A stretch of DNA of 64,000 nucleotides from an uncultured Bacteroidales bacterium (GTDB lineage: Bacteria; Bacteroidota; Bacteroidia; Bacteroidales; Paludibacteraceae). Of this stretch, positions 1 through 64,000 are shown one piece after another (position 1 is the stretch's first letter; every line of letters begins with the position of its first letter). Both the position numbers and the translations under genes were made by a program. The DNA lies in assembly GCA_900317745.1 (NCBI GenBank), contig ONHW01000005.1, positions 86,433-150,432 of the forward strand, given 5' to 3'. The notes beneath the pieces are model-generated. The model was not told the DNA's origin. It worked only from the letters and a program-made list of their open reading frames with translations, and did no database searches.

Positions 1-1046
1 GATTGCTCGGACTGATCACCGTCTCGCAGATGGCTATATCCCAAGTAGCGTTCTACACCGTCTTTGCTGTATTGTGGGCTGTTAACGGCTGGACACAATC
101 CATGGGCGCACCGCCGTCGATTGTCGCACTCTCACGCTGGTATCCGCTCTCCAATAGAGGTACGTTCTACGGGTTCTTCTCGGCATCGCATAATCTCGGC
201 GAGTTCTTCTCGTTTCTGCTCGTGGGCGGACTTGTCAGCCTTTTCGGTTGGCAATACGGGTTTGTCGGCGCGGCAATTGCAGGATCCATAGGATTCCTGT
301 TGATTGTTTTTCTGCTGCACGATTCGCCGGAAGCGGAAGGTATGCCTTCCGTGGCGGTCATGGCGGGCGAGGAGCTACCTTCTGATGATAAGCCCGGGTC
401 CATCGGACTCTCGCAGCGTGCCGTGCTGCGTAATCCATACGTCTGGGTGCTTGCTTTTGCCTCTGCTTTTATGTACGTGTCGCGTTATGCAGTCAATGGC
501 TGGGGGGTACTTTTCCTGCAGGAGACCAAAGGGTTCACCCTTGCCACTGCTACGCAGATCATATCCGTCAATGCGCTGCTCGGAATCATCGGTACCGTGT
601 TCTCCGGCTGGCTTAGCGATGTGGCTTTCAAGGGCAATCGGTATATTCCCGCAGTCGCGGCAGGTGTGCTTGAGGTGCTCTCGCTCATCCTCTTTGCATT
701 CGGCGGCAATAGCGCTTGGGTGAATATTCTGGCTATGGTACTGTTCGGGATAGCTATAGGTGTTCTCATCTGTTTCTTGGGCGGACTGATGGCTGTAGAT
801 ATCGTTCCGCGTGAGGCGGCAGGTGCGGCTCTCGGAGTTGTCGGCATTGCATCCTATGCTGCTGCAGGACTGCAGGACATCGCTTCCGGACTGCTCATTG
901 ACGGCAACAAAACGCTCGTCTCTGTCACTGACGGAGTAGAGCAATATACCTACAACTTCACACCTGCACTTATCTTCTGGATCGTTGCTGCCACACTCTC
1001 TGTCCTGTTGGTATGTGTCGTGTGGCGCAAAGCCCGGGGGAAATAA
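1..1046 (+). CDS. MFS transporter, organophosphate:phosphate antiporter type (5' end outside window)
   Basis: This is the C-terminal part of a major facilitator superfamily permease; the reading frame is open at the window edge, so the true start lies upstream. About 347 residues are visible, with roughly nine hydrophobic spans. The stretch GWTQSMGAPPSIVALSRWYP followed by RGTFYGFFSASHNLGEF resembles the GlpT/UhpT/UhpC/PgtP family, which exchanges sugar phosphates or glycerol-3-phosphate for inorganic phosphate across the inner membrane. A charged loop near residues 108-135 matches the usual central cytoplasmic loop. Family membership is well supported; the substrate is not determined. A tatA-like gene follows after a 59-bp gap filled with short repeats. 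Confidence 0.85.
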   Translation, partial: LLGLITVSQMAISQVAFYTVFAVLWAVNGWTQSMGAPPSIVALSRWYPLSNRGTFYGFFSASHNLGEFFSFLLVGGLVSLFGWQYGFVGAAIAGSIGFLLIVFLLHDSPEAEGMPSVAVMAGEELPSDDKPGSIGLSQRAVLRNPYVWVLAFASAFMYVSRYAVNGWGVLFLQETKGFTLATATQIISVNALLGIIGTVFSGWLSDVAFKGNRYIPAVAAGVLEVLSLILFAFGGNSAWVNILAMVLFGIAIGVLICFLGGLMAVDIVPREAAGAALGVVGIASYAAAGLQDIASGLLIDGNKTLVSVTDGVEQYTYNFTPALIFWIVAATLSVLLVCVVWRKARGK

Positions 1047-1048
1047 AT

Positions 1049-1105
1049 GAAAAATCGTAAATAACCAAATGGTACATCGTAAATAACCAAATCGTAAATA
1101 GTTTT
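1049..1105 (+). repeat. Heptad/octad tandem repeat before tatA
   Basis: The gap reads as units of 7 or 8 bases ending in AAAT or ACAT: CGTAAAT, AACCAAAT, GGTACAT, CGTAAAT, AACCAAAT, CGTAAAT. The block runs up to the tatA start codon. It belongs to the heptad-repeat class seen at several other gene borders in this window. Confidence 0.7.
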
Positions 1106-1288
1106 ATGTTAGGTACATGGGAAATCATATTGATAGCGCTGGCTGTTCTTCTCATTTTCGGTGGTAAGAAGATTCCCGAACTTATGAAAGGAATAGGCAA
1201 GGGTATGCGCTCGTTCCGCGAAGGCGTGGAAGGCAAAGAGGATAAAGAGAATAACGACGAAAAAGAAGAAGCCGGAAACGAAAGGTAA
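1106..1288 (+). CDS. tatA: TatA/TatE-type twin-arginine translocase subunit
   Basis: The 60-residue product has the TatA layout: a short hydrophobic N-terminal helix (about residues 5-18), the hinge FGGKKIPEL, an amphipathic helix (GIGKGMRSFREG) and a highly charged Lys/Glu-rich tail. TatA subunits oligomerise with TatC in the cytoplasmic membrane to export folded proteins bearing twin-arginine signals. No tatC gene lies next to it, so its partner must be encoded elsewhere. The ATG follows the heptad repeat directly and no clear ribosome binding sequence is seen, as is common in Bacteroidota. The length is at the short end for the family. Confidence 0.85.
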   Translation: MLGTWEIILIALAVLLIFGGKKIPELMKGIGKGMRSFREGVEGKEDKENNDEKEEAGNER

Positions 1289-1380
1289 AACCCTCGAACA
1301 GATCACCGCCATGTGGCGTGACAGGAAAACGGTAGCCTAAATTCTACTTCGTTTATCAAGATAGTCAATAACAAAAAGTC

Positions 1381-1433
1381 GGTAAAGGGTCGATAAAAGT
1401 ACGATAAAACCCCGATTATCCTGCACGTTTTTG
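1381..1433. repeat. Dispersed repeat G, copy 1
   Basis: About 50 bp with the pattern GGGTCGATAA...TACGATAAAACCCCGATT...CTGCACGTTTTT. Related copies lie at 27424-27476 and 36575-36630. All three sit just downstream of genes. The function is unknown; the trailing T-run could help terminate transcription, but no strong stem precedes it. Confidence 0.6.
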
Positions 1434-1492
1434 GCGAATTTGGGTGAAAAATGAATTTTTTTGTCAAAAAAATGAAAAAAAGTTGGTAAGAG

Positions 1493-1524
1493 TTTGCATA
1501 TTCAAAAAAAACTTTGTATCTTTG
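1493..1524 (+). promoter_or_regulatory. Bacteroidota-type promoter for the PUL
   Basis: TTTG at 1493-1496 and TATCTTTG at 1517-1524 are separated by 20 bp and match the Bacteroides sigma-ABfr -33/-7 consensus. Transcription would start near 1530, giving a leader of about 70 nt before the ATG at 1599. Confidence 0.85.
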
Positions 1525-1598
1525 TGGAGAAAATGGTCAGATTTGACCGGATAGATGCGTTAACAACCAATCTTATTAACCATAAAACATTAGTATCC

Positions 1599-3356
1599 AT
1601 GAAAAAACATTTACTATTCGTTGCATTGGCAACAATTTTTTCAATTAACTTGTTTGCTCAGGAACCAGCCAAACCCACGACTGCTCCTGCTGCTCCGACA
1701 ATGGCAGAGGAGCATGTGATGGCTCTGTATTGCAATCATTATGAGGGCAATACGCTTAATTTCGCAGCACAAGGCTGGGGAACACAATGGGAAACTCTGA
1801 CTATTGAAGGAACTAAAGTGCTTTATGCTTCCAGTATGGCATGGGATGCTGTAAAAGGTGCAGAAGACTCCAACGACTTGAGTGGTTATGAGAAACTGCA
1901 CTTCGACCTTTGGGTGCCTGAGGCTGCACATGTTAAGTTCACCATCGAAGCTCTCAATGGTTACAAGAAACCCGTTGATTTCAATCTAAATCAGGGTTGG
2001 AACACCATCGACGCCGATACGGCTTGGTGGGGCCCCTATGACTGGAAAGACCTGAAGTGTGTTATTTTTGAAGGCTATACCAAAGATGGTACACAAAGCT
2101 TTGAGGGCAATCCGTTTGCGTTCGCCAATGTTTACTTCTGGAGCACAACAACGACCGTTGAGGTGCCTGACAAACCATCAGTGGCTAAGCCTGAGACTGC
2201 ACCAGCCGTTCCGACTCTGCCCGAGGAGAACGTCATGGCGTTGTATTGCAACCATTATCAGACCAACAACCTGAACTTCAATGTACTGGGTTGGGGCGGT
2301 GTACTGACTTGGGAAACTCTGGAACTGGGCGAAGAGAAAACAAAAGTGCTCTATTGCCAGGATATGAAGTGGGAGATTCTGACGAACTGGGATAAATCAT
2401 CGTATGACTTCAGTGGCTACGAGAAGTTCCACTTCGACATCTGGGCTCCGTTTGCATGCAACATAAAGGTTAAGTTTGAGGCTCTGAGTGCAGGCGACGG
2501 CGGTAGCGGTTGGCAGAATAGCATTAATTTCAAACTCAACGAGGGGTGGAACACTGTTGATTGTGACCCCGCTTGGTGGATTACCGAGGAAAAACCCTAT
2601 GATTGGAAGGACGTGCGGTACATCGCCTTCGAAGGCTACAAGCAAGAGGACGGCGAGACTTCTGCTGAAGGCAGCCCATTTGCATTTGCTAACCTGTATT
2701 GGTGGAACACTCCGGCTCCGCAAGGCATACCCGAACAGGCTCCTGCAGCGCCGACCATGGCCGAGAAAAATATCCAGGCATTGTTCTCTACAACCTATCA
2801 GGAGCGTACATTCAATTTCGCACCTGTCAGCTGGGGTTCACAATGGGTGGACTATGAGTATGAAAATGGTCAGCACATATGGTTCTCGGAGCATTTCAAC
2901 TGGGACGGCTTTACCAACTGGGATGCCACTAGCTATGACCTGAATGACTACGACATGATGCATGCTGACATCTATGTAACCGTTGACTCGAAGATGAAAA
3001 TTACGTATGAGGCTCTGGGCGCAGGCGACGGCGGTAGCGGTTGGAAGAACGGCGGTCTTGTTGAACTGAAAGCCAACCAGTGGAACAAGGTTGAGGTTGA
3101 TTTGCTGAACGCTCCGTATGACAGCTTTGACTTCAAAGATCTGCGTTACATGATTCTGGAAGGCTTCGTTAAGAGTGAAGACGGTTCGTCGGCAGAAGGT
3201 ACTCCGCTGGCTATCGCCAATGTTTATTTCTGGAACACGATGACCCCGGTTGACAACATCAGCATCGAGAAAGTTGCCGTTAAGCGTATTGTGGACGGAC
3301 AACTGATGATTGAGGCTAATGGCAAGCAATTCAATGCACAAGGTGTGCAATTCTAA
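1599..3356 (+). CDS. Secreted protein with three repeated carbohydrate-binding-like modules
   Basis: The 585-residue protein starts with a clear signal peptide (MKKHLLFVALATIFSINLFA), which is why the ATG at 1599 is preferred over upstream in-frame starts. Three modules of about 150-165 residues follow (residues about 34-184, 205-370 and 384-546). Each has the pattern P-T-x-x-E-x-x-(V/I)-x-ALx...LNF...W, then GYEKxHxDxW, a W-N-x-x motif and F-A-x-A-N-x-Y-x-W near the end. Such beta-sandwich modules accompany Bacteroidota glycan-degrading enzymes, so glycan binding at the cell surface is the likely role. The C-terminus carries the GQL-I-G-K-Q-F-N-A-Q-G tail shared with three other secreted proteins here. 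It is the first gene of the PUL; the exact ligand is unknown. Confidence 0.75.
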   Translation: MKKHLLFVALATIFSINLFAQEPAKPTTAPAAPTMAEEHVMALYCNHYEGNTLNFAAQGWGTQWETLTIEGTKVLYASSMAWDAVKGAEDSNDLSGYEKLHFDLWVPEAAHVKFTIEALNGYKKPVDFNLNQGWNTIDADTAWWGPYDWKDLKCVIFEGYTKDGTQSFEGNPFAFANVYFWSTTTTVEVPDKPSVAKPETAPAVPTLPEENVMALYCNHYQTNNLNFNVLGWGGVLTWETLELGEEKTKVLYCQDMKWEILTNWDKSSYDFSGYEKFHFDIWAPFACNIKVKFEALSAGDGGSGWQNSINFKLNEGWNTVDCDPAWWITEEKPYDWKDVRYIAFEGYKQEDGETSAEGSPFAFANLYWWNTPAPQGIPEQAPAAPTMAEKNIQALFSTTYQERTFNFAPVSWGSQWVDYEYENGQHIWFSEHFNWDGFTNWDATSYDLNDYDMMHADIYVTVDSKMKITYEALGAGDGGSGWKNGGLVELKANQWNKVEVDLLNAPYDSFDFKDLRYMILEGFVKSEDGSSAEGTPLAIANVYFWNTMTPVDNISIEKVAVKRIVDGQLMIEANGKQFNAQGVQF

Positions 3357-3379
3357 TTCGCCAATAATTTGACTGACAG

Positions 3380-3407
3380 AGCCCTATGCCGTGGCGTAGG
3401 GCTTTGT
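3380..3407 (+). terminator. Intrinsic terminator or attenuator before susC
   Basis: A stem of about 10 bp (AGCCCTATGC pairs with GCGTAGGGCT, one G-U pair) is followed by TTGTTGGTT. It separates the secreted binding protein from susC with only 76 bp between the genes. It would let the first gene be made in excess over the transporter genes, which would then rely on readthrough. Confidence 0.7.
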
Positions 3408-3431
3408 TGGTTACTCATTAGATTCAATACC

Positions 3432-6400
3432 ATGAACATGAAAAGATTACACCTGTTGTTGCCCGTATTGTTACTTCCGTTGCTAGTGTGTGCACAACGT
3501 ACAGTCAGCGGAAGAGTGGTGGACGATAGCGGTGAACCGCTGATAGGTGCCACCGTGCGAGTGCAGGGGACAACTGCCGGAACAATTACAGACTTTGACG
3601 GTCTGTTCAGTATATCGGATGTGGCTGATGACGCTATAGTCGAAGTGTCGTACATGGGCTACTTGCCGCAGCAGCTGAAAGCCGCCTCCGACATGCGCGT
3701 CGTGCTGCAGGAAGATGTGCAGCGGCTCGAGGATGTGATAGTAGTGGGCTACGGTGCAGCGAAAATCAAAGACTTGACATCCCCGATTGATGTGGTGAAA
3801 GGCGAGGAACTGACAGCCGTGCCGACCTCGTCGCCGATGTCCGCTCTGCAAGGTAAGGTCGCCGGCGTGAATATCGTCAACTCCGGTGTGCCCGGATCAG
3901 GACCGACCGTGCAGATTCGAGGCATAGGGTCGTTCTCCAACAATACTCCGCTGTTTGTCGTGGATGGTATGTTCTACGACAACATCAACTTCCTGAACAA
4001 CGGCGATATCGAGGATATGTCGATCATGAAAGACGCGTCAGCCGCCGCTATCTACGGTGTGCGTGCCGCCAACGGCGTGGTAATCATCACCACCAAACGC
4101 GGCAAACACAACCAGCGTCCGGACGTGACCTACGACGGTTACGTGGGCGTGCAGACCGTGAGCAACCTGATAGATATGTGCTCGTCGGATCAGTATGCCG
4201 AGATGCTGCTGGAGGTGAACAAACGCTCGTACACGCGCATGTTCCGTAATTCAATGACCATGTACGGTGGCACGTACGATGCCGAGGCAGGTGTGTTCCA
4301 CCTCGATCAAAACACCAACTGGTACAAGCAACTGTTGCGTCCGGCGGTGATGACCAACCACAGCCTGACCATCAACGGCGGTAGCGAAAAAGCTACCTAC
4401 GGCGTGGGTATGAGTTACTTGTATCAGAATGGTATAATGAACACCCCGAACAGTTACAACCGTATGAACCTGCGCGGTAACCTCGAGTACAAACCGTTCA
4501 AGTGGCTGACAGTCGGATTCAACGGCATATTCGTGCAGAGCAAGCAGCAGTTCCCGAACAACGCTGCATGGCAGCAGGCGTACAACATGCCGGGTATCTT
4601 CCCCGTATATGACCCGACAACCGCCGAACTCTATACCGACGGTTTTGCTTCGCCTATGACATTGCAACTGACGAACAACTTCTACAACCCCGTAGCCACT
4701 GCCAAGTATTACGACAGCCGCAATACCACCAATCAGATGATGGCATCGGCGTACGCGCAGTTCAATATCCTGCCGGACAAACTCAACCTGCGTACCTCGT
4801 ACAACTACGACTACACGGGCATGGAGGCTACAACGTTCATACCCGAATACTACATCAGCAACAATCAGAAGAACGAGACGAGTAACCTGACAAAGAGCAC
4901 CACATCGTTCAACAACTGGATATGGGATAACACCCTGACCTACAGCAATCAATGGGGTAAGCACGGCTTCAAAGCCATGCTCGGTCTGAGTTTGCGCGAG
5001 GAGCGCTACCGTAACCTCTGGGCTGTGGCTCAAGATGTGCCCGCCGGCAAGGACAGTTACAAGTACATCAGTCTGGGCAACACCGAAGGGCGTGTTACCG
5101 GCGATGACGGCAACCGCTACCGCGGATTCTCGTACTTCGGACGACTGAACTACAACTACGACGACCGGTATATGCTCATGTTCACTATCCGCCGTGACGG
5201 CTCGAGCAAGTATAACGAGAAGTGGGGCACTTTCCCCTCGGTAGGTGCGGCGTGGGTGCTGACGAACGAGGAGTGGCTCAAGGGCGTGGAAGGTGTGGAT
5301 TACCTCAAGCTCCGCGCCAGTTGGGGACTGCTGGGTAACGATAAGATCGGCGCTTCGTTCGGCACCACCAGCAGCGACCTGGCACGTGCCGTGTTCGGCA
5401 CAAACACAGCCGTAAGCGGGTACGTCAATTCCTCAAACTTCAGTTGGCTGAGTTGGGAGGTGGTCAACGAGACGAACGTAGGTACGAACTTTGCGTTCTT
5501 CGGCAACCGCCTGACCGGTGACATCGACTGGTACTACCGCCTCACGCAGAACGCCGTTGTGTCGCCTATGCTGCCTATGCAGGAGCAGTCGATAGCCGGC
5601 AACTGGGGCGAGATACTGAATATGGGCGTGGATATCAACCTCAACTGGGAGCAACGCATCGGCAAGGACTTTACGTACTTCGTAGGCGGCAATGTCAGCT
5701 GGCTGCGTAACCGCGTGATGAGCCTGCGCGAAGGCGTGAATATCATCAAGGGCGGCAAAACGGTGCAGATGGTAGGGCAGAAGATGAACAGTTACTATGG
5801 CTTCAAGGTAATAGGTGTCTATCAGACCGACGAGGAGTGCGCTACCGACCCGATAGCCGTAGCCAACGGACTGGTGCCCGGCGACTTCAAGTACGAGGAT
5901 GTCAACAAAGATAACGTCATTGATGACAGCGACAAGCAGATCCTCGGTTCGTACATCCCCGACTGGACGTACGGCATTAACATGGGCTTCCGATACAAAG
6001 GTCTGGATCTGAACATCGTGTTCACCGGCAAAGCCGGCGGACAGATCTGGAACAGAAAACGTGCACTGCGCTACGCCAGCAACACGTATAACTTCGACCT
6101 CGACCAATACACGCGCCGCTGGCACGGCGAGGGCACGTCAAACACCGATCCCTCGGCTGCCGGACTGATGAAGAGCTGGAACATCGGCGACAGTCAGAAC
6201 GCCAGTTACTTCGTGGAGAGTGCTGACTACTTCCGTATTCAGAACATCACTCTGGGGTACACGTTCACCAACGTAGGTGCCGGTTCGTACAAGATGCCGA
6301 GCATACGCCTCAGCCTGAGTGCAGAGAAGCCGTTCACAACCTACACGGCACATGCACTCACACCGGAGATCAGCGATCCCGAAGGATGGGATACAGAGGT

Positions 6401-6449
6401 GTATCCGCTGACATCGACATGGTCGTTTGCTGTACAACTGAAGTTCTAA
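3432..6449 (+). CDS. SusC/RagA-type TonB-dependent outer-membrane transporter
   Basis: About 1005 residues. After a signal peptide (MNMKRLHLLLPVLLLPLLVC) comes a carboxypeptidase-regulatory-like domain (residues about 23-100; VSGRVVDDSGEPLIGATVRV), then VIVVGYGAAK and the plug domain (ALQGKVAGVNIVNSG, GIGSFSNNTPLFVVDG, SIMKDASAAAIYGVRAANG), then the 22-strand barrel ending in the aromatic-terminal strand FAVQLKF. SusC proteins import oligosaccharides across the outer membrane using TonB energy, capped by their SusD partner, which lies directly downstream. The start at 3432 gives the signal peptide; the open frame extends further upstream only with a non-ATG start. Linked GH144 and GH3 genes suggest sophorooligosaccharides as cargo. 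Confidence 0.93.
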   Translation: MNMKRLHLLLPVLLLPLLVCAQRTVSGRVVDDSGEPLIGATVRVQGTTAGTITDFDGLFSISDVADDAIVEVSYMGYLPQQLKAASDMRVVLQEDVQRLEDVIVVGYGAAKIKDLTSPIDVVKGEELTAVPTSSPMSALQGKVAGVNIVNSGVPGSGPTVQIRGIGSFSNNTPLFVVDGMFYDNINFLNNGDIEDMSIMKDASAAAIYGVRAANGVVIITTKRGKHNQRPDVTYDGYVGVQTVSNLIDMCSSDQYAEMLLEVNKRSYTRMFRNSMTMYGGTYDAEAGVFHLDQNTNWYKQLLRPAVMTNHSLTINGGSEKATYGVGMSYLYQNGIMNTPNSYNRMNLRGNLEYKPFKWLTVGFNGIFVQSKQQFPNNAAWQQAYNMPGIFPVYDPTTAELYTDGFASPMTLQLTNNFYNPVATAKYYDSRNTTNQMMASAYAQFNILPDKLNLRTSYNYDYTGMEATTFIPEYYISNNQKNETSNLTKSTTSFNNWIWDNTLTYSNQWGKHGFKAMLGLSLREERYRNLWAVAQDVPAGKDSYKYISLGNTEGRVTGDDGNRYRGFSYFGRLNYNYDDRYMLMFTIRRDGSSKYNEKWGTFPSVGAAWVLTNEEWLKGVEGVDYLKLRASWGLLGNDKIGASFGTTSSDLARAVFGTNTAVSGYVNSSNFSWLSWEVVNETNVGTNFAFFGNRLTGDIDWYYRLTQNAVVSPMLPMQEQSIAGNWGEILNMGVDINLNWEQRIGKDFTYFVGGNVSWLRNRVMSLREGVNIIKGGKTVQMVGQKMNSYYGFKVIGVYQTDEECATDPIAVANGLVPGDFKYEDVNKDNVIDDSDKQILGSYIPDWTYGINMGFRYKGLDLNIVFTGKAGGQIWNRKRALRYASNTYNFDLDQYTRRWHGEGTSNTDPSAAGLMKSWNIGDSQNASYFVESADYFRIQNITLGYTFTNVGAGSYKMPSIRLSLSAEKPFTTYTAHALTPEISDPEGWDTEVYPLTSTWSFAVQLKF

Positions 6450-6483
6450 ATAGTGGTTTCTACTCAAGATAAAGGCAAAATAA

Positions 6484-7986
6484 ATGAAGATGAATATGAA
6501 AGCAAAACATATTTTGGTTATAACCTTTGCAGCAGTGCTGACAGGTTGCTCGTTTCTGGAGATAGATACCGAGAACAAGATCGCCAGTTCGGAGGTTGAT
6601 TACACCAAGACTTCCGAGATGTATCAGCCGGTGGTAGGCGCATACTCCAAGCTTCGCTGGCCCGGCATGCACTGGGTGGACAACCTGATGTGGACAGGTC
6701 GTGACGATGATATGACTTCCGGCCGTGACAACGACCAGCAGGACCTGCTCCGTTACGGCTATCGTGGCGGCTACCAGAACCCGAACTCGTACTGGGGACT
6801 GAACAACGCCTGGATCAATGCCTACGAGATTATCCGTGCTTGCAACTCGACTTTGGAGGCATTGGATAAGTATGCCGAGCATATCCCTCAAGGTTCTGCC
6901 GACTACAAGAAGTACCTCAGTTACCGCGGCGAGACCGTAACAATCAGCATGTGGGCGTACTACATGATGAGCACCTCCTTCGGCGCGTGTGTGCTGCTGA
7001 CGGATAACAACCAGTCGCGCTTCGTGCGCTCCACACGCGAGCATGTGTGTCAGTACGCGCTCGAACAATTGGAAAAAGTGATACCCGACATGCAGCGTAT
7101 GCGTCCTAACCAGATGGAGTATCCGGGTGCGTTCACGGCGTTCTCCGCCGAAGCACTGGCGGCACGCTTCGCGTTGCTGCTGGAGGATTATCCGAAGGTG
7201 GAAACGCTCACGCAGGATATCATCGACAACGGCGGGTTCGAACTGTACAGCGACTACTACAACCTGTTCAAGATTCCAGGCAAACTGTGCAACGAGAGCC
7301 TGATGGAGGTGCAGGTGACCGATTTCGGTTTGGCTACAGGCGACTATTTAGGTATCGACCAGTGGTACGTATCCATGGGTGCCACAATGAGCGGTACGGT
7401 GGACGGTAATCCTGTATCCATCTCAGGTTGGAACTTTATGCAATACAACCGGCAGTTCGTTGACTGGTGCAAAGCCCGCGGCGAGACGATCCGTCTGGAG
7501 ACGTCCTGTCTGGAGGGCGGCAGCAAGACGCGCGAGGGATTTCTGGTAGAGGGCTCGGCTATCTTCAACGGCAAAGCCTATCTGCCTTACAACCAGATGA
7601 CACCGGGCACTACCGACTGGGGACGCAACAACAACGTCCGCTTGCTCCGTTATGCTGAGGTGCTATTGATGAACGCCGAGGCGAAAGTACGTAATGGCAA
7701 GAGCGGTGATGAACCGTTCAACGAGGTGCGCACGCGTGCTGCCATGTCAACCATAACCGGCGTTACGCTGGAGCAGATACTCGACGAACGGCGTATGGAG
7801 CTTTGCTCCGAGTGGGGATTGCGTTACACCGACCTTGTACGTACCGGGCTGGCAGCCGAGGTACTGAACCAACCGACGCTTGTGCGCGACCAGGCTAACG
7901 GCGAGTGGACACCCGCCAAAGCCTACTGGCCTGTGCCCGGCTTGCAACTGCTTAACTTGCCTGACCTGGGCAAAGAACCGGAATAA
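6484..7986 (+). CDS. SusD/RagB-type surface glycan-binding lipoprotein
   Basis: This 500-residue lipoprotein has a lipobox (AAVLTGCSF) in its signal peptide. The SusD fold is indicated by the N-terminal helical region with tetratricopeptide-like helices, EIIRACNSTLEALDKY, LSYRGETVTISMWAYYMM, and the C-terminal LLRYAEVLLMNAEAKVRNG...ILDERRMELCSEWGLRYTDLVRTG, which is diagnostic of RagB/SusD. It forms the lid of the SusC transporter and binds glycan at the cell surface. It lies 34 bp after susC, so co-transcription is likely. ATGs at 6484 and 6496 both give a workable signal peptide. Confidence 0.93.
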   Translation: MKMNMKAKHILVITFAAVLTGCSFLEIDTENKIASSEVDYTKTSEMYQPVVGAYSKLRWPGMHWVDNLMWTGRDDDMTSGRDNDQQDLLRYGYRGGYQNPNSYWGLNNAWINAYEIIRACNSTLEALDKYAEHIPQGSADYKKYLSYRGETVTISMWAYYMMSTSFGACVLLTDNNQSRFVRSTREHVCQYALEQLEKVIPDMQRMRPNQMEYPGAFTAFSAEALAARFALLLEDYPKVETLTQDIIDNGGFELYSDYYNLFKIPGKLCNESLMEVQVTDFGLATGDYLGIDQWYVSMGATMSGTVDGNPVSISGWNFMQYNRQFVDWCKARGETIRLETSCLEGGSKTREGFLVEGSAIFNGKAYLPYNQMTPGTTDWGRNNNVRLLRYAEVLLMNAEAKVRNGKSGDEPFNEVRTRAAMSTITGVTLEQILDERRMELCSEWGLRYTDLVRTGLAAEVLNQPTLVRDQANGEWTPAKAYWPVPGLQLLNLPDLGKEPE

Positions 7987-7989
7987 TTT

Positions 7990-8020
7990 ATAAATTAGAA
8001 ATCATAAATTAGAAATCTTA
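7990..8020 (+). repeat. Heptad tandem repeat between susD and the GH144 gene
   Basis: The gap consists of ATAAATT, AGAAATC, ATAAATT, AGAAATC, that is, two kinds of 7-base unit alternating, ending six bases before the GH144 start codon. Confidence 0.75.
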
Positions 8021-8025
8021 GGAAG

Positions 8026-9369
8026 ATGTCTGCCAAGTTTATCTGTGTTCTGACATTGACAGGTGCGCTGCTGAGTGCATGCAGCCCGCAGCCGTCCGTC
8101 ACGCCATCCAAGCCCGTCACACCTCAGGTGCTGACCGATGAGGCGTTGATGGATACCTTGCAGCGCGCGCACTTCAATTATATGTGGAACGGTGCCGATC
8201 CTTCTACAGGCATGGCGTATGAGCGTATCCATATTGATGGCGACTATGGTTACGACGACCCGACCATCATCACCACCGGAGGTTCGGGCTTCGGTATAGC
8301 CGGTATAATAGTGGCAATGGATCGAGAGTTCATCACGCGTGAAGAGGGCGTTGCAAGGCTGCAGAAGATTGTCACGTTCCTCACACGCGCCAAACGTTTT
8401 CACGGCGTGTGGCCGCACTGGCTCTATCCGTCCGGCAGGGTAGCACCGTTCGGCCAGAAGGATAATGGCGGTGATCTGGTGGAGAGCTCGTTCCTGATGG
8501 AGGGCTTGCTGTGCGCAAGGCAGTATATGAACCCTGAGGTTGAGGCGGAAAAACGGGTGATTGACGGTATCAACACCCTGTGGCAGGAGATGGAGTTCGA
8601 CTGGTATCGCCGTGGCGGACAGGACGTGCTCTACTGGCACTGGTCGCCGGATTATGGCTGGGAGATGAACTTGCCCATTCAGGGGTACAACGAGTGCATG
8701 ATCGTGTATATCCTGGCAGCCTCTTCACCCACACATCCGTGTCCTGCCTCCTGTTACCACAAGGGCTGGGCGCGCAACGGCAATATCCGCAGCGATGCCG
8801 TGTATCGCGGCTATCCGTTGCAACTCTGCCACAACGGCGCTGAGGCTACCGGCGGACCGCTGTTCTGGGCGCACTACAGCTGGTTCGGTTTGTGCCCGAT
8901 CGGGCTGAGCGACCGGTATGCCGATTATGGCGAAGCAATGAAAGCGCACGTGCTAAGCGACTATGCCTATTGCGTGGATAACCCCAAAGGGTACATCAAC
9001 TATTCGGACAGTTGCTGGGGACTGACAGCCGGTTACTCTATCAACGGCTATGAGGCACACGCGCCGAACAATGACCTCGGCGTGATCACACCTACGGCAG
9101 CACTGTCCAGTTTCCCCTACGCTCCGGCAGAGGCAATGGCGGCTGCACGGTACTGGTATAACCGCAAGAACCTGCTTTGGGGCGATTATGGCTTCTACGA
9201 CGGCTATAGCGCCACTGCCAAGTGGTACCCGCGCCGATACCTGGCTATCGACCAGCTGACCATCGCACCGATGATTGAGAACTATCGGACAGGACTGCTC
9301 TGGAGACTGTTCATGTCCTGCCCGGAGATTCAGCAAGGACTGCAGGTGCTGGAGATAGAGTATAATTGA
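8026..9369 (+). CDS. GH144-type glycosidase (glucoamylase-like domain), probable endo-beta-1,2-glucanase lipoprotein
   Basis: The 447-residue protein has a lipoprotein signal (TGALLSACSP) and one catalytic domain of the glycoamylase family (PF10091): LMDTLQRAHFNYMWNGADPS, TGGSGFGIAGIIVAMDREFI, HGVWPHWLYPSGRVAPF, DNGGDLVESSFLMEGLL, YWHWSPDYGW, QGYNECMIVYILAASSP and GYSINGYEAHAPNNDLGVI. Characterised relatives in GH144 (from Chitinophaga and Bacteroides) hydrolyse linear beta-1,2-glucan to sophorooligosaccharides. The adjacent GH3 enzyme and SusCD pair support that reading. Family assignment is strong; the substrate is inferred from relatives and context. A related alpha-glucan activity cannot be excluded from sequence alone. 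Confidence 0.85.
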   Translation: MSAKFICVLTLTGALLSACSPQPSVTPSKPVTPQVLTDEALMDTLQRAHFNYMWNGADPSTGMAYERIHIDGDYGYDDPTIITTGGSGFGIAGIIVAMDREFITREEGVARLQKIVTFLTRAKRFHGVWPHWLYPSGRVAPFGQKDNGGDLVESSFLMEGLLCARQYMNPEVEAEKRVIDGINTLWQEMEFDWYRRGGQDVLYWHWSPDYGWEMNLPIQGYNECMIVYILAASSPTHPCPASCYHKGWARNGNIRSDAVYRGYPLQLCHNGAEATGGPLFWAHYSWFGLCPIGLSDRYADYGEAMKAHVLSDYAYCVDNPKGYINYSDSCWGLTAGYSINGYEAHAPNNDLGVITPTAALSSFPYAPAEAMAAARYWYNRKNLLWGDYGFYDGYSATAKWYPRRYLAIDQLTIAPMIENYRTGLLWRLFMSCPEIQQGLQVLEIEYN

Positions 9370-9398
9370 CTGTAGATAATTGATATAGATATTTTGAA

Positions 9399-11699
9399 AT
9401 GAAGAAATCTTTTTTCGTTGTAGCGTTTGCCTGTTTGGCAGTAACGGTTGTGTTGTCAGGTTGCCGGCATGAGAACACTGCCTGCGAAGATGCGCAGATG
9501 CGCGTGTTTGTTGACAAACTAATGGCACAGATGACCCTCGAGGAGAAACTTGGGCAACTCAACCTGCCTGTAACCGGCAACATCGTGACCGGTGCTGCCC
9601 GCGAGAGTAACGTGGCGGAAGATATACGTCAGGGCAGGGTAGGCGGTCTGTTCAACCTCAAGGGGGCCAAACCTATACGCGAGGTGCAGCGCATAGCCGT
9701 CGAGGAGAGCCGACTTGGTATTCCTCTGCTGTTCGGTATGGATGTTATTCACGGCTACGAGACCGTCTTTCCTATCCCATTGGCACTCGCCTGCTCGTGG
9801 GATATGGACGCCGTTGAGCAATCGGCGCGAATCGCTGCCCGTGAGGCGACAGCCGATGGTATATGCTGGACGTTCTCGCCGATGGTGGACGTCTGTCATG
9901 ACGGTCGCTGGGGACGTATCAGTGAGGGCAGCGGTGAAGACCCGTATCTGGGCAGCCGCATAGCCGAAGCTATGGTGCACGGCTATCAGGGCGCCTCGCT
10001 GGCCGACTCGGCAACGATGATGGCGTGCGTCAAGCACTTTGCACTGTACGGACTGGTGGAAGCCGGACGAGAGTACAACAATGTCTATCCCGACGATTTT
10101 CATGCTTTCAACGAATATATGCGTCCCTACAAAGCCGCTATCGATGCCGGTGCAGGCTCTGTAATGGCGGCGTTCAACACCGTACACGGTATTCCCGCTA
10201 CAGGCAACCGTTGGCTGCTGACCGACCTGCTGCGTGGGCAGTGGGGATTCCGCGGATTCGTGGTGTCGGACTATACAGCCGTGGAGGAGTTACAGGAGAA
10301 CGGCGTATGCTCGTCGCTCGAGCAGAGCGCTATCCAATGCTTGGATGCAGGGTTGGATATGGATATGGTGTCCAACGGGCTGGTGTCGTTGGCTGATGCC
10401 GTACGCGCCGGACGCTGCAGCATGCAGCAGGTGGACGCTGCCTGCCGAAGAATGCTTGAGGCGAAGTACAAACTCGGGCTGTTCGACGACCCGTACCGCT
10501 ACTGCGACACCACGTTGCGCGAGTCGGTCATTCTCAGCGATACGCACCGCGCCGTGGCACGACGCATAGCCGGCGAGAGTATGGTGCTGCTCAAGAATGA
10601 CAACCGACTCCTCCCACTCAGCAAACGCGGCACGATAGCACTGATCGGTCCGCTGGCGGATACGCGTCCGAACATGTCGGGCACATGGGCTGTGGCGGCT
10701 GTACCCGAGCGGTACAAAACCGTTCGTGAGGGACTGCAGGACGCCTTGCGCGGCACGGGTGCACGGCTGCTGTATGCCAAAGGATCGAACCTGATGTACG
10801 ACGCGCAGGCGGAGGCTATCGGTACGATGTTCGGCCGTGAGATGCGCGACCCGCGTAGTGCCGAAGTAATGCGTGCCGAGGCGTTGAGCATTGCTCGTCA
10901 GGCGGATATCATTATTGCCGCTATGGGCGAAGCCAGCGAGATGAGCGGCGAGTGCTCCTCGCGTGTGAACATCGAGATGCCCGATGCGCAGCACGACCTG
11001 CTTCTCGAGCTTGCCAAACTTGGCAAGCCTATAGTGCTCGTGCACTTTGCCGGTCGGCCCACTGTGCTGAACTGGGAGACCGACCATCTGCCCGCCATCC
11101 TCGAGAGCTGGTTCTGCGGCAGCGAGAGTGCCGACGCCATAGCCGACGTGCTGTTCGGCGATGTTAATCCGTCCGGCAAGCTTGTTGTACAACTGCCGCG
11201 GCACGTGGGGCAATATCCGTTCTCGTACCGCCAGTACCGCACCTCGCGCCCGAACACCGGCGGAGGATTCGGCAAGTTCAGTACCTGCTATGCCGATGTC
11301 AGCAGCCATCCACTGTATCCGTTTGGCTACGGACTGAGTTACACGCAGTTTGCGTACTCGAACTTCTACCTCACCGACAGTATCATGCCGCTTGACGGTA
11401 AGGTGGAGGCACATATCACCGTTACGAACACAGGCGACCGCACCGGTGCAGAGATCGTGCAACTGTACATCGGCGACCGCGTGGCGAAAGGTGTGCGGCC
11501 CTACAAAGAACTGCGGGGCTTTGAGCGACTCATGCTGCAACCCGGCGAGAGCCGCGAGGTGGTGTTCACACTCGATGCCGACCTGATGGGATACTACGAG
11601 CCTTACGACCTCACATGGACGCTCGAACCCGGAGAGGTAGAGGTGATGGTTGGCTGCAACAGCCGCGACACGCAGATGCAACTGCTGAAGATAAATTAG
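9399..11699 (+). CDS. GH3 family beta-glucosidase (lipoprotein)
   Basis: The 766-residue protein carries a lipobox (VVLSGCRH), followed by the GH3 TIM-barrel domain (MTLEEKLGQL, FGMDVIHGYETVFPIPLALA, RWGRISEGSGEDPYLGS, CVKHFALYG), with the nucleophile Asp291 in GFVVSDYTAVEEL, then the C-terminal alpha/beta sandwich (ESMVLLKNDNRLLPLSK, GEASEMSGECSSR) and a fibronectin-III-like domain (YPFGYGLSYTQF, HITVTNTGDRTGAEIVQLYI). It should release glucose from the non-reducing end of oligosaccharides in the periplasm. In Bacteroides thetaiotaomicron a GH3 enzyme next to a GH144 gene prefers sophorooligosaccharides, and the same pairing is seen here, 29 bp downstream. Confidence 0.92.
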   Translation: MKKSFFVVAFACLAVTVVLSGCRHENTACEDAQMRVFVDKLMAQMTLEEKLGQLNLPVTGNIVTGAARESNVAEDIRQGRVGGLFNLKGAKPIREVQRIAVEESRLGIPLLFGMDVIHGYETVFPIPLALACSWDMDAVEQSARIAAREATADGICWTFSPMVDVCHDGRWGRISEGSGEDPYLGSRIAEAMVHGYQGASLADSATMMACVKHFALYGLVEAGREYNNVYPDDFHAFNEYMRPYKAAIDAGAGSVMAAFNTVHGIPATGNRWLLTDLLRGQWGFRGFVVSDYTAVEELQENGVCSSLEQSAIQCLDAGLDMDMVSNGLVSLADAVRAGRCSMQQVDAACRRMLEAKYKLGLFDDPYRYCDTTLRESVILSDTHRAVARRIAGESMVLLKNDNRLLPLSKRGTIALIGPLADTRPNMSGTWAVAAVPERYKTVREGLQDALRGTGARLLYAKGSNLMYDAQAEAIGTMFGREMRDPRSAEVMRAEALSIARQADIIIAAMGEASEMSGECSSRVNIEMPDAQHDLLLELAKLGKPIVLVHFAGRPTVLNWETDHLPAILESWFCGSESADAIADVLFGDVNPSGKLVVQLPRHVGQYPFSYRQYRTSRPNTGGGFGKFSTCYADVSSHPLYPFGYGLSYTQFAYSNFYLTDSIMPLDGKVEAHITVTNTGDRTGAEIVQLYIGDRVAKGVRPYKELRGFERLMLQPGESREVVFTLDADLMGYYEPYDLTWTLEPGEVEVMVGCNSRDTQMQLLKIN

Positions 11700-11743
11700 A
11701 AATTAGAAATTTGAAATCATAAATTTGAAATTATAAATTCGAA
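11697..11743 (+). repeat. Heptad tandem repeat before the esterase gene
   Basis: Units AGAAATT, AGAAATT, TGAAATC, ATAAATT, TGAAATT, ATAAATT fill the whole gap between the GH3 stop and the esterase start. This is the same class as the block at 7990-8020. Confidence 0.75.
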
Positions 11744-11745
11744 TT

Positions 11746-12621
11746 ATGCGCTATCTATCCATCTTATTGGTCATGAGTATCTGTGCGGTGATGCAAGCCG
11801 TCACGCCTGTACGAACAGTTTTGCTTTACCCGAACGGTGCGCCGGACAGCAACGGTTATGCGCCTGAGGATGAGTATGTCAAGGAAGGAACGAAGTTCTT
11901 CCGCACCTCTGTGCCGCGTCTGGATCTGTATGTGCCTGCGTCTGCCACGGCTCAGTCGCCGTGTCCGGTGTTGCTGGTGTGCCCGGGCGGTGGGTACAGT
12001 TTTACATCCACCGGCAACGAGGGCATAGATGTTGCCAACTACTTCTTACCTCGCAACATAGCGATAGCCGTGCTTAAGTACCGTATGCCTAACGGACACG
12101 AGACTATCCCTCTCGCCGATGCGATGCAGGCTATGCATCTGTTACGCGACAGTGCCGACGCGTGGCACCTCAAGGCGCAGCATATAGGTGTGATGGGTTT
12201 CTCTGCCGGCGGACATCTGGCTGCCAGTCTGGTGACGAAATTTGCCGATGCCAAGTCGCGCCCCGACTACGGAGTGCTCATCTATCCCGTCATATCGATG
12301 GCTGACGAACTGACGCACCGGGGCTCGTGCCGCGAGTTGCTGGGGCAGAACCCCACAGCGGAACAACGCGAACGCTGGTCGGCTGATCGACAGGTGACTG
12401 CCGATACGCCGCCGTGTGTGATCGTGGCTTGTCAGGACGACCGGACGGTGAAGGTTGCCAACTCGCTGCGGATGTTCGAGGCACTAACCGCCAACCATGT
12501 GCCGGCTACACTCGTAGTCGTGCCTACGGGCGGTCACGGCTGGGGATACCTGCGCCAGTTTGCCGACCGCGAGCAGATCGACCAGGCTGTACTCTCGTTC
12601 ATCCAATCGCATTGCCGCTGA
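11746..12621 (+). CDS. Alpha/beta-hydrolase, carbohydrate esterase-like, secreted
   Basis: This 291-residue protein has an N-terminal signal peptide (about residues 1-18) and an alpha/beta-hydrolase domain: the oxyanion-hole motif CPGGGY, the nucleophile elbow GFSAGGHLA (Ser in G-F-S-A-G), an acidic residue in ACQDDRTV and a catalytic His in GGHGWGY. It resembles Bacteroidota acetyl/feruloyl esterases that sit in PULs and remove acyl groups from glycans. As the last PUL gene, it may remove substituents such as acetyl or succinyl groups from the glucan; that role is inference. It is about the usual length for a single-domain enzyme of this group. Confidence 0.8.
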   Translation: MRYLSILLVMSICAVMQAVTPVRTVLLYPNGAPDSNGYAPEDEYVKEGTKFFRTSVPRLDLYVPASATAQSPCPVLLVCPGGGYSFTSTGNEGIDVANYFLPRNIAIAVLKYRMPNGHETIPLADAMQAMHLLRDSADAWHLKAQHIGVMGFSAGGHLAASLVTKFADAKSRPDYGVLIYPVISMADELTHRGSCRELLGQNPTAEQRERWSADRQVTADTPPCVIVACQDDRTVKVANSLRMFEALTANHVPATLVVVPTGGHGWGYLRQFADREQIDQAVLSFIQSHCR

Positions 12622-12635
12622 CCTACATTCGAACA

Positions 12636-12861
12636 CGGATCTTCACGGAGTGTCACGGAATCTCTGTCCACCTGCCTCCGTGTTTTTCCGTGTGTTCCGT
12701 GGGTTGTTTAATTCTGTACGGATCTTTCGGATCTTACGGAATCTTTGTCCCTCTGCCTCCGTTTAATCCGTGCGATCCGTGGGGTGTTTAATTCTGTACA
12801 GATCTTTCGGATCTCCCGGAATCTATGTTCATCTGCCTCCGTTTAATCCGCGTGATCCGTA
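12636..12861. repeat. Three-unit direct repeat array (about 80-bp units)
   Basis: Three head-to-tail units (12636-12718, 12719-12798, 12799-12861, the last incomplete) share the order: CGGATCTTTCGGATCT, CGGAATCT-TGTCC, CTGCCTCCGTTTAATCCG, GATCCGTGGGGTGTTTAATT, CTGTA. Within each unit the short motif GATCCGT or TTCCGTG recurs. The array follows the PUL with no gene inside it. Confidence 0.8.
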
Positions 12862-12887
12862 CAGTTCCCTCATGCGATGCCGGCATC

Positions 12888-13199
12888 CTAATTGTCGGTA
12901 ATTGTCGATAATGGTTGACCCACCTTCTTCTTCCTGTACCGTTCCACGAACCGCTCCTGGTTCGCCTGCTCCGCTTCGGTCTTCACATGTCCTTTTCGGT
13001 TCGGGCACCGCTGCACAATCTGCTTGCCTTTGTACATCCTGAAGTAGTACCCGTCTTTCCGCAGTTGTCCTCTCAGCGTCTCTATCGGTGTGATCAGTTC
13101 TGCTATCATTTTCTTTTTCTCATTTTCCTTTTCGGTTGCATATTTGCAACCGTTGTCAGTCTTATACTTCCGTGCTTGGCGTCTCAGTTCATGTAGCAC
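12888..13199 (-). CDS. Small basic protein of unknown function
   Basis: A 103-residue, very basic product on the minus strand (Lys/Arg-rich throughout), containing GYYFRMYKGKQIVQRCPNRK followed by a helical segment rich in Glu and Gln. The second part (from MIAELI at residue 31) looks like a short conserved Bacteroidales protein that I recognise only loosely, so the shorter start is possible. No catalytic motif is visible. A good minus-strand promoter at 13284-13316 lies about 85 bp upstream of the longer start, which supports expression. Function unknown. Confidence 0.5.
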   Translation of the reverse strand: MLHELRRQARKYKTDNGCKYATEKENEKKKMIAELITPIETLRGQLRKDGYYFRMYKGKQIVQRCPNRKGHVKTEAEQANQERFVERYRKKKVGQPLSTITDN

Positions 13200-13204
13200 C
13201 GTTG

Positions 13205-13282
13205 TCGAAAGCGCGACGCGACCATCTCGCGACCATCGCGTACGTGACCGTCATCTGTGCGACCCGATTACCGAACGCGACT
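13205..13282 (+). repeat. Dispersed element E, partial or diverged copy
   Basis: The end ATCTGTGCGACC...ACCGAACGCGA matches the right end of the E copies at 28201-28296, 38585-38702 (reverse) and 57291-57408. The left part is diverged and consists of short CGCGACCAT repeats. It lies between the small basic gene and its promoter, so it is part of that gene's 5' leader. Confidence 0.5.
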
Positions 13283-13283
13283 G

Positions 13284-13316
13284 CAAAGATACGATGAACA
13301 AATTGTGTTTTGCAAA
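13284..13316 (-). promoter_or_regulatory. Minus-strand promoter for the small basic protein
   Basis: Read on the minus strand: TTTG (13316-13313), 21 bp, TATCTTTG (13291-13284). It fits the Bacteroidota consensus and directs transcription into the gene at 12888-13199. Confidence 0.7.
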
Positions 13317-13366
13317 TTTTTTTTCGCAAAAAATGCAAAAAAATGCAAAGAGAAATGCACCACAAA

Positions 13367-13496
13367 ATTCACATTTTCACATTTCCACGCATCGCTGTAT
13401 CTTCATTTTTTTATATAATAATATAATATTATATATTATAATTATTATCCATATTTCCCAACCCACACAGATGTGTGGAAATGTGAAAATGTGAAT
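13367..13496. repeat. 27-bp inverted repeat around an A/T-only palindromic core
   Basis: The arm at 13367-13393 pairs with 13470-13496 with one mismatch (arm core CACATTTTCACATTTCCAC). The 76-bp spacer holds an almost pure A/T stretch (13412-13449) that is itself nearly self-complementary. No gene lies inside. It could extrude as a cruciform or be a small non-autonomous element. Confidence 0.75.
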
Positions 13497-13591
13497 ATTT
13501 CTATTCATTTGACTTTTCCACTCGCGCCCCAATAAATTTTTATTACTTCATTGTAAACGATTGTATTTAAGCATATTATTAAAACATATAG

Positions 13592-13780
13592 AGCGAACGG
13601 ATTCGATCTAACCATGTTTTTGTGTTTGTGTCTTTGAGTGCTTTATACTCGCAGAGTTGTACAAATTGGTGGTAAAAACTGTCTGTAAGCTTGCTTATAA
13701 GCAGGTTTTAGTAGCAATTTGTGCAGGAAGTAAGGCTTCTAAAGCACTCAAAGGGTTTTATGGGTTTTTGTTTATTTTTT
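13592..13780 (+). repeat. Structured repeat F, copy 1 (without insertion)
   Basis: Begins GAGCGAACGGATT and ends GGGTTTTTGTTTATTTTT. A perfect 14-bp stem (13632-13645 with 13740-13753) closes a domain with an inner hairpin of the type GCTT-GCTTAT-AAGC. A second copy at 57158-57461 carries element E inside it. The function is unknown. The T-rich end after the stem resembles a terminator on the plus strand. Confidence 0.65.
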
Positions 13781-13806
13781 TACGCACCAGTACTAATTTC
13801 CATTCA

Positions 13807-13919
13807 AAAACTCACTTTCTCTCACATTTCTTCTCATATGATTTGCTTTTTTGATATTTTTTTCGTATCTTTGTAGCGTCTTTCCCGAATGGGATGGACA
13901 AATTACATAAAAGGCGTTT
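13807..13919 (+). promoter_or_regulatory. Duplicated promoter segment, copy 1, upstream of the AlbA-type gene
   Basis: TTTG at 13842-13845 and TATCTTTG at 13866-13873, 20 bp apart, form a consensus promoter. The surrounding 113 bp are nearly identical to 15871-15984, from ACTTTCTCTCACATTTCTTC through ACATAAAAGGCGTTT. The transcript starts near 13880 and has a leader of about 190 nt with a GTCGTAC-TTTT-GTACGAC hairpin at about 13987-14004. Confidence 0.8.
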
Positions 13920-14073
13920 GTCCTGTCGATCGGCTTAGCAGTGCAATAAGTTGCTTTGCAATAAACGCTCTGGTAGATGCGTGACCGTCGTACTTTTGTA
14001 CGACTGAAACAAACTTTGCACGAAATTAGCGTGCGACACGAAACTAAAAAGTAGAATCATTCGAGCAACCACA

Positions 14074-15507
14074 ATGAATAACGAGAATCAAAATATTGAA
14101 TACAAACGGATATGGCAAGATGATAATCTGAAATCCGTCTGCGCTTTTGCCAACTCGCAAGGTGGTATGATGTATATTGGTATTGACGACGATGGTCAAG
14201 TGCTGGGGCTCGATAATGTTCATAAATGGCAAGAAGACATACCTAACAAGATTGTGCAGAACCTTGGTATCGTATGTGAAATTAACACCCAAGAGGAGTT
14301 CGGTAAAACATATCTGGAGATTAGCGTCCTGCCAAGCAATGTACCTATTTCTTACAAGGGTATCTACTATGTCCGTTCGGGTGCAACCAAGCAAGAACTG
14401 AAAGGAACAGCCCTACAACAGTTCCTATTGGTAAAGATGGGTAAGAGTTGGGATGATATTGTTTGCGAAGGAGCAACAATGGAAGATATTGACCGCCACG
14501 CTATTGATTATTTCTTGCGCAAGTCAGCGGATTACGGTCGTATGCCGGGGCTATCGCCAAGTGACTCTACAGAGATTGTTCTTGACAATTTGGATTTGCT
14601 AACCTCTACCGGAGAACTGAAGAACGCAGCTGTTTTACTCTTTGGCAAGCGTCCAAGCCGGTTCTTCTCCGGTATTGATTTTCGTATTTGTCGTTTGGGT
14701 AATAGCGAGTCCGACATCATTGTGCAAGATATGGTTTCGGGTAATCTGATTGAGATGGCAGACAAAGTAATGGATATTCTCAAAGCCAAGTACCTCTATT
14801 CTCCTATTCATTATCAAGGTTTGCAACGAATTGAACCACTGGAGATTCCTGAAGATTCTCTGCGAGAGGCAATCTTCAATGCTATTATCCACAAGGACTA
14901 CATGCGTGGAGTGGACATCCAAATGAAAGTTTATGCCGATTCTTTGTGGTTATGGAATAATGGCAATTTGCCGGAGAGCTACACGGTTGAGACATTATTG
15001 ATTCCGCATTCATCACGTCCGCGCAACCCCAAAATAGCCAATGCTTTTTTCCGCGCGGGATTTATTGAATCGTGGGGCCGAGGTATTGAAAAGATACGCA
15101 ATGCCGGAAACACAAAAGGAATGTCGGCGCCTGTTATCCAAACCGAAATGGGCGGTTTGTCTGTCCGCTTTTTCCGTGCCGGTTTGCCGCAGACATCAGA
15201 TGTTAATGGTACAAGCGGTACAAGTGATATAACCTTACAACCTTACAACCTTACAAGCTCATGCGGTAACCCGTTGAAAAATAAGGGAGACAACCTTACA
15301 ACCATTCAAGCTAACAACCTTACAAGCTTGATGAGTCAGATAACTGATTTTTGTGCTCAATGGCGTTCTTTGAGTGAGATTGCCGAACATGTACAACGCA
15401 GTCGTCAGTATCTTCGTGGCGAGGTTATTCCTCAGATGTTTGATGTTTTGGAACGCAAGTATGACTCGCCCACTCATCCTAAACAGCAATATAGAGCTAA
15501 ACGATAG
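14074..15507 (+). CDS. AlbA_2 (Schlafen-type) domain protein with ATPase-like C-terminal region
   Basis: This 477-residue protein has an N-terminal AlbA_2 domain (IEYKRIWQDDNLKSVCAFAN, GGMMYIGIDDDGQVLGL), the YVRSGATKQEL strand, and a C-terminal HATPase-like/RecG-C region (SLREAIFNAIIHKDYMRGVD, WNNGNLPE, RPRNPKIANAFFRAGFIESWGRGIEKI). A winged helix probably follows (about residues 425-465). Such proteins are annotated as transcriptional regulators or RecG-like and are common in defence islands and mobile DNA; some Schlafen-domain relatives are nucleases. The linker at residues about 385-415 contains three copies of the 8-bp repeat CCTTACAA (15233-15256), translated as TLQPYNLTSS. Its precise role is unknown. 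Confidence 0.75.
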   Translation: MNNENQNIEYKRIWQDDNLKSVCAFANSQGGMMYIGIDDDGQVLGLDNVHKWQEDIPNKIVQNLGIVCEINTQEEFGKTYLEISVLPSNVPISYKGIYYVRSGATKQELKGTALQQFLLVKMGKSWDDIVCEGATMEDIDRHAIDYFLRKSADYGRMPGLSPSDSTEIVLDNLDLLTSTGELKNAAVLLFGKRPSRFFSGIDFRICRLGNSESDIIVQDMVSGNLIEMADKVMDILKAKYLYSPIHYQGLQRIEPLEIPEDSLREAIFNAIIHKDYMRGVDIQMKVYADSLWLWNNGNLPESYTVETLLIPHSSRPRNPKIANAFFRAGFIESWGRGIEKIRNAGNTKGMSAPVIQTEMGGLSVRFFRAGLPQTSDVNGTSGTSDITLQPYNLTSSCGNPLKNKGDNLTTIQANNLTSLMSQITDFCAQWRSLSEIAEHVQRSRQYLRGEVIPQMFDVLERKYDSPTHPKQQYRAKR

Positions 15508-15609
15508 ATTAGTCCATCGAAAGATTCATAGACTTGTTCACAGGACTACTTACACACCGATTCACGCTGATCACATGAAAGACGAAATAGTTTTATAGAA
15601 TCCAACTGA

Positions 15610-15813
15610 CGCAAAATTTGCGACACCCTACGTTCTTCCGGTCTTGAACCGATTGATACGCACATTTGGAAAAATGCGTCGCACGATAGGTGGCTAATCA
15701 TTGATGATACAGTTTATCACTGCGGTCATTCGCTCAAAGATATGGGGCAAAAACTATGTGCAGTATCTTTGTTATCCATCGATGCGGAAGATATACTGAA
15801 GCACGTACGATAA
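15610..15813 (+). pseudogene. C-terminal remnant of an ORF6N/Rha-like protein
   Basis: An open frame of about 67 codons without a start encodes ASHDRWLIIDDTVYHCGHS and LKDMGQKLCAVSLLS, then ends in TAA at 15811-15813. This resembles the conserved C-terminal block of ORF6N-type and related prophage or mobile-element proteins (HDRFLIID...YH-GASLKDLGKK). The N-terminal part is missing; a TGA lies just upstream at 15607. It is probably the relic of a displaced gene. The family name is tentative. Confidence 0.55.
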
Positions 15814-15831
15814 ATCTGCACCCCATCCCCA

Positions 15832-15857
15832 CGAGCATTCCGGTGCTCGTTTTTTTG
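15832..15857 (+). terminator. Intrinsic terminator after the remnant gene
   Basis: CGAGCA-TTCCGG-TGCTCG followed by seven T: a 6-bp stem with a 6-nt loop and a U-run, 18 bp after the remnant's stop codon. Confidence 0.8.
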
Positions 15858-15870
15858 CGGCTTGGACATA

Positions 15871-15984
15871 AAAATGCACTTTCTCTCACATTTCTTCTCA
15901 TAAGATTTGCTTTTTTGATATTTTTTTCGTACCTTTGTAGCGTCTTTCCAGAGAGGGGACTGACAAATGACATAAAAGGCGTTT
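15871..15984 (+). promoter_or_regulatory. Duplicated promoter segment, copy 2, driving the candidate RNA and the RM region
   Basis: TTTG at 15906-15909 and TACCTTTG at 15930-15937 with a 20-bp gap. The whole segment repeats 13807-13919. This is the only strong promoter seen between the AlbA gene and the restriction-modification operon, so it may serve the RNA, the small acidic protein and, by readthrough, the operon. Confidence 0.8.
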
Positions 15985-16204
15985 ATTGACGCTTGTTTTG
16001 GCGGTTAGAAACTTCGCAACTTTCAAAAACTCAGTTCAAAACAATGCAACAATAGATGTCTGCGTTGGGTATATAACTGCACCTGTTAGGGGGTACTATA
16101 TACTTATGCAGCGTAGGCTCTGTGTTGCTTGTATCTGACTGAGATAGGCAATGCGAAGGCCTCTAACCGCAGGACAAGCAAAATTACAGGTCCTGCGCTT
16201 TTTG
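15943..16204 (+). ncRNA. Candidate structured RNA (pseudoknot, long hairpin, terminator)
   Basis: About 260 nt from the predicted start to a T-run, with no open reading frame. GTATATA (16069-16075) pairs with TATATAC (16097-16103). CTGCA inside that loop (16077-16081) pairs with TGCAG just beyond it (16107-16111), an H-type pseudoknot. Next comes a multi-tier hairpin: AGGC...GCCT outside, TTGC...GCAA, then TATCT-GACTG-AGATA at the tip (about 16115-16162). The end is the terminator at 16168-16203. It could be an independent small RNA or a leader that controls the following gene. I do not recognise the family; it lacks tmRNA ends and the RNase P core. Confidence 0.6.
16168..16203 (+). terminator. 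Intrinsic terminator ending the candidate RNA
   Basis: CGCAGGAC (16168-16175) pairs with GTCCTGCG (16190-16197) over a 14-nt loop, followed by CTTTTT. It lies only 27 bp before the small acidic gene, which has no promoter of its own, so that gene probably depends on readthrough. Confidence 0.75.
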
Positions 16205-16229
16205 TGTATGTACCTATACGAAGTAAATC

Positions 16230-16511
16230 ATGGCTAATTGGCAAGACATACGAGCATTAGAAGAACGAATCTACGAGCAAGTAGAGGAGTTTCTGAATAA
16301 TCAGGAGGCTTATGCTATGCCTGTGCTGAACGTCTATCTGGATCATGACGACATGACCTACAAGGCTGCCGCCGAAGACGGATTGCAAGGCACAGAAGAT
16401 GAAGGCATTTATCCGATTCCGGAACTCATCCGCATGGGTGATGATGGCAAGAAAGAGCCTGATATTGATAAGATTAGCGATGTAGCTAATAGTTGGATAT
16501 TTTTAGATTGA
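16230..16511 (+). CDS. Small acidic protein of unknown function upstream of the RM operon
   Basis: A 93-residue, strongly acidic protein (many Asp and Glu, few Lys and Arg) starting MANWQDIRALEERIYEQVEE and ending DVANSWIFLD. The N-terminal third should be helical; the middle contains YLDHDDMTYKAAAEDGLQG. No signal peptide, membrane span, helix-turn-helix or catalytic motif is evident. It lies between the candidate RNA and the leader hairpins of the restriction-modification operon. Small acidic proteins near such operons can be DNA mimics or controllers, but nothing here proves that. The start is set by the ATG at 16230; no in-frame alternative extends it sensibly. Confidence 0.65.
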   Translation: MANWQDIRALEERIYEQVEEFLNNQEAYAMPVLNVYLDHDDMTYKAAAEDGLQGTEDEGIYPIPELIRMGDDGKKEPDIDKISDVANSWIFLD

Positions 16512-16580
16512 AATATAAGAAACAGAAATTGATTAACTAACATATAAAATTCGCATAGTCAAATAGGCATATACCTTGAG

Positions 16581-16690
16581 CAGCAAGTCGGCAAAACAAA
16601 ACTGAAAACAAGGAGATATATGTCCCTGCTATCCGTGTGTTGCATGGGGAAGCGGGGTATTGTTTTCAAGTTTGCCGACTGTGCTTTTTT
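16581..16690 (+). promoter_or_regulatory. Long multi-tier stem-loop in the leader of the RM operon
   Basis: One extended hairpin: AGTCGGCAAA (16586-16595) with TTTGCCGACT (16671-16680); GAAAACAA (16604-16611) with TTGTTTTC (16660-16667); CCCTGCT (16624-16630) with AGCGGGG (16651-16657). GTGCTTTTTT follows, so it can act as a terminator or as a processed RNA. It is 58 bp before the first methyltransferase start. Confidence 0.7.
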
Positions 16691-16703
16691 CTCATCAGAG
16701 ATC

Positions 16704-16735
16704 AACCGGATAGTACACGCTATCCGGTTTTTTTT
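16704..16735 (+). terminator. Strong intrinsic terminator directly before the first methyltransferase
   Basis: A perfect 10-bp stem AACCGGATAG / CTATCCGGTT with a 6-nt loop, followed by eight T. It ends 12 bp before the ATG at 16748. No promoter is visible between it and the gene, so the operon must be transcribed through it. Confidence 0.85.
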
Positions 16736-16747
16736 GATTTTTGAAGA

Positions 16748-17818
16748 ATGAAAAAATATACAGTATTAGATCTATTCTGTGGTTGTGGTGGAATTAGTTA
16801 TGGTTTTGAGCTTGCTGGGTTCAAAATCATAGGTGGTATCGATTTCAATGAAGATGCCACCAAAACATTCAAACACAATTTTAAGGACGCGAAGGTTCGT
16901 CATGGTTACATAGAAAAAGTAACCGATGACGAAGTCCTGAGAGATTATGGAGGTGTTGATGTAATAGTAGGCGGACCTCCCTGTCAAGGATTCTCTACCG
17001 CTAATAGATGGCAAAAAGAAGAGGATGATCCTCGTAATAAGTTATTCTTTGAGTATATTCGATTTGTTAAATTATTGCGTCCCAAGATTATTCTCATAGA
17101 GAACGTCCGTGGTATATTGACGCGCAACAATGGCTATGCAAAAGAGCGTATTACTACCATTCTTGGAGAAGAAGGGTATTCTTTAAACATGCAAGTGCTT
17201 GATGCCTCTGAGTATGGTGTACCTCAAAATCGAAAACGCGCCATTATCGTGGGTGTTCGTAACGATTACAAGGACATGCTTTTTGATTTTGCGAAACTCA
17301 AAAAGAAACCCAAGGTTACCGTTGAAGATGCGATAGGAGAATTGTATCAGTTTGAACAAGAGAATCCTGAAAACAAAATCCTTACTGAGAAGCCATCTAC
17401 TCAATACCGGAAATATCTAAGAGCGACCGATAATGAAGTATTATCGCACGATGTGCGTTATCCCGCGGATATCGTGCAACGCCGTATCAGTTTTGTTCCG
17501 CAAGGAGGAAACTGGGAAGATGTTCCTGCAGAGTTATGGAAGAACAACCGTCAGAACCGACATTCGTCAGCCTACAAACGTTTAGATCCGAACACACAAT
17601 CGTGCACGATTGATACTGGAAATGCACATAGCAACTACTTCCATCCCCTGTTTAATCGTATTCCGAGTGTCAGGGAATCTGCTCGTTTGCAATCGTTCTC
17701 AGATAGATTTGAATTTATGGGATCGCGCGGTAGTCAGTATAAACAAGTAGGAAATGCAGTACCACCGCTACTTGCAAAAGCAATCGCGGATGCTATTATG
17801 GAAATTTTGAAGTCATGA
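16748..17818 (+). CDS. DNA (cytosine-5) methyltransferase, first of a tandem pair
   Basis: This 356-residue enzyme shows the C5-methyltransferase motifs in order: motif I DLFCGCGGISYGFELAGF at the N-terminus, motif IV GGPPCQGFST with catalytic Cys79, motif VI ENVRG, motif VIII QNRKR, then a target-recognition region and motifs IX-X (RESARLQSF, YKQVGNAVPPLLAKAI). It transfers a methyl group from S-adenosylmethionine to a cytosine in the recognition site and so protects the host from the linked nuclease. The stop codon overlaps the next start by 4 bp. Two such enzymes side by side suggest an asymmetric site, each enzyme modifying one strand, as in LlaJI. Confidence 0.95.
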   Translation: MKKYTVLDLFCGCGGISYGFELAGFKIIGGIDFNEDATKTFKHNFKDAKVRHGYIEKVTDDEVLRDYGGVDVIVGGPPCQGFSTANRWQKEEDDPRNKLFFEYIRFVKLLRPKIILIENVRGILTRNNGYAKERITTILGEEGYSLNMQVLDASEYGVPQNRKRAIIVGVRNDYKDMLFDFAKLKKKPKVTVEDAIGELYQFEQENPENKILTEKPSTQYRKYLRATDNEVLSHDVRYPADIVQRRISFVPQGGNWEDVPAELWKNNRQNRHSSAYKRLDPNTQSCTIDTGNAHSNYFHPLFNRIPSVRESARLQSFSDRFEFMGSRGSQYKQVGNAVPPLLAKAIADAIMEILKS

Positions 17819-18855
17819 AGATAATAGATTTATTTTGTGGAATCGGAGGTTTGAGTCTCGGTTTTGAACAAGCCGGTTTTGAAGTTGTTTCCGCTGTGGA
17901 CATGTGGGAAGATGCCGTTAAGACATATAACCACAATCGGGAGCAGAAAGTGGCTCAGGTTATTTCTGTCGAGGACTACAACGACCTCGTATTACCAACC
18001 GTTCTTGCACATCAAGGACATATTACCGGTATTATTGGAGGTCCCCCTTGTCAAGGTTTCTCAACTGTAGGTCGTCGTGTGGTAGATGATCCTCGTAATA
18101 AAATGTACCTTGAGTTCTATAAGGCCGTTAAGTTGGCTAAACCTGACTTCTTTGTCATCGAGAACGTAAAGGGCATGTTAACATTGAACAAAGGTGCATT
18201 TGTGAAAGATTTGTTAGCTCGCTTTGGCAAAGAAGGTGTTGATGGCGAGAAAGGGTTAGGATATACTATTTCTTATCAATTAGTGAACGCAGCAGACTAT
18301 GGTGTTCCTCAAAATAGATACCGTGTATTCTATGTCGGAATAAAAAACAAAAAGTTTGTTTTCCCTGAACCATTTGGATATCAATTAACCGCTAAAGATG
18401 GTATTAGTGACTTGTTGCACTCTACGAACGAATACTACGGCTCTGAACCTGTAAATGATTTCCAGAGAGCAATGCGCGGAAACATGACGCATCCAATCAA
18501 TCAAGATTACACAGACCATAGCCAACAAACTATTGATATTATCAGTAAAATTCCTGATGGCGGTAACATTCGGAGTTTACCCCGTGAGTATTGGGAAGTA
18601 CGAAAGTATAATAAGGCATTTGAAAGGATGGGAACTTTCAAGCCATCTAATACAATAGATACGGGCCATAGAAATTATTTCCACTATGCAGAACCACGTA
18701 TCCCCACATTGAGGGAGTCTGCCCGATTACAGAGTTTCCCAGATTCCTTTGAAGTGTTAGGTACTCGTGGTAGTCAGTATAAACAAGTCGGAAATGCAGT
18801 ACCGCCTATGTTGGCTTATGTTATTGCACAGAATATCAAACAAATCCTAGAATAA
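17815..18855 (+). CDS. DNA (cytosine-5) methyltransferase, second of a tandem pair
   Basis: This 346-residue enzyme is a diverged paralogue of the preceding one: motif I DLFCGIGGLSLGFEQAGF, motif IV GGPPCQGFSTVGR with catalytic Cys79, motif VI ENVKG, motif VIII QNRYR, and the C-terminal RESARLQSFPDSFEV and YKQVGNAVPPMLAYVI. The target-recognition region (about residues 195-290) differs from that of its neighbour, as expected for a different target strand or sequence. ATGA overlap with the upstream gene indicates translational coupling. The next gene starts 2 bp after its stop. Confidence 0.95.
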   Translation: MKIIDLFCGIGGLSLGFEQAGFEVVSAVDMWEDAVKTYNHNREQKVAQVISVEDYNDLVLPTVLAHQGHITGIIGGPPCQGFSTVGRRVVDDPRNKMYLEFYKAVKLAKPDFFVIENVKGMLTLNKGAFVKDLLARFGKEGVDGEKGLGYTISYQLVNAADYGVPQNRYRVFYVGIKNKKFVFPEPFGYQLTAKDGISDLLHSTNEYYGSEPVNDFQRAMRGNMTHPINQDYTDHSQQTIDIISKIPDGGNIRSLPREYWEVRKYNKAFERMGTFKPSNTIDTGHRNYFHYAEPRIPTLRESARLQSFPDSFEVLGTRGSQYKQVGNAVPPMLAYVIAQNIKQILE

Positions 18856-18857
18856 GT

Positions 18858-19604
18858 ATGAGAGTAGTAATTCCAAATAATACATACAAGGGGATTGCTG
18901 ATGGATCTAGTTTAACCAATGATAGACGTAAACAGATTCTATCTATATACGATTTTGTCAATACTTTAGGCAACGAGCCATTAACATACAAATCCCTACA
19001 AGAGAGAGTGGCAGATGAAGATTACGGCATATCTGATAGTGCCATCCGAACTTTCTTCCCACTATTAGGAAAATTGGGGTTCGTTGATTACAAAGATACT
19101 TTCCCTGCATGTGAACTATTCACAAAGACAGGAAAAGTGTTTATGGAAACTTTCAAATCTTTGCTTTATGCGGAAGATCTTCATCCTCAAAACAAGCGAC
19201 TGATTGATGAAATAAACCATTGCTTAACAACTATCCAAAGATATGGCCTCTTGTACATGAATAGCCAAGAAGAATTTAAACAACATGGCATTTGGCTCGC
19301 TCTTGCTATCTTAAAACAGGAGCAGGAAATATATTGGTCTGAGTTTTTATTCTTCCTGCATCTGTGTAAAGACAAGCATATGTCTATCAAAGATGCCGCA
19401 AAAGAGGTTAAAGCGAATAGATTAAAGAATGTAGAGTACGAATACTATAATTCAGATAACAAGCCTATAGCAGGTACTTCTTACTCGTACACGCATGCTT
19501 TTCTCGAAGAAGCCGGTATCCTCCGTGACATCGAAGTTAATCACTCTCTATTGAACGAGGGTATGTTTGATTTTATCGAATTAATTGACAACTACTATGA
19601 ATAA
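18858..19604 (+). CDS. Winged-helix-like protein of the restriction operon
   Basis: A 248-residue protein whose N-terminal part (LTNDRRKQILSIYDFVNTLG, YKSLQERVADEDYGISDSAI, RTFFPLLGKLGFVDYKD) has the helix pattern of a winged-helix DNA-binding domain. The rest is helical and ends IELIDNYYE. I do not recognise a catalytic motif. In the BsuMI system of Bacillus subtilis, three genes (ydiR, ydiS, ydjA) accompany two methyltransferases; by position this gene could correspond to YdiR. It may help recognise the target site. It sits inside the operon with a 2-bp gap upstream and an 8-bp overlap downstream. Confidence 0.65.
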   Translation: MRVVIPNNTYKGIADGSSLTNDRRKQILSIYDFVNTLGNEPLTYKSLQERVADEDYGISDSAIRTFFPLLGKLGFVDYKDTFPACELFTKTGKVFMETFKSLLYAEDLHPQNKRLIDEINHCLTTIQRYGLLYMNSQEEFKQHGIWLALAILKQEQEIYWSEFLFFLHLCKDKHMSIKDAAKEVKANRLKNVEYEYYNSDNKPIAGTSYSYTHAFLEEAGILRDIEVNHSLLNEGMFDFIELIDNYYE

Positions 19605-21312
19605 GGAAACCATTGAAGGCAACATTAGAGATAGTTTATCTCGTGCCTTAAAATTAATGAATGGCGAGGATGTCCTTACGTCCATGGCAAACACTATTCT
19701 CTTCCAATCCAACAATGCAAAGGACTTTGTATGGGGATCTGTGAAGGCTTTGCACAAAGAAGGTGTATTTAGAGAACTATTTGACTCAAAATGGAAGAAA
19801 CGTTGGTATAACAATTACATTCTTATCAATGATTGTTATGTGGCTTGCACTACACCAGATGGAACAGATGGTGATACCATTGGCATGTATGATGACGAAT
19901 TCCTAAATGATAATTTCCGAGTTGATGGCGGAATATTGGATGTTAAGAAATTTGCCAAAGCTGTTAATGATGTATATGCAGATCGCTATAAAGTAGTCAT
20001 TGAAGAAGATAACTTCAAGCTAATTAAGTTACAGAATAAAAAGCAGATAACTCCCATAGTCGAAGTGCCTGCAATGACATCGCAAGACTATCAATACATG
20101 GCAGCCATCAAGACTAAACCATTTTTGATTCTTGGCGGTTTCTCCGGCACAGGTAAGAGTATTGCGGTTAAGTCGCTCGCGTTTGCCACTTGCCCATGCG
20201 ATGGATATTTGAACGCATCTGAAACAACTCCGGGGAACTATCTCTTGTTATCCGTAAAACCCAATTGGCACGATGCAACTGAGATAACCGGATTCCGTTC
20301 GTCAGTTAACCATAACTACTACGTCACGGATTATATGAAGTTCGTGATTAAGGCTAAAATGTACGAAGATCAAAATGTGCCTTTCTTCGTTTGTTTGGAT
20401 GAGATGAACTTGGCACCGGTAGAGGAATATTTTGCAGACTTCCTCAGCGTTATCGAAAGCCGCACAAAGAGACAAGATGGTAGAATCGTCACCGACGCAT
20501 TGATTTCAAAGAGCGTATTTAACGATTCCAATTATGCGGATGACTTCAACATTTTCCTTGAACTTGGAATTCATCCAACGATTGAAGTAAATGATCTCAC
20601 GGAATTCAATGCCCAATTAAAAGCAAGTGAGGAAGAGGCGTTCTATCAAGAACAATGGCTTGTAGATGAACTTAAGGAACACGGCATGACTATTCCGCAG
20701 AACTTGATCGTTATCGGCACGGTCAATATGGACGACACCACCAATAGTTTCAGCCGTAAGGTGATTGACCGCGCCATGACATTTGAGACCGTAGTTGGTG
20801 AGTTTGATGTCGATGATTATTTTGCTGATGGTTCAGGTATTCTTATGGAATACTGCCAGAAACCTTCAAAAGGCGAGTTATATATTTCCGATGAAGTGCG
20901 TGCAACGGATTTGGATAGCAATTATTTGAACGATAAGGAGAAAAAGCAAATCATTGACTTCATCAACAATATCAATAAAGATCTTGATGGTACTCCGTTC
21001 CAAATCAGTTACCGCATTCTCAACGAAACTATCTTACTCTATCGGTCTAAGAAAGAGATAGACCACATTATTGGTAGCGGGTTTGAATTAGGTGTTGAAT
21101 TCTCGCTTGACTTGAATGACATATTCGACGATATCCTGATGCAAAAGATTCTGCCGCGTATTGAAGGCGATTATGACAAGTGTCATACCGCTATCGAAAA
21201 CCTAAGTAGACGCGCCAAAGATTCCGAATGGAAACGCAGCATTGACAAATTAGCGTTTATGGAGCGCCGATTTGGACCTGACAAGAGTGGATTTACTTCA
21301 TTCTGGAATTAA
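19597..21312 (+). CDS. McrB-like AAA+ NTPase restriction subunit
   Basis: The 571-residue protein contains Walker A GGFSGTGKS near residue 180, a Walker B region FFVCLDEMNLAPVEEYFADF, and GTVNMDDTTNSFSRKVIDRA, the NxD/arginine-finger region typical of McrB-type GTPases. It would form a hexameric motor that translocates DNA and drives the partner nuclease. The N-terminal 150 residues are probably a DNA-binding or partner-binding domain. ATG 19597 is preferred; an upstream in-frame TTG at 19585 would add four residues. Comparable proteins are LlaJI.R1 and BsuMI YdiS, both linked to methyltransferases rather than acting as methyl-dependent McrBC. Confidence 0.88.
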   Translation: MNKETIEGNIRDSLSRALKLMNGEDVLTSMANTILFQSNNAKDFVWGSVKALHKEGVFRELFDSKWKKRWYNNYILINDCYVACTTPDGTDGDTIGMYDDEFLNDNFRVDGGILDVKKFAKAVNDVYADRYKVVIEEDNFKLIKLQNKKQITPIVEVPAMTSQDYQYMAAIKTKPFLILGGFSGTGKSIAVKSLAFATCPCDGYLNASETTPGNYLLLSVKPNWHDATEITGFRSSVNHNYYVTDYMKFVIKAKMYEDQNVPFFVCLDEMNLAPVEEYFADFLSVIESRTKRQDGRIVTDALISKSVFNDSNYADDFNIFLELGIHPTIEVNDLTEFNAQLKASEEEAFYQEQWLVDELKEHGMTIPQNLIVIGTVNMDDTTNSFSRKVIDRAMTFETVVGEFDVDDYFADGSGILMEYCQKPSKGELYISDEVRATDLDSNYLNDKEKKQIIDFINNINKDLDGTPFQISYRILNETILLYRSKKEIDHIIGSGFELGVEFSLDLNDIFDDILMQKILPRIEGDYDKCHTAIENLSRRAKDSEWKRSIDKLAFMERRFGPDKSGFTSFWN

Positions 21313-21315
21313 AGC

Positions 21316-23619
21316 ATGGAGGTTCTTCGGTTACATAATGATCAATATACGATAACCATCTCCACCGCTACAAGCGGGTCAGCATGGGAACGGTTCGAAC
21401 GTCGCGTCGGAAATGAGGCGTTGCGTTACTGCGACTATGCCTCGTCCTACGCAAGCAAGTTGTCGCTTAGTCATCCCAAGGCGCATTTTACTCTGCAACC
21501 GGTATCAAACAATGAGGCTACGGAGTGGAAAGAGAAACATCCCGTCCTCTTTGAAACCAATGAGTACCAGTTTGCTGTTGAGTTCCATAACTCGCTGACG
21601 CTTGATGGGAACGAAAAGCACACCCCACACGTGCGTCACCCGCTCAAATCAGTAGTGGATTCCTTCAAGTTCTATCAAAGCGGCTCCGATAGTGGTTTCC
21701 TTGTTGGCTCAATTGATTTCCTTAACTCACCGGGTAAGTTCCGCTTTGCCTTTGAATACTACGACTTGGAAGGACAATTATGCGAGCAATGGTTTGAACT
21801 ATATGTGGCATCGCCGAAGTTAGATACCAAGAACGATCTAAAGAAGATTACCGCTCTCATCAATCGGGAGTACGAAAACTATGTCTTTGACTATCTGACG
21901 CTCACGTTCTCCAGCTACAACCTCCAACGCGCGGAACGCAATAACCAAATCATTTGGCTCAGCATATTCAAGTCAGTTGTGAATCTGTATTTTCGGAACG
22001 TACGGTACATTATGCCCAAGCCGAACAACAAACCAATCCGCAGGACATACGTGTCGCGACCGGAACGTATCCGCAGATGGAATCAACAGGAAGAAGAACG
22101 GTTTAAGAACCTTGGCGCTGATGCTGATAAGCACTTCTTCCGATACGAGCAAACGGAAAATACGGCAGACACCAAGGAGAATCGTTTCGTCAAATACTCG
22201 CTCCACGTCTTAGGCAAGAAATACCGCCAAGTGTTCAAGGAAGTGCGCAGCCTATATTCTGAAATGGATTCTGAGGAGATAGCTGCATTTGAGAACTATA
22301 GCCGAATCTTTGCCAATCTGGAGTCCGCTCCGTTCTTCCGTCAAGTAGGCGCGTTCGAGGGATTCCGGCAAGAGAGCGCTATCCTGCAACAACGAACCGG
22401 CTATAGCCAGATATATAAGGCCTGGCTGATGTTACGCAATTCGCTTGATTTGGTGGAAGGCAAGACCGAAATCGGAATGAAGAAGATATGGGAACTCTAC
22501 GAGATTTGGTGTTTCCTCATAATGAAACGACTCATCGCCAAGACCCTTTCTATTGACATCGATGCCGAGCTTGCTAAACCTGCTGACGAACATCCGCGTA
22601 TCCGAGAAGATAAATCGGAAATGCTCGTATCATTGGCGCAAAGCGATGTGAACCATATCGTGGAATTCGATGCTCCCAATGGAGATATAGTGCGGTTGGA
22701 ATACCAACACACCTATAATCGTCGTTCCACTGAAACAAAGACGGTCACCACCGAACAACGTCCAGACATCCAAATCACCATCACCAAACCAGATGGATTT
22801 GTCTTGACCTATCTCTATGACGCCAAGTACAGAGTGCAAGACGACAAGAAGAGTCAAGAGGAAGACATGGATATTGACATCGCCGACTTCCCGTTACCAG
22901 ACGCGATCAACCAAATGCACCGCTATCGCGACGCCATCTACTATAGTATAAAAGCCGAAGAACGACCGGAAGCCAAAGAGATCATCGGTGGTTATATTCT
23001 CTTCCCCGGGCGCACCTTTGGTGATGCAATTGAGAATCGGTATTTCTATAAGTCAATCGCACAAGTAAACATTGGTGCGTTCCCATTGCTACCGGCAGAG
23101 GAAGGTGTTGATGGTTTAATACAGTGCGACCTCTTGGAGAAACACTTGCAGGACATCTTACTTAACAACACGGCTTACGAGCAAATCAAAGATTCGATCC
23201 CGCAGAAAGGTTTGCAATATAACCATGCTATCCATAATCAAACGGAATTGGTTATTGTCAACCAAGCGAAAGAACTCAAGCGCACGCGTATGGTTGACCA
23301 ACAAATCTGCTATGCACCTGCTGCTTTTGAAAAGGGTTCATTGCGGCTTGTTCCGGGATACGAAACAACCAGATATGCATTGCTGCACAATGGCACAAAG
23401 GGAGACTTGTTCGAACTGAAAGATACCGGTGTGCGTATTGCACCTAAAGCAGAGTTGAGCAACAAACTCGCCATTGATCCGAGTGAACTATCGCACGATT
23501 ATTACCTCATTTTTGATCTCAAATCAAAGACTCCGTGCGCAACCGAAATCCTCGTACCCAAACGTGGTGCTCTTACTTCCGCCCCACATTTTATTAAATA
23601 TAGTGATTTGATTATATAA
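21316..23619 (+). CDS. McrC-like nuclease subunit (DUF2357 plus PD-(D/E)XK)
   Basis: This 767-residue protein follows the McrB-like gene by 3 bp. The N-terminal and middle parts fit the DUF2357 family (RRTYVSRPERIRRW, DTKENRFVKYSLHVLGKKYR), found in LlaJI.R2 and BsuMI YdjA. A PD-(D/E)XK nuclease core follows at about residues 455-520: VRLEYQHTYNR, then RPDIQITI and LTYLYDAKYRVQDD, giving the D...D-A-K catalytic triad. It should cut DNA when activated by the McrB-like motor at unmodified sites. Length and layout are normal and there are no frameshifts. Confidence 0.85.
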   Translation: MEVLRLHNDQYTITISTATSGSAWERFERRVGNEALRYCDYASSYASKLSLSHPKAHFTLQPVSNNEATEWKEKHPVLFETNEYQFAVEFHNSLTLDGNEKHTPHVRHPLKSVVDSFKFYQSGSDSGFLVGSIDFLNSPGKFRFAFEYYDLEGQLCEQWFELYVASPKLDTKNDLKKITALINREYENYVFDYLTLTFSSYNLQRAERNNQIIWLSIFKSVVNLYFRNVRYIMPKPNNKPIRRTYVSRPERIRRWNQQEEERFKNLGADADKHFFRYEQTENTADTKENRFVKYSLHVLGKKYRQVFKEVRSLYSEMDSEEIAAFENYSRIFANLESAPFFRQVGAFEGFRQESAILQQRTGYSQIYKAWLMLRNSLDLVEGKTEIGMKKIWELYEIWCFLIMKRLIAKTLSIDIDAELAKPADEHPRIREDKSEMLVSLAQSDVNHIVEFDAPNGDIVRLEYQHTYNRRSTETKTVTTEQRPDIQITITKPDGFVLTYLYDAKYRVQDDKKSQEEDMDIDIADFPLPDAINQMHRYRDAIYYSIKAEERPEAKEIIGGYILFPGRTFGDAIENRYFYKSIAQVNIGAFPLLPAEEGVDGLIQCDLLEKHLQDILLNNTAYEQIKDSIPQKGLQYNHAIHNQTELVIVNQAKELKRTRMVDQQICYAPAAFEKGSLRLVPGYETTRYALLHNGTKGDLFELKDTGVRIAPKAELSNKLAIDPSELSHDYYLIFDLKSKTPCATEILVPKRGALTSAPHFIKYSDLII

Positions 23620-23623
23620 AAAT

Positions 23624-24061
23624 ATGCCCGATGTACTCACCCCACAACAACGCCACCGCTGCATGTCGCATATTCGCAGCAAGGCAACCAAGCCGGAGAT
23701 ACTGGTTCGGAAATGGCTGTGGGCGCACGGGTACAGATACAGGTTGAACGTAAAGAGTGTACCTGGTAAGCCGGACATAGTGATGCGCAAGTACAGAACG
23801 GCAATCTTCGTCAATGGCTGTTTCTGGCACGGACATGAAGGATGCAAATATTTCATAATGCCGAAAACAAACACAGCATTTTGGCAAAACAAAATAGAGA
23901 ACAATCGTCAACGCGACAAGCGGAACTACTACATACTTCTCCAAAATGGTTGGCAAGTGATTGTCCTTTGGCAATGCGAGCTATCCCATGAAAGGATAGA
24001 AAAGACCATGCAAGCCGTAGCACTGTCGCTGAACGTGAGCTTTTTGACGATTGCTAAATAG
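23624..24061 (+). CDS. vsr: Vsr very-short-patch-repair endonuclease
   Basis: The 145-residue enzyme has the Vsr hallmarks: MSHIRSKATKPEILVRKWLW, the catalytic aspartate in VPGKPDIVM, and the zinc-linked FVNGCFWHGHEGC, ending with VIVLWQCELS. Vsr nicks next to T:G mismatches produced when 5-methylcytosine deaminates, starting repair back to C:G. It therefore protects sites modified by the two linked cytosine methyltransferases. It is the last gene of the operon (4-bp gap) and is followed by a strong terminator. Confidence 0.95.
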   Translation: MPDVLTPQQRHRCMSHIRSKATKPEILVRKWLWAHGYRYRLNVKSVPGKPDIVMRKYRTAIFVNGCFWHGHEGCKYFIMPKTNTAFWQNKIENNRQRDKRNYYILLQNGWQVIVLWQCELSHERIEKTMQAVALSLNVSFLTIAK

Positions 24062-24122
24062 CCTAACATTATTAGCATATCATTTGCGGTATGCTTGTCT
24101 TGTATATTTTCCACCACCACCT

Positions 24123-24164
24123 TGCACCTTTTGCAAAAAAATACGCAAAAGGTGCATTTTTTTT
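24123..24164 (+). terminator. Terminator of the RM operon
   Basis: A perfect 12-bp stem TGCACCTTTTGC / GCAAAAGGTGCA with a 10-nt loop, followed by eight T. Confidence 0.9.
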
Positions 24165-24197
24165 GAGCTTGTGACAAGATATAGCACTTTCTTGTTG

Positions 24198-24205
24198 TAT
24201 CTTTG
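24198..24205 (+). promoter_or_regulatory. Possible -7 element upstream of a 27-codon ORF
   Basis: TATCTTTG matches the -7 box exactly, but no TTTG lies 19-21 bp upstream, so promoter strength is doubtful. Transcription would start near 24211, about 70 nt before the small ORF. Confidence 0.4.
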
Positions 24206-24281
24206 TGGTCGAAATCGTGCTGTGTCCGCTCGATCGGACGCTAACGAATGACTGATGTTGAACACTCAAAATCACACAACC

Positions 24282-24365
24282 ATGCAAGAGATTTTAACTA
24301 CCCTTCTCGCCCTCGGTGAAGTGGCGCTGTACGTCTATCTGCTTATCGCCCTGTGCTTATGTTAG
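24282..24365 (+). CDS. Possible 27-residue hydrophobic peptide
   Basis: ATG to TAG encodes a peptide starting MQEILTTLLALGEVALYVY and continuing LLIALCLC, a single predicted membrane span with almost no charge. It follows a -7 box and sits between the restriction operon and the AbiE locus. Short single-span peptides in such islands can be type I toxins, but no antisense RNA was identified and no family is recognised. The rest of the gap (24366-24575) shows nothing I can support. Confidence 0.35.
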   Translation: MQEILTTLLALGEVALYVYLLIALCLC

Positions 24366-24575
24366 CGTTTTGCGTCTTTCATTTATGTGCGACTGCACTC
24401 CGTCAATCATTCCCTGCTTGAACATGATCATTCACCCAGAGTGTATAAGTGCTCGAAAAGAAATACTGCATAGCCAAGTAGGGAGCTGGGGTGCACTCAA
24501 GCGGGTGGGAATCATCATGTAGAATTAGGCAATTTCAACGAAAAGACACTTTTCTTGCAAAAATGTTCGTAAATA

Positions 24576-24607
24576 TTTGCATAATTGAAGAAAATGTTGT
24601 ATCTTTG
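24576..24607 (+). promoter_or_regulatory. Promoter of the AbiE operon
   Basis: TTTG at 24576-24579 and TATCTTTG at 24600-24607, 20 bp apart. The sequence AAATATTTGCATAATTGA around the -33 box is nearly repeated at the promoter at 26403, suggesting a common origin. Confidence 0.8.
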
Positions 24608-24644
24608 CGTAGATTTTCGAAAATTTGCGGTGATTTTCACTACT

Positions 24645-25406
24645 ATGGCGACAAAAATTAAGCAAATAACAGAGCAGACAGGCTTGGATGGTCTATTGTT
24701 CGGAAGCTGGATGAACCAGCAAGGAATAGATAGTAAACGGCAGCTTGAATACGTCCAAAGCGGTTGGTTGGAGCGGATAGCACGCGGCGTGTATAAGTTT
24801 GCTGGAAGCCATCCGACGCTCTATAGTGCCATTTCTTGCTACAACACGCAGTTGAACAAACAATGTATTGTGGGTGCAAGAAGTGCTATCGAACTACGAG
24901 GTTACAGCCATTATGTTCCAATGGGTAAGCCTGTCGCATTTCTTTTTACGGACAATACCCACAAACTGCCAGAATGGTTACTACTTGGTCAATGGGACAT
25001 GACAGTCCGTTACCAGACCACCTCATTTCTGGGCGAGGATCTGCTTGGTGTAGAAACGCAGATGGTGGATAGTCGCCCATTGTTGGTTTCATCACCGGAA
25101 AGGGCAATGCTTGAATGGCTAAACATGCCGAGTATCAATTCTTCGCTACTCGACGTGTATTATGTTATGGAGATGTTAGCCACCTTGCGTTCGGACTTAG
25201 TACAACAGTTATTGGAGCGATGTACTTCTGTCAAGGCGAAACGCTTGTTTATGTACATGGCTGAAAAAACCGGCTTTACGTGGGTAGATGATATAGACAA
25301 GACAAAAATAGATTTCGGAAGCGGACGCCGAATGATAGTGCCCAAAGGCAAATATATCAAGCAATATGACATGACTATTCCAACCGGTTTAGCAGAATAT
25401 GAATGA
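24645..25406 (+). CDS. abiEi: AbiEi-type antitoxin
   Basis: The 253-residue protein fits AbiEi: an N-terminal winged helix (LDGLLFGSWMNQQGIDSKRQ, then LEYVQSGWLERIARGVYKF) followed by the C-terminal antitoxin domain (CIVGARSAIELRGYSHYVP, SSPERAMLEWLN). AbiEi represses its own operon and neutralises the AbiEii nucleotidyltransferase toxin; the pair acts as a type IV toxin-antitoxin system in phage defence. The ATG at 24645 lies 38 bp after the promoter -7 box; a longer frame from 24585 would begin upstream of the -7 box, so it is not used. The stop overlaps the toxin start by 8 bp. The gene is intact. Confidence 0.85.
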   Translation: MATKIKQITEQTGLDGLLFGSWMNQQGIDSKRQLEYVQSGWLERIARGVYKFAGSHPTLYSAISCYNTQLNKQCIVGARSAIELRGYSHYVPMGKPVAFLFTDNTHKLPEWLLLGQWDMTVRYQTTSFLGEDLLGVETQMVDSRPLLVSSPERAMLEWLNMPSINSSLLDVYYVMEMLATLRSDLVQQLLERCTSVKAKRLFMYMAEKTGFTWVDDIDKTKIDFGSGRRMIVPKGKYIKQYDMTIPTGLAEYE

Positions 25407-26299
25407 TGTGTACCAAAACAAAGTGGGGTTACTAATCCGTCTCATGCCTTATGTGATGAACGAAGGCGTGTTTGCGGTTCATGGAGGTAGCGCAATCAAT
25501 CTTTTTGTCAAAGACATGCCGCGATATTCGGTGGATATAGACTTGACTTACATGCCATTAGCCGGTCGTGAGGAGAGTCTCAACGATATATAACAACCAC
25601 CTCCTCCACATAGCCGAAGAAGCGAAGAAAGGCATACCCGGACTACATATCGTACCCAAATTGGCAACGTGCAAACTTCTTTGTGAATATCATGGATTTC
25701 AAATAAAAGTTGAGGTAAATCAAACCAAACGTGGTATTGTTGGAGGAAATATATTGACACTGCCTTTGTGTAATAACGCTAAGACAGAGTTTAGACTTTC
25801 TTGCAAGGCACAAATCGTTCCTTTGACACTTCTCTATGGCGGCAAGATAGCAGCAGCTCTATCGCGCCAACACCCGCGAGACTTGTTTGATGTCAAGTAT
25901 ATGGATGTGCCTTTATCTGAAGTTCGAGAAGGACTCATCTTTTGCCTTTTAGGTAGCGACCGTCCTATTCATGAGTCGTTTGCTCCCACTTTGATTGACC
26001 AACGAGATACGATGTCGAACCAGTTTGATGGTATGACGGATTTTCAGTTCTCTTATGAGGATTTTGAGCAAACACGCGCTAAATTGATAGCGGATGTACG
26101 TTCGTTGATGACAGACGCCGACAAACAGTTTCTCTTGAGTTTTGAAGCCGTAGAACCATTGTGGGAGAACTATGAGTTTGAGTATTTCCAAAACTACCCT
26201 TCTGTCCAATGGAAACTGCTCAATCTTGCCAAACTCAAGAAACAGAATCCCGCCAAACTATATGCCGAAGTGGAGAAACTGCAAGAAATATTTGGCTGA
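25399..26299 (+). pseudogene. abiEii: AbiEii-type nucleotidyltransferase toxin, frameshifted
   Basis: The first 64 codons encode the nucleotidyltransferase motif GGSAINLFVKDMPRYSVDID (G-G-S...D-x-D) and end at TAA 25591-25593 after GREESLNDI. The remainder of the family (NNHLLHIAEEAKKGIPG, LLYGGKIAAALSRQHPRDLF, then a helical C-terminus) continues in another frame to 26299. Removing one T in GATATATAAC (25585-25594) would restore SLNDINNHLL, so a single-base insertion explains the break. The truncated product lacks most of the fold and should be inactive. A sequencing or assembly error is the main alternative. Confidence 0.85.
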
Positions 26300-26402
26300 G
26301 GCTATTGATGCATTGCAAGTTTGCAGAACGAAACGCATAAGATAGGTAAGGGAGTTCAATAAGGGAGTATAGACGGAGAAAAGAAAAAAATCTCACGAAA
26401 TA

Positions 26403-26434
26403 TTTGCATAATTGAGATTTTTTTTGTATCTTTG
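26403..26434 (+). promoter_or_regulatory. Promoter of the DUF4886 gene
   Basis: TTTG at 26403-26406, 20 bp, TATCTTTG at 26427-26434; the gene starts at 26492. Confidence 0.8.
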
Positions 26435-26491
26435 TGCCGATTTTTGTAAACACTCCTGACATTCAACCTTCAGACTGAAAAATACCGTTCA

Positions 26492-27397
26492 ATGAGAAAG
26501 ATTCACTATATTCTGATTGTTCTTCTGCTCGCCGTGGCAGAGGTGCTGTTAGTGGCAGTTCGTCAGCCTGCGCACAACGTGCCGCGTGAGATGAAGGTGC
26601 TGTGTATAGGCAACAGCTTTTCCATCGATGCGGTGGAGAACAACCTTGTGGAACTGGCAGCGGAGCGCGGCATAGACCTCACGGTAGGCAACCTGTACAT
26701 AGGCGGTTGTTCGCTGGAGCGTCACGCGATGAACATGCGCGGCGACTCGGCGGTATATTCCTACCGCCTGATGAGGAACCCTCTCCGGCTCTCCCCTCAA
26801 AAGGGAGAGAGCGATTGCCCTGATGTGCAGGATATGACCTGCGAGCGGATAGTGACGGACAGCGTATCGATCCTTTGGGCTCTGGCGAGCGACGAGTGGG
26901 ATGTGGTAACCATGCAGCAGGCGAGTCACTACAGCGGGCAATGGTTCACCTACGAGCCGTGGCTGAGCGAACTGATAGACAGCGTGCGGCTGCATATACA
27001 GGACAAAACGAAGATCTACTGGTACATGACCTGGGCGTATCAGCAGGACGCCAAGCATCCGGCGTTCGTGCCGAACTACAACGGCAGTCAGGCGTATATG
27101 TACGACGAGATACTCGGCTGCAACCGTCAGGTGCTGGCTAACCATCCGTTCGACGGTTTCATACCCGGCGGCATAGCCGTTCAGCAGGCACGCGCCACGA
27201 AGTTGGGCGACACGTTCTGCCGCGACGGATATCACCTGAGTTACACCTGCGGCAGATACCTGATGGCGTGTCTGTGGCTGGAGGTGCTGACCGGGCAGAG
27301 TGCCGTGGGCTGCACGTTCATGCCCGAAGGAATGACGGCAGAGGAGAGGCGGATCGTGCAGCAGGTTGCTCACCGCGCTGCAACGCAAAGGCCGTAA
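26492..27397 (+). CDS. DUF4886 family SGNH-hydrolase-like protein
   Basis: The 301-residue protein has an N-terminal hydrophobic anchor or signal (residues about 5-25) and the DUF4886 pattern: MKVLCIGNSFSIDAVENNL (serine in GNSFS), NLYIGGCSLERH, WDVVTMQQASHYSGQW, IPGGIAVQQAR and a C-terminal RDGYHLSYTCGRYL that supplies the Asp/His pair. Relatives are thought to be esterase-like enzymes linked to polysaccharide metabolism, but no function is proven. Residues about 96-109 (RNPLRLSPQKGESDC) come from an in-frame palindromic repeat that looks inserted. The gene has its own promoter. Confidence 0.75.
   Translation: MRKIHYILIVLLLAVAEVLLVAVRQPAHNVPREMKVLCIGNSFSIDAVENNLVELAAERGIDLTVGNLYIGGCSLERHAMNMRGDSAVYSYRLMRNPLRLSPQKGESDCPDVQDMTCERIVTDSVSILWALASDEWDVVTMQQASHYSGQWFTYEPWLSELIDSVRLHIQDKTKIYWYMTWAYQQDAKHPAFVPNYNGSQAYMYDEILGCNRQVLANHPFDGFIPGGIAVQQARATKLGDTFCRDGYHLSYTCGRYLMACLWLEVLTGQSAVGCTFMPEGMTAEERRIVQQVAHRAATQRP
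26789..26809. repeat. REP-like palindrome inside the DUF4886 gene
   Basis: CTCTCCC (26789-26795) pairs with GGGAGAG (26803-26809) around CTCAAAA. A similar palindrome, CCCCTCC-TTTTA-GGGAGGGG, occurs between genes at about 56413-56433. It is read in frame as part of the protein. Confidence 0.65.
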
Positions 27398-27423
27398 GGC
27401 AAACTCACACACGAGAATGCTTC

Positions 27424-27476
27424 GATAACGGATCGATATTCCCTCGATAAACCCCCGATCGAACGGAACGTTTTTA
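27424..27476. repeat. Dispersed repeat G, copy 2
   Basis: GATAACGGATCGATATTCCC, then TCGATAAACCCCCGATCGAA and CGGAACGTTTTTA. Closest to the copy at 36575-36630. It sits between the DUF4886 gene and the first kinase; the rest of this 122-bp gap shows no clear promoter. Confidence 0.7.
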
Positions 27477-27519
27477 CGAGAGTTATGTCAAATAGGAAGA
27501 TTAAGAGACAAGCAATACA

Positions 27520-28149
27520 ATGTACATAGCAATAGCAGGCAATATTGGTGCAGGCAAGACCACGCTGACAAAGATGTTGGCAAAGTATTACGGCTGGGAA
27601 CCGCGCTTTGAGAGCGTGGGGTTCAATCCGTATCTGGAGGACTACTACAAGGATATTAAGCGCTGGTCGTTCTGCCTGGAGACGTACTTCCTGAAGGAGC
27701 GCTTCAAGGATATGCTGGCTGTGAACGCCTCGACGCATACGATCGTTCAGGACCGGAGTATATTTGAGGGCGTGTACGTGTTTGTGGCGAACAACTACCG
27801 CCGCGGCGACTTGAGCGACCGCGACTACACGACGTACATGGAGCTGTTCGAGCACATGAAACGGCTGATGAAACTGCCCGACCTGATGATCTATCTGCGC
27901 AAATCCGTGCCCACGCTGATAGCGCAGATCCAGAAGCGCGGCAGAGATTATGAGCAGGGCATGCAGCTCGACTACCTGAAAGACCTGAACGAGCGCTACG
28001 AGGAGTTTATCTTCAAGCAGTACGAGGGTAGGGTGCTGGTGATTGAGAGCGATAATATGGACTTTGAGAACAATCCCGAGGACTTCCGGTCGATCGTCAA
28101 CAAGATTGATGCGCAACTGTTCGGGTTGTTCTCGGAGCAACAATGGTAA
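27520..28149 (+). CDS. Deoxynucleoside kinase, first tandem copy
   Basis: The 209-residue enzyme belongs to the deoxynucleoside kinase family: P-loop GNIGAGKTTLT at residues 6-16, then FNPYLEDYYKD, the catalytic and substrate site QDRSIFEGVYVF, DLMIYLRKSVPTLIAQIQKR and YEGRVLVIESDNMDF. It phosphorylates deoxynucleosides, probably purines (dAdo/dGuo) by similarity, for nucleotide salvage. A paralogue follows 147 bp downstream, separated by repeat element E. Paired dAK/dGK-type kinases are known in other bacteria; which copy uses which base is not visible. Confidence 0.88.
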   Translation: MYIAIAGNIGAGKTTLTKMLAKYYGWEPRFESVGFNPYLEDYYKDIKRWSFCLETYFLKERFKDMLAVNASTHTIVQDRSIFEGVYVFVANNYRRGDLSDRDYTTYMELFEHMKRLMKLPDLMIYLRKSVPTLIAQIQKRGRDYEQGMQLDYLKDLNERYEEFIFKQYEGRVLVIESDNMDFENNPEDFRSIVNKIDAQLFGLFSEQQW

Positions 28150-28200
28150 CGATAGAATAAACTTAAAACCTCCTAATCGTCATGGAGGGTTCTTCCCTCT

Positions 28201-28296
28201 CGGGACGCAAAACGGAATTTGTGGACCGAAGAGCGAAGGCATGGGGAGCCCCGATGAGCGAAACGCTCAGCCCGTGCGACCCATTGGCGAACGCGA
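28201..28296 (+). repeat. Dispersed element E, copy between the two kinase genes
   Basis: Contains GAGCGAAGGCA, a 6-bp hairpin TGAGCG-AAA-CGCTCA (28255-28269) and the conserved end GTGCGACCCATTGGCGAACG followed by CGA. The last bases run directly into the ATG of the second kinase, so the element forms that gene's whole immediate 5' leader. Confidence 0.65.
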
Positions 28297-28944
28297 ATGC
28301 ATATAGCAGTAGCAGGCAACATCGGTTGCGGAAAAACAACGCTGACAAGCATGTTGGCGAAACATTACGGTTGGGAACCGCGCTTCGAGAGCGTGGAGTA
28401 TAACCCGTATCTGGCAGACTTCTATGCCGATATGGCGAGGTGGTCGTTCAATCTGCAGATATACTTCCTGAACAAGCGTTTCAAGGATGTAGTGGATATT
28501 CTCAACTCCGACAAGTACGTCATTCAGGACCGTACGATCTACGAAGATGCGCGTATCTTTGCGCCCAACCTGCACAAGCAGGGATTCATGTCCGACAGGG
28601 ATTTTGACAACTACACCGACCTGTTCAACCTTATGACCTCGCTGATCCGCAACCCGGATCTGATGATCTATGTACGTGCCTCGGTGCCGACACTCGTTCA
28701 GCAGATTCAGAAACGCGGCCGCCGGTACGAGGCAAGTATCCGAATCGATTATCTGCAAGGTCTGAACGACCTGTACGAAGATTGGATAAAGGACTACAAG
28801 GGCAAACTGCTGATTGTGGACGGTGACAAGATCAAGTTCGGCGACAACCCCGCCGACTTCCAGCAAGTGGTTGACCGCATAGATGCCGAACTGTTCGGTC
28901 TGTTCCCCTTTGAGCCTGCTGACACCCAGGGCAAAGATATATGA
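28297..28944 (+). CDS. Deoxynucleoside kinase, second tandem copy
   Basis: The 215-residue paralogue of the preceding gene has P-loop GNIGCGKTTLT, YNPYLADFYADMARWSF, QDRTIYEDARIFA, DLMIYVRASVPTLVQQIQKR and GKLLIVDGDKIKFG. Its N-terminus MHIAVAGNIG aligns with MYIAIAGNIG of the first copy, which fixes the start at 28297. It likely phosphorylates another purine deoxynucleoside or forms a heterodimer with its neighbour. The start codon follows element E with no spacer and no ribosome binding sequence. Its stop overlaps the recombinase start by 4 bp. Confidence 0.88.
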   Translation: MHIAVAGNIGCGKTTLTSMLAKHYGWEPRFESVEYNPYLADFYADMARWSFNLQIYFLNKRFKDVVDILNSDKYVIQDRTIYEDARIFAPNLHKQGFMSDRDFDNYTDLFNLMTSLIRNPDLMIYVRASVPTLVQQIQKRGRRYEASIRIDYLQGLNDLYEDWIKDYKGKLLIVDGDKIKFGDNPADFQQVVDRIDAELFGLFPFEPADTQGKDI

Positions 28945-29873
28945 TCCAGCGTTTTCTCGACTATCTGCAGTACGAACGCCGTTACTCGCTTCGCACGGTG
29001 AGCGAGTATGGCGACGACTTGCGTGCGTTTGCCGAAATGCTGGGTGGTGAGGATAAGTTCGATCCCTCGCGGGCAGATACCACGGATGTCAAGACTTGGA
29101 TGGTTGATATGCTGGACAACGATCTGTCGCCACGTACAGTCAAGCGCCGGTTGTCGGCGCTTCGCTCATTCTATAAGTATCTGCTCCGGCAAGGATTGGT
29201 GAAGCGGGATATAACCCAAGGCGTGATAGCACCGAAGACCGACCAGCCGTTGCCTGTGTTCTTCCGCGAGAGCGAGATGGAGCGCGAGCAAGCCATTGGC
29301 GAACGCGAGTTGGACGAGTTGATGCATCAGCCTGACGGCGAGGCTTCGCCGCGCGAGGTGTATGAACTGACGCGCGACAACCTGATCATCTCGCTGCTGT
29401 ACCAGACAGGCATGCGTCGAGCGGAACTGGTCGGGTTGACAGACGGAGATGTTGACCTTGCAGCAGGTCAGATACGTGTGTTCGGCAAGCGGCGGAAAGA
29501 ACGAATAGTACCCATAGGCGCGCGGCTGATTGACGAGATCAAGGCGTACATGGAGGTCAGGCAGGGTTTTGAGTCGCCCGACCACCGGCTGCTGACCGCC
29601 ATACACCGCGACGGCAGTACAGGTGCGATGGACGCACACGCCGTGTACAGGATGGTCAGACGCAGGATGGGTGAGGTATCCACGCTGAAGAAACACTCGC
29701 CGCACGTGCTGCGCCACACGTTCGCCACCACAATGCTCAACAACGGCGCGGATATACGCACTATTCAGACCCTGCTCGGGCACGCCAGCCTCTCGGCTAC
29801 GCAGGTCTATACCCACACCACGTTTGAGCAGATCCAGCAAGCATACAAAGCCGCTCACCCACGGTCGAAATAA
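28941..29873 (+). CDS. Tyrosine recombinase, XerC/XerD type
   Basis: The 310-residue recombinase has an N-terminal SAM-like core-binding domain (IQRFLDYLQYERRYSLRTVS) and a C-terminal catalytic domain with Arg159 (GMRRAEL), His255-x-x-Arg258 (HVLRHTF), His281 (LLGHASL) and the nucleophile Tyr290 (TQVYTHTTFEQI). These are the Xer features; it would resolve chromosome dimers at dif or act in related recombination. It is translationally coupled to a kinase gene and not flanked by phage or integron genes, so a housekeeping role is more likely than a mobile integrase. XerC versus XerD cannot be decided. Confidence 0.88.
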   Translation: MIQRFLDYLQYERRYSLRTVSEYGDDLRAFAEMLGGEDKFDPSRADTTDVKTWMVDMLDNDLSPRTVKRRLSALRSFYKYLLRQGLVKRDITQGVIAPKTDQPLPVFFRESEMEREQAIGERELDELMHQPDGEASPREVYELTRDNLIISLLYQTGMRRAELVGLTDGDVDLAAGQIRVFGKRRKERIVPIGARLIDEIKAYMEVRQGFESPDHRLLTAIHRDGSTGAMDAHAVYRMVRRRMGEVSTLKKHSPHVLRHTFATTMLNNGADIRTIQTLLGHASLSATQVYTHTTFEQIQQAYKAAHPRSK

Positions 29874-29877
29874 GAAT

Positions 29878-31317
29878 ATGACAACAATGAAAAAGATACT
29901 TTTATTCCTACCTCTGCTTATCCTCTCAGCCTGTTCGGGCGGAGGGGACAAAGGTCTTGACATCCATTCGGAGGACGATTTAGCCGGATTGACACTATCC
30001 ACCACAGCCGGTTCGTATTACCAAGCCAAGTTCGAACAAAGAGGCGATGTAAAGATGTTCCTTACCAACTCGGAGAGCGACGCTGTGCAGGCTGTCCGTC
30101 AGGGTTTGGCGGATGTGTATGTGAGCGACGAGGTAATGCTAACCGCCGCCGATCAGCAGCGTTTGGGTATGCGTCAGGCGTTCCGCGGCGACGAGTGCTT
30201 TGATGTAGCGTTTGTGATAAAGAAAGGCAACAATGAACTGGCTCGGCAGATGAATGCGTTTATCGCATCGTTGCCGCTGGACAGCATAACCGAGCATTGG
30301 ATACACGGTGGTCCGGCTGTGGCTGAACCGCCATACGTGATCAAACCCGGTGCGAAGCCGCTACGCTGCGTATGTTGCGTCAATCTGTCACCTGTATGCT
30401 TCATGGGCGACGGCAGCGAGTGGCAGGGAATAGATGCGGATGTGTTACGCCGTTTTGCCCACTCGCAAGGACGACCGTTCGAGATGAATTTTCAGGAGGT
30501 GAGCGCCGGCGTAATCGCTATCCAGACAGGTCTGGCGGATGTGCTCTCGGGATTCCTGTTCGTAACGGATGAGCGTAAGAAATCCATGGACTTTACTATG
30601 CCATACTACCGGTGCCACCCGGGATACTTCGTTGCGGATAAAAGCAGTTCGGGCGCTATGTCGCAAATCGAACGCTGGAAGATGAACCTGCTGACAGAGA
30701 ACCGCTGGCGACTGATAACCGACGGTCTGGTGGAGACGATCATCATAACTATATTCTCCATTCTGCTGGGCACGGCATTGGGCGCAGGAGTATGTGCCTG
30801 CCGCCGCAGTAAGCGCAAGTGGCTAAGGAAGTTTGCTGATGTGTATAGCGACTTTATCAACGGAATACCTACGCTGGTGTTGCTGCTGATCATGTTCTAT
30901 GTCGTGCTGGCGTCCTCCGGACTGAGTGCCACCGTAGTAGCAATCATAACTTTCGCCCTGTGCTTGGCATCTTCTACGGGCAATATCTTCGACAGTGCTA
31001 TTTCGTCAGTACCCATCGGTCAGACGGAGGCAGGACTGAGTCTTGGCTTTACACCCTTGAAGACGTTTACCGGCATTGTGTTCCCGCAGGCGTTGCAGAA
31101 AGGTCTGCCGCTGTATATAGGCGAGTGCGTGTCGCTGCTGAAGAGTACGTCGATTGTCGGATATATCTCCATAGCCGACCTGACGCGTGCCAGCGACCTG
31201 ATCCGCAGCCGTACGTTCGATGCGCTGATCCCGCTGCTGATAGTTACGATACTGTACTTCCTGCTGGCGTGGCTGCTGAGCAAGACACTGTCGTTGCTGG
31301 TAACCAAGAAGCAGTGA
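29878..31317 (+). CDS. Polar amino-acid ABC transporter, fused substrate-binding and permease protein
   Basis: About 479 residues. It begins with a lipobox-like LLILSACSG, then two SBP_bac_3-like halves (EDDLAGLTLSTTAGSYYQAK; GIDADVLRRFAHSQGRPFEM; KSMDFTMPYYRCHPGYFVAD), then a permease domain from about residue 280 with several spans and the EAA loop AGLSLGFTPLKTFTGIVFPQ. Such fusions serve in glutamine or other polar amino-acid uptake in the periplasm and inner membrane. The first binding half seems reduced. The matching ATPase lies 71 bp downstream. ATG 29878 and ATG 29887 are both possible. Confidence 0.85.
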   Translation: MTTMKKILLFLPLLILSACSGGGDKGLDIHSEDDLAGLTLSTTAGSYYQAKFEQRGDVKMFLTNSESDAVQAVRQGLADVYVSDEVMLTAADQQRLGMRQAFRGDECFDVAFVIKKGNNELARQMNAFIASLPLDSITEHWIHGGPAVAEPPYVIKPGAKPLRCVCCVNLSPVCFMGDGSEWQGIDADVLRRFAHSQGRPFEMNFQEVSAGVIAIQTGLADVLSGFLFVTDERKKSMDFTMPYYRCHPGYFVADKSSSGAMSQIERWKMNLLTENRWRLITDGLVETIIITIFSILLGTALGAGVCACRRSKRKWLRKFADVYSDFINGIPTLVLLLIMFYVVLASSGLSATVVAIITFALCLASSTGNIFDSAISSVPIGQTEAGLSLGFTPLKTFTGIVFPQALQKGLPLYIGECVSLLKSTSIVGYISIADLTRASDLIRSRTFDALIPLLIVTILYFLLAWLLSKTLSLLVTKKQ

Positions 31318-31321
31318 GCAT

Positions 31322-31378
31322 ACTATTTGTGATTTGTGATTTGTTATTTGTGATTTGAGATTTGTAATTTGTCAATTA
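31322..31378 (+). repeat. Heptad tandem repeat within the ABC transporter operon
   Basis: Units ACTATTT, GTGATTT, GTGATTT, GTTATTT, GTGATTT, GAGATTT, GTAATTT, GTCAATT: eight consecutive 7-base units between permease and ATPase genes. Confidence 0.8.
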
Positions 31379-31388
31379 TTCCTAATCA

Positions 31389-32459
31389 ATGATACGCATC
31401 AGACATCTAAGCAAAACGTTTCAGGATCCGGACGGCAGCCTGCTGACCGTGCTGAAAGATGTGAATTGTGATATACAAAAAGGCGAGGTGATCAGTATTA
31501 TCGGTCCTTCGGGCACCGGCAAGAGTACGTTCCTCCGCGCCCTGAATATGCTGGAGCCACCGACCTCGGGTGAGATACTTGTGGACGGCGAAAACATTAC
31601 TGCGCCGGGTTATCCGCTCCACAAACTCCGTCAGAAGATGGGTATGGTGTTTCAGTCGTTCAACCTGTTCGAGCACATGACAGTGCTGGAGAATATCATC
31701 TATGCTCCCACCGAACTGCTGCATCTGAGTCGTGAGCAAGCCGTAGCGGAAGCAATGGAGCTGCTGAAGAAAGTAGGAATGGCTCAGAAGGCTGATGTTT
31801 ATCCTGCGTCGCTCTCGGGCGGTCAGAAGCAGCGTGTGGCGATAGCCCGTTCGCTGGCTATGCACCCGCAGGTTATTCTGTTCGATGAGCCGACCTCCGC
31901 ACTCGATCCAACGATGGTAGGCGAGGTGCTGTCGGTGATCCGCCAGTTGGCGAAGAGCGGACTGACCATGCTCATCGTTACGCATGAGATGCGTTTTGCG
32001 CGCGACGTGAGCAGTAGGATATTTTTCATGAACGAAGGAGTGATCTATGAGGACGGTACGCCCGAGCAGATATTCGAGCACCCCGTGCACAGTGCCACAA
32101 AGGCGTTTGTCAACCGGATACAGAAACTGGTGTACGAGATCGACTCCGACGAGTTCGACTACCTGCAGATTCACACGGGTATCAACCGCTTCTGCATCAA
32201 ATACAACATTACCGACAAACAGGATCTGGCGTACTCGCTGACCAAACAGATGTTGTTTGAGTACATGCGCGACATACGTCCGCTGACCGTCAGGATGACT
32301 CACGCAGAGTTGTCCGGCGAGACGGCTATGGACTATATGGTGGAGAACATGACCGCATCACCGCTTGCGGAAGAGGCACGCAAGAAACTGAAGACGCAAG
32401 TTGCCGAACTGATAGAAGAACCGACTACGCGCGGTTTCCGAATAAAACTTATTCTGTAA
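31389..32459 (+). CDS. Amino-acid ABC transporter ATP-binding protein with C-terminal extension
   Basis: The 356-residue ATPase has Walker [11 protein letters not shown]-loop [13 protein letters not shown], signature [14 protein letters not shown], Walker [14 protein letters not shown] and H-loop VTHEM, all as in GlnQ/HisP. It powers the fused permease upstream. GlnQ proteins are about 240 residues; the extra 110 residues here (from [15 protein letters not shown] to the end) are an added domain of unknown fold that may sense substrate or regulate the transporter. The next gene starts 1 bp after its stop. Confidence 0.9.
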
Positions 32460-32460
32460 G

Positions 32461-33975
32461 ATGGAGGGATTTGAGTTTCTTGGTTTCGGAATGAACGCAT
32501 GGATAACCATTGCCGTTGTGCTGGCGATGTTCGCTATCCTGCTGTTCACGAAGTTACGTACGGATATCGTGTTTCTCGGTGCAATATTCGTATTGTACAT
32601 AACGGGTGTGCTGGACGCTAAAGAGGCATTCTCGGGTCTGAGTCAGTCGTCGGTAGTGGTGATAGGCGTGCTGTTCATTGTGGTGGCAGGTCTGACTTAT
32701 ACGGGCGTGCTGCAATGGATAGTCAAGAACCTGTTAGGTCAGCCGAAAGGTTGGCATCAGGCGGTAGTCAGGCTTATGCTGCCGGTAGCTGTGCTGAGCT
32801 CGTTTCTGAGCAACACGACGGTTGTGGCGTTGTTCATAGGCATAGTGAAAATGTGGTCGAAGAAGTTGGGCATTACTCCGTCCAAACTGCTTATACCGCT
32901 CAGTTATGCCGCGGGTATGGGTGGTGTATGTACGTTGATCGGTACGCCGCCGAACCTGATTATCAGCGGTCTGTACGCCGAGCAGACAGGTGTGCACATG
33001 AACGTGCTGGCGACAACAATCCCGGGTCTGTTCTGTCTGGGCGTGGGTGTGCTGTCAATCATCGCCATGCGCAGGTTGCTGCCGGAGCGGGAAGCACCGA
33101 AAGAGCAGTTTGATGACACGACGGAATATACGGTTGAGATGACTGTGCCCTCGAACAACAAGTTCATAGGCGAGACCTTGGGCTACGCCGGTCTGCTGAA
33201 CGTGAAAGGCGGCAAACTGATAAAGATGCACCACTTTGACAATGTGCCGGTGCCGATCGATGAGAACGAATTCATCATGGGTGGCGACAAGATGGTGTTT
33301 GCGGGGCAGATCAAAGATATCATGGAACTTGCCAAGACGCACGGTCTGGTGCCCGGTGAGGAGGTGATCAATGTGGGTGTGAAAACGATCATCTCGTCGC
33401 TGATTATGTTGGCGATGATTGTGGTGTCGGCATTGGGAATACTGCCACTACTCAAGTGCGCCTGTATAGCGGCTCTACTCATGCTGATTGCGCGCTGCTG
33501 TACGCCTAACCAGGCCATGAAATCGATAGAGTGGAATATACTGGTGATTTTTGCGGCATCGGTAGTGTTAGGCGTGGCAATCGAGAAGACCGGTATAGCC
33601 GAGCGTCTGGCTACAGGTCTGTTGAACGTGTGCGGCACAAATCCGATCGTTGTGATGACAGCCGTTTGCCTGGTGGCTACGTTCATCACGGAGTTTATCT
33701 CGAACACGGCAGCCGGCGCAATGTTCTTCCCGATCATGTATCAGGCAGCTGTGCAATTAGGTTATGATCCGAAGACGTTTCTGATAGCCCTGATGATAAG
33801 CGTGAGCAGCAGTTTTGCAACACCTATCGGTTCGCCTACACACATGATGGTTTATGCTCCGGGCGGGTACAGGTTCAGCGATTTTCTGCGTATAGGAATT
33901 TGGATGAATCTGATTATTCTGGCGGCTAACCTGCTGATAACGAATATCGTTTATCCGCTCACTCCGTTGCCCTGA
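32461..33975 (+). CDS. SLC13/DASS-type membrane transporter with TrkA-C domain
   Basis: The 504-residue protein has about 10-12 membrane spans in two halves with SNTTVVALFIGIVKMW and ATPIGSPTHMMVYAPGGYRF, which match the conserved SNT and TPxGxPxN-like motifs of sodium-coupled carboxylate/sulfate transporters. Between the halves lies a cytosolic TrkA-C/RCK-C-like domain (about residues 215-305; FIGETLGYAGLLNVKGG...FIMGGDKMVFAGQIKDIMEL). The substrate, perhaps a dicarboxylate or sulfate, is not determined. It appears co-transcribed with the ABC transporter. Confidence 0.8.
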   Translation: MEGFEFLGFGMNAWITIAVVLAMFAILLFTKLRTDIVFLGAIFVLYITGVLDAKEAFSGLSQSSVVVIGVLFIVVAGLTYTGVLQWIVKNLLGQPKGWHQAVVRLMLPVAVLSSFLSNTTVVALFIGIVKMWSKKLGITPSKLLIPLSYAAGMGGVCTLIGTPPNLIISGLYAEQTGVHMNVLATTIPGLFCLGVGVLSIIAMRRLLPEREAPKEQFDDTTEYTVEMTVPSNNKFIGETLGYAGLLNVKGGKLIKMHHFDNVPVPIDENEFIMGGDKMVFAGQIKDIMELAKTHGLVPGEEVINVGVKTIISSLIMLAMIVVSALGILPLLKCACIAALLMLIARCCTPNQAMKSIEWNILVIFAASVVLGVAIEKTGIAERLATGLLNVCGTNPIVVMTAVCLVATFITEFISNTAAGAMFFPIMYQAAVQLGYDPKTFLIALMISVSSSFATPIGSPTHMMVYAPGGYRFSDFLRIGIWMNLIILAANLLITNIVYPLTPLP

Positions 33976-33999
33976 TAAGCAATCACAACATGCTTTGAT

Positions 34000-36591
34000 A
34001 TGAAAAACACGACACTCATACTCCTTTGTCTGCTGGCAGTGTTGCCGGCAATGGCAGCCACGTTGTTTCCGTCGCGTACAGATTTTCGCGACGAGCAGAT
34101 CTATTTCGTTATCACCACGCGTTTCTATGACGGCGATCCGACGAACAATACCCAGTGCTGGGATAACCAGGCGAAGAACGCAGGCGATCCTGCATGGCGC
34201 GGCGACTTCAAGGGTCTGATAGAGAAACTCGATTATATCAAGGCATTGGGATTCACGGCTATATGGATAACGCCTGTGGTGCAGAACGCTTCAGGATACG
34301 ATTATCACGGTTACCACGCCATGGATTTTTCGCAAGTGGATCATCGCTACGAGTCGGAAGACGTGCAGTTTCAGACATTGATTGACGAGATACACAAGCG
34401 CGGAATGAAGATCATTCTGGATATTGTGCTCAACCACACGGGTAACTTCGGCGAGGCTAACCTGTGCAAGTTGTTTGAGCGCGACAATAGTGCCGACCAA
34501 AGTGCGTTGGACGAATGTATGATTCCGCAGACGGTTTCGAAAGGCGGTTTGCTGCCGGACAACTATGCCGATCTGGACGGTGGACGTCAATACGCGGCAC
34601 GACTGTCGAAGATGAAAAACTCGTCGGACGAGAACGGACAAAAGAAAAACTACGATTCGCACAACTACTGGCACCACTATGGCAACTTCAACTGGGATGA
34701 ACCCAACCGCTGGTTTGCGCAGATAGCCGGCGACTGTGTGGATCTGAATACCGAGAATCCGGCCGTATATAACTACCTTATACAATGCTACTCGACGTTC
34801 ATCCGGATGGGAGTGGACGGTTTCCGCATTGATACCGGCGGACATATACCCCGCCTGACGTTCAACAAGGCTTTTGTTCCTGCTTTTGCAGCCGCCGGAG
34901 CAGAAGCTGCAGACAAACGCGGCGGCACGCCGTTCTATATGTTTGCGGAGGTTTGTGCGCGTTACAGCGATATTCTTTACCGCGGTCAGTCTTGTCTGAG
35001 TCCGTTCTACTACACATGGGCTGAGAACCGCGACTATGCCTGGGACAGCGGAGCGTCGAGTTGGGATAATCTGGTGGAGATGGAAGGTTCGGTGTGCACC
35101 TCGCACGCCAACTGGGCATCGTGCTGGCAACAAGGTCAGGACGATAGCGGCGGGCTGAGTACACAACGCACCTCGCAAAACGCTTTGCTCAACGGCAACA
35201 GTTATCATACGCCGGACTACTCGCAAGCGTCCGGGTTGCATGTGATTGATTTTACCGAACACTGGAACTTCACCACCGCCGAAGAAGCGTGGCGTATAGC
35301 CAAACCGTCGAACGACAAGTATTACAACGATGCCAGTTGGAACGTTGTGTATGTCGATTCGCACGACTACGCGCCGGATCATGCTCCGCAGGAGAAACGC
35401 TTCAGCGGATCACAAGACACGTGGGCGGAGAACCTGAGTCTGATGTTCACCCACCGCGGAATACCTTGTGTATATTATGGCTCGGAAGTAGAGTTCCAGA
35501 AGGGAAAATTGATTGATCAGGGAACGAACATTGCTTTGCAGGAGTCGGGTCGCGCCTATTTCGGCGGATATATCAAAGGTGACATATGCACGACGGATTT
35601 TGCGGAGTATAACTCTGCCACGGGGAACATGGCCGTCTCTCTGTCGCATCCGCTGGCGCAACATATCCAGCGGCTGAGTTTGATACGTATGGCTGTGCCG
35701 GCATTACGTAAAGGGCAATATTCGGTTGAAGGCTGTTCGGGTTCGTTTGCGTTCAAGCGCCGTTATACCGATGCGACGACTGACAGTTATGCCTTGGTAT
35801 GTATATCCGGCAACGGCACGTTCACCGGCATACTCAACGGCACCTATACCGACTGTGTGACAGGTGATACGAAAGTGGTGACGGACGGCAAGCTGAATGT
35901 GAGCTGCAGCGGCAAGGGTAATCTGCGCGTGTATGTGCTGACGACCGACAAGACGCCTGCTCCCGGCAAGATTGGCAAGGACGGCAAGTATATCTATTCC
36001 ACCACGGCAGCGTCTATTCCTACGCCGGTCTGGGACGGCACGGAGATGGAGTTGACGGATGATCCGAGTGGCGGCGGTTCGACACCGATTGAGCCAATAG
36101 CGCCGTGTCTAAGTAATGCGGATGAGCATGCGGCGTTCCTGCATAAGTCAAGTGACTTCGGTGCGACTATTTACTGCTACATCTGGCATACAGGCACCGG
36201 CAAGACTGTGCAGGTATGCGGCGGCTGGCCGGGACAAAAGGCGCAGACGTTAGGTGACGACAACTATAAGTTCGCTATTCCCGAATCAGCCGGTGAGCCT
36301 GACAACTCGTGGATGATCATCTGGAACGACGGCAGTGGCAACCAGACACAGGATCTGGTGTATAAGGACCAATACCTCTATTCAGGCGCGAACAAAGGCA
36401 GTATAAAAGCAAGTGAAGCAGTAACGGAACTATGCGAGTCTTTGACCGGAGTGCAGGAGATTGTTCAGCCTGCGGGTACTACGGAGTGCCGCAAGCTGGT
36501 TCGCGACGGCAGATTGTATATTCTTTTGCCTGACGGCAGGAGTTATGATATGCTGGGACAGACTATGATTACCCCGATAATGGATCGATAA
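34000..36591 (+). CDS. Secreted GH13 alpha-amylase with starch-binding module and C-terminal tail
   Basis: The 863-residue enzyme begins with a signal peptide (about residues 1-19). The GH13 barrel has region I DIVLNHTG, region II GVDGFRIDTGG with nucleophile Asp278, region III FAEVC with acid/base Glu317, and region IV DSHDY with Asp456. A C-terminal module at about residues 705-800 (TIYCYIWHTGTGKTVQVCGG, then WPGQ and WMIIWNDGSGNQ) resembles a CBM26-type starch-binding domain. The end has the DGRLYILLPDGRSYDMLGQ tail shared with other secreted proteins here. It should hydrolyse alpha-1,4-glucans outside the cell. The last codons and the stop lie within repeat G. Confidence 0.9.
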   Translation: MKNTTLILLCLLAVLPAMAATLFPSRTDFRDEQIYFVITTRFYDGDPTNNTQCWDNQAKNAGDPAWRGDFKGLIEKLDYIKALGFTAIWITPVVQNASGYDYHGYHAMDFSQVDHRYESEDVQFQTLIDEIHKRGMKIILDIVLNHTGNFGEANLCKLFERDNSADQSALDECMIPQTVSKGGLLPDNYADLDGGRQYAARLSKMKNSSDENGQKKNYDSHNYWHHYGNFNWDEPNRWFAQIAGDCVDLNTENPAVYNYLIQCYSTFIRMGVDGFRIDTGGHIPRLTFNKAFVPAFAAAGAEAADKRGGTPFYMFAEVCARYSDILYRGQSCLSPFYYTWAENRDYAWDSGASSWDNLVEMEGSVCTSHANWASCWQQGQDDSGGLSTQRTSQNALLNGNSYHTPDYSQASGLHVIDFTEHWNFTTAEEAWRIAKPSNDKYYNDASWNVVYVDSHDYAPDHAPQEKRFSGSQDTWAENLSLMFTHRGIPCVYYGSEVEFQKGKLIDQGTNIALQESGRAYFGGYIKGDICTTDFAEYNSATGNMAVSLSHPLAQHIQRLSLIRMAVPALRKGQYSVEGCSGSFAFKRRYTDATTDSYALVCISGNGTFTGILNGTYTDCVTGDTKVVTDGKLNVSCSGKGNLRVYVLTTDKTPAPGKIGKDGKYIYSTTAASIPTPVWDGTEMELTDDPSGGGSTPIEPIAPCLSNADEHAAFLHKSSDFGATIYCYIWHTGTGKTVQVCGGWPGQKAQTLGDDNYKFAIPESAGEPDNSWMIIWNDGSGNQTQDLVYKDQYLYSGANKGSIKASEAVTELCESLTGVQEIVQPAGTTECRKLVRDGRLYILLPDGRSYDMLGQTMITPIMDR

Positions 36592-36630
36592 TCCCTCGAT
36601 AAAACCCCGATTGAACTGCACGTTTTTTAT
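36575..36630. repeat. Dispersed repeat G, copy 3, overlapping the amylase stop codon
   Basis: GATAATGGATCGATAATCCC, TCGATAAAACCCCGATTGAA, CTGCACGTTTTTT. The amylase reads into it and uses its CGATAA as last codon and stop. The remaining 36631-36800 is AT-rich with a short GC alternation (GCGCGCGCG) and nothing else supported. Confidence 0.7.
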
Positions 36631-36801
36631 ATTCTGCACGATCATTATTTAATGTATAAATGCGCGCGCGTATAATAGAGTATCAGCGGTGAAGATTATG
36701 GGTGTCGGGTGCAATAAATTGGTTGCGTTGTGCAAAAATGTAAGCACAAGATAGCAGATTTGCCAAATTTGCAAATCGTCAGGCGGTTTTTGCGGAAATA
36801 A

Positions 36802-36833
36802 TTTGCGTGAATGAAAAAAATGTTGTACCTTTG
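36802..36833 (+). promoter_or_regulatory. Promoter of the tRNA cluster
   Basis: TTTG at 36802-36805, 20 bp, TACCTTTG at 36826-36833; the first tRNA starts 45 bp further on. Confidence 0.8.
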
Positions 36834-36877
36834 CATCCGCTTTCGCGCCAAACGTCGATCTGGCTGCTGAAACAATC

Positions 36878-36950
36878 GCCTCTTTAGCTCAGTTGGTAGA
36901 GCACTCGATTTGTAATCAAGCGGTCGTTGGTTCGAGTCCGACAAGAGGCT
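36878..36950 (+). tRNA. tRNA-Thr (anticodon TGT)
   Basis: Cloverleaf with acceptor GCCTCTT / AAGAGGC, D-arm AGCTCAGTTGGTAGAGC, anticodon loop TTTGTAA and T-arm TTCGAGTC. CCA is not encoded. Confidence 0.95.
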
Positions 36951-36990
36951 CTTCGCGCTCGGCAGGAGTGAACATTGATAAATTGAAATT

Positions 36991-37073
36991 GGGTGTGTTC
37001 CAGAGTGGCCAAATGGGGCAGACTGTAAATCTGCTGCTTTTCAGCTTCGGTGGTTCGAATCCATCCGCACCCA
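36991..37073 (+). tRNA. tRNA-Tyr (anticodon GTA)
   Basis: A class II tRNA of 83 nt with a long variable arm (GCTGCTTTTCAGCTTC), acceptor GGGTGTG / CGCACCC (one G-U pair), anticodon loop CTGTAAA and T-arm GTTCGAATC. Confidence 0.95.
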
Positions 37074-37128
37074 CACAAAGACACCGCTAACGCGGAGGAG
37101 ATGTGAAGGTCTCGCGTTTCGCGGAATT

Positions 37129-37204
37129 GCGGAAATAGCTCAGTCGATAGAGCACTAGCCTTCCAAGCTGGGGGTCGCGGGTTTGAGTCCCGTTTTCCGC
37201 TCCA
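37129..37204 (+). tRNA. tRNA-Gly (anticodon TCC)
   Basis: Acceptor GCGGAAA / TTTCCGC, D-arm AGCTCAGTCGATAGAGC, anticodon loop CTTCCAA, T-arm GTTTGAGTC; CCA is encoded at 37202-37204. Confidence 0.95.
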
Positions 37205-37232
37205 TTGCTGAGGCCCCGATAGCTAAAGCGTT

Positions 37233-37304
<72 letters not shown>

Positions 37305-37306
37305 CA

Positions 37307-37347
37307 AAAGGACAAAAGGGGCGCATGCCTTGAGTCCTTTATTTTTT
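37307..37347 (+). terminator. Terminator after the tRNA cluster
   Basis: AAAGGAC pairs with GTCCTTT around an inner AAGG / CCTT stem, followed by ATTTTTT. It separates the tRNAs from tuf, which begins 50 bp later. Confidence 0.75.
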
Positions 37348-37396
37348 GTGAAAGAAAACCAATAACAATTATTAACGTTAATAAAAAGTAATTACT

Positions 37397-38584
37397 ATGG
37401 CAAAAGAAAAATTTGACCGTTCGAAACCGCACGTTAACATCGGTACAATCGGTCACGTTGACCACGGAAAAACAACCCTGACGGCTGCTATTACGTTGGT
37501 TCTTTCGAAGAAGGGCCTCTCTGAGGTTAAGAGCTTCGATCAGATTGATAACGCTCCTGAGGAGAAAGAGCGTGGTATCACTATTAACACCGCTCACGTA
37601 GAGTATCAGACGGCTAACCGTCACTATGCTCACGTAGACTGCCCGGGTCACGCCGACTATGTAAAGAACATGGTAACGGGTGCTGCCCAGATGGACGGTG
37701 CAATCATCGTAGTAGCTGCAACTGACGGTCCGATGCCTCAGACTCGTGAGCACATCCTGTTGGCTCGCCAAGTAAACGTTCCGCGTCTGGTTGTATTTAT
37801 GAACAAGTGCGACCTCGTGGACGATCCCGAGATGCTCGACCTCGTAGAGATGGAGATGCGTGAGCTTCTGTCGTTCTATGATTTCGACGGCGACAACACT
37901 CCTGTAATCCGCGGTTCTGCTCTTGGCGCACTGAACGGTGTACCCGAGTGGGAAGAGAAGATTATGGAGCTCATGGATGCTTGCGACAACTGGATCCAAC
38001 TTCCGGTTCGCGCCGTTGACAAACCGTTCCTGATGCCTGTTGAGGACGTATTCTCGATCACCGGTCGTGGTACTGTTGCTACAGGTCGTATCGAGACCGG
38101 CGTTGTTAAGGTAGGTGACGAGGTTCAGCTCATCGGTCTGGGTAGCGAAGGACGCAAGTCTGTTGTTACCGGTGTTGAGATGTTCCGTAAGTTGCTCGAC
38201 CAAGGTGAGGCTGGCGATAACGTAGGTCTGCTGCTCCGTGGTATTGACAAAGACGAAGTTCGTCGTGGTATGGTACTTACCCACCCGGGTGTAGTTAAAC
38301 CTTACAGCGAGTTCAAGGCTTCTGTATATATCCTGAAGAAGGAAGAAGGTGGCCGTCACACTCCGTTCCACAACCACTATCGTCCTCAGTTCTACATCCG
38401 TACAATGGACGTTACCGGTGAGATCACTCTGCCGGAGGGAACTGAGATGGTAATGCCGGGTGACAACCTCGAGATCCAGGTTAAGCTGATCTATCCGGTT
38501 GCTTGCTCAGAGGGTCTGCGTTTCGCTATCCGTGAGGGTGGTCGTACCGTAGGTTCGGGTCAGATTACCAAACTTATCGACTAA
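37397..38584 (+). CDS. tuf: Elongation factor Tu
   Basis: The 395-residue GTPase carries G1 GHVDHGKTT, switch II DCPGH, NKCD and GSALGALNG, followed by the two beta-barrel domains ending [14 protein letters not shown]. It delivers aminoacyl-tRNAs to the ribosome. The gene order tRNAs-tuf-trnW-secE-nusG-rplKAJL-rpoBC is the conserved bacterial arrangement. Repeat element E (reverse orientation) begins at the first base after the stop codon, which is unusual for a gene this highly expressed. Start and length match the family. Confidence 0.98.
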
Positions 38585-38702
38585 TTCGCGTTCGGCAACG
38601 CGGTCGCACAGATTGCGCATGGCGCAATAAAAGCGACGCGTGCCTTCGCTCCCCCCCCCCATCGCAAACAGCCTACGGCTTGGTTTACGCTGGGGACCCC
38701 AA
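38585..38702 (-). repeat. Dispersed element E, reverse-orientation copy after tuf
   Basis: Read on the minus strand it ends GCCGAACGCGAA against the tuf stop codon. It contains a perfect 7-bp hairpin ATTGCGC-ATG-GCGCAAT (38612-38628), the GAGCGAAGGCA box and AAGCCGTAGGCTGTTTGC. A run of ten C (38651-38660) lies inside. It aligns well with the copy at 57291-57408. Confidence 0.75.
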
Positions 38703-38743
38703 AATGGGAAAAATGCTCGGGGTGACGAGCCCCGAGCAGATTT

Positions 38744-38814
38744 ACGGAAGTCCTCCAATGGTAGGAGAGCGGTCTCCAAAACCGTCAATGTGGGTTCGAT
38801 TCCTGCCTTCCGTG
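38744..38814 (+). tRNA. tRNA-Trp (anticodon CCA)
   Basis: Acceptor ACGGAAG / CTTCCGT, D-arm TCCTCCAATGGTAGGA, anticodon loop CTCCAAA, T-arm GTTCGATTC. It lies between tuf and secE, its usual place. Confidence 0.95.
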
Positions 38815-38907
38815 CTGTTACATGACATAGCTTCCAAATTCTGGCTTTAGCTACGGCTGAGGTCGGAATATTGGTGCGCAAAATAGAGAAATAAAAAATC
38901 TACAGAT

Positions 38908-39096
38908 ATGAGTCTAATTGATAACGTAAAAGAGTCGTACAACGAGATGGTTCACAAGGTAAGTTGGCCATCCTACAAAGAACTGACCCAGAGTGCCGCC
39001 TTGGTGCTGGTTGCTTCCATTATCCTTGCACTTGTAGTGTGGGCAATGGATTGGTGCTTCGAGGAGTTGATGACCCTGATTTACGGTCTGTTCTGA
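38908..39096 (+). CDS. secE: Preprotein translocase subunit SecE
   Basis: The 62-residue protein has the SecE signature HKVSWPSYKELTQSA followed by one membrane span (ALVLVASIILALVVWAMDW). It is the essential small subunit that clamps SecY in the inner-membrane translocon. The short single-span form is normal outside the Gammaproteobacteria. Its position before nusG is conserved. Confidence 0.95.
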   Translation: MSLIDNVKESYNEMVHKVSWPSYKELTQSAALVLVASIILALVVWAMDWCFEELMTLIYGLF

Positions 39097-39103
39097 TCTT
39101 TTT

Positions 39104-39166
39104 GAGTTTAGCGTTTAGTGTTTAGAGTTTAGAGAAGTTCTAAAGTTTAAAGTTAAAAGTTTAAAT
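39104..39166 (+). repeat. Heptad tandem repeat between secE and nusG
   Basis: GTTTAGC, GTTTAGT, GTTTAGA, GTTTAGA, then GAAGTTCT, AAAGTTT, AAAGTTA, AAAGTTT. The repeat fills the gap up to 8 bp before the nusG start. Confidence 0.8.
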
Positions 39167-39174
39167 AAGAAGAG

Positions 39175-39723
39175 ATGGCAGAATCAAATTACAAATGGTA
39201 CGTGCTTCGCGCGATAGGCGGCAAGGAGAACAAGGTGAAAGAGTATATCGAAGGCGCCTTGGTCACCTCGAGTCTGTTTAAGGAGTACGTGTCTCAAGTG
39301 CTTTTGCCCACCGAGAAAGTGGTGAGCCAGAAGAATGGCAAGCGTACCGTGAAGGAGCGCAACAAACTGCCGGGCTACGTGCTGGTAGAGTGCAATCTGA
39401 CCGACGAGTGCTATCCGTTGCTGCGCAATATCCCGAACGTCCTCGGATTCCTGAGCGAGCCCGCGAGTATGAAACCGAAGCCAGTATCCCAGGAGGAGAT
39501 CAACGCGATTGTCGGCGAGATTAATGACGAAGCTATTGCTGCCGAGATGAACGAGACCTTTATCGTTGGTGAGAAGGTTAAGGTAACCGACGGACCGTTC
39601 AACGGATTCAACGGTGTGATCAGCGAGGTGATGCAAGACAAGCACAAGCTCAAGGTGATTGTGACGATCTTTGACCGTCAGACGCCGCTTGAGTTGGGAT
39701 TCAATCAGGTAGAGATAGAGTAG
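39175..39723 (+). CDS. nusG: Transcription termination/antitermination factor NusG
   Basis: The 182-residue protein has the NGN domain (NYKWYVLRAIGGKENKVKEY, LLPTEKVVSQKNGKRTVKER, then NKLPGYVLVE) and a C-terminal KOW motif (GEKVKVTDGPFNGFNGVISE). NusG binds RNA polymerase, increases processivity and couples transcription to Rho or the ribosome. Length and position between secE and rplK are typical. Confidence 0.97.
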   Translation: MAESNYKWYVLRAIGGKENKVKEYIEGALVTSSLFKEYVSQVLLPTEKVVSQKNGKRTVKERNKLPGYVLVECNLTDECYPLLRNIPNVLGFLSEPASMKPKPVSQEEINAIVGEINDEAIAAEMNETFIVGEKVKVTDGPFNGFNGVISEVMQDKHKLKVIVTIFDRQTPLELGFNQVEIE

Positions 39724-39831
39724 AAGGCATTGTTACGGGCCGCTTGACTACTCAATAGTTTATTATTAACACCGCAAGAGGATGCCTTGGCATCCGCCCG
39801 TATTGCAAAAACTATTAACACAACAACAATT

Positions 39832-40254
39832 ATGGCTAAAGAAATTGCCGGATTTATTAAACTTCAGATTAAGGGTGGCGCAGCCAACCCTGCACCTCCG
39901 GTAGGCCCTGCACTGGGTTCGAAGGGTGTGAACATCATGGAGTTTTGCAAACAATTCAATGCCAGAACTCAGGACAAGGCAGGTAAGGTATTGCCTGTTG
40001 TAATCACTGTGTATGCAGACAAGTCGTTCGACTTCATCGTTAAGACTCCTCCTGTAGCTGTACAGTTGCTTGAGGCCGCCAAGGTGAAGAGCGGATCGGC
40101 TCAGCCTAACCGTCAGAAAGTAGCCTCTATCACTGCCGAGCAATGCCGTCAGATCGCAGAGGACAAGATGGTTGACCTGAACTGCTTCACCGTAGAGAGT
40201 GCTGAGAAGATGGTACGCGGAACAGCGCGTAGTATGGGTATTACCGTTAAATAA
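39832..40254 (+). CDS. rplK: 50S ribosomal protein L11
   Basis: The 140-residue protein starts [20 protein letters not shown] with the conserved [20 protein letters not shown] and a C-terminal rRNA-binding domain ([11 protein letters not shown]). It forms the GTPase-associated centre with 23S rRNA. ATG 39832 gives the family start; the frame extends 45 bp upstream without a good start. rplA follows 17 bp later. Confidence 0.97.
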
Positions 40255-40271
40255 TTAAAACTTCAATCATT

Positions 40272-40961
40272 ATGGCAAAATTGACAAAAAATCAAAGACT
40301 TGCTGCTGAGAAGATTGAAGCAGGTAAAGTCTATACGATCGCGGAAGCCTCCGCATTGGTAAAAGAGATCACAACTACAAAGTTTGACGCTTCGGTAGAT
40401 ATCGACGTTCGTTTGGGCGTTGACCCCCGTAAGGCCAATCAGATGGTACGTGGCGTAGTAAGTCTTCCCAACGGAACGGGTAAGGTAGTTCGCGTGCTTG
40501 CTCTGTGTACAGCCGATCAGGAGGCAGCTGCCAAAGAGGCCGGTGCAGACTATGTAGGCCTGGATGAGTACATCGAGAAGATCAAAGGTGGATGGACAGA
40601 CATTGATGTTATCATCACTATGCCGCAGATCATGGGTAAGATTGGTGCCCTGGGCCGTATCCTCGGTCCGCGTGGTTTGATGCCAAACCCCAAGAGCGGT
40701 ACGGTAACGATGGATGTAGCCAAGGCAGTTAAGGAAGTAAAGCAAGGTAAGATCGACTTCAAGGTTGACAAGTTCGGTATCCTGCACACCAGTATCGGTA
40801 AGGTTAGCTTCACGGCTGATCAGATAGCCGAGAACGCACGCGAGTTTATCGACACCGTTATCAAGCTCAAACCTGCAGTTGCCAAGGGCGAGTACATCAA
40901 GAGCATTTATCTCTCCAGCACTATGAGTCAAGGTATCAAGGTTGATCCGAAATCATTCTAA
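40272..40961 (+). CDS. rplA: 50S ribosomal protein L1
   Basis: The 229-residue protein shows the L1 signatures [33 protein letters not shown] and [19 protein letters not shown]. It forms the L1 stalk and, in many bacteria, represses translation of its own rplK-rplA mRNA. The next gene begins 19 bp downstream. Confidence 0.97.
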
Positions 40962-40980
40962 CTATTAAACATCGAAAGGT

Positions 40981-41511
40981 ATGAAGAAAGAAGATAAAAA
41001 CCTCGTTATCGCCTCATTGGAGGAGCAGTTGGCTCAATTCCCTCACTTCTATATCACGAATATCGAGGGACTGAATGCTGAGAAGACGAGCGACCTTCGT
41101 CGCCAGTGCTTCAAGAAAGACATCAAACTCGTAGTAGCCAAGAACACGCTGCTGCAGAAGGCTCTTGAGAACAAGGGCATCGATGCACAGATTTTCGAGG
41201 CTCTGAAGGGTAACACCGCACTTATGCTTACCGCAACCGGTAACGCTCCTGCCAAACTGATCAAGGAGTTTACCAAGGGTGACAAGAGCGAGTGCCCGAA
41301 GCCTTATCTGAAGGCCGCATACGTAGAAGAGACTGTATATGTAGGCGCACAGAACCTTGAGTTCCTGTCCACAATCAAGTCGAAGAACGAACTTATCGCA
41401 GACCTCGTTGCTCTGTTGCAGTCGCCTGCTAAGAACGTTGTTTCCGCCCTGCAGAGTGGTGCTGGTACACTTCACGGTGTACTCAAGACCCTCGGCGAGC
41501 GAGCTGAGTAA
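40981..41511 (+). CDS. rplJ: 50S ribosomal protein L10
   Basis: The 176-residue protein has the L10 pattern FYITNIEGLNAEKTSDLRRQ, IKLVVAKNTLLQKAL and GNTALMLT, with a helical C-terminus that binds L7/L12 dimers. It is the base of the ribosomal stalk. The downstream gap to rplL (141 bp) contains degenerate heptad repeats. Confidence 0.96.
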   Translation: MKKEDKNLVIASLEEQLAQFPHFYITNIEGLNAEKTSDLRRQCFKKDIKLVVAKNTLLQKALENKGIDAQIFEALKGNTALMLTATGNAPAKLIKEFTKGDKSECPKPYLKAAYVEETVYVGAQNLEFLSTIKSKNELIADLVALLQSPAKNVVSALQSGAGTLHGVLKTLGERAE

Positions 41512-41513
41512 GA

Positions 41514-41580
41514 ATCAGTTTAGCGTTGAGAGTTGGCGTTGAGAGCCGTTCTACAGTATAAAGTTAGAAGTTAAATTAGA
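41514..41580 (+). repeat. Degenerate heptad repeats between rplJ and rplL
   Basis: GCGTTGA, GAGTTGG, CGTTGAG, then CCGTTCT, ACAGTAT, AAAGTTA, GAAGTTA, AATTAGA. The order GTTCT then AAAGTTA parallels the block between secE and nusG, suggesting a shared origin. Confidence 0.6.
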
Positions 41581-41652
41581 ACGTTCAACCCGGACTCCGA
41601 CGAACAAAAATCAATTAACATTAAAAAAATAACACATTAAATATTTACAACA

Positions 41653-42030
41653 ATGGCAGATCTGAAAGCTTTTGCTGAACAATTGGTTAACCTGACGGTT
41701 AAGGAAGTTAACGAGCTCGCTCAAATTCTGAAGGACGAGTATGGTATTGAACCCGCTGCTGCTGCAGTTGCAGTTGCTGCCCCCGCTGCCGGCGGTGACG
41801 CTCCCGCAGCTGAGGAGAAGACATCGTTTGATGTAGTACTGAAGAGTGCAGGTGCTCAGAAGCTCCAGGTGGTTAAGGCTGTTAAAGAGCAAACCGGTCT
41901 GGGTCTGAAAGAGGCTAAGGACATCGTTGACGCTGCTCCTGCAACCGTTAAGGAAGGTGTAGACAAAGCTACCGCTGAGGCTCTGAAGAAGGCTCTCGAG
42001 GAGGTAGGTGCTGAGGTAGAACTCAAGTAA
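41653..42030 (+). CDS. rplL: 50S ribosomal protein L7/L12
   Basis: The 125-residue protein has the N-terminal dimerisation helices, an Ala-rich hinge ([20 protein letters not shown]) and the C-terminal factor-binding domain ([35 protein letters not shown]). It recruits translation GTPases to the ribosome. A terminator-like hairpin follows before rpoB. Confidence 0.97.
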
Positions 42031-42054
42031 TACACCGCCTAACACAATTAGGTA

Positions 42055-42087
42055 GGTTTAGTCCCTCGCGGGGGACTAAACCTTTTC
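42055..42087 (+). terminator. Attenuator hairpin between rplL and rpoB
   Basis: GGTTTAGTCCC pairs with GGGACTAAACC over a 6-nt loop, followed by TTTTC. A partial terminator here would keep ribosomal protein transcripts in excess over rpoBC, as known in other bacteria. Confidence 0.8.
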
Positions 42088-42180
42088 TGCTGAAAAAGGA
42101 GTATTGTAAAAATACATTAATTTCAGCAACAAAAATCAATAGAATGTTAAATTCTGTTAAAAACATAAACCATCCATAAA

Positions 42181-45100
42181 ATGGCATCAACCAACACAAC
42201 AAAGAGGGTCAACTTTTCGGCACTGCAGCAGCAGATGCCTTTTCCTGACTTTCTTGACATACAATTGAAGTCCTTCCATGACTTTGTTCAGATGAACTCG
42301 ACACCTGAGCAGCGCCGGAAGGAGGGTCTGTTCCGTGTGTTCCAGGAGAACTTCCCCATCACTGACACTCGTAACAACTTCACACTCGAATTTTTGGACT
42401 ATTATGTTGATCCGCCACGTTACTCCGAGCAGGAGTGCATCAAGCGCGGCTTGACTTACAGTGTACCCCTGAAGGCTAAGTTGAGCCTGACTTGCACCGA
42501 TCCCGATCATGAGGAGTTTGATGCGGTAGTGCAAGATGTTTATCTGGGTACGATCCCTTACATGACTGAGAAGGGTACGTTCGTTATCAACGGCGCCGAG
42601 CGCGTTGTTGTAAGCCAGTTGCACCGCTCGCCGGGCGTTTTCTTTGGCACGAGTATGCACAGCAACGGTACGAAACTCTACTCGGCACGTATTATCCCGT
42701 TCCGTGGTTCGTGGATCGAGTTCGCCACGGATATCAACAATGTGATGTACGCTTACATCGACCGTAAGAAGAAATTGCCCGTAACCACCCTGTTACGTGC
42801 TATCGGTTTCGAGAGCGACAAGGATATTTTGAACTGCTTCAACCTCGCCGAGGAGATGAAGGTTACTCCGTCCAACAAAGAGGCGATGATCGGTCGCCGT
42901 CTGGCGGGTAACGTGATGAAGTCCTGGACCGAGGATTTCGTGGATGAGGATACCGCCGAGGTAGTAACCATCGAGCGTAACGAGGTTGTACTCGAGCGTG
43001 AGACGGAGATCACCGAGGAGGTTTACGAGCGTATCGTAGAGTCCGGCACGAAGAACGTGCTGCTGCACAAGGAGGAGAACAACGAGGGTGATTACTCTAT
43101 CTTGTTCAACACCCTGCAGAAAGACCCTGCACGTACCGAGAAAGAGGCAGTGCTGTTTATCTACCGCCAGATCCGTAACGCCGAGCCTGCCGATGATGCA
43201 ACGGCTCGCGAGACGATCATGAACCTGTTCTTCTCTGACAAGCGCTACGACCTTGGGGAGGTCGGTCGCTATCGTATCAACCACAAGTTGAACATGAATA
43301 TCCCGATGGAGACGCGTGTGCTGACCAAGGAAGATATGATCGAGATTATCAAGTTCCTGGTTCAGCTCATCAACTCCAACGCTGAGGTGGACGATATCGA
43401 CCACTTGTCGAACCGCCGTGTACGTACCGTAGGCGAGCAGATCTACAACCAGTTCGGTATAGGTCTGGCACGTATGGCTCGTACTATCCGTGAGCGTATG
43501 AACGTTCGCGATACGGAGCTGTTCACCCCGACAGACCTGATCAACGCCAAGGCTATCTCCAGCGTTATCAACTCGTACTTCGGTACGAACGCACTGAGCC
43601 AGTTCATGGATCAGCAGAACCCGCTGGCCGAGATCACCCACAAGCGTCGTATGTCTGCCCTGGGTCCCGGCGGTTTGAGCCGTGAGCGTGCAGGTTTCGA
43701 GGTTCGTGACGTTCACTATACGCACTACGGTCGTCTCTGTCCTATCGAGACGCCTGAAGGTCCGAATATCGGTCTGATCTCGTCGTTGTGTATCTACGCG
43801 AAGATCAACGATCTCGGATTCATCGAGACACCTTACCGCAAGGCTAAGGATGGCGTGGTGGATCTGAACAACGACCACGTGGTATATCTCAGTGCCGAGG
43901 ACGAGGAGTCGAACTACGTAGCACAGGGTAACGCACCGCTGGACGAGACGGGTCACTTCATCCGCAAGAAAGTTAAAGCTCGTCACTTGGACGACTTCCC
44001 CGTTGTTCCGCCTGAGCAGATCAACCTAATGGACGTTGCTCCGTGCCAGATTGCTTCTATTGCCGCTGCATTGATTCCGTTCCTGGAGCACGATGATGCT
44101 CACCGTGCGTTGATGGGATCGAACATGATGCGTCAGGCAGTACCTCTGCTGCGCAACGAGGCTCCTATCGTAGGTACGGGTATCGAAGAGCAGCTGGCTA
44201 ACGACAGCCGTACGCAGATCGTAGCCGAAGGCGAGGGCGTAGTAACCTACGTTGACGCCAGCGTTATCAAGGTGCATTACGACCGCTCGGAGGAAGAGGA
44301 GTTCATCAGCTTCGTTTCTTCGGAGAAAGAGTACAAACTGCCTAAGTTCGAGAAGACCAACCAGAACACCACTATCGACCTCCGTCCTGTTGTCCGCAAG
44401 GGCGACCATGTGACGAAGGGGCAGTTGCTGACCGAGGGTTATGCAACCGAAGGCGGTGAGTTGGCTCTGGGTAAGAACCTGATGGTAGCATATATCCCCT
44501 GGAAAGGTTACAACTACGAGGATGCTATCGTGCTGAGCGAGCGTATGGTTCGCGAGGATATGTTCACCTCTGTACACGTGGTAGAGCAGTTGCTTGACGT
44601 ACGTGAGACCAAGCGCGGTCTGGAGGAGTTCACTGCCGATATTCCTAACGTAAGCGACGACACGACCAAGGACCTCGACGAGAACGGTATAGTTCGTATC
44701 GGTGCTACCATTCAGCCGGGTGATATCATCATCGGTAAGATTACCCCGAAGGGTGAGAGCGATCCTTCGCCGGAGGAGAAGTTGCTGAAGGCTATCTTCG
44801 GTGACAAAGCCGGTGACGTTAAGGACGCTTCGCTTAAGGCTTCGCCTTCGCTGGACGGTATAGTGATCGACAAGAAACTCTATATGCGTGCGCAGAAGGA
44901 CCGCAAAGCCAAACTTGCCGACAAAGAGCAACTTGCCAAGATGGACGCTAAGTTCGAGGCACAAGCTGAAGAGTTGAAGACTATCCTGGTTGACAAACTG
45001 TCGCTGCTGCTCAAGATGCAGAAGAGCAACGGCGTAAAGGATATAGTAGATACCGACCTCGTACCCAAGGGTCAGGACTTCACCCGTGAAGTGCTGGAAG

Positions 45101-45993
45101 GAATTGATTACGCTACCGTCCTGCTGGACAACTGGACTCCCGACGAGCACAAGAACGATTTGGTTCGCCGCTGCATCCTCAACTACCTGGCTAAGTACAA
45201 GGAGATGGAAGCCGAGCTCAAGCGCGAGCGCTTCAACCTGACTATCGGCGACGAACTACCGACAGGTATTATCCAGCAAGCCAAAGTCTATATCGCCAAG
45301 CGTCGTAAGATCCGCGTGGGTGATAAGATGGCCGGTCGTCACGGTAACAAAGGTATTGTTAGTAAGATCGTGCGCGTAGAGGATATGCCGTTCCTGGCAG
45401 ACGGTACGCCGGTAGATATCGTTCTGAACCCGATGGGTGTGCCTTCACGTATGAACATCGGTCAGATCTTCGAGGCTGTGCTCGGTTGGGCGGGTCGCGA
45501 GTTGGGCGTTAAGTTCGCTACTCCTATCTTCGACGGCTGTACGTTGCAACAGCTCGACGAGTGGACTGACAAAGCCGGTCTGCCTCGCGCTGGCAAGACG
45601 CAACTCTACGATGGCGAGACGGGCGAGCCGTTCGACCAGATGGCTACCGTAGGTGTAACGTACTTTATGAAGCTCGGTCACATGGTTGACGACAAGATGC
45701 ACGCACGTTCGATTGGTCCGTACAGCCTGATCACGCAACAGCCGTTGGGCGGTAAAGCCCAGTTCGGTGGCCAGCGTTTCGGTGAGATGGAGGTTTGGGC
45801 GCTCGAAGCACACGGCGCCGCTCACACACTGCAGGAGATCTTGACTGTCAAGTCAGATGATGTTATGGGTCGTGCACGTACCTACGAGGCTATTGTCAAG
45901 GGCGAGAACTTCCCGACACCGGGTATACCTGAGTCACTCAACGTATTGCTGCACGAGTTGCAAGGTTTGGCTCTATCAATTACACTTGAATAA
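42181..45993 (+). CDS. rpoB: DNA-directed RNA polymerase beta subunit
   Basis: The 1270-residue subunit shows the canonical order: [11 protein letters not shown], the rifampicin region ([31 protein letters not shown]), [49 protein letters not shown] and the C-terminal [20 protein letters not shown]. It forms much of the catalytic cleft of RNA polymerase. Length equals that of Bacteroides RpoB. rpoC starts 14 bp later. Confidence 0.99.
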
Positions 45994-46007
45994 AATTTAG
46001 ACGAATT

Positions 46008-49000
46008 ATGGCTTTAAGACAAGAAAATAAGAAATCCGGTTTCACCAAGATCACTATTGGTTTGGCTTCGCCGGAAGAGATTATGAACATCTCCAGTGGT
46101 GAGGTGCTCAAGCCCGAGACTATCAACTACCGCACCTACAAGCCGGAGCGTGATGGTCTGTTCTGCGAGCGTATTTTCGGTCCTACAAAGGATTACGAGT
46201 GTAACTGCGGAAAGTACAAACGTATTCGTTACAAAGGTATCGTGTGCGAGCGTTGCGGCGTAGAGGTAACAGAGAAGAAGGTTCGCCGTGAGCGTATGGG
46301 ACATATCAAGTTGTGTGTACCTGTTGCTCATATCTGGTATCTTCGTTCGCTGCCCTCGAAGATCGCAGCTTTGCTCGGCGTACCGACCAAGAAACTGGAG
46401 TCGGTCATCTACTACGAGAAGTACATTGTTGTACAAGCCGGTGTGATGGCAGGCGAGGAGTTCGGTAGCGACCACGACCTGATTGAGGATAAGATCCTGC
46501 TGGACGAGGAAGATTTGATGGCCATCAACAGCCGTCTGCCCGAAGGCAACCGCGAGCTGGAGGATACCGATCCCCAGAAGTTCATTGCCAAGATGGGTGC
46601 CGACGCTATCTACGACCTGCTGGCTAAGATTGATCTGGACGCACTGGCTGACGAACTCCGTCACCGTGCAGATACCGACAGTTCGAACCAACGCAAGCAG
46701 GAGGCTCTGAAGCGCCTGCAGATCGTTGAGGCGTTCCGTGCTTCACAGGGCAGGAACCACCCGGAGTGGATGATTCTGAAGGTTATTCCTGTTACTCCGC
46801 CGGAGCTCCGTCCGCTCGTTCCGCTGGACGGTGGACGATTTGCTACCTCTGACCTCAACGACCTCTATCGTCGTGTGATCATCCGTAACAACCGTCTTCG
46901 CCGACTGATTGAGATCAAGGCTCCGGACGTTATTCTCCGCAACGAGAAACGTATGCTTCAGGAGGCTGTGGACAGCTTGTTCGACAACAGCCGCAAGACT
47001 ACCGCTATCAAGAGCGAGGCTAACCGTCCGCTGAAATCGTTGAGCGACTCGCTGAAAGGCAAGCAGGGACGTTTCCGTCAGAACTTGCTGGGTAAGCGTG
47101 TGGACTTCTCTGCACGTTCGGTTATCGTGGTCGGTCCTGAGCTGAAGATGCACGAGTGCGGTCTGCCTAAGGAGATGGCTGCCGAGCTGTACAAACCATT
47201 CATCATCCGCAAGCTCATCGAGCGCGGTATAGTTAAGACGGTTAAGTCCGCCAAGAAGATCATCGACCGCCGTGATCCTGTGATCTTTGAGATTCTGGAG
47301 CACGTGATGGAGGGACATCCTGTACTGCTTAACCGTGCGCCGACATTGCACCGCCATGGTATATTGGCTTTCCAGCCGAAGATGATCGAGGGTAAGGCTA
47401 TCCAGCTGCACCCGCTAGCCTGTGCCGGTTTCAACGCCGACTTCGACGGTGACCAGATGGCTGTGCACCTCCCGTTGAGCAACGAGGCTATCCTCGAGGC
47501 ACAACTGCTGATGCTCGGCTCGCATAACATCCTTGATCCGGCTAACGGTAATCCTATCACAGTGCCTTCGCAGGATATGATTCTTGGTCTGTATTACATC
47601 ACCAAGGAACGTGCCGGTGTGAAGGGCGAAGGGCTGACCTTCTACAACGAGGAGGAGTGCACTATTGCCCTGAACGAGGGCCGCGTGGATATCCACGCCA
47701 AGGTGCGCGTACGTATCAAGGAGATGATCGACGGTCAACTGACCCAACATATCATTGAGACCACTCCCGGTCGTGTAATGGTTAACCAGTATATGCCGAA
47801 GGAGATCGGATTCCAGAACACGGTATTGAAGAAAGGTGCTGTCAAGAATATCATCTCCAAGGTTATCAAGACCTGCGGTGTGGCTCGTACGGCTAAGTTC
47901 CTCGACGATATCAAGGATCTCGGTTACTACATGGCATTCAAGGGTGGCTTGAGCTTCAACCTCAACGATATCCTTATTCCTGAGGAGCGTGCCGACCTTA
48001 TCGCCAAGGGCAATGCCGAGGTGGAGGCAATCACCGAGAGTTATAACTTCGGTTTGATGTCTGACGATGAGCGTTACAACAAGGTCGTTGACACTTGGGG
48101 ACGTATCGACAACGAGGTTACCGAAGTGCTGATGAAGCACATGCAGGAGGCTGACCAAGGCTTCAACTCCGTATATATGATGATGGACTCCGGTGCCCGT
48201 GGTAACAAACAGCAGATCAAGCAGCTGGCCGGTATCCGTGGCTTGATGGGTAAACCTCAGAAAGCCGGTTCGACCGACACACGTACGTCTATCGAGAACC
48301 CTGTGTTGGCTAACTTCAAGGAAGGTATGTCTGTACAAGAGTACTTCATCTCTACCCACGGTGCACGTAAGGGTCTGGCAGATACCGCTCTGAAGACGGC
48401 CGATGCCGGTTACCTGACGCGTCGTCTGGTTGATGTATCGCACGATATGATCATCACCGAGGAGGACTGCGGTACGTTGCGTGGTCTGGTAGCTCGCGCT
48501 ATCAAGCAGAACGACACCGTAGTAGCTACGCTCTCGCAGCGCATACTCGGTCGAGTTAGTGTGCACGATATCTTCGATGAGGATGGTGTACTGATCGTTG
48601 CTGCCGGTGAGGAGATACGTGAGGGTGCTTGCGACGCTATTGAGCGCGCAGGTATTGAGGAGGTTGAGATTCGTTCTGTCCTCACCTGTGAGGCTAAACA
48701 TGGCTTGTGCGCCAAGTGCTACGGACGAAACCTGGCTACACGACTCATGGTCCAGAAGGGCGAGGCTGTCGGCGTTATTGCTGCGCAAGCTATCGGTGAG
48801 CCGGGTACACAGCTTACACTGCGAACCTTCCACTCCGGTGGTTTGGCTGGTGGCGCTACGGCTGAGAACTCTTACTCTCTGCCGCACACGGGTATTGTGG
48901 ATATTGAGGACCTGCGTACTATCACCACCGATGCCGGTGACGTGATCGTTGTCAGCCGTCTGAACGAGCTTCAGCTCAAGGACGAGAAGACAGGTGTCGT

Positions 49001-50318
49001 GCTCAATACGTTCAACATCCCGTACGCTTCCAAGCTGTTCATCACTCCGGGGCAGAAGTACGACAAGGGTACACTCGTCTGCGAGTGGGATCCGTACAAG
49101 GCTTCGTTGGTTATCGAGCAGGCTGGTACATTGCGCTACCAGGATGTGATCGAAGGTGTAACTTGCAAGAGCGAAACCGACGAGCAGACAGGTATGCGTG
49201 AGGTCAGCATCACCGATACCAAGGATAAGACCAAGATGCCTACCGCCAATATCGTTGACAAGGAGGGTAATATCCTCCGTTCGTACAACCTGCCTGTCAA
49301 GGCTGTGCTCGTACACAACGATGGCGAGGAGGTTAAGGTCGGCGACCTGTTGTTCACCAACACACGTTCGTTCGGTACGGCAGGTGATATCACCGGTGGT
49401 CTGCCGCGTGTAACGGAGCTCTTTGAGGCACGTAACCCGTCTAACCCGGCTATCGTGGCTGAGATCGATGGTGAGATCAGCTTCGGCAAGATCAAACGTG
49501 GCCAACGCGAACTGACAATCACCAGCAAACTCGGTGAAACGAAGTCGTACCTGATTCCGTTGTCGAAGCAGATCCTGGTACAGGAGGGCGATTACGTACG
49601 CGCCGGTGTACCTCTGTCTGATGGTTCGATCACACCTGAGGATATTCTGGCTATCAAGGGTCCGACGGCTGTACAGGATTATATCGTCAACGAGGCACAG
49701 AACGTTTATCGTATGCAGGGTGTGGAGATCAACGACAAGCACTTCGAGATCATCGTTCGCCAAATGATGCGCAAGGTCGAGATTATCGACGCAGGTGACA
49801 CGCGCTTCCTGGATAATCAGGTGGTTGACAAGCGTGACTTCATGGAGGAGAACGACCGCATCTGGGGTAAGAAGGTGGTAGAGAGTGCCGGTGACAGTGA
49901 GACGCTCCGCGAGGGACAGATCATCACTGCTCGCCGTCTGCACGACGAGAACTCGACGCTACGCCGTAAGGATAAGAAACTTGTTCAAGTGCGTGACGCC
50001 AAGAGTGCTACCGCCAAGCAGATTCTGCTGGGTATCACCCGCGCCGCTTTGGGTACGAAGTCGTTCATCTCGGCTGCTTCCTTCCAGGAGACAACCAAGG
50101 TGCTCAACGAGTCGGCTATCCAAGGCAAGATCGATTACTTGGAGGGTATGAAGGAGAACGTTATCTGCGGTAACCTTATCCCGGCAGGTACTGGTCTGCG
50201 CGAGTTCAGCAAGCTGGTGGTACATAACTCGGCTGAGTACGCAGCTATGCAGGCTGCACGCCTCGCGCAGGAATACGAACCCGCCTCGCCGATGCGCGAT
50301 CGCGACCGTGACTTCTAA
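46008..50318 (+). CDS. rpoC: DNA-directed RNA polymerase beta' subunit
   Basis: The 1436-residue subunit has the zinc-binding [20 protein letters not shown], the clamp and lid ([18 protein letters not shown]), the catalytic [12 protein letters not shown] with three Mg-binding aspartates, and the trigger loop region. The second zinc site ([15 protein letters not shown]) is followed by [20 protein letters not shown] and the C-terminal assembly region. It completes the rplKAJL-rpoBC cluster and is followed by a symmetric terminator facing the convergent envelope operon. Confidence 0.99.
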
Positions 50319-50343
50319 TCTGTAGCGATAACGCTAATATAGT

Positions 50344-50373
50344 CAAAATGCAGGCTCAATGGCCTGCATTTTG
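50344..50373. terminator. Bidirectional terminator between rpoC and the minus-strand operon
   Basis: A perfect 12-bp stem CAAAATGCAGGC / GCCTGCATTTTG with a 6-nt loop; T-rich on the plus strand and A/T-rich on the minus strand, so it can serve both convergent transcripts. Confidence 0.85.
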
Positions 50374-50394
50374 ATTGTATATATGCTTAGTTGT

Positions 50395-51960
50395 TCAATG
50401 GCTGAAGTAATTCGTTCGGATCATTCTGTCCGATAGGCGGTACATCTGCTCAGATGGCGTGTATGCTGTCGTATCTGCGATGTCTCGCCCTAATCCGTGC
50501 CAAGGTGTGGGCAGCTGCATCCGTTCAATCAGGGTGGTGTAGATATCCGCTTGGTAGAGTGTGCGACTGGCTTCCGTAGGAGGCATAAACGGATCGTAGA
50601 TCACCAGCGGAACGGGGGTCCGCATATCGAAGATCGGGTGATCTCCTGTTATCACAATGCGCGTCGTACGGGCTAATTCTGAATGGGCAAACAACGTGTC
50701 TAACAGTGTGCCGACAGCGTGGTCTGTGTAGTGCAGGCACTGCATATATCGCGCCTCTTCCGCACTATATTTGGCGTTCGTTATGCGAATGTCGGCACTA
50801 TCTGCATACGCGTTGAACGGTGAGTGCGAAGCCATGGTTACTGCGGTTATTACAAATGGCTGCTTGGCGTGCAGAATTGCCTCGGTGGACAATTGCATCA
50901 GCCGGTTGTCTGACATCTCGGTGGCATAGATTGAATCAAAACCGTATGCCAGTGCATTCGCCCGTTGGTTCCACATGTGCTCCGGATATGCGGCGAGCAG
51001 TAGTCGGCTGCCGTCTGATGTATAATGTAGTAGCGAGGGGTAAGTGTTCGTAGAGTAACGCATGGATGCAGCGCCGTTGTATAGCGGGAGCAAACCGTTG
51101 AAGATAATCAACTGTGCGTCCGACGATTTGCCCTCTTTCACTTGCGCCTGTACGGCATAACGACCGCTCATCCTATGCTCTGCCAGTCGGTTGATATGCG
51201 GTGTGACTTCTTGCCCGTCAATACGCAGCCCTACAACGCGGTCCTCTAAACTCTCAACGATGATTAGTAACAGATTACCTTGTTCGCCAACTTGACCGGT
51301 GTCCTGCATGTATGCTTCCACTTCCGAGGGCATAACCTCTTCTGCTTCAGGTTCGTTGTGGCGCAGCAGCTGCACTATCTCGTTCGCCAGATGAGTTATT
51401 GCGCCGTAAGTGTGCACATACCACATGCGCCCCATACTTACATCGGCATAGTAGGCGGCAAAAGGCGATAGTGGTAACTCTGACTTCATGCATACTGTCG
51501 CCTGAGGAGCACAGCAGATACTCAGGCACGCTATGCCGACTGTCAGTCGCCGTGGTAGAGTCGGGCGATTGATATGCGGCATATTCTCGCATAACAGAAT
51601 CCAGAATAGTGTAAATATGAGAAATACCTGATCATTTGTACGTACGAAAGGAAATACGGATTCCCAGATGCCATCCATATTTCCAACGTTCAGCAGACAC
51701 CAGCGGTTCAGCAGGTCACCATAACTGCGGAAATAGATCAGGTTACCAATCAGCCATATATCTAACAGCAACGATACTACGTAAGTCCATCGCCGCCTCT
51801 CGGTGAGCAGTAGCGGACACCACAACAATAATGCTGATGCCAGATAGTTGCACCACAACCTTACGCTATACGGGCTTGCTTCTAAGATAGGTAAGTCAAG
51901 CATCGATGCAAAGATAACTAAGCGAATAAGCGTCAGTATTGTGATTACAGCGTAGTGCAT
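50395..51960 (-). CDS. Membrane-anchored sulfatase/phosphoglycerol transferase-like enzyme
   Basis: The 521-residue protein has four or five N-terminal membrane spans (residues about 1-150) and an extracytoplasmic alkaline-phosphatase/sulfatase-fold domain: NLLLIIVESLEDRVVGL, EGKSSDAQLIIFNGLLPLYN (Ser as probable nucleophile where LtaS has Thr), TAVTMASHSPF and RIVITGDHPIFDMRTPVPLV. Relatives transfer phosphoethanolamine or phosphoglycerol to lipids or glycans. It is the last gene of a minus-strand operon with a glycosyltransferase and a GNAT-type protein; its start overlaps the glycosyltransferase end by 16 bp. A role in decorating a surface glycan is likely but not proven. Confidence 0.78.
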   Translation of the reverse strand: MHYAVITILTLIRLVIFASMLDLPILEASPYSVRLWCNYLASALLLWCPLLLTERRRWTYVVSLLLDIWLIGNLIYFRSYGDLLNRWCLLNVGNMDGIWESVFPFVRTNDQVFLIFTLFWILLCENMPHINRPTLPRRLTVGIACLSICCAPQATVCMKSELPLSPFAAYYADVSMGRMWYVHTYGAITHLANEIVQLLRHNEPEAEEVMPSEVEAYMQDTGQVGEQGNLLLIIVESLEDRVVGLRIDGQEVTPHINRLAEHRMSGRYAVQAQVKEGKSSDAQLIIFNGLLPLYNGAASMRYSTNTYPSLLHYTSDGSRLLLAAYPEHMWNQRANALAYGFDSIYATEMSDNRLMQLSTEAILHAKQPFVITAVTMASHSPFNAYADSADIRITNAKYSAEEARYMQCLHYTDHAVGTLLDTLFAHSELARTTRIVITGDHPIFDMRTPVPLVIYDPFMPPTEASRTLYQADIYTTLIERMQLPTPWHGLGRDIADTTAYTPSEQMYRLSDRMIRTNYFSH

Positions 51961-53006
51961 ACTTCCCTGTAGATGTTTGCCAGTTGTGAGCCTACAGCCT
52001 GATAGGAGTATTGCTGTCCGGCTTGGCGAATCGTGTCGCGGTCGTATTCGTGGCAGTGGTCGAGCATTGTTGCCATGGCTTCGGTCAGCGCGCGGTCGTC
52101 ACGTGGCGGCACGAGTATGCCGCATTCGCTGCTGATCATCTCGGGTATTCCTCCCGCGCGTGTGGATATAACCGGCACACCTTCGGCGAGGCTCTCGGAT
52201 ATGACGACAGGTGCGTTTTCGTAGTTCGAGGGCAGAACGAACACATCAGCCTGCGCCAGTTCTTCTGCCACCTGCCGTGGTGCCAGTTCACCTGTCCAGC
52301 GCAGCAGTCCTTCGGGAAACTTCAACTCATCAGCGTACGCGCGAACCTCTTTGTAATCAACGCCTGTTCCTACCAGCACCAACTGCCAATCTTGCCGCTG
52401 ATCTGCTAACGCCTTGGCGGCACGCAACAGACCTTTCACATTCTTCGCACGCTCGTCAAAGCAACTCACGTGCAGAAAAACCTTTTGACTTTCGACTTTC
52501 GACTTTTGACTTTCGACTTTCGACTCGACTTTATCGTAGAAGAAATCCTCCACCACATTGTTTATCTTGCGTGTGTCAGCGTTCGTTACTCCGCACTGCC
52601 GCATGGCTTCTGCCAGCCGGTTGCTCACGCACAGCAGCGCACTCGCGTGGCGTGCTATGCGTGCGTACAAACGGCGTTTGTAGGCACTCATACGCATGTA
52701 CTGCCCATTCTCAGGCAGGTAGCCGCTCCAGTGTTCTACAATGATATACGGAATCTTGTACCGCTGCTTGAGGTGCAGCGCCAGCAGACCTTGCTTCTGT
52801 ATCACATTCAGTTGCACTACGTCCGGTAGTCCCCACTCACGCCGCAACCGTCGCCAGCCGCGAAGCAGTTCGCTCCAGGTCTGCGAGTGCAACACGCGTA
52901 CGTCTACACCCTGAGCACGGACAGCTTGAGCATGTTTCTGCACGAACAGACCCGCCATTGCGTCCTGCTCGGTTGGGTACCACGGGGTGAGAAAGAGCAC
53001 TTTCAT
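51945..53006 (-). CDS. GT4-type glycosyltransferase
   Basis: The 353-residue enzyme has the GT-B fold of family 4: N-terminal FLTPWYPTEQDAMAGLFVQK, central SALLCVSNRLAEAM, and a C-terminal nucleotide-sugar site (LHVSCFDERAKNVKGLLRA, WTGELAPRQVAEELAQADVF, LPSNYENAPVVISESLAEGV). It transfers a sugar from an activated donor to an envelope or polysaccharide acceptor in the cytoplasm. Residues about 160-175 (KVESKVESQKSKVESQ) are encoded by six 7-bp tandem repeats inserted in the linker between the two domains. The start lies 18 bp after the upstream gene's stop. Confidence 0.85.
   Translation of the reverse strand: MKVLFLTPWYPTEQDAMAGLFVQKHAQAVRAQGVDVRVLHSQTWSELLRGWRRLRREWGLPDVVQLNVIQKQGLLALHLKQRYKIPYIIVEHWSGYLPENGQYMRMSAYKRRLYARIARHASALLCVSNRLAEAMRQCGVTNADTRKINNVVEDFFYDKVESKVESQKSKVESQKVFLHVSCFDERAKNVKGLLRAAKALADQRQDWQLVLVGTGVDYKEVRAYADELKFPEGLLRWTGELAPRQVAEELAQADVFVLPSNYENAPVVISESLAEGVPVISTRAGGIPEMISSECGILVPPRDDRALTEAMATMLDHCHEYDRDTIRQAGQQYSYQAVGSQLANIYREVCTTL
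52483..52529 (-). repeat. In-frame heptad tandem repeat inside the glycosyltransferase gene
   Basis: Plus-strand units TTTTGAC, TTTCGAC, TTTCGAC, TTTTGAC, TTTCGAC, TTTCGAC, then TCGAC. Six units make 42 bp, a multiple of three, so the frame is kept. Confidence 0.85.
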
Positions 53007-53024
53007 TGCACAAACGGGTAGGGG

Positions 53025-54041
53025 TTAATATCTTTTCCACTTCTCCCGTAACTTGTTCGCCCATAGCAAGATGGCGAACGACGGACGGTAGAGTTTACTC
53101 ACACTGCTGTACGTGGCGGGTTGAGCGCCGAACTGACGGTAGTGGTTTGACATACCTTCATCGTTGTTCCCGCCCTCAAAATCGAACTGTAAGCCTTTCT
53201 GTTGCGCCAGACGTATCGCTTCATCCGCCAATCGTGCCGAGGCTCCTGTCTTGGCTTCCGACGGCAGATAGGCGGGGATAAGGTAGTACATATATCGTCT
53301 GTCCCACACAACAAACGCTGCGGCTACGGTCGTCTCGCCCTGACGGATACGTATGAACTGCGAGGCTTTCTCACGGGCACTCTTGCGCTCCAGCACCAGC
53401 AGAAACTCGCGCGAGTACGACAACTTGTGCCCGCGCTCTGCCATACATTGCGTATGAAAACGGTAGAACTCCTCGGCGCTCATTTCTGTATCTACGCTGA
53501 GGTCTGCAGCGTGTTCGATCTGGCGTTTCTTGTTCTTCGAGTAGGCATCTTCTACCGCCTCTATGTCCGTCACGTTGCTCAGCCGGTACGTTACGCGCTG
53601 CTCAACTGTCAGACCTTGCTTGGCGAGCCAGTGAGGCATAGGGTTACCTACGGGATATTGCTGATAGTAGTACGCAATCTTCAGCTCGCGCAGTTTCTTG
53701 GCGAGCACCTTGGCGAGGGTCTCTTGCATGTCGGGTGCCGCCTGCAACTCGTCGCTTAGCCATAAGCCGCCTGAGATAGTCATTTGCGGCATAACAACGA
53801 ACTTGTACCATAGCCGCTTGCTCAGCAGGTAGGGTAGGGCTGCCACTATCTCGTCTTCCGTCTCCGCAGGCTGTTCTTTCTTACGCTGCCACCAACTCGA
53901 CGATTGCAACTCGCTGCGCATGATCAGCAGCACGTCCCATTGCTTGCCTGCACACACCGCGTCCAGCCACCACGGTTGCATCGTTACCGGCATTAGCGGG
54001 TTACGTTGGCAAAATAATGCGTATTGTTCTTTGTTTGTCAT
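53025..54041 (-). CDS. GNAT-type acyltransferase of the FemAB/CelD-like group
   Basis: The 338-residue protein resembles the GNAT_6 (CelD/BcsL, FemAB-like) family: QWDVLLIMRSELQ near the N-terminus, a central SVDTEMSAEEFYRFHTQCMA segment and the diagnostic C-terminal block AAFVVWDRRYMYYLIPAYLP, GASARLADEAIRLA, FDFEGGNNDEGMSNHYRQFG. Such proteins add acyl or aminoacyl groups to envelope sugars or lipids. It is the first gene of the minus-strand operon, with a promoter at 54125-54156, and precedes the glycosyltransferase by 18 bp. The substrate is unknown. Confidence 0.75.
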   Translation of the reverse strand: MTNKEQYALFCQRNPLMPVTMQPWWLDAVCAGKQWDVLLIMRSELQSSSWWQRKKEQPAETEDEIVAALPYLLSKRLWYKFVVMPQMTISGGLWLSDELQAAPDMQETLAKVLAKKLRELKIAYYYQQYPVGNPMPHWLAKQGLTVEQRVTYRLSNVTDIEAVEDAYSKNKKRQIEHAADLSVDTEMSAEEFYRFHTQCMAERGHKLSYSREFLLVLERKSAREKASQFIRIRQGETTVAAAFVVWDRRYMYYLIPAYLPSEAKTGASARLADEAIRLAQQKGLQFDFEGGNNDEGMSNHYRQFGAQPATYSSVSKLYRPSFAILLWANKLREKWKRY

Positions 54042-54124
54042 ATCAAATTCTTATTTCTATATTCTGTCAGCCGTAGGCGGTCTGTACTCTGTCAGCGCAG
54101 CGGTCTGTCTTCCTTTTCCGCCTG

Positions 54125-54156
54125 CAAAGTTACGAAAAAATATTCAATTTTGCAAA
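54125..54156 (-). promoter_or_regulatory. Minus-strand promoter of the envelope operon
   Basis: On the minus strand: TTTG (54156-54153), 20 bp, TAACTTTG (54132-54125); the first gene starts at 54041. Confidence 0.8.
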
Positions 54157-54181
54157 TATATGCACTTTTTTTTGCTGTAGG

Positions 54182-54213
54182 TTTGCATATATCAGAAATT
54201 TTTCGTACTTTTG
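54182..54213 (+). promoter_or_regulatory. Plus-strand promoter of the secreted-protein gene
   Basis: TTTG at 54182-54185, 20 bp, TACTTTTG at 54206-54213; divergent from the envelope operon promoter with only 25 bp between the two -33 boxes. Confidence 0.8.
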
Positions 54214-54254
54214 TACGTTTCTTTGGTGCAAACTATCCAAAAATTTAATATATC

Positions 54255-56267
54255 ATGAAGCGTTTTACTATATTTTTCTTTTCGTTGCTTATGCTGCCGG
54301 CGTATCTGTTGGCAGGTGTTACAACATATACGTTTACCTCTGCCACCTGGGGCAGCAAGGTTGGTGCTACGGTCTGTGATGGTACAACCGACGGCTGGAT
54401 ATGCGACCGGGCGGGTTCGGAGTACGCCACCGGTCGCCTGGACGCACAGGGAAACCTCTACTCGCAGGGCGTGGGTGTCAAGACCGGCACAACAGGCGCA
54501 GGCTGTACATCCGTCCTCGAGTTTGAGCAGGTGCGACGAGTGACCGTTAACTTCTGCCAGAACAGCAGCAAGGGACGCGGCACGATTCACATCCAGGTCG
54601 GCAACAACGAGCCGCTCGACCTTACCGTCAACAAACCTGCACAGAGCGGTCAGGGGGTCTATAACCGTGACTCGGTGCTCACGTTCGACACGCCCCAGAC
54701 AGGCAAAATCAAGTTCTGGGTCGATTGTACCGAAAACGGCATTTACATCAACAGCCTTACTATCCGCTCCGCTACCGGCGGCAGTTCGGTGTTCACTATG
54801 GATACCTACCAACTCGTCACCGATATCAGCCAACTCCGGGACTCTGACCAGGTTATCTTCGGCGTGCACAAGCCCGGAGTGAACTATGTCATGGGCTACT
54901 ACGACGAGTGGGAAAGCGTCAACAATATCCATGCTATCAAGGCGCATTACTCTGCCGACCGTATGCAGGTCGATCCCGACGAACGGGCTATCTATACCCT
55001 GCGTATAGCCGAGATCGGCGGACGAACAGCCTACGTTTTCCAGGACGAACTGCGCTACGAGCAGGCGTATCTCGTGGCTTCCGGCGGCAAGACCAAGAAC
55101 CGCCTCGCGCTATGGACGGATGTCGTGGACCCCGATACGTACGGCAACTACGGCTTCTGGGATATACAGATCGAGCAAGGCGGCGAGGCGGTGATCACCA
55201 ACCTCGGCAACAGCCTGGCTAAGATCATCCAGTACAACGCTGCCAACAACCCTACGCTCTTCGCATGCTATCAGGATCGCTCGCAAACGCCTGTCTGCCT
55301 CTACCGCTGCGTGCCTGCCATGGGAGATATAGAGGCTATCGTGGCTCCGTTCGTCAACTTCGGCACAACCATCGAGACCTCCGGCGCACAAACGATCCAG
55401 ATCAACGCCAACCGACTCACCCAAGATATATCCGTCACCCACACCAACCCCGAGGTTTTCAGCCTCTCTGCCGACCTGCTCGACCGCGATGGAGATAACC
55501 TCACGGTCACCTACGACCTCAGTGCTCAAGCTGAGCCGCAGGCGGGTATCTATGCCGATACGCTCGTGTTCACCTCCGGCAACGTGCGTGCCGAGGCTAT
55601 CGTACTCCTGCACCTGCTCCGGCCGCTAACTGTCGAACAGGCAGTACGCTCCGACGATCACGCCGAGGTCTATCTCAACCCCGTACAGGTCACCAAGAAG
55701 TACGACAATTATATCTACGTCCGCGATAACACAGGCTCTATGCTGCTCTTCGACCGCGGTGATGGTGAGACAGGCAAACGCTACGGAGCTGACCTCAAGG
55801 CGGGCGACCAACTCTCCGGCGTAACGGGCAGGTTCATCAATTACTTCGGAGTGCCCGAGATCTCGCCTTCAGAGCAGTTTAAGGTCGGTCAGAACACCGA
55901 GGTAATGCCCGAACAGGCAGGGGAGACAATCGACTCCACCGACGTATGCCGCTATATGGTGCTTGACTCGGCGTACGTCACAAGCTGGACTTCACTCACC
56001 TATCGTGGCAAGGAGTATGCTGTGTCGAACAAGTTCAAACTCCCCTCTTTCGACACCGACTGTTACACCCGCGCCTACGTGATTGTCAGTTACGACCATG
56101 ATCTCGTAACCCTGTATATCGTTAGCCAGGAGCCTTATCCCGATCTTCACGATGCAACGGATAACACATCCTCGCAGCCCGACGCTCGGGTCTTTATGCG
56201 TGAAGGCGTGTTGTTCATCCGCACTGCTTCCGGCACATACACCCTGCACGGCACTCATCTTCCCTAA
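54255..56267 (+). CDS. Large secreted protein with OB-fold-like region and shared C-terminal tail
   Basis: The 670-residue protein starts with a signal peptide (MKRFTIFFFSLLMLPAYLLA). Residues about 22-175 look like a beta-sandwich with the pattern GQGVYNRDSVLTFDTPQTGK. The middle contains an Ig-like stretch (SVTHTNPEVFSLSADLLDRD). Residues about 470-620 (VYLNPVQVTKKYDNYIYVRD, LLFDRGDGETGKRYGADLKA, GDQLSGVTGRFINYFGVPEI) resemble the OB-fold module seen in Bacteroidota surface and nuclease-associated proteins. The end, MREGVLFIRTASGTYTLHG, matches the shared tail. I cannot assign an enzymatic function; a surface-attached or exported role is likely. Confidence 0.7.
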   Translation: MKRFTIFFFSLLMLPAYLLAGVTTYTFTSATWGSKVGATVCDGTTDGWICDRAGSEYATGRLDAQGNLYSQGVGVKTGTTGAGCTSVLEFEQVRRVTVNFCQNSSKGRGTIHIQVGNNEPLDLTVNKPAQSGQGVYNRDSVLTFDTPQTGKIKFWVDCTENGIYINSLTIRSATGGSSVFTMDTYQLVTDISQLRDSDQVIFGVHKPGVNYVMGYYDEWESVNNIHAIKAHYSADRMQVDPDERAIYTLRIAEIGGRTAYVFQDELRYEQAYLVASGGKTKNRLALWTDVVDPDTYGNYGFWDIQIEQGGEAVITNLGNSLAKIIQYNAANNPTLFACYQDRSQTPVCLYRCVPAMGDIEAIVAPFVNFGTTIETSGAQTIQINANRLTQDISVTHTNPEVFSLSADLLDRDGDNLTVTYDLSAQAEPQAGIYADTLVFTSGNVRAEAIVLLHLLRPLTVEQAVRSDDHAEVYLNPVQVTKKYDNYIYVRDNTGSMLLFDRGDGETGKRYGADLKAGDQLSGVTGRFINYFGVPEISPSEQFKVGQNTEVMPEQAGETIDSTDVCRYMVLDSAYVTSWTSLTYRGKEYAVSNKFKLPSFDTDCYTRAYVIVSYDHDLVTLYIVSQEPYPDLHDATDNTSSQPDARVFMREGVLFIRTASGTYTLHGTHLP

Positions 56268-56268
56268 T

Positions 56269-56979
56269 CCATGCTCGCTATTTCCATGAGCGATTTCTAT
56301 TGTCCTCCTGCTGATTATTAGCGCAGCGGTGTTCAGTTCTCGGCGGTATTCCGCCGCGTTCCCCTCCCATCTCCCATCCCCCTCCTCTCTCCCCTCCTAC
56401 CTCCTATCTCCCCTCCTTTTAGGGAGGGGGCGGGGGTAGGCTTTTTTTCTCTGCCTAACCTAAGTGTCCTGTGCGGGCAATTTCCATGAGCCCGTGCTTC
56501 CTTCCTCTTTATGCCTTCTCTCTCATTATGTATTCTTCTCCTCATTTTCCCCTTCTGCCGCATATTTGCGGCAGGATTAGTCTGTTTGTTCTCCCATGCT
56601 CGCTATTTCCATGAGTGAGTTATATTGTCCTCCTGCTGATTATTAGCGCAGCGGTGTTCAGTTCTCGGCGGTATTCCGCCGCGTGTTGTGTCCTGTGTCC
56701 GGCGCTTTCAACGCCAGATTTTTTGTCAGTCGTTTAGTGCTCGGTGCTGTCCCACCGAGTTGGTGTCACATGCGGGCGATTTCCATGAGCCCGTGTTGCC
56801 TCCCGCATGATTCTTTCCCTCGTTATGCATTTTTCCTCTCATTTTCCCCTTCTGCCGCATATTTGCGGCAGGATTAGTCTGTTTGTCCTCCCATGCTCGC
56901 TATTTCCATGAGCGATTTCTATTGTCCTCCTGCTGATTATTAGCGCAGCGGTGTTCAGCTCTCGGCGCTATCCCGCCAC
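56269..56979. repeat. Tandem array of about 300-bp units made of short hairpins
   Basis: Unit A (about 90 bp, beginning CCATGCTCGCTATTTCCATG) occurs at 56269-56358, 56594-56683 and 56891-56979. Unit B (GCGGG-ATTTCCATGAGCCCG... to GCCGCATATTTGCGGCAGGA) occurs at 56469-56593 and 56769-56890. Small stems recur: TCGCT/AGCGA, CGGGC/GCCCG, GGCGG/CCGCC, GGCG/CGCC, CTCGGTG/CACCGAG, GCCGCA/TGCGGC. A further palindrome CCCCTCC-TTTTA-GGGAGGGG lies at about 56413-56433. There is no gene. Confidence 0.8.
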
Positions 56980-57009
56980 AAGACTGCATTAATTCCGCAG
57001 TTAAGTTCG

Positions 57010-57092
57010 ATACATATACGATAGATATACGTTAGATATACGATGTTTTAGTATAGTCTTCATATAGTCTTCATATAGTCTGAGTATCACTA
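57010..57092. repeat. Two 11-bp tandem repeat blocks
   Basis: ATATACGATAG, ATATACGTTAG, ATATACGATG at about 57014-57045, then ATAGTCTTCAT, ATAGTCTTCAT, ATAGTCT at about 57053-57081. The period of 11 bp is close to one DNA helical turn. The following stretch to 57157 shows nothing else. Confidence 0.65.
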
Positions 57093-57157
57093 CTGTCCCA
57101 TTAAAATATCGCAAATGTGCTATAAATAATCGATATTAAGTTAATTATACTGACATT

Positions 57158-57461
57158 ATGTGCGAACGGATTTGATTTGAAAATGTTTTTTGGGTTTATG
57201 TCTTTGTGTGCTTTGTACTCGTAGAGTTGTACTAATTGACAGTAAAAGCTGTCTGGAAGCTTGCTTACAAGCAGGTTTTAGTGGCAATTTACCTGGGGCC
57301 CCAAAAGTAAACCGAAGCCGAAGGCTGTTTGCTTTGGGGAGAGCGAAGGCAACTGTGCGCTTTATGTCGCTGAGCGACATCTGTTAGCGCAGTTTGCCGA
57401 ACGCGAAGCAACGGCTCCTAAAGCACGCAAAGGGTTTTGTGGGTTTTTGTTTATTTTTAAT
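57158..57461 (+). repeat. Structured repeat F, copy 2 (interrupted by element E)
   Basis: Homologous to 13592-13780 from GTGCGAACGGATT to GGGTTTTTGTTTATTTTT. The closing stem (57202-57215 with 57419-57432) is kept, partly through G-U pairs, although bases differ from copy 1. Element E interrupts it at 57291-57408. The next 200 bp up to the promoter at 57659 show nothing supportable. Confidence 0.7.
57291..57408 (+). repeat. Dispersed element E, copy inserted in repeat F
   Basis: Contains AAGCCGAAGGCTGTTTGC, GAGCGAAGGCA, a 7-bp hairpin ATGTCGC-TGA-GCGACAT (57364-57380) and the end GCCGAACGCGAA. It aligns with the reverse-orientation copy after tuf; the corresponding position in repeat F copy 1 lacks it. 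Confidence 0.75.
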
Positions 57462-57658
57462 ACATTACTGACCTTTCTTTTCTTCTTTCAAAGAGCACCA
57501 GCGAAGATTTGTCTGTAGCGCCCGATTAGAACGTGAATTTTTGGTAACTGCGTATGTCAATTTGCCGCTTTTTGTTGCTAACCGCTCTTTGCACATAGTA
57601 CGGAATTTACGAATTGACTATAAAATGTTTCACATCACACTACTTTAATGCAAAAAAA

Positions 57659-57690
57659 TTTGCATATTTCAAAGATTATTCTTAACTTTG
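57659..57690 (+). promoter_or_regulatory. Promoter of the giant secreted-protein gene
   Basis: TTTG at 57659-57662, 20 bp, TAACTTTG at 57683-57690. Confidence 0.8.
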
Positions 57691-57793
57691 TACCCGTTTT
57701 TGCAGTGATTTATTGCCAATGATTGCGATTAATCTTAAAAATCGTACATTTCCCCGCAATCTCCGCAAATATGCTGCACAACATAAAATTATT

Positions 57794-60700
57794 ATGAAAC
57801 TAATTAAAAAGACAAAAATGAAACATATTTTTACTACATTAAATTCATTTATTCACAAACCTCTTCTTATAGCATTCGCCCTGCTCGCGATGAGCAGCAA
57901 TGCATGGGGAACGTGGCCAACGTATTCTGGAACGTGTAATCAATCAGGATATGTAGTTTATGATGCATCTCTGGAACTAAACACTATTGATTCAGAAGAA
58001 ATTAATTTGGCAGGTCCTGGCCAAAAAGTAACGTTTGAAGCAAAGCATACAGTATTGGGAGCTGGTAATATGAAAGTCGCCCAATACGTTAATGGCTCAT
58101 GGAGTAGTTCCCTATGGTCAAAAAATCCTGGGACTGCTACAAAGAATAGGTGGGGTATAACAACTGGTTATAACTTTGCTTCTTATTCAGTAGATTTAGA
58201 CCCTCGTGCAACGAAAATTAAATTTTATACCGAAACAGGTGCCACGTTATATAAAACAGTTCAAAAAATTTGTGTAACTCGTTATTCGTCTAATGATTAT
58301 CTCCTGTATGACAACAATCTTGACTGCGGTTCTGCAGATTATAATTACACTCAGAGTTCGGCAAATTACACCTCTGGAACAGCAAAGGTTGATTGGAGTC
58401 ATACAACAACCCAACCGACCTGCACATTAACCGGAACTTATGCGAAGTATTTTGAGATTGGAACCAAATCAAATACGCCTACTAATAACAATTATGGTGC
58501 AATGAGCATAGTGATTAAGTATAAGCATACTGCTCCCGGCGACCATTCTGCGACCTTAAAAGTAGGTAGCAAAACGATTACTATTAAAGGGCACACAAAT
58601 AAGATTCCAACATACGTGACTACGATTCCGACAATGGAATCTATAACTTATGGTGAAAAACTGAGCAATAGCCAAATTGGCGCTAACGGAGTAGTTAAGG
58701 CTGATGTAATAGGCGCAGCAGGAACAGTGGTTTCAGGTACATGGACAATGAGCGAAGCCGGTGAAATTGTTTCTGTTAGTGGTGGCACGTATAAAGAGGT
58801 ACACCTTACTTTCACCCCAACAGACCAAAATACATACCAAACAGTTACTACCACTGCAAACGTATTTGTTCGCTCTGCATCAACCATATCATGGACGAGT
58901 GCATATTCTGCTGATAAACCGACAATTGCCGTAGGAAAAGAGATTGTCGGCGCAGCAATATCAACCAATCCGGAAGCTACGATTACTTATTCCACATCGA
59001 ATCCAAGTGTTATAGCGGTTAGTGAAGATAAGACAACCTTTACAGCTGTAGCTGAGGGTGAAGCGACGATTACTGCAAGCCATGGCGCTACAACTCACTA
59101 TGGAGCAGCAAGTGCTAGCAAGACATTCAAGACATCGGTTAAAACAATTCAGGTGATTGTATGGAATCAGCGTTTCAATCGCTTAACAACAGAAGATGCA
59201 TCTGTTAACCTTAACGCTCAAGTCTATTTAGAGAACCCCAGCACGGGCGCACGTACATATAGCGCAGAGCGCACGGCTCTATTAACCTATTCGTCACTGA
59301 ATTCAAACGTTGTGGCGATAAGTGGTACAACGTTGACTATCAATGGAAAAGGTTCAACCACCTTAACCGCAAGTGTATCGGGTTCAGAAACATATGAAGA
59401 AGCAAGCGTAACTATGCCGGTAAAAGTACGCATTCCATCTGAAGGATGCGAAACGGAACTTCTTGCAGATTTAGAAAATGATGGTTCAAATGATTATTTA
59501 TATGAATTGTACAAATTAGATGCCGCTAAACCGGAATTAATATCCAGCGAGTACACTATAGATAGGTCAAACGGCAAGAAACCAGGCTCACTATCTTTTG
59601 AACATAAGGGAGAGTATTATAAAGTGCTTGGTTTTATGGGTAATTGGTATAGCGGTAATATACATGCAGAGCAAAAGGTTAATGGCTCGTGGAGTACAAT
59701 CCCCGGTTCGGATATTCTACCAACAATCAGCCGTTGGAATGCTTGCGAGAATCTACCTCTAAACGAAAATGCGACACACATCCGTTTTGTAAGACCAAAA
59801 GGAGGAGAAGGGCATCACTACATACGTAACGTACAAGTAACAAAGAAGCAATACTTGACAACTTCAACTACCTCTATTGATTTTGGATCGTCAATCAAAG
59901 TAAATGACGCAGAATATAGGGAATTCACAATCAACTATTCTGATGTAAAAGACATCTTGCGCATCACAAGCCCTGGTAACGATTTTACCATTGCTGATCA
60001 GGTTGATGTCGAATGCGGCGACAATGGTTCTGCTACTCTACGACTGGCATTTAACCCTAAATCAGCAGGCGAGTTCAATGGAAACGTAATTATCCGTGAC
60101 AATATTGCAAATCTGAATTGCACAATCAGCGTCCACGCCAATGTGCAGAAGGCTGAGCAGATTATAACATGGAATCCGACTACTTCATTGCTTGCAACTG
60201 AGACTTTGCCACTCAATGGTACAACAAATGGTATTGAAAACGGAAAACAAAATAGTATTACATACACGTCAAATGACAATTCAGTAGTGACCATCAGCAA
60301 TGGAATCGCCACCATTCTGAAGCCGGGTACTGTCAAAATTACAGCAACACAAGATGGTACAGCTAATTTTGCAGCAGCTACACCAGTGGAGAAAGAATTT
60401 ACAATTTCTGCCGAAACATTAACGCTGACAGCTCCGACAGCAAGTGCCATTACATACGAGAACTCTCTAAACGACTCAGAATTGTCGGGTGGCTTCGCTA
60501 AAGACAGCAAGAACAACATTGTCCCGGGTACATTCTCATGGCAGGCTGGCGAAACAACGCCCGATGCTGGAAATGCACAAGAATTCAGTGTTGTATTTAC
60601 ACCGGCTGCTAATGTCGCATGGTATGAGTCGGCATCCATAAATGTGCCTATCAATGTAGCTAAAGCAACGTCTGTTGCTGTTCCATCTGCCGAAGCAATT

Positions 60701-62680
60701 GATTATGGCTATGCTGTTAACGCGTCTATTCTGTCGAATAGCGGTACTGCAGGTGCATGGACTTGGACTGACGGAAGGAAGAATGATATATTAAATGCAG
60801 GTGAATATACAGATTTAGCAGTACACTTTACGCCGGCAAATAGTAACTACACCGAATTGGACGGAATGGTTACACTAATAGTAAATGCCATTTCACCTGA
60901 GTTAACTTGGACGACAGCCGTTTCTTCAATAGCGGTAGATGCTCAAAACATCACTTTTGCTGCTGCCTCCGAACAATCTGCGGGCGCGATAAATTATTCT
61001 ATCACATCTGGTGAAAGCTTTGCTACAATCGACAGCAATACAGGAGCGTTGACCATTCTTGGAGCAGGTGAATTTATAGTCCGCGCATCAATAGCAGAAA
61101 CCGGCAATTATACTGCTGAATATATTGAAAAAAATGTGCGCATCAATGCCCTCAATGAATTTGTCAACGCAAAAGGAGACAAGAATTGGAATGATGCAGA
61201 GAACTGGTCTAACGGAGAGGTTCCTGCTGCAGATGTTCACGTAACAATTAGTGCAGATGTTGAAATCGCAGAGGCAATCATTGTAGATGGAATAACAATC
61301 AATGACGGTAGTACAGTTACCATAAAAGATGGCGCTACTTTGACGGTTGGCGGCGAAGATTCAAAATCGCGCACCACCTACGGCAACATTATCGTTGAGG
61401 CCGGCGGACAACTCCTGCTCAACGAAGGCAACGTAGAGGTCAACGACTTCACCCTGTACTCAACCTACGAGGCAGGTAACCCCAAATCAGGTCAAGTTAG
61501 CGGTGCCGCAACGCTCAATAAGCACGGGTACGCGTACTTCATTATCGACCTCGATCCGGCTGGAAACGCCAGTGCCGGTTGGTACGACTTCACTGTTCCG
61601 TTCCCCGTAAACGCCCTGACAGGCATAACCCGCTCGGCAGACGGAGAGACCTGGAACACAATTGTCAACGAACGCAACTACGCAATCATGGATTTCCACG
61701 AGGATCTGCGCGCACAAGGGCAGTACGCATGGAAGAAGTACCGCGGAATACTGCAACCGGGTGTGGCATACACCATGACCATCGACTCGCGAATCAACAA
61801 GTACCGCTTCGAGATGGTTACCAACGGCGCATTCAACACCGCTACCACGCAGGCCCTGCAATCTACCAACAGCAGCGAGGATGCTGGCTGGAACGGAGTA
61901 GGTAACGGTACAATGAGTTATATCACCTTGCGTGAAGCACCGGTCGTACAGATGTACAACCATGCAGAAAATGCATACAACGCTACTTCATCTGCTTCAC
62001 AGGCTTTTGCAGTAGGTTCTGCCTACTTCGTACAGCGCTCTGACGCACTGAGCGAACTGACAATGGACGCAGCCTACAACGCCACCTCTATCCTGCGTGC
62101 TCCGCAGCGCGAACAAGAGGAGTACAGCGAGCCGCTGACACTCACCTTGTCGCAGAACGGACTGACGCGCGACAACCTGTTCGTCACATGCAGCGAGAGC
62201 GCTACCGACACCTATACCCGCGGCTTCGATGTGCAGAAGTTGGGCGAACTCACCGCTGCCAAGGTGGCACGCCTCTGGACGAACACCAAGGGCAAAGACC
62301 TCTGCGCCGTTTACGCACCATACAATGCCAATGAGGCTATTATACCCTTGCAGTTCTTTGCTCCCGAACAGGGCGAATATACCCTCTCTATCGATCGCAA
62401 TACCGAAGAGGATATTTACCTCACTCGCAACGGCGTGATCATCTGGGATATGAACATGAGCGACTTCAACTTCACCCTCGAGCAGGGAACAGACAACTCC
62501 TACGCTCTGCAGGTTATCCGCCGCACACAAAATGTTGCCACCGGTGCCGAACAATTAAGCAACGACGCACAACGCGGCACGGATTTTGTGGAGAAAATGA
62601 TTGTGAACGGACAACTGTTCATCTTGCGTGACGGCAATCTCTATGACGCACAAGGCAAGAAAGTAACTGCTATTCAATAA
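57794..62680 (+). CDS. Giant secreted protein with Ig-like and MBG-like repeats, mosaic composition
   Basis: About 1628 residues; the signal peptide ends near AMSSNAWG. ATG 57794 is chosen; ATG 57818 is equally plausible, and the longer frame from 57713 is unlikely. The middle has repeated beta-sandwich modules: BIG2-like (STSNPSVIAVSEDKTTFTAV, YTSNDNSVVTISNGIATILK) and MBG-like (PTMESITYGEKLSNSQIGAN, SAEAIDYGYAVNASILSNSG). A parallel-beta-like NWNDAENWSNGEVP segment follows, then a 430-residue C-terminal region and the shared tail IVNGQLFILRDGNLYDAQGK. It is probably a surface adhesin or matrix protein. Codon use shifts from AT-rich to GC-rich near 61370, so the gene is a mosaic. Confidence 0.75.
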   Translation: MKLIKKTKMKHIFTTLNSFIHKPLLIAFALLAMSSNAWGTWPTYSGTCNQSGYVVYDASLELNTIDSEEINLAGPGQKVTFEAKHTVLGAGNMKVAQYVNGSWSSSLWSKNPGTATKNRWGITTGYNFASYSVDLDPRATKIKFYTETGATLYKTVQKICVTRYSSNDYLLYDNNLDCGSADYNYTQSSANYTSGTAKVDWSHTTTQPTCTLTGTYAKYFEIGTKSNTPTNNNYGAMSIVIKYKHTAPGDHSATLKVGSKTITIKGHTNKIPTYVTTIPTMESITYGEKLSNSQIGANGVVKADVIGAAGTVVSGTWTMSEAGEIVSVSGGTYKEVHLTFTPTDQNTYQTVTTTANVFVRSASTISWTSAYSADKPTIAVGKEIVGAAISTNPEATITYSTSNPSVIAVSEDKTTFTAVAEGEATITASHGATTHYGAASASKTFKTSVKTIQVIVWNQRFNRLTTEDASVNLNAQVYLENPSTGARTYSAERTALLTYSSLNSNVVAISGTTLTINGKGSTTLTASVSGSETYEEASVTMPVKVRIPSEGCETELLADLENDGSNDYLYELYKLDAAKPELISSEYTIDRSNGKKPGSLSFEHKGEYYKVLGFMGNWYSGNIHAEQKVNGSWSTIPGSDILPTISRWNACENLPLNENATHIRFVRPKGGEGHHYIRNVQVTKKQYLTTSTTSIDFGSSIKVNDAEYREFTINYSDVKDILRITSPGNDFTIADQVDVECGDNGSATLRLAFNPKSAGEFNGNVIIRDNIANLNCTISVHANVQKAEQIITWNPTTSLLATETLPLNGTTNGIENGKQNSITYTSNDNSVVTISNGIATILKPGTVKITATQDGTANFAAATPVEKEFTISAETLTLTAPTASAITYENSLNDSELSGGFAKDSKNNIVPGTFSWQAGETTPDAGNAQEFSVVFTPAANVAWYESASINVPINVAKATSVAVPSAEAIDYGYAVNASILSNSGTAGAWTWTDGRKNDILNAGEYTDLAVHFTPANSNYTELDGMVTLIVNAISPELTWTTAVSSIAVDAQNITFAAASEQSAGAINYSITSGESFATIDSNTGALTILGAGEFIVRASIAETGNYTAEYIEKNVRINALNEFVNAKGDKNWNDAENWSNGEVPAADVHVTISADVEIAEAIIVDGITINDGSTVTIKDGATLTVGGEDSKSRTTYGNIIVEAGGQLLLNEGNVEVNDFTLYSTYEAGNPKSGQVSGAATLNKHGYAYFIIDLDPAGNASAGWYDFTVPFPVNALTGITRSADGETWNTIVNERNYAIMDFHEDLRAQGQYAWKKYRGILQPGVAYTMTIDSRINKYRFEMVTNGAFNTATTQALQSTNSSEDAGWNGVGNGTMSYITLREAPVVQMYNHAENAYNATSSASQAFAVGSAYFVQRSDALSELTMDAAYNATSILRAPQREQEEYSEPLTLTLSQNGLTRDNLFVTCSESATDTYTRGFDVQKLGELTAAKVARLWTNTKGKDLCAVYAPYNANEAIIPLQFFAPEQGEYTLSIDRNTEEDIYLTRNGVIIWDMNMSDFNFTLEQGTDNSYALQVIRRTQNVATGAEQLSNDAQRGTDFVEKMIVNGQLFILRDGNLYDAQGKKVTAIQ

Positions 62681-62700
62681 CACCCTAAATGTGTAAAATA

Positions 62701-62817
62701 ATGAAAACAACCAAGCAATATATCCAACCTTCTACCGAGGTGTTCTGCCTTGGCGCAAACGAAAAACTGATGCAAGATTTTCCCATGGCAGGCTCGGATA
62801 CCAAGCCAATGCCCTAA
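62701..62817 (+). CDS. 38-residue peptide of a Bacteroidales small-peptide type
   Basis: A short gene 20 bp after the giant secreted protein. It encodes MKTTKQYIQPSTEVFCLG, then ANEKLMQ, and ends MAGSDTKPMP. Bacteroidales genomes hold many peptides with this plan (MK-x-Y-x-x-P-x-x-E-V...LM-x-GS...P) near surface-protein genes. Their function is unknown. The terminator 31 bp further on closes the transcript, so it is probably co-expressed with the giant protein. It has no signal peptide or membrane span. Confidence 0.65.
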   Translation: MKTTKQYIQPSTEVFCLGANEKLMQDFPMAGSDTKPMP

Positions 62818-62847
62818 GCGGGACAAGGTGATAATTCAAATACTTTC

Positions 62848-62880
62848 AACGGTGTACCACTGCGGTACACCGTTGTTGTT
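62848..62880 (+). terminator. Terminator after the 38-residue peptide gene
   Basis: A perfect 11-bp stem AACGGTGTACC / GGTACACCGTT with a 5-nt loop, followed by GTTGTTTGG. Confidence 0.85.
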
Positions 62881-62968
62881 TGGTAACCACGCCGCATATT
62901 CACGCAAGCCTGTATGCGACCTTTGCTGCTAAAAAAATGCACCTACATGCATATTTTTCTTCGGAAGA

Positions 62969-63000
62969 TTTGCAAATGTGCATTTTTTTTTGTATCTTTG
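62969..63000 (+). promoter_or_regulatory. Promoter of parE
   Basis: TTTG at 62969-62972, 20 bp, TATCTTTG at 62993-63000; the start codon is only 18 bp downstream of the -7 box, so the leader is very short. Confidence 0.8.
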
Positions 63001-63017
63001 CACCAAATTGCGTTACT

Positions 63018-64000
63018 ATGGCTGAAAATTATAACGACGACAACATTATTCATCTTGACGACCGCGAACATATCCGTCGCCGACCGGGTATGTACATTGG
63101 TAAACTCGGTGACGGCAGTCACTCAGATGATGGTATATATGTGCTCATCAAGGAAACCATCGATAACTCCATCGACGAGTTCCGCATGGGCGAAGGCAAG
63201 GTGATCGAAGTGACCGTGGCAGACGGACGCGTAACCGTCCGGGATTACGGCCGAGGTATACCTCTGGGTAAGATGGTGGACGCTGTTTCCATTCTGAACA
63301 CAGGCGGTAAGTACGACAGCAAGGCGTTCAAGAAATCTGTCGGTCTGAACGGCGTGGGTACCAAAGCCGTTAACGCTCTGTCGAAAGAGTTCATCGTGGA
63401 GTCCGTGCGCGAAGGTAAGGTGCGACGTGTCACGTTCAGACAGGGACATCTGATCAGCGATACCGATATCATTGACGCGCCCGACACAATGAAACGCGGC
63501 ACGCGCATCGAGTTCGTGCCCGACGATTCGAAAGGACTGTTTGAGAACTACCAGTTCCGTGATGATTATATCGAAACAATGATGCGCAACTACGCGTATC
63601 TGAACACCGGCCTGACGCTGAACTACAACGGGCGGAAGTTTCTCTCCAAGAACGGTCTGCTCGACTTGCTGTCCGAAACAATGACAGTCGATCCACTCTA
63701 TCCGATCATTCACATCGTGGGCGAAGATATAGAGATAGCCCTCACACACACCGACCAGACAGGTGAGGAGTATCACTCGTTCGTCAACGGTCAGCACACC
63801 ATACAGGGCGGTACACACCAGGCTGCCTTCCGCGAGGCTATCGGCAGAACGATCAAGGAGTTCTACGGCAAGAATCAGGAACTCTCCGACATCCGCAACG
63901 GCATAGTAGGCGCTATTGCCATCAATGTCGAAGAACCCGTGTTCGAGAGCCAGACGAAAGTCAAACTCGGCTCGAAAGATATGAGCCCTACAGGCGGCGT
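63018..64000 (+). CDS. parE: DNA topoisomerase IV subunit B, partial at the window end
   Basis: The first 327 residues of a type II topoisomerase ATPase subunit are visible; the gene runs off the window. It starts [20 protein letters not shown] and shows the GHKL ATPase motifs: [18 protein letters not shown] with the Mg-binding Asn50, [34 protein letters not shown] and the switch-lysine region [10 protein letters not shown]. The motif [20 protein letters not shown] is typical of the Bacteroidota ParE form rather than GyrB. The enzyme decatenates daughter chromosomes. The start follows the promoter by 18 bp. Confidence 0.92.

Follow-up and report, generated by a model that had tools for sequence, protein, structure and literature searches.

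Two uncatalogued switch-like RNAs ahead of a restriction operon recur before other genes in related gut bacteria

How can a restriction-modification (RM) operon be transcribed if terminator-like hairpins lie between its promoter and its first gene? This question is raised by a stretch of 64,000 nucleotides from an uncultured Bacteroidales bacterium of the Paludibacteraceae (in the following “the window”), in which six restriction genes are preceded by three such hairpins and a small acidic open reading frame. The original prediction for this locus was that the operon is controlled by transcription attenuation, with the acidic protein as a possible antiterminator. The arrangement is as follows.

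15906 to 15937, + strand: promoter of the sigma-ABfr type of Bacteroidota, TTTG at 15906 and TACCTTTG at 15930-15937 (consensus match)
15942 to 15960, + strand: short 5' hairpin, GTCTTTCC/GGGGAC, between promoter and RNA1 (read from the sequence)
15968 to 16210, + strand: RNA1, a structured leader RNA that belongs to a family (cmsearch match of 254 bits spanning the full model, which has the window copy among its 19 seeds)
16230 to 16511, + strand: ORF93, the first gene after RNA1, encoding a small acidic protein (ORF call)
16538 to 16735, + strand: RNA2, located inside the operon and belonging to a second family of leader RNAs (nhmmer E 1.5e-55; model R2 156.5 bits; both were built with the window copy as one of their seeds)
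16704 to 16735, + strand: inverted repeat ACCGGATAG/CTATCCGGT with a T-run, 12 bp 5' of the ATG (terminator scan)
16748 to 24061, + strand: restriction operon of six genes (ORF calls, domain matches)

The operon encodes two C5-methyltransferases, a 248-aa protein, a weakly AAA-like protein, a DUF2357/PDDEXK_7 protein and Vsr. Its promoter at 15906-15937 fits the published sigma-ABfr consensus, which is given as TTTG near −33 and TAnnTTTG at −7 in the accessible text of PMC7366714, and transcription would start near 15943. To call it the only strong promoter, as had been done, is slightly too strong, because the + strand of 15001-17000 contains a second TANNTTTG box at 15764; a terminator-like site at 15831-15850 (terminator scan) separates this box from the promoter. 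A strong promoter was also sought between ORF93 and the methyltransferases, and 16512-16747 contains no TANNTTTG box, the nearest sequences being TATTTTT at 16498 and TACCTTG at 16572.

The predicted elements themselves are present, namely the terminator at 16168-16203, the 93-residue acidic frame (pI 4.05), the long stem-loop with a T-run ending at 16690 and the terminator-like repeat directly before the ATG. The RNA of 15938-16206 folds with −103.2 kcal/mol (z −7.2) and that of 16550-16747 with −72.5 kcal/mol (z −6.4), and in neither case was any of 200 shuffled sequences as stable. A simple terminator scan of 14500-26000 on both strands gave 21 sites compared to 9.6 expected; the terminator at 16168-16203 is absent from them because its loop of 14 nt is longer than the 3-8 nt of the scan. 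With regard to control of the C-protein type, no small helix-turn-helix controller was recognised in ORF93 by Pfam, PADLOC, NCBIfam or PDB fold comparison. A review of RM control describes antisense RNAs, and the word “attenuation” does not occur in its accessible text (PMC3874152).

RNA1 is found far beyond this locus. A DNA query comprising 15880-16240 matched 60 of 101 genomes of relatives, many of them several times. From an alignment of 19 copies we built the covariance model R1 with 247 positions and 38 consensus pairs, 17 of which show double changes among the seed copies; G-U pairs are frequent. With the own genome included each time, R1 matches 42 of 61 genomes of relatives (E 0.001), which include 36 of the 37 genomes of the window's genus. 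In the order sample it matches 62 of 295 genomes, with 40 of 183 genera represented (E 1e-4), and in the phylum sample 2 of 296 genomes (E 1e-5). The own genome contains 17 matches at E 0.01, of which 13 are strong (E 1.4e-13 or better). A pattern scan of named genomes yielded at least 114 stretches with the RNA1 pattern. Nearly all of the 80 titles listed among these name taxa of the Bacteroidales, such as Paludibacteraceae, Muribaculaceae, Prevotella and relatives, Paraprevotella or Segatella copri; Clostridium, Firmicutes, Eubacteriales or Lachnospiraceae are named in four of the 80 titles, and one reads “uncultured bacterium” only. Paraprevotella xylaniphila YIT 11841 carries a full match of 99.9 bits (L145), and matches truncated because they reach the end of the stretch compared occur in P. 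xylaniphila (L194) and in Segatella copri iAQ1173 (L178, 53.4 bits). RNA1 had no match in plasmids and one weak record in phages covering 38% of the query; one viral contig also matched.

A known RNA family as the identity of RNA1 was rejected after searches of Rfam 15, which gave no real match: at gathering score nothing was found in the leader (tRNAs were found elsewhere in the window), at E up to 5 the leader had four chance matches only, and six relatives had none at E up to 0.5. The open-licence PMC papers searched do not describe RNA1 or RNA2, and no account of them occurs in the accessible parts of PMC11697453, PMC2864571, PMC12118408, PMC7366714, PMC3874152 and PMC2965389. As judged from their sequences, the two are uncatalogued switch-like RNAs which recur before other genes in related gut bacteria.

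Does RNA1 occupy the position of a leader? We analyzed 72 well-scoring copies with their context, which are mostly the best-scoring ones of their genomes and not a random draw. A downstream ORF of at least 60 aa was called for 69 of them (none at L039, L055 and L095), and 68 of these 69 ORFs are co-oriented, at a median distance of 58 nt. For 54 of the 72 copies a TANNTTTG box is present in the 120 nt upstream; 60 shuffles gave 6.0 such copies on average and 10 at most. Of 57 boxes, 39 are placed at −67 to −35 nt. RNA1 thus carries an intrinsic terminator between promoter and first codon, as a transcription attenuator leader does. The own genome has 12 other strong copies, and five of them are also part of the set of 72. 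The nearest co-oriented frame that begins with ATG and has at least 60 codons starts within 90 nt in six of the 12 and 171-469 nt away in the other six. A block resembling the hairpin at 15942-15960 is present in three own-genome copies (L021, L022, L023). Comparison among copies establishes the families, their position and the promoter box as sequence features.

Two further identities were considered. The attC site of integrons is a single-stranded DNA recombination site, and an attC-like nature of RNA1 was discarded in view of its many G-U pairs and of its folding, which is more stable in the sense than in the antisense strand for 70 of 72 copies (means −93.4 and −72.0 kcal/mol). A leader peptide was looked for as well: ATG frames of at least eight codons lie in 65 of 72 copies, and among the first 60 such frames listed the length and, outside close copies, the sequence vary, with no conserved short ORF seen.

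The genes behind RNA1 are diverse. The first proteins behind 71 copies fall into 54 Pfam families (E 1e-4), none of which occurs in more than five members. Among the 25 of these 54 families that were listed, BspA-type leucine-rich repeats occur five times, sigma-70 region 2 three times, and EcoRI-type methylases and type III restriction twice each. A signal-peptide or membrane-like N-terminus was found for 33 of the 71 proteins by a simple hydrophobicity rule that includes two soluble-looking small proteins, and a few of the proteins match methyltransferase or restriction-enzyme models of PADLOC (among 25 of 57 families listed). The kinds of client genes are secreted and surface proteins, defence genes, and sigma factors in relatives, and defence genes are one client group among several. 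The occurrence of the same unit before many unrelated genes of one genome is an argument for a regulon-type switch of which the RM operon would be one client. The idea of an attenuator tied to the RM operon was dropped for the reason that the same leader stands before unrelated genes.

A regulatory leader should possess a helix which competes with its terminator. The 72 copies (71 of them distinct) were fitted to a model that lacks the first helix tested, AT (alignment A5), and three pairings are of importance.

16046 to 16128, + strand: helix P4 of RNA1, 16046-16050 with 16124-16128 (pairing in 356 of the 360 cells that the 72 copies provide, in an alignment biased toward P4 since P4 is part of the model)
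16125 to 16181, + strand: AT, antiterminator candidate of RNA1, 16125-16134 with 16172-16181 (covariation; absent from the model)
16168 to 16203, + strand: intrinsic terminator of RNA1, stem from 16169, GCAGGAC/GTCCTGC followed by GC and T5 (covariation)

The terminator is paired in 92.5% of cells and shows 56 double-changed cells compared to 20.8 in shuffles (reached by 0 of 500), in an alignment that leans toward the terminator because its stem is included in the model; at least five U follow within 10 nt of the stem in all 72 copies. AT, which overlaps bases of both P4 and the terminator, has a standard pair in 94.6% of cells and 52 double-changed cells compared to 13.1 (0 of 500 shuffles), and pairing falls to 26-54% if its partner is slid by one to three columns. 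The six AT pairs outside the P4 segment are paired in 93.2% of cells with 50 double-changed cells compared to 12.2; after a slide by one column 68-71% of this core are still paired. In the number of pairs with any double change the signal is weak, as AT has 6 compared to 3.7 (reached by 20 of 500 shuffles) and the terminator 4 compared to 3.5 (reached by 244 of 500). AT, terminator and P4 are all kept in 60 of 72 copies. As AT and terminator share bases they would be mutually exclusive, so that RNA1 contains a conserved helix excluding its terminator, which is the mark of an attenuator leader and is weaker in RNA2. The covarying helices, too, are established by comparison of the copies.

The terminator arm used by AT can also pair with a 5' segment; this second helix is paired in 91.8% of cells and shows weaker covariation (12 double-changed cells compared to 4.5). 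The free nested fold of the window RNA1 prefers this helix at −97.0 kcal/mol; forcing the terminator gives −92.6 and forcing AT −80.6 kcal/mol. Prefix folds of the window RNA1, made by nested folding without pseudoknots, formed no AT pair. AT crosses the helix P2 and may for this reason be a pseudoknot, which is beyond scoring by nested folding.

In RNA2 similar elements can be recognised.

16586 to 16680, + strand: conserved outer hairpin of RNA2, 16586-16595 with 16671-16680, near the T-run 16685-16690 (fold, alignment)
16624 to 16657, + strand: AT2, antiterminator candidate of RNA2, 16624-16637 with 16643-16657 (pairing count)
16679 to 16680, + strand: place of 22 nt missing from the window RNA2, which carry the terminator 3' arm and are present in L026, a locus of another genome of the same genus (comparison with L026)

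The model R2 gave 27 matches in 14 of 61 genomes of relatives (E 1e-4), all in the window's genus, with 24 genomes of other genera searched. The terminator of RNA2 comprises 18 pairs, of which 97.1% of cells are paired, with 28 double-changed cells compared to 6.5 (0 of 500 shuffles). AT2 forms 13 of 14 pairs in the window and 9-14 of 14 across 16 copies; its pairing of 91.3% compared to 89.2% (2 of 500 shuffles) and its 4 double-changed cells compared to 1.6 (27 of 500) amount to weak covariation. Comparison with L026 establishes that the window copy has lost its terminator 3' arm: it retains 5 of the 18 terminator pairs, and 16-18 of them are formed in each of the other 15 copies. As the outer hairpin now adjoins the T-run, the window RNA2 could be open or a fixed partial terminator. 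It is possible that the gap of 22 nt is an assembly error of the window genome.

Many RNA2 copies directly precede start codons, and several of the other copies carry a repeat resembling 16704-16735. A TANNTTTG box lies within 150 nt upstream of 24 of 33 copies and of none of the four that stand behind ORF93 or a homologue. RNA2 is often found before restriction genes, and many other copies precede a recurring pair of small genes. Methyltransferase matches in Pfam were obtained for the clients in the window, L026, L124 and L132 and for the second gene at L131, and other restriction matches for L102 (Vsr), L103 (HNH) and L130 (Mrr); the clients at L123, L108 and L120 had no Pfam match to restriction or modification.

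Two of these loci are informative about the module as a whole. L026 possesses RNA1, ORF93 (91% identical), RNA2 and the 16704 repeat at approximately 88% DNA identity, followed by a different RM operon, which encodes an AAA protein, a methyltransferase distinct from those of the window and a protein that weakly matches LlaJI. L130 in genome G054 is the sole orthologous operon found, and it was recovered by searching for ORF93 and for RNA2. When two proteins of the operon were searched for in the 150 genomes of the family sample, orthologues were found in the own genome only. The order at L130 is a 92-aa ORF93 homologue, an intact RNA2, an Mrr-type nuclease and both window methyltransferases (97% identical), and the R1 search gave no RNA1 match there. 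The expectation that a homologous locus retains the leader is thus borne out for RNA2 and the small protein and not for RNA1. RNA1, ORF93 and RNA2 appear to move as a unit.

We consider it probable that RNA1 is a cis-acting transcription-attenuation leader, with the RM operon as one client and RNA2 as a second attenuator; RNA1 is best read as a portable leader of this kind. Transcription would begin approximately 25 nt 5' of RNA1 and a large folded domain would form. If the terminator forms, RNA polymerase would stop before ORF93; alternatively, an upstream segment would capture the 5' arm of the terminator and the polymerase would read through. The best-supported partner of this arm would be the middle segment GUUGCUYGUUC, the 5' segment being the second candidate, and the choice between terminator and read-through could be set by the folded domain or its binder. 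RNA2, between ORF93 and the methyltransferases, would act as a second attenuator by the same logic, and the window copy without its terminator 3' arm would be locked open or represent a fixed partial terminator. That termination and read-through take place in the cell is our inference. Two facts weigh against the simplest model: nested folds do not favour AT, and six of the 12 other own-genome copies lie 171-469 nt from their gene. Of the original prediction, attenuation itself stands as plausible, as both elements recur as a structured domain with a terminator and a competing helix and the terminator stems covary; its restriction to RM genes does not. On/off control of the RM operon by hairpins is plausible, yet it would be no special device of restriction genes.

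With riboswitch-type attenuators, orphan candidates included, RNA1 shares the 5' leader, the folded domain, the terminator with competing helix and the position before unrelated genes. It differs from described riboswitches as a candidate without known ligand and without Rfam 15 match, and in its many copies per genome before accessory genes. The NusG-like UpxY proteins serve antitermination in Bacteroides capsule operons and are encoded in the operons they serve (PMC12118408). RNA1 would have in common with them that transcription of a Bacteroidales operon stops early, within the untranslated leader, unless this stop is overcome. Unlike in UpxY systems, the genes behind RNA1 showed no such gene in common, and what is conserved is a folded RNA of approximately 240 nt; no NusG-like gene was found among the 25 of 54 Pfam families listed for the 71 first downstream proteins or among the window proteins scanned.

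The alternatives are partly compatible with an attenuation leader. The first regards RNA1 as a stand-alone small RNA in several copies, with its own terminator as the 3' end and a function in trans. This is known from FopS of Bacteroides, multicopy sRNAs of approximately 65-70 nt with a single-stranded 5' end and a terminator, which resemble RNA1 in being multicopy and in sigma-ABfr promoters, terminators and taxonomic order (PMC11697453, accessible text). The promoter box, the compact fold, the terminator, the several copies per genome and the distant start codons of half of the 12 own-genome copies agree with such a role. RNA1 does not belong to the FopS type, however, as its model has 247 positions and 38 pairs compared to 65-70 nt and a single-stranded seed. 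The nearly uniform co-orientation of the downstream ORFs at short distance and the covarying helices that compete with the terminator, which have no obvious use in a terminated sRNA, make a stand-alone function unlikely in our view.

Somewhat more doubtful is a mobile attenuator, that is, a terminator which a transposon carried in front of unrelated genes and which was then co-opted. Such mobile attenuators, and regulons of attenuators, with similar terminators before non-homologous genes are described in PMC2965389, and RNA1 resembles them in this. The unrelated downstream genes, a partial RNA1 copy in the window at 13816-13919 and short flanking repeats slightly in excess (4.81 nt on average compared to 4.56, sd 0.11) would fit. 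On the other hand, no link to insertion sequences was seen, and the Pfam families listed for 71 downstream proteins (25 of 54) do not include a transposase; the structure is large and covarying and extends over 40 of 183 genera, and the promoter box is mostly kept at a fixed distance.

Elements such as EAR and put RNA are processive antitermination elements that act on RNA polymerase. RNA1 could likewise alter the polymerase to pass later terminators, for example 16704-16735, and more terminator-like hairpins do lie downstream in the operon; we regard this as rather improbable, for the conserved terminator ends RNA1 itself. Moreover, 16 other RNA2 loci have no RNA1 match better than E 0.1 in the R1 search, which indicates that RNA2 does not depend on RNA1.

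The remaining candidate is ORF93. It has five homologues of 88-93 aa with 59-91% identity and no match in Pfam, PADLOC or NCBIfam. Its predicted structure (pLDDT 87.6) finds no fold match in the PDB at E 0.001, and by sequence it matches short helices at best, none of them better than E 0.0055. That it would be the antiterminator of its own RM operon, as had been suggested, is very improbable: ORF93 or a homologue does stand directly before RNA2 in the window, L026, L130 and L131, and a methyltransferase or restriction gene follows all five members tested of this family of six (the sixth is L115), but it is found behind just two of 72 RNA1 copies (window, L026) and before four of 33 RNA2 copies, and the protein is acidic and without a convincing family or fold match.

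Returning to RNA1 and RNA2 as attenuation leaders, a wider and more tentative possibility, to which we give about one chance in three, is that both represent sister classes of a new ligand- or factor-sensing switch, placed together with a promoter before accessory genes of Bacteroidales, so that one cellular signal may open or silence many operons, phage defence included. Since cultured species carry RNA1, this can be approached by experiment. With 13 strong copies in one genome, presence in 40 of 183 genera and absence from Rfam 15, the RNA1 family would add a level of gene regulation that is so far undescribed for this major order of gut bacteria, and restriction systems would come under attenuation at the RNA level.

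Within the window a partial copy of the leader RNA1, which we read as a transcription-attenuation leader, lies upstream of a further gene. The features concerned, with those of the neighbouring defence block and the tRNAs, are:

13816-13919: copy (92%) covering the promoter and the 5' hairpin that precede RNA1, and the initial bases of RNA1 itself
14074-15507: SLFN/AlbA_2 gene
16748-26299: defence block, consisting of the RM operon and then an AbiEi/AbiEii pair
from 16748: RM operon; its genes include two for C5-methyltransferases, one for a DUF2357/PDDEXK_7 protein and one for Vsr
36878-38814, + strand: five tRNA matches (Rfam search)

After the partial copy the likeness to RNA1 gives way to unrelated sequence, and the predicted fold of 13875-14073 was only somewhat better than that of shuffled sequences (z -2.3; 4 of 200 shuffles were as stable).

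RNA1 was also found on a viral contig (IMGVR_UViG_3300021319_000137, locus L249, 384-640; 130.6 bits), where a 577-aa ORF begins 7 nt after the RNA. Several matches in the order sample of 295 genomes are lower-scoring, shorter (approximately 175-185 nt) and situated within 400 bases of a contig start, for example G076:C338, G130:C564, G139:C6, G139:C36, G207:C5 and G231:C223 (genome:contig). These matches suggest that other families in this order carry a shorter, repeated RNA1 subfamily.

A stretch close to GACGTTAAACAGGAGGACATATT occurs in the upstream flanks of RNA1 (loci L032, L040) as well as of RNA2 (L108, L109), the second leader family, found just 5' of the RM operon in the window. Its presence in both families suggests a common 5' module.

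Many RNA2 copies (L108, L109, L118, L119, L122, L257-L275) are followed by a recurring unit of two small genes (approximately 115-185 and 160-275 aa); the one member searched against Pfam, in L108, had no match. RNA2 and this pair are often located downstream of RM-like genes, as judged by eye, and the pair may represent a mobile unit.
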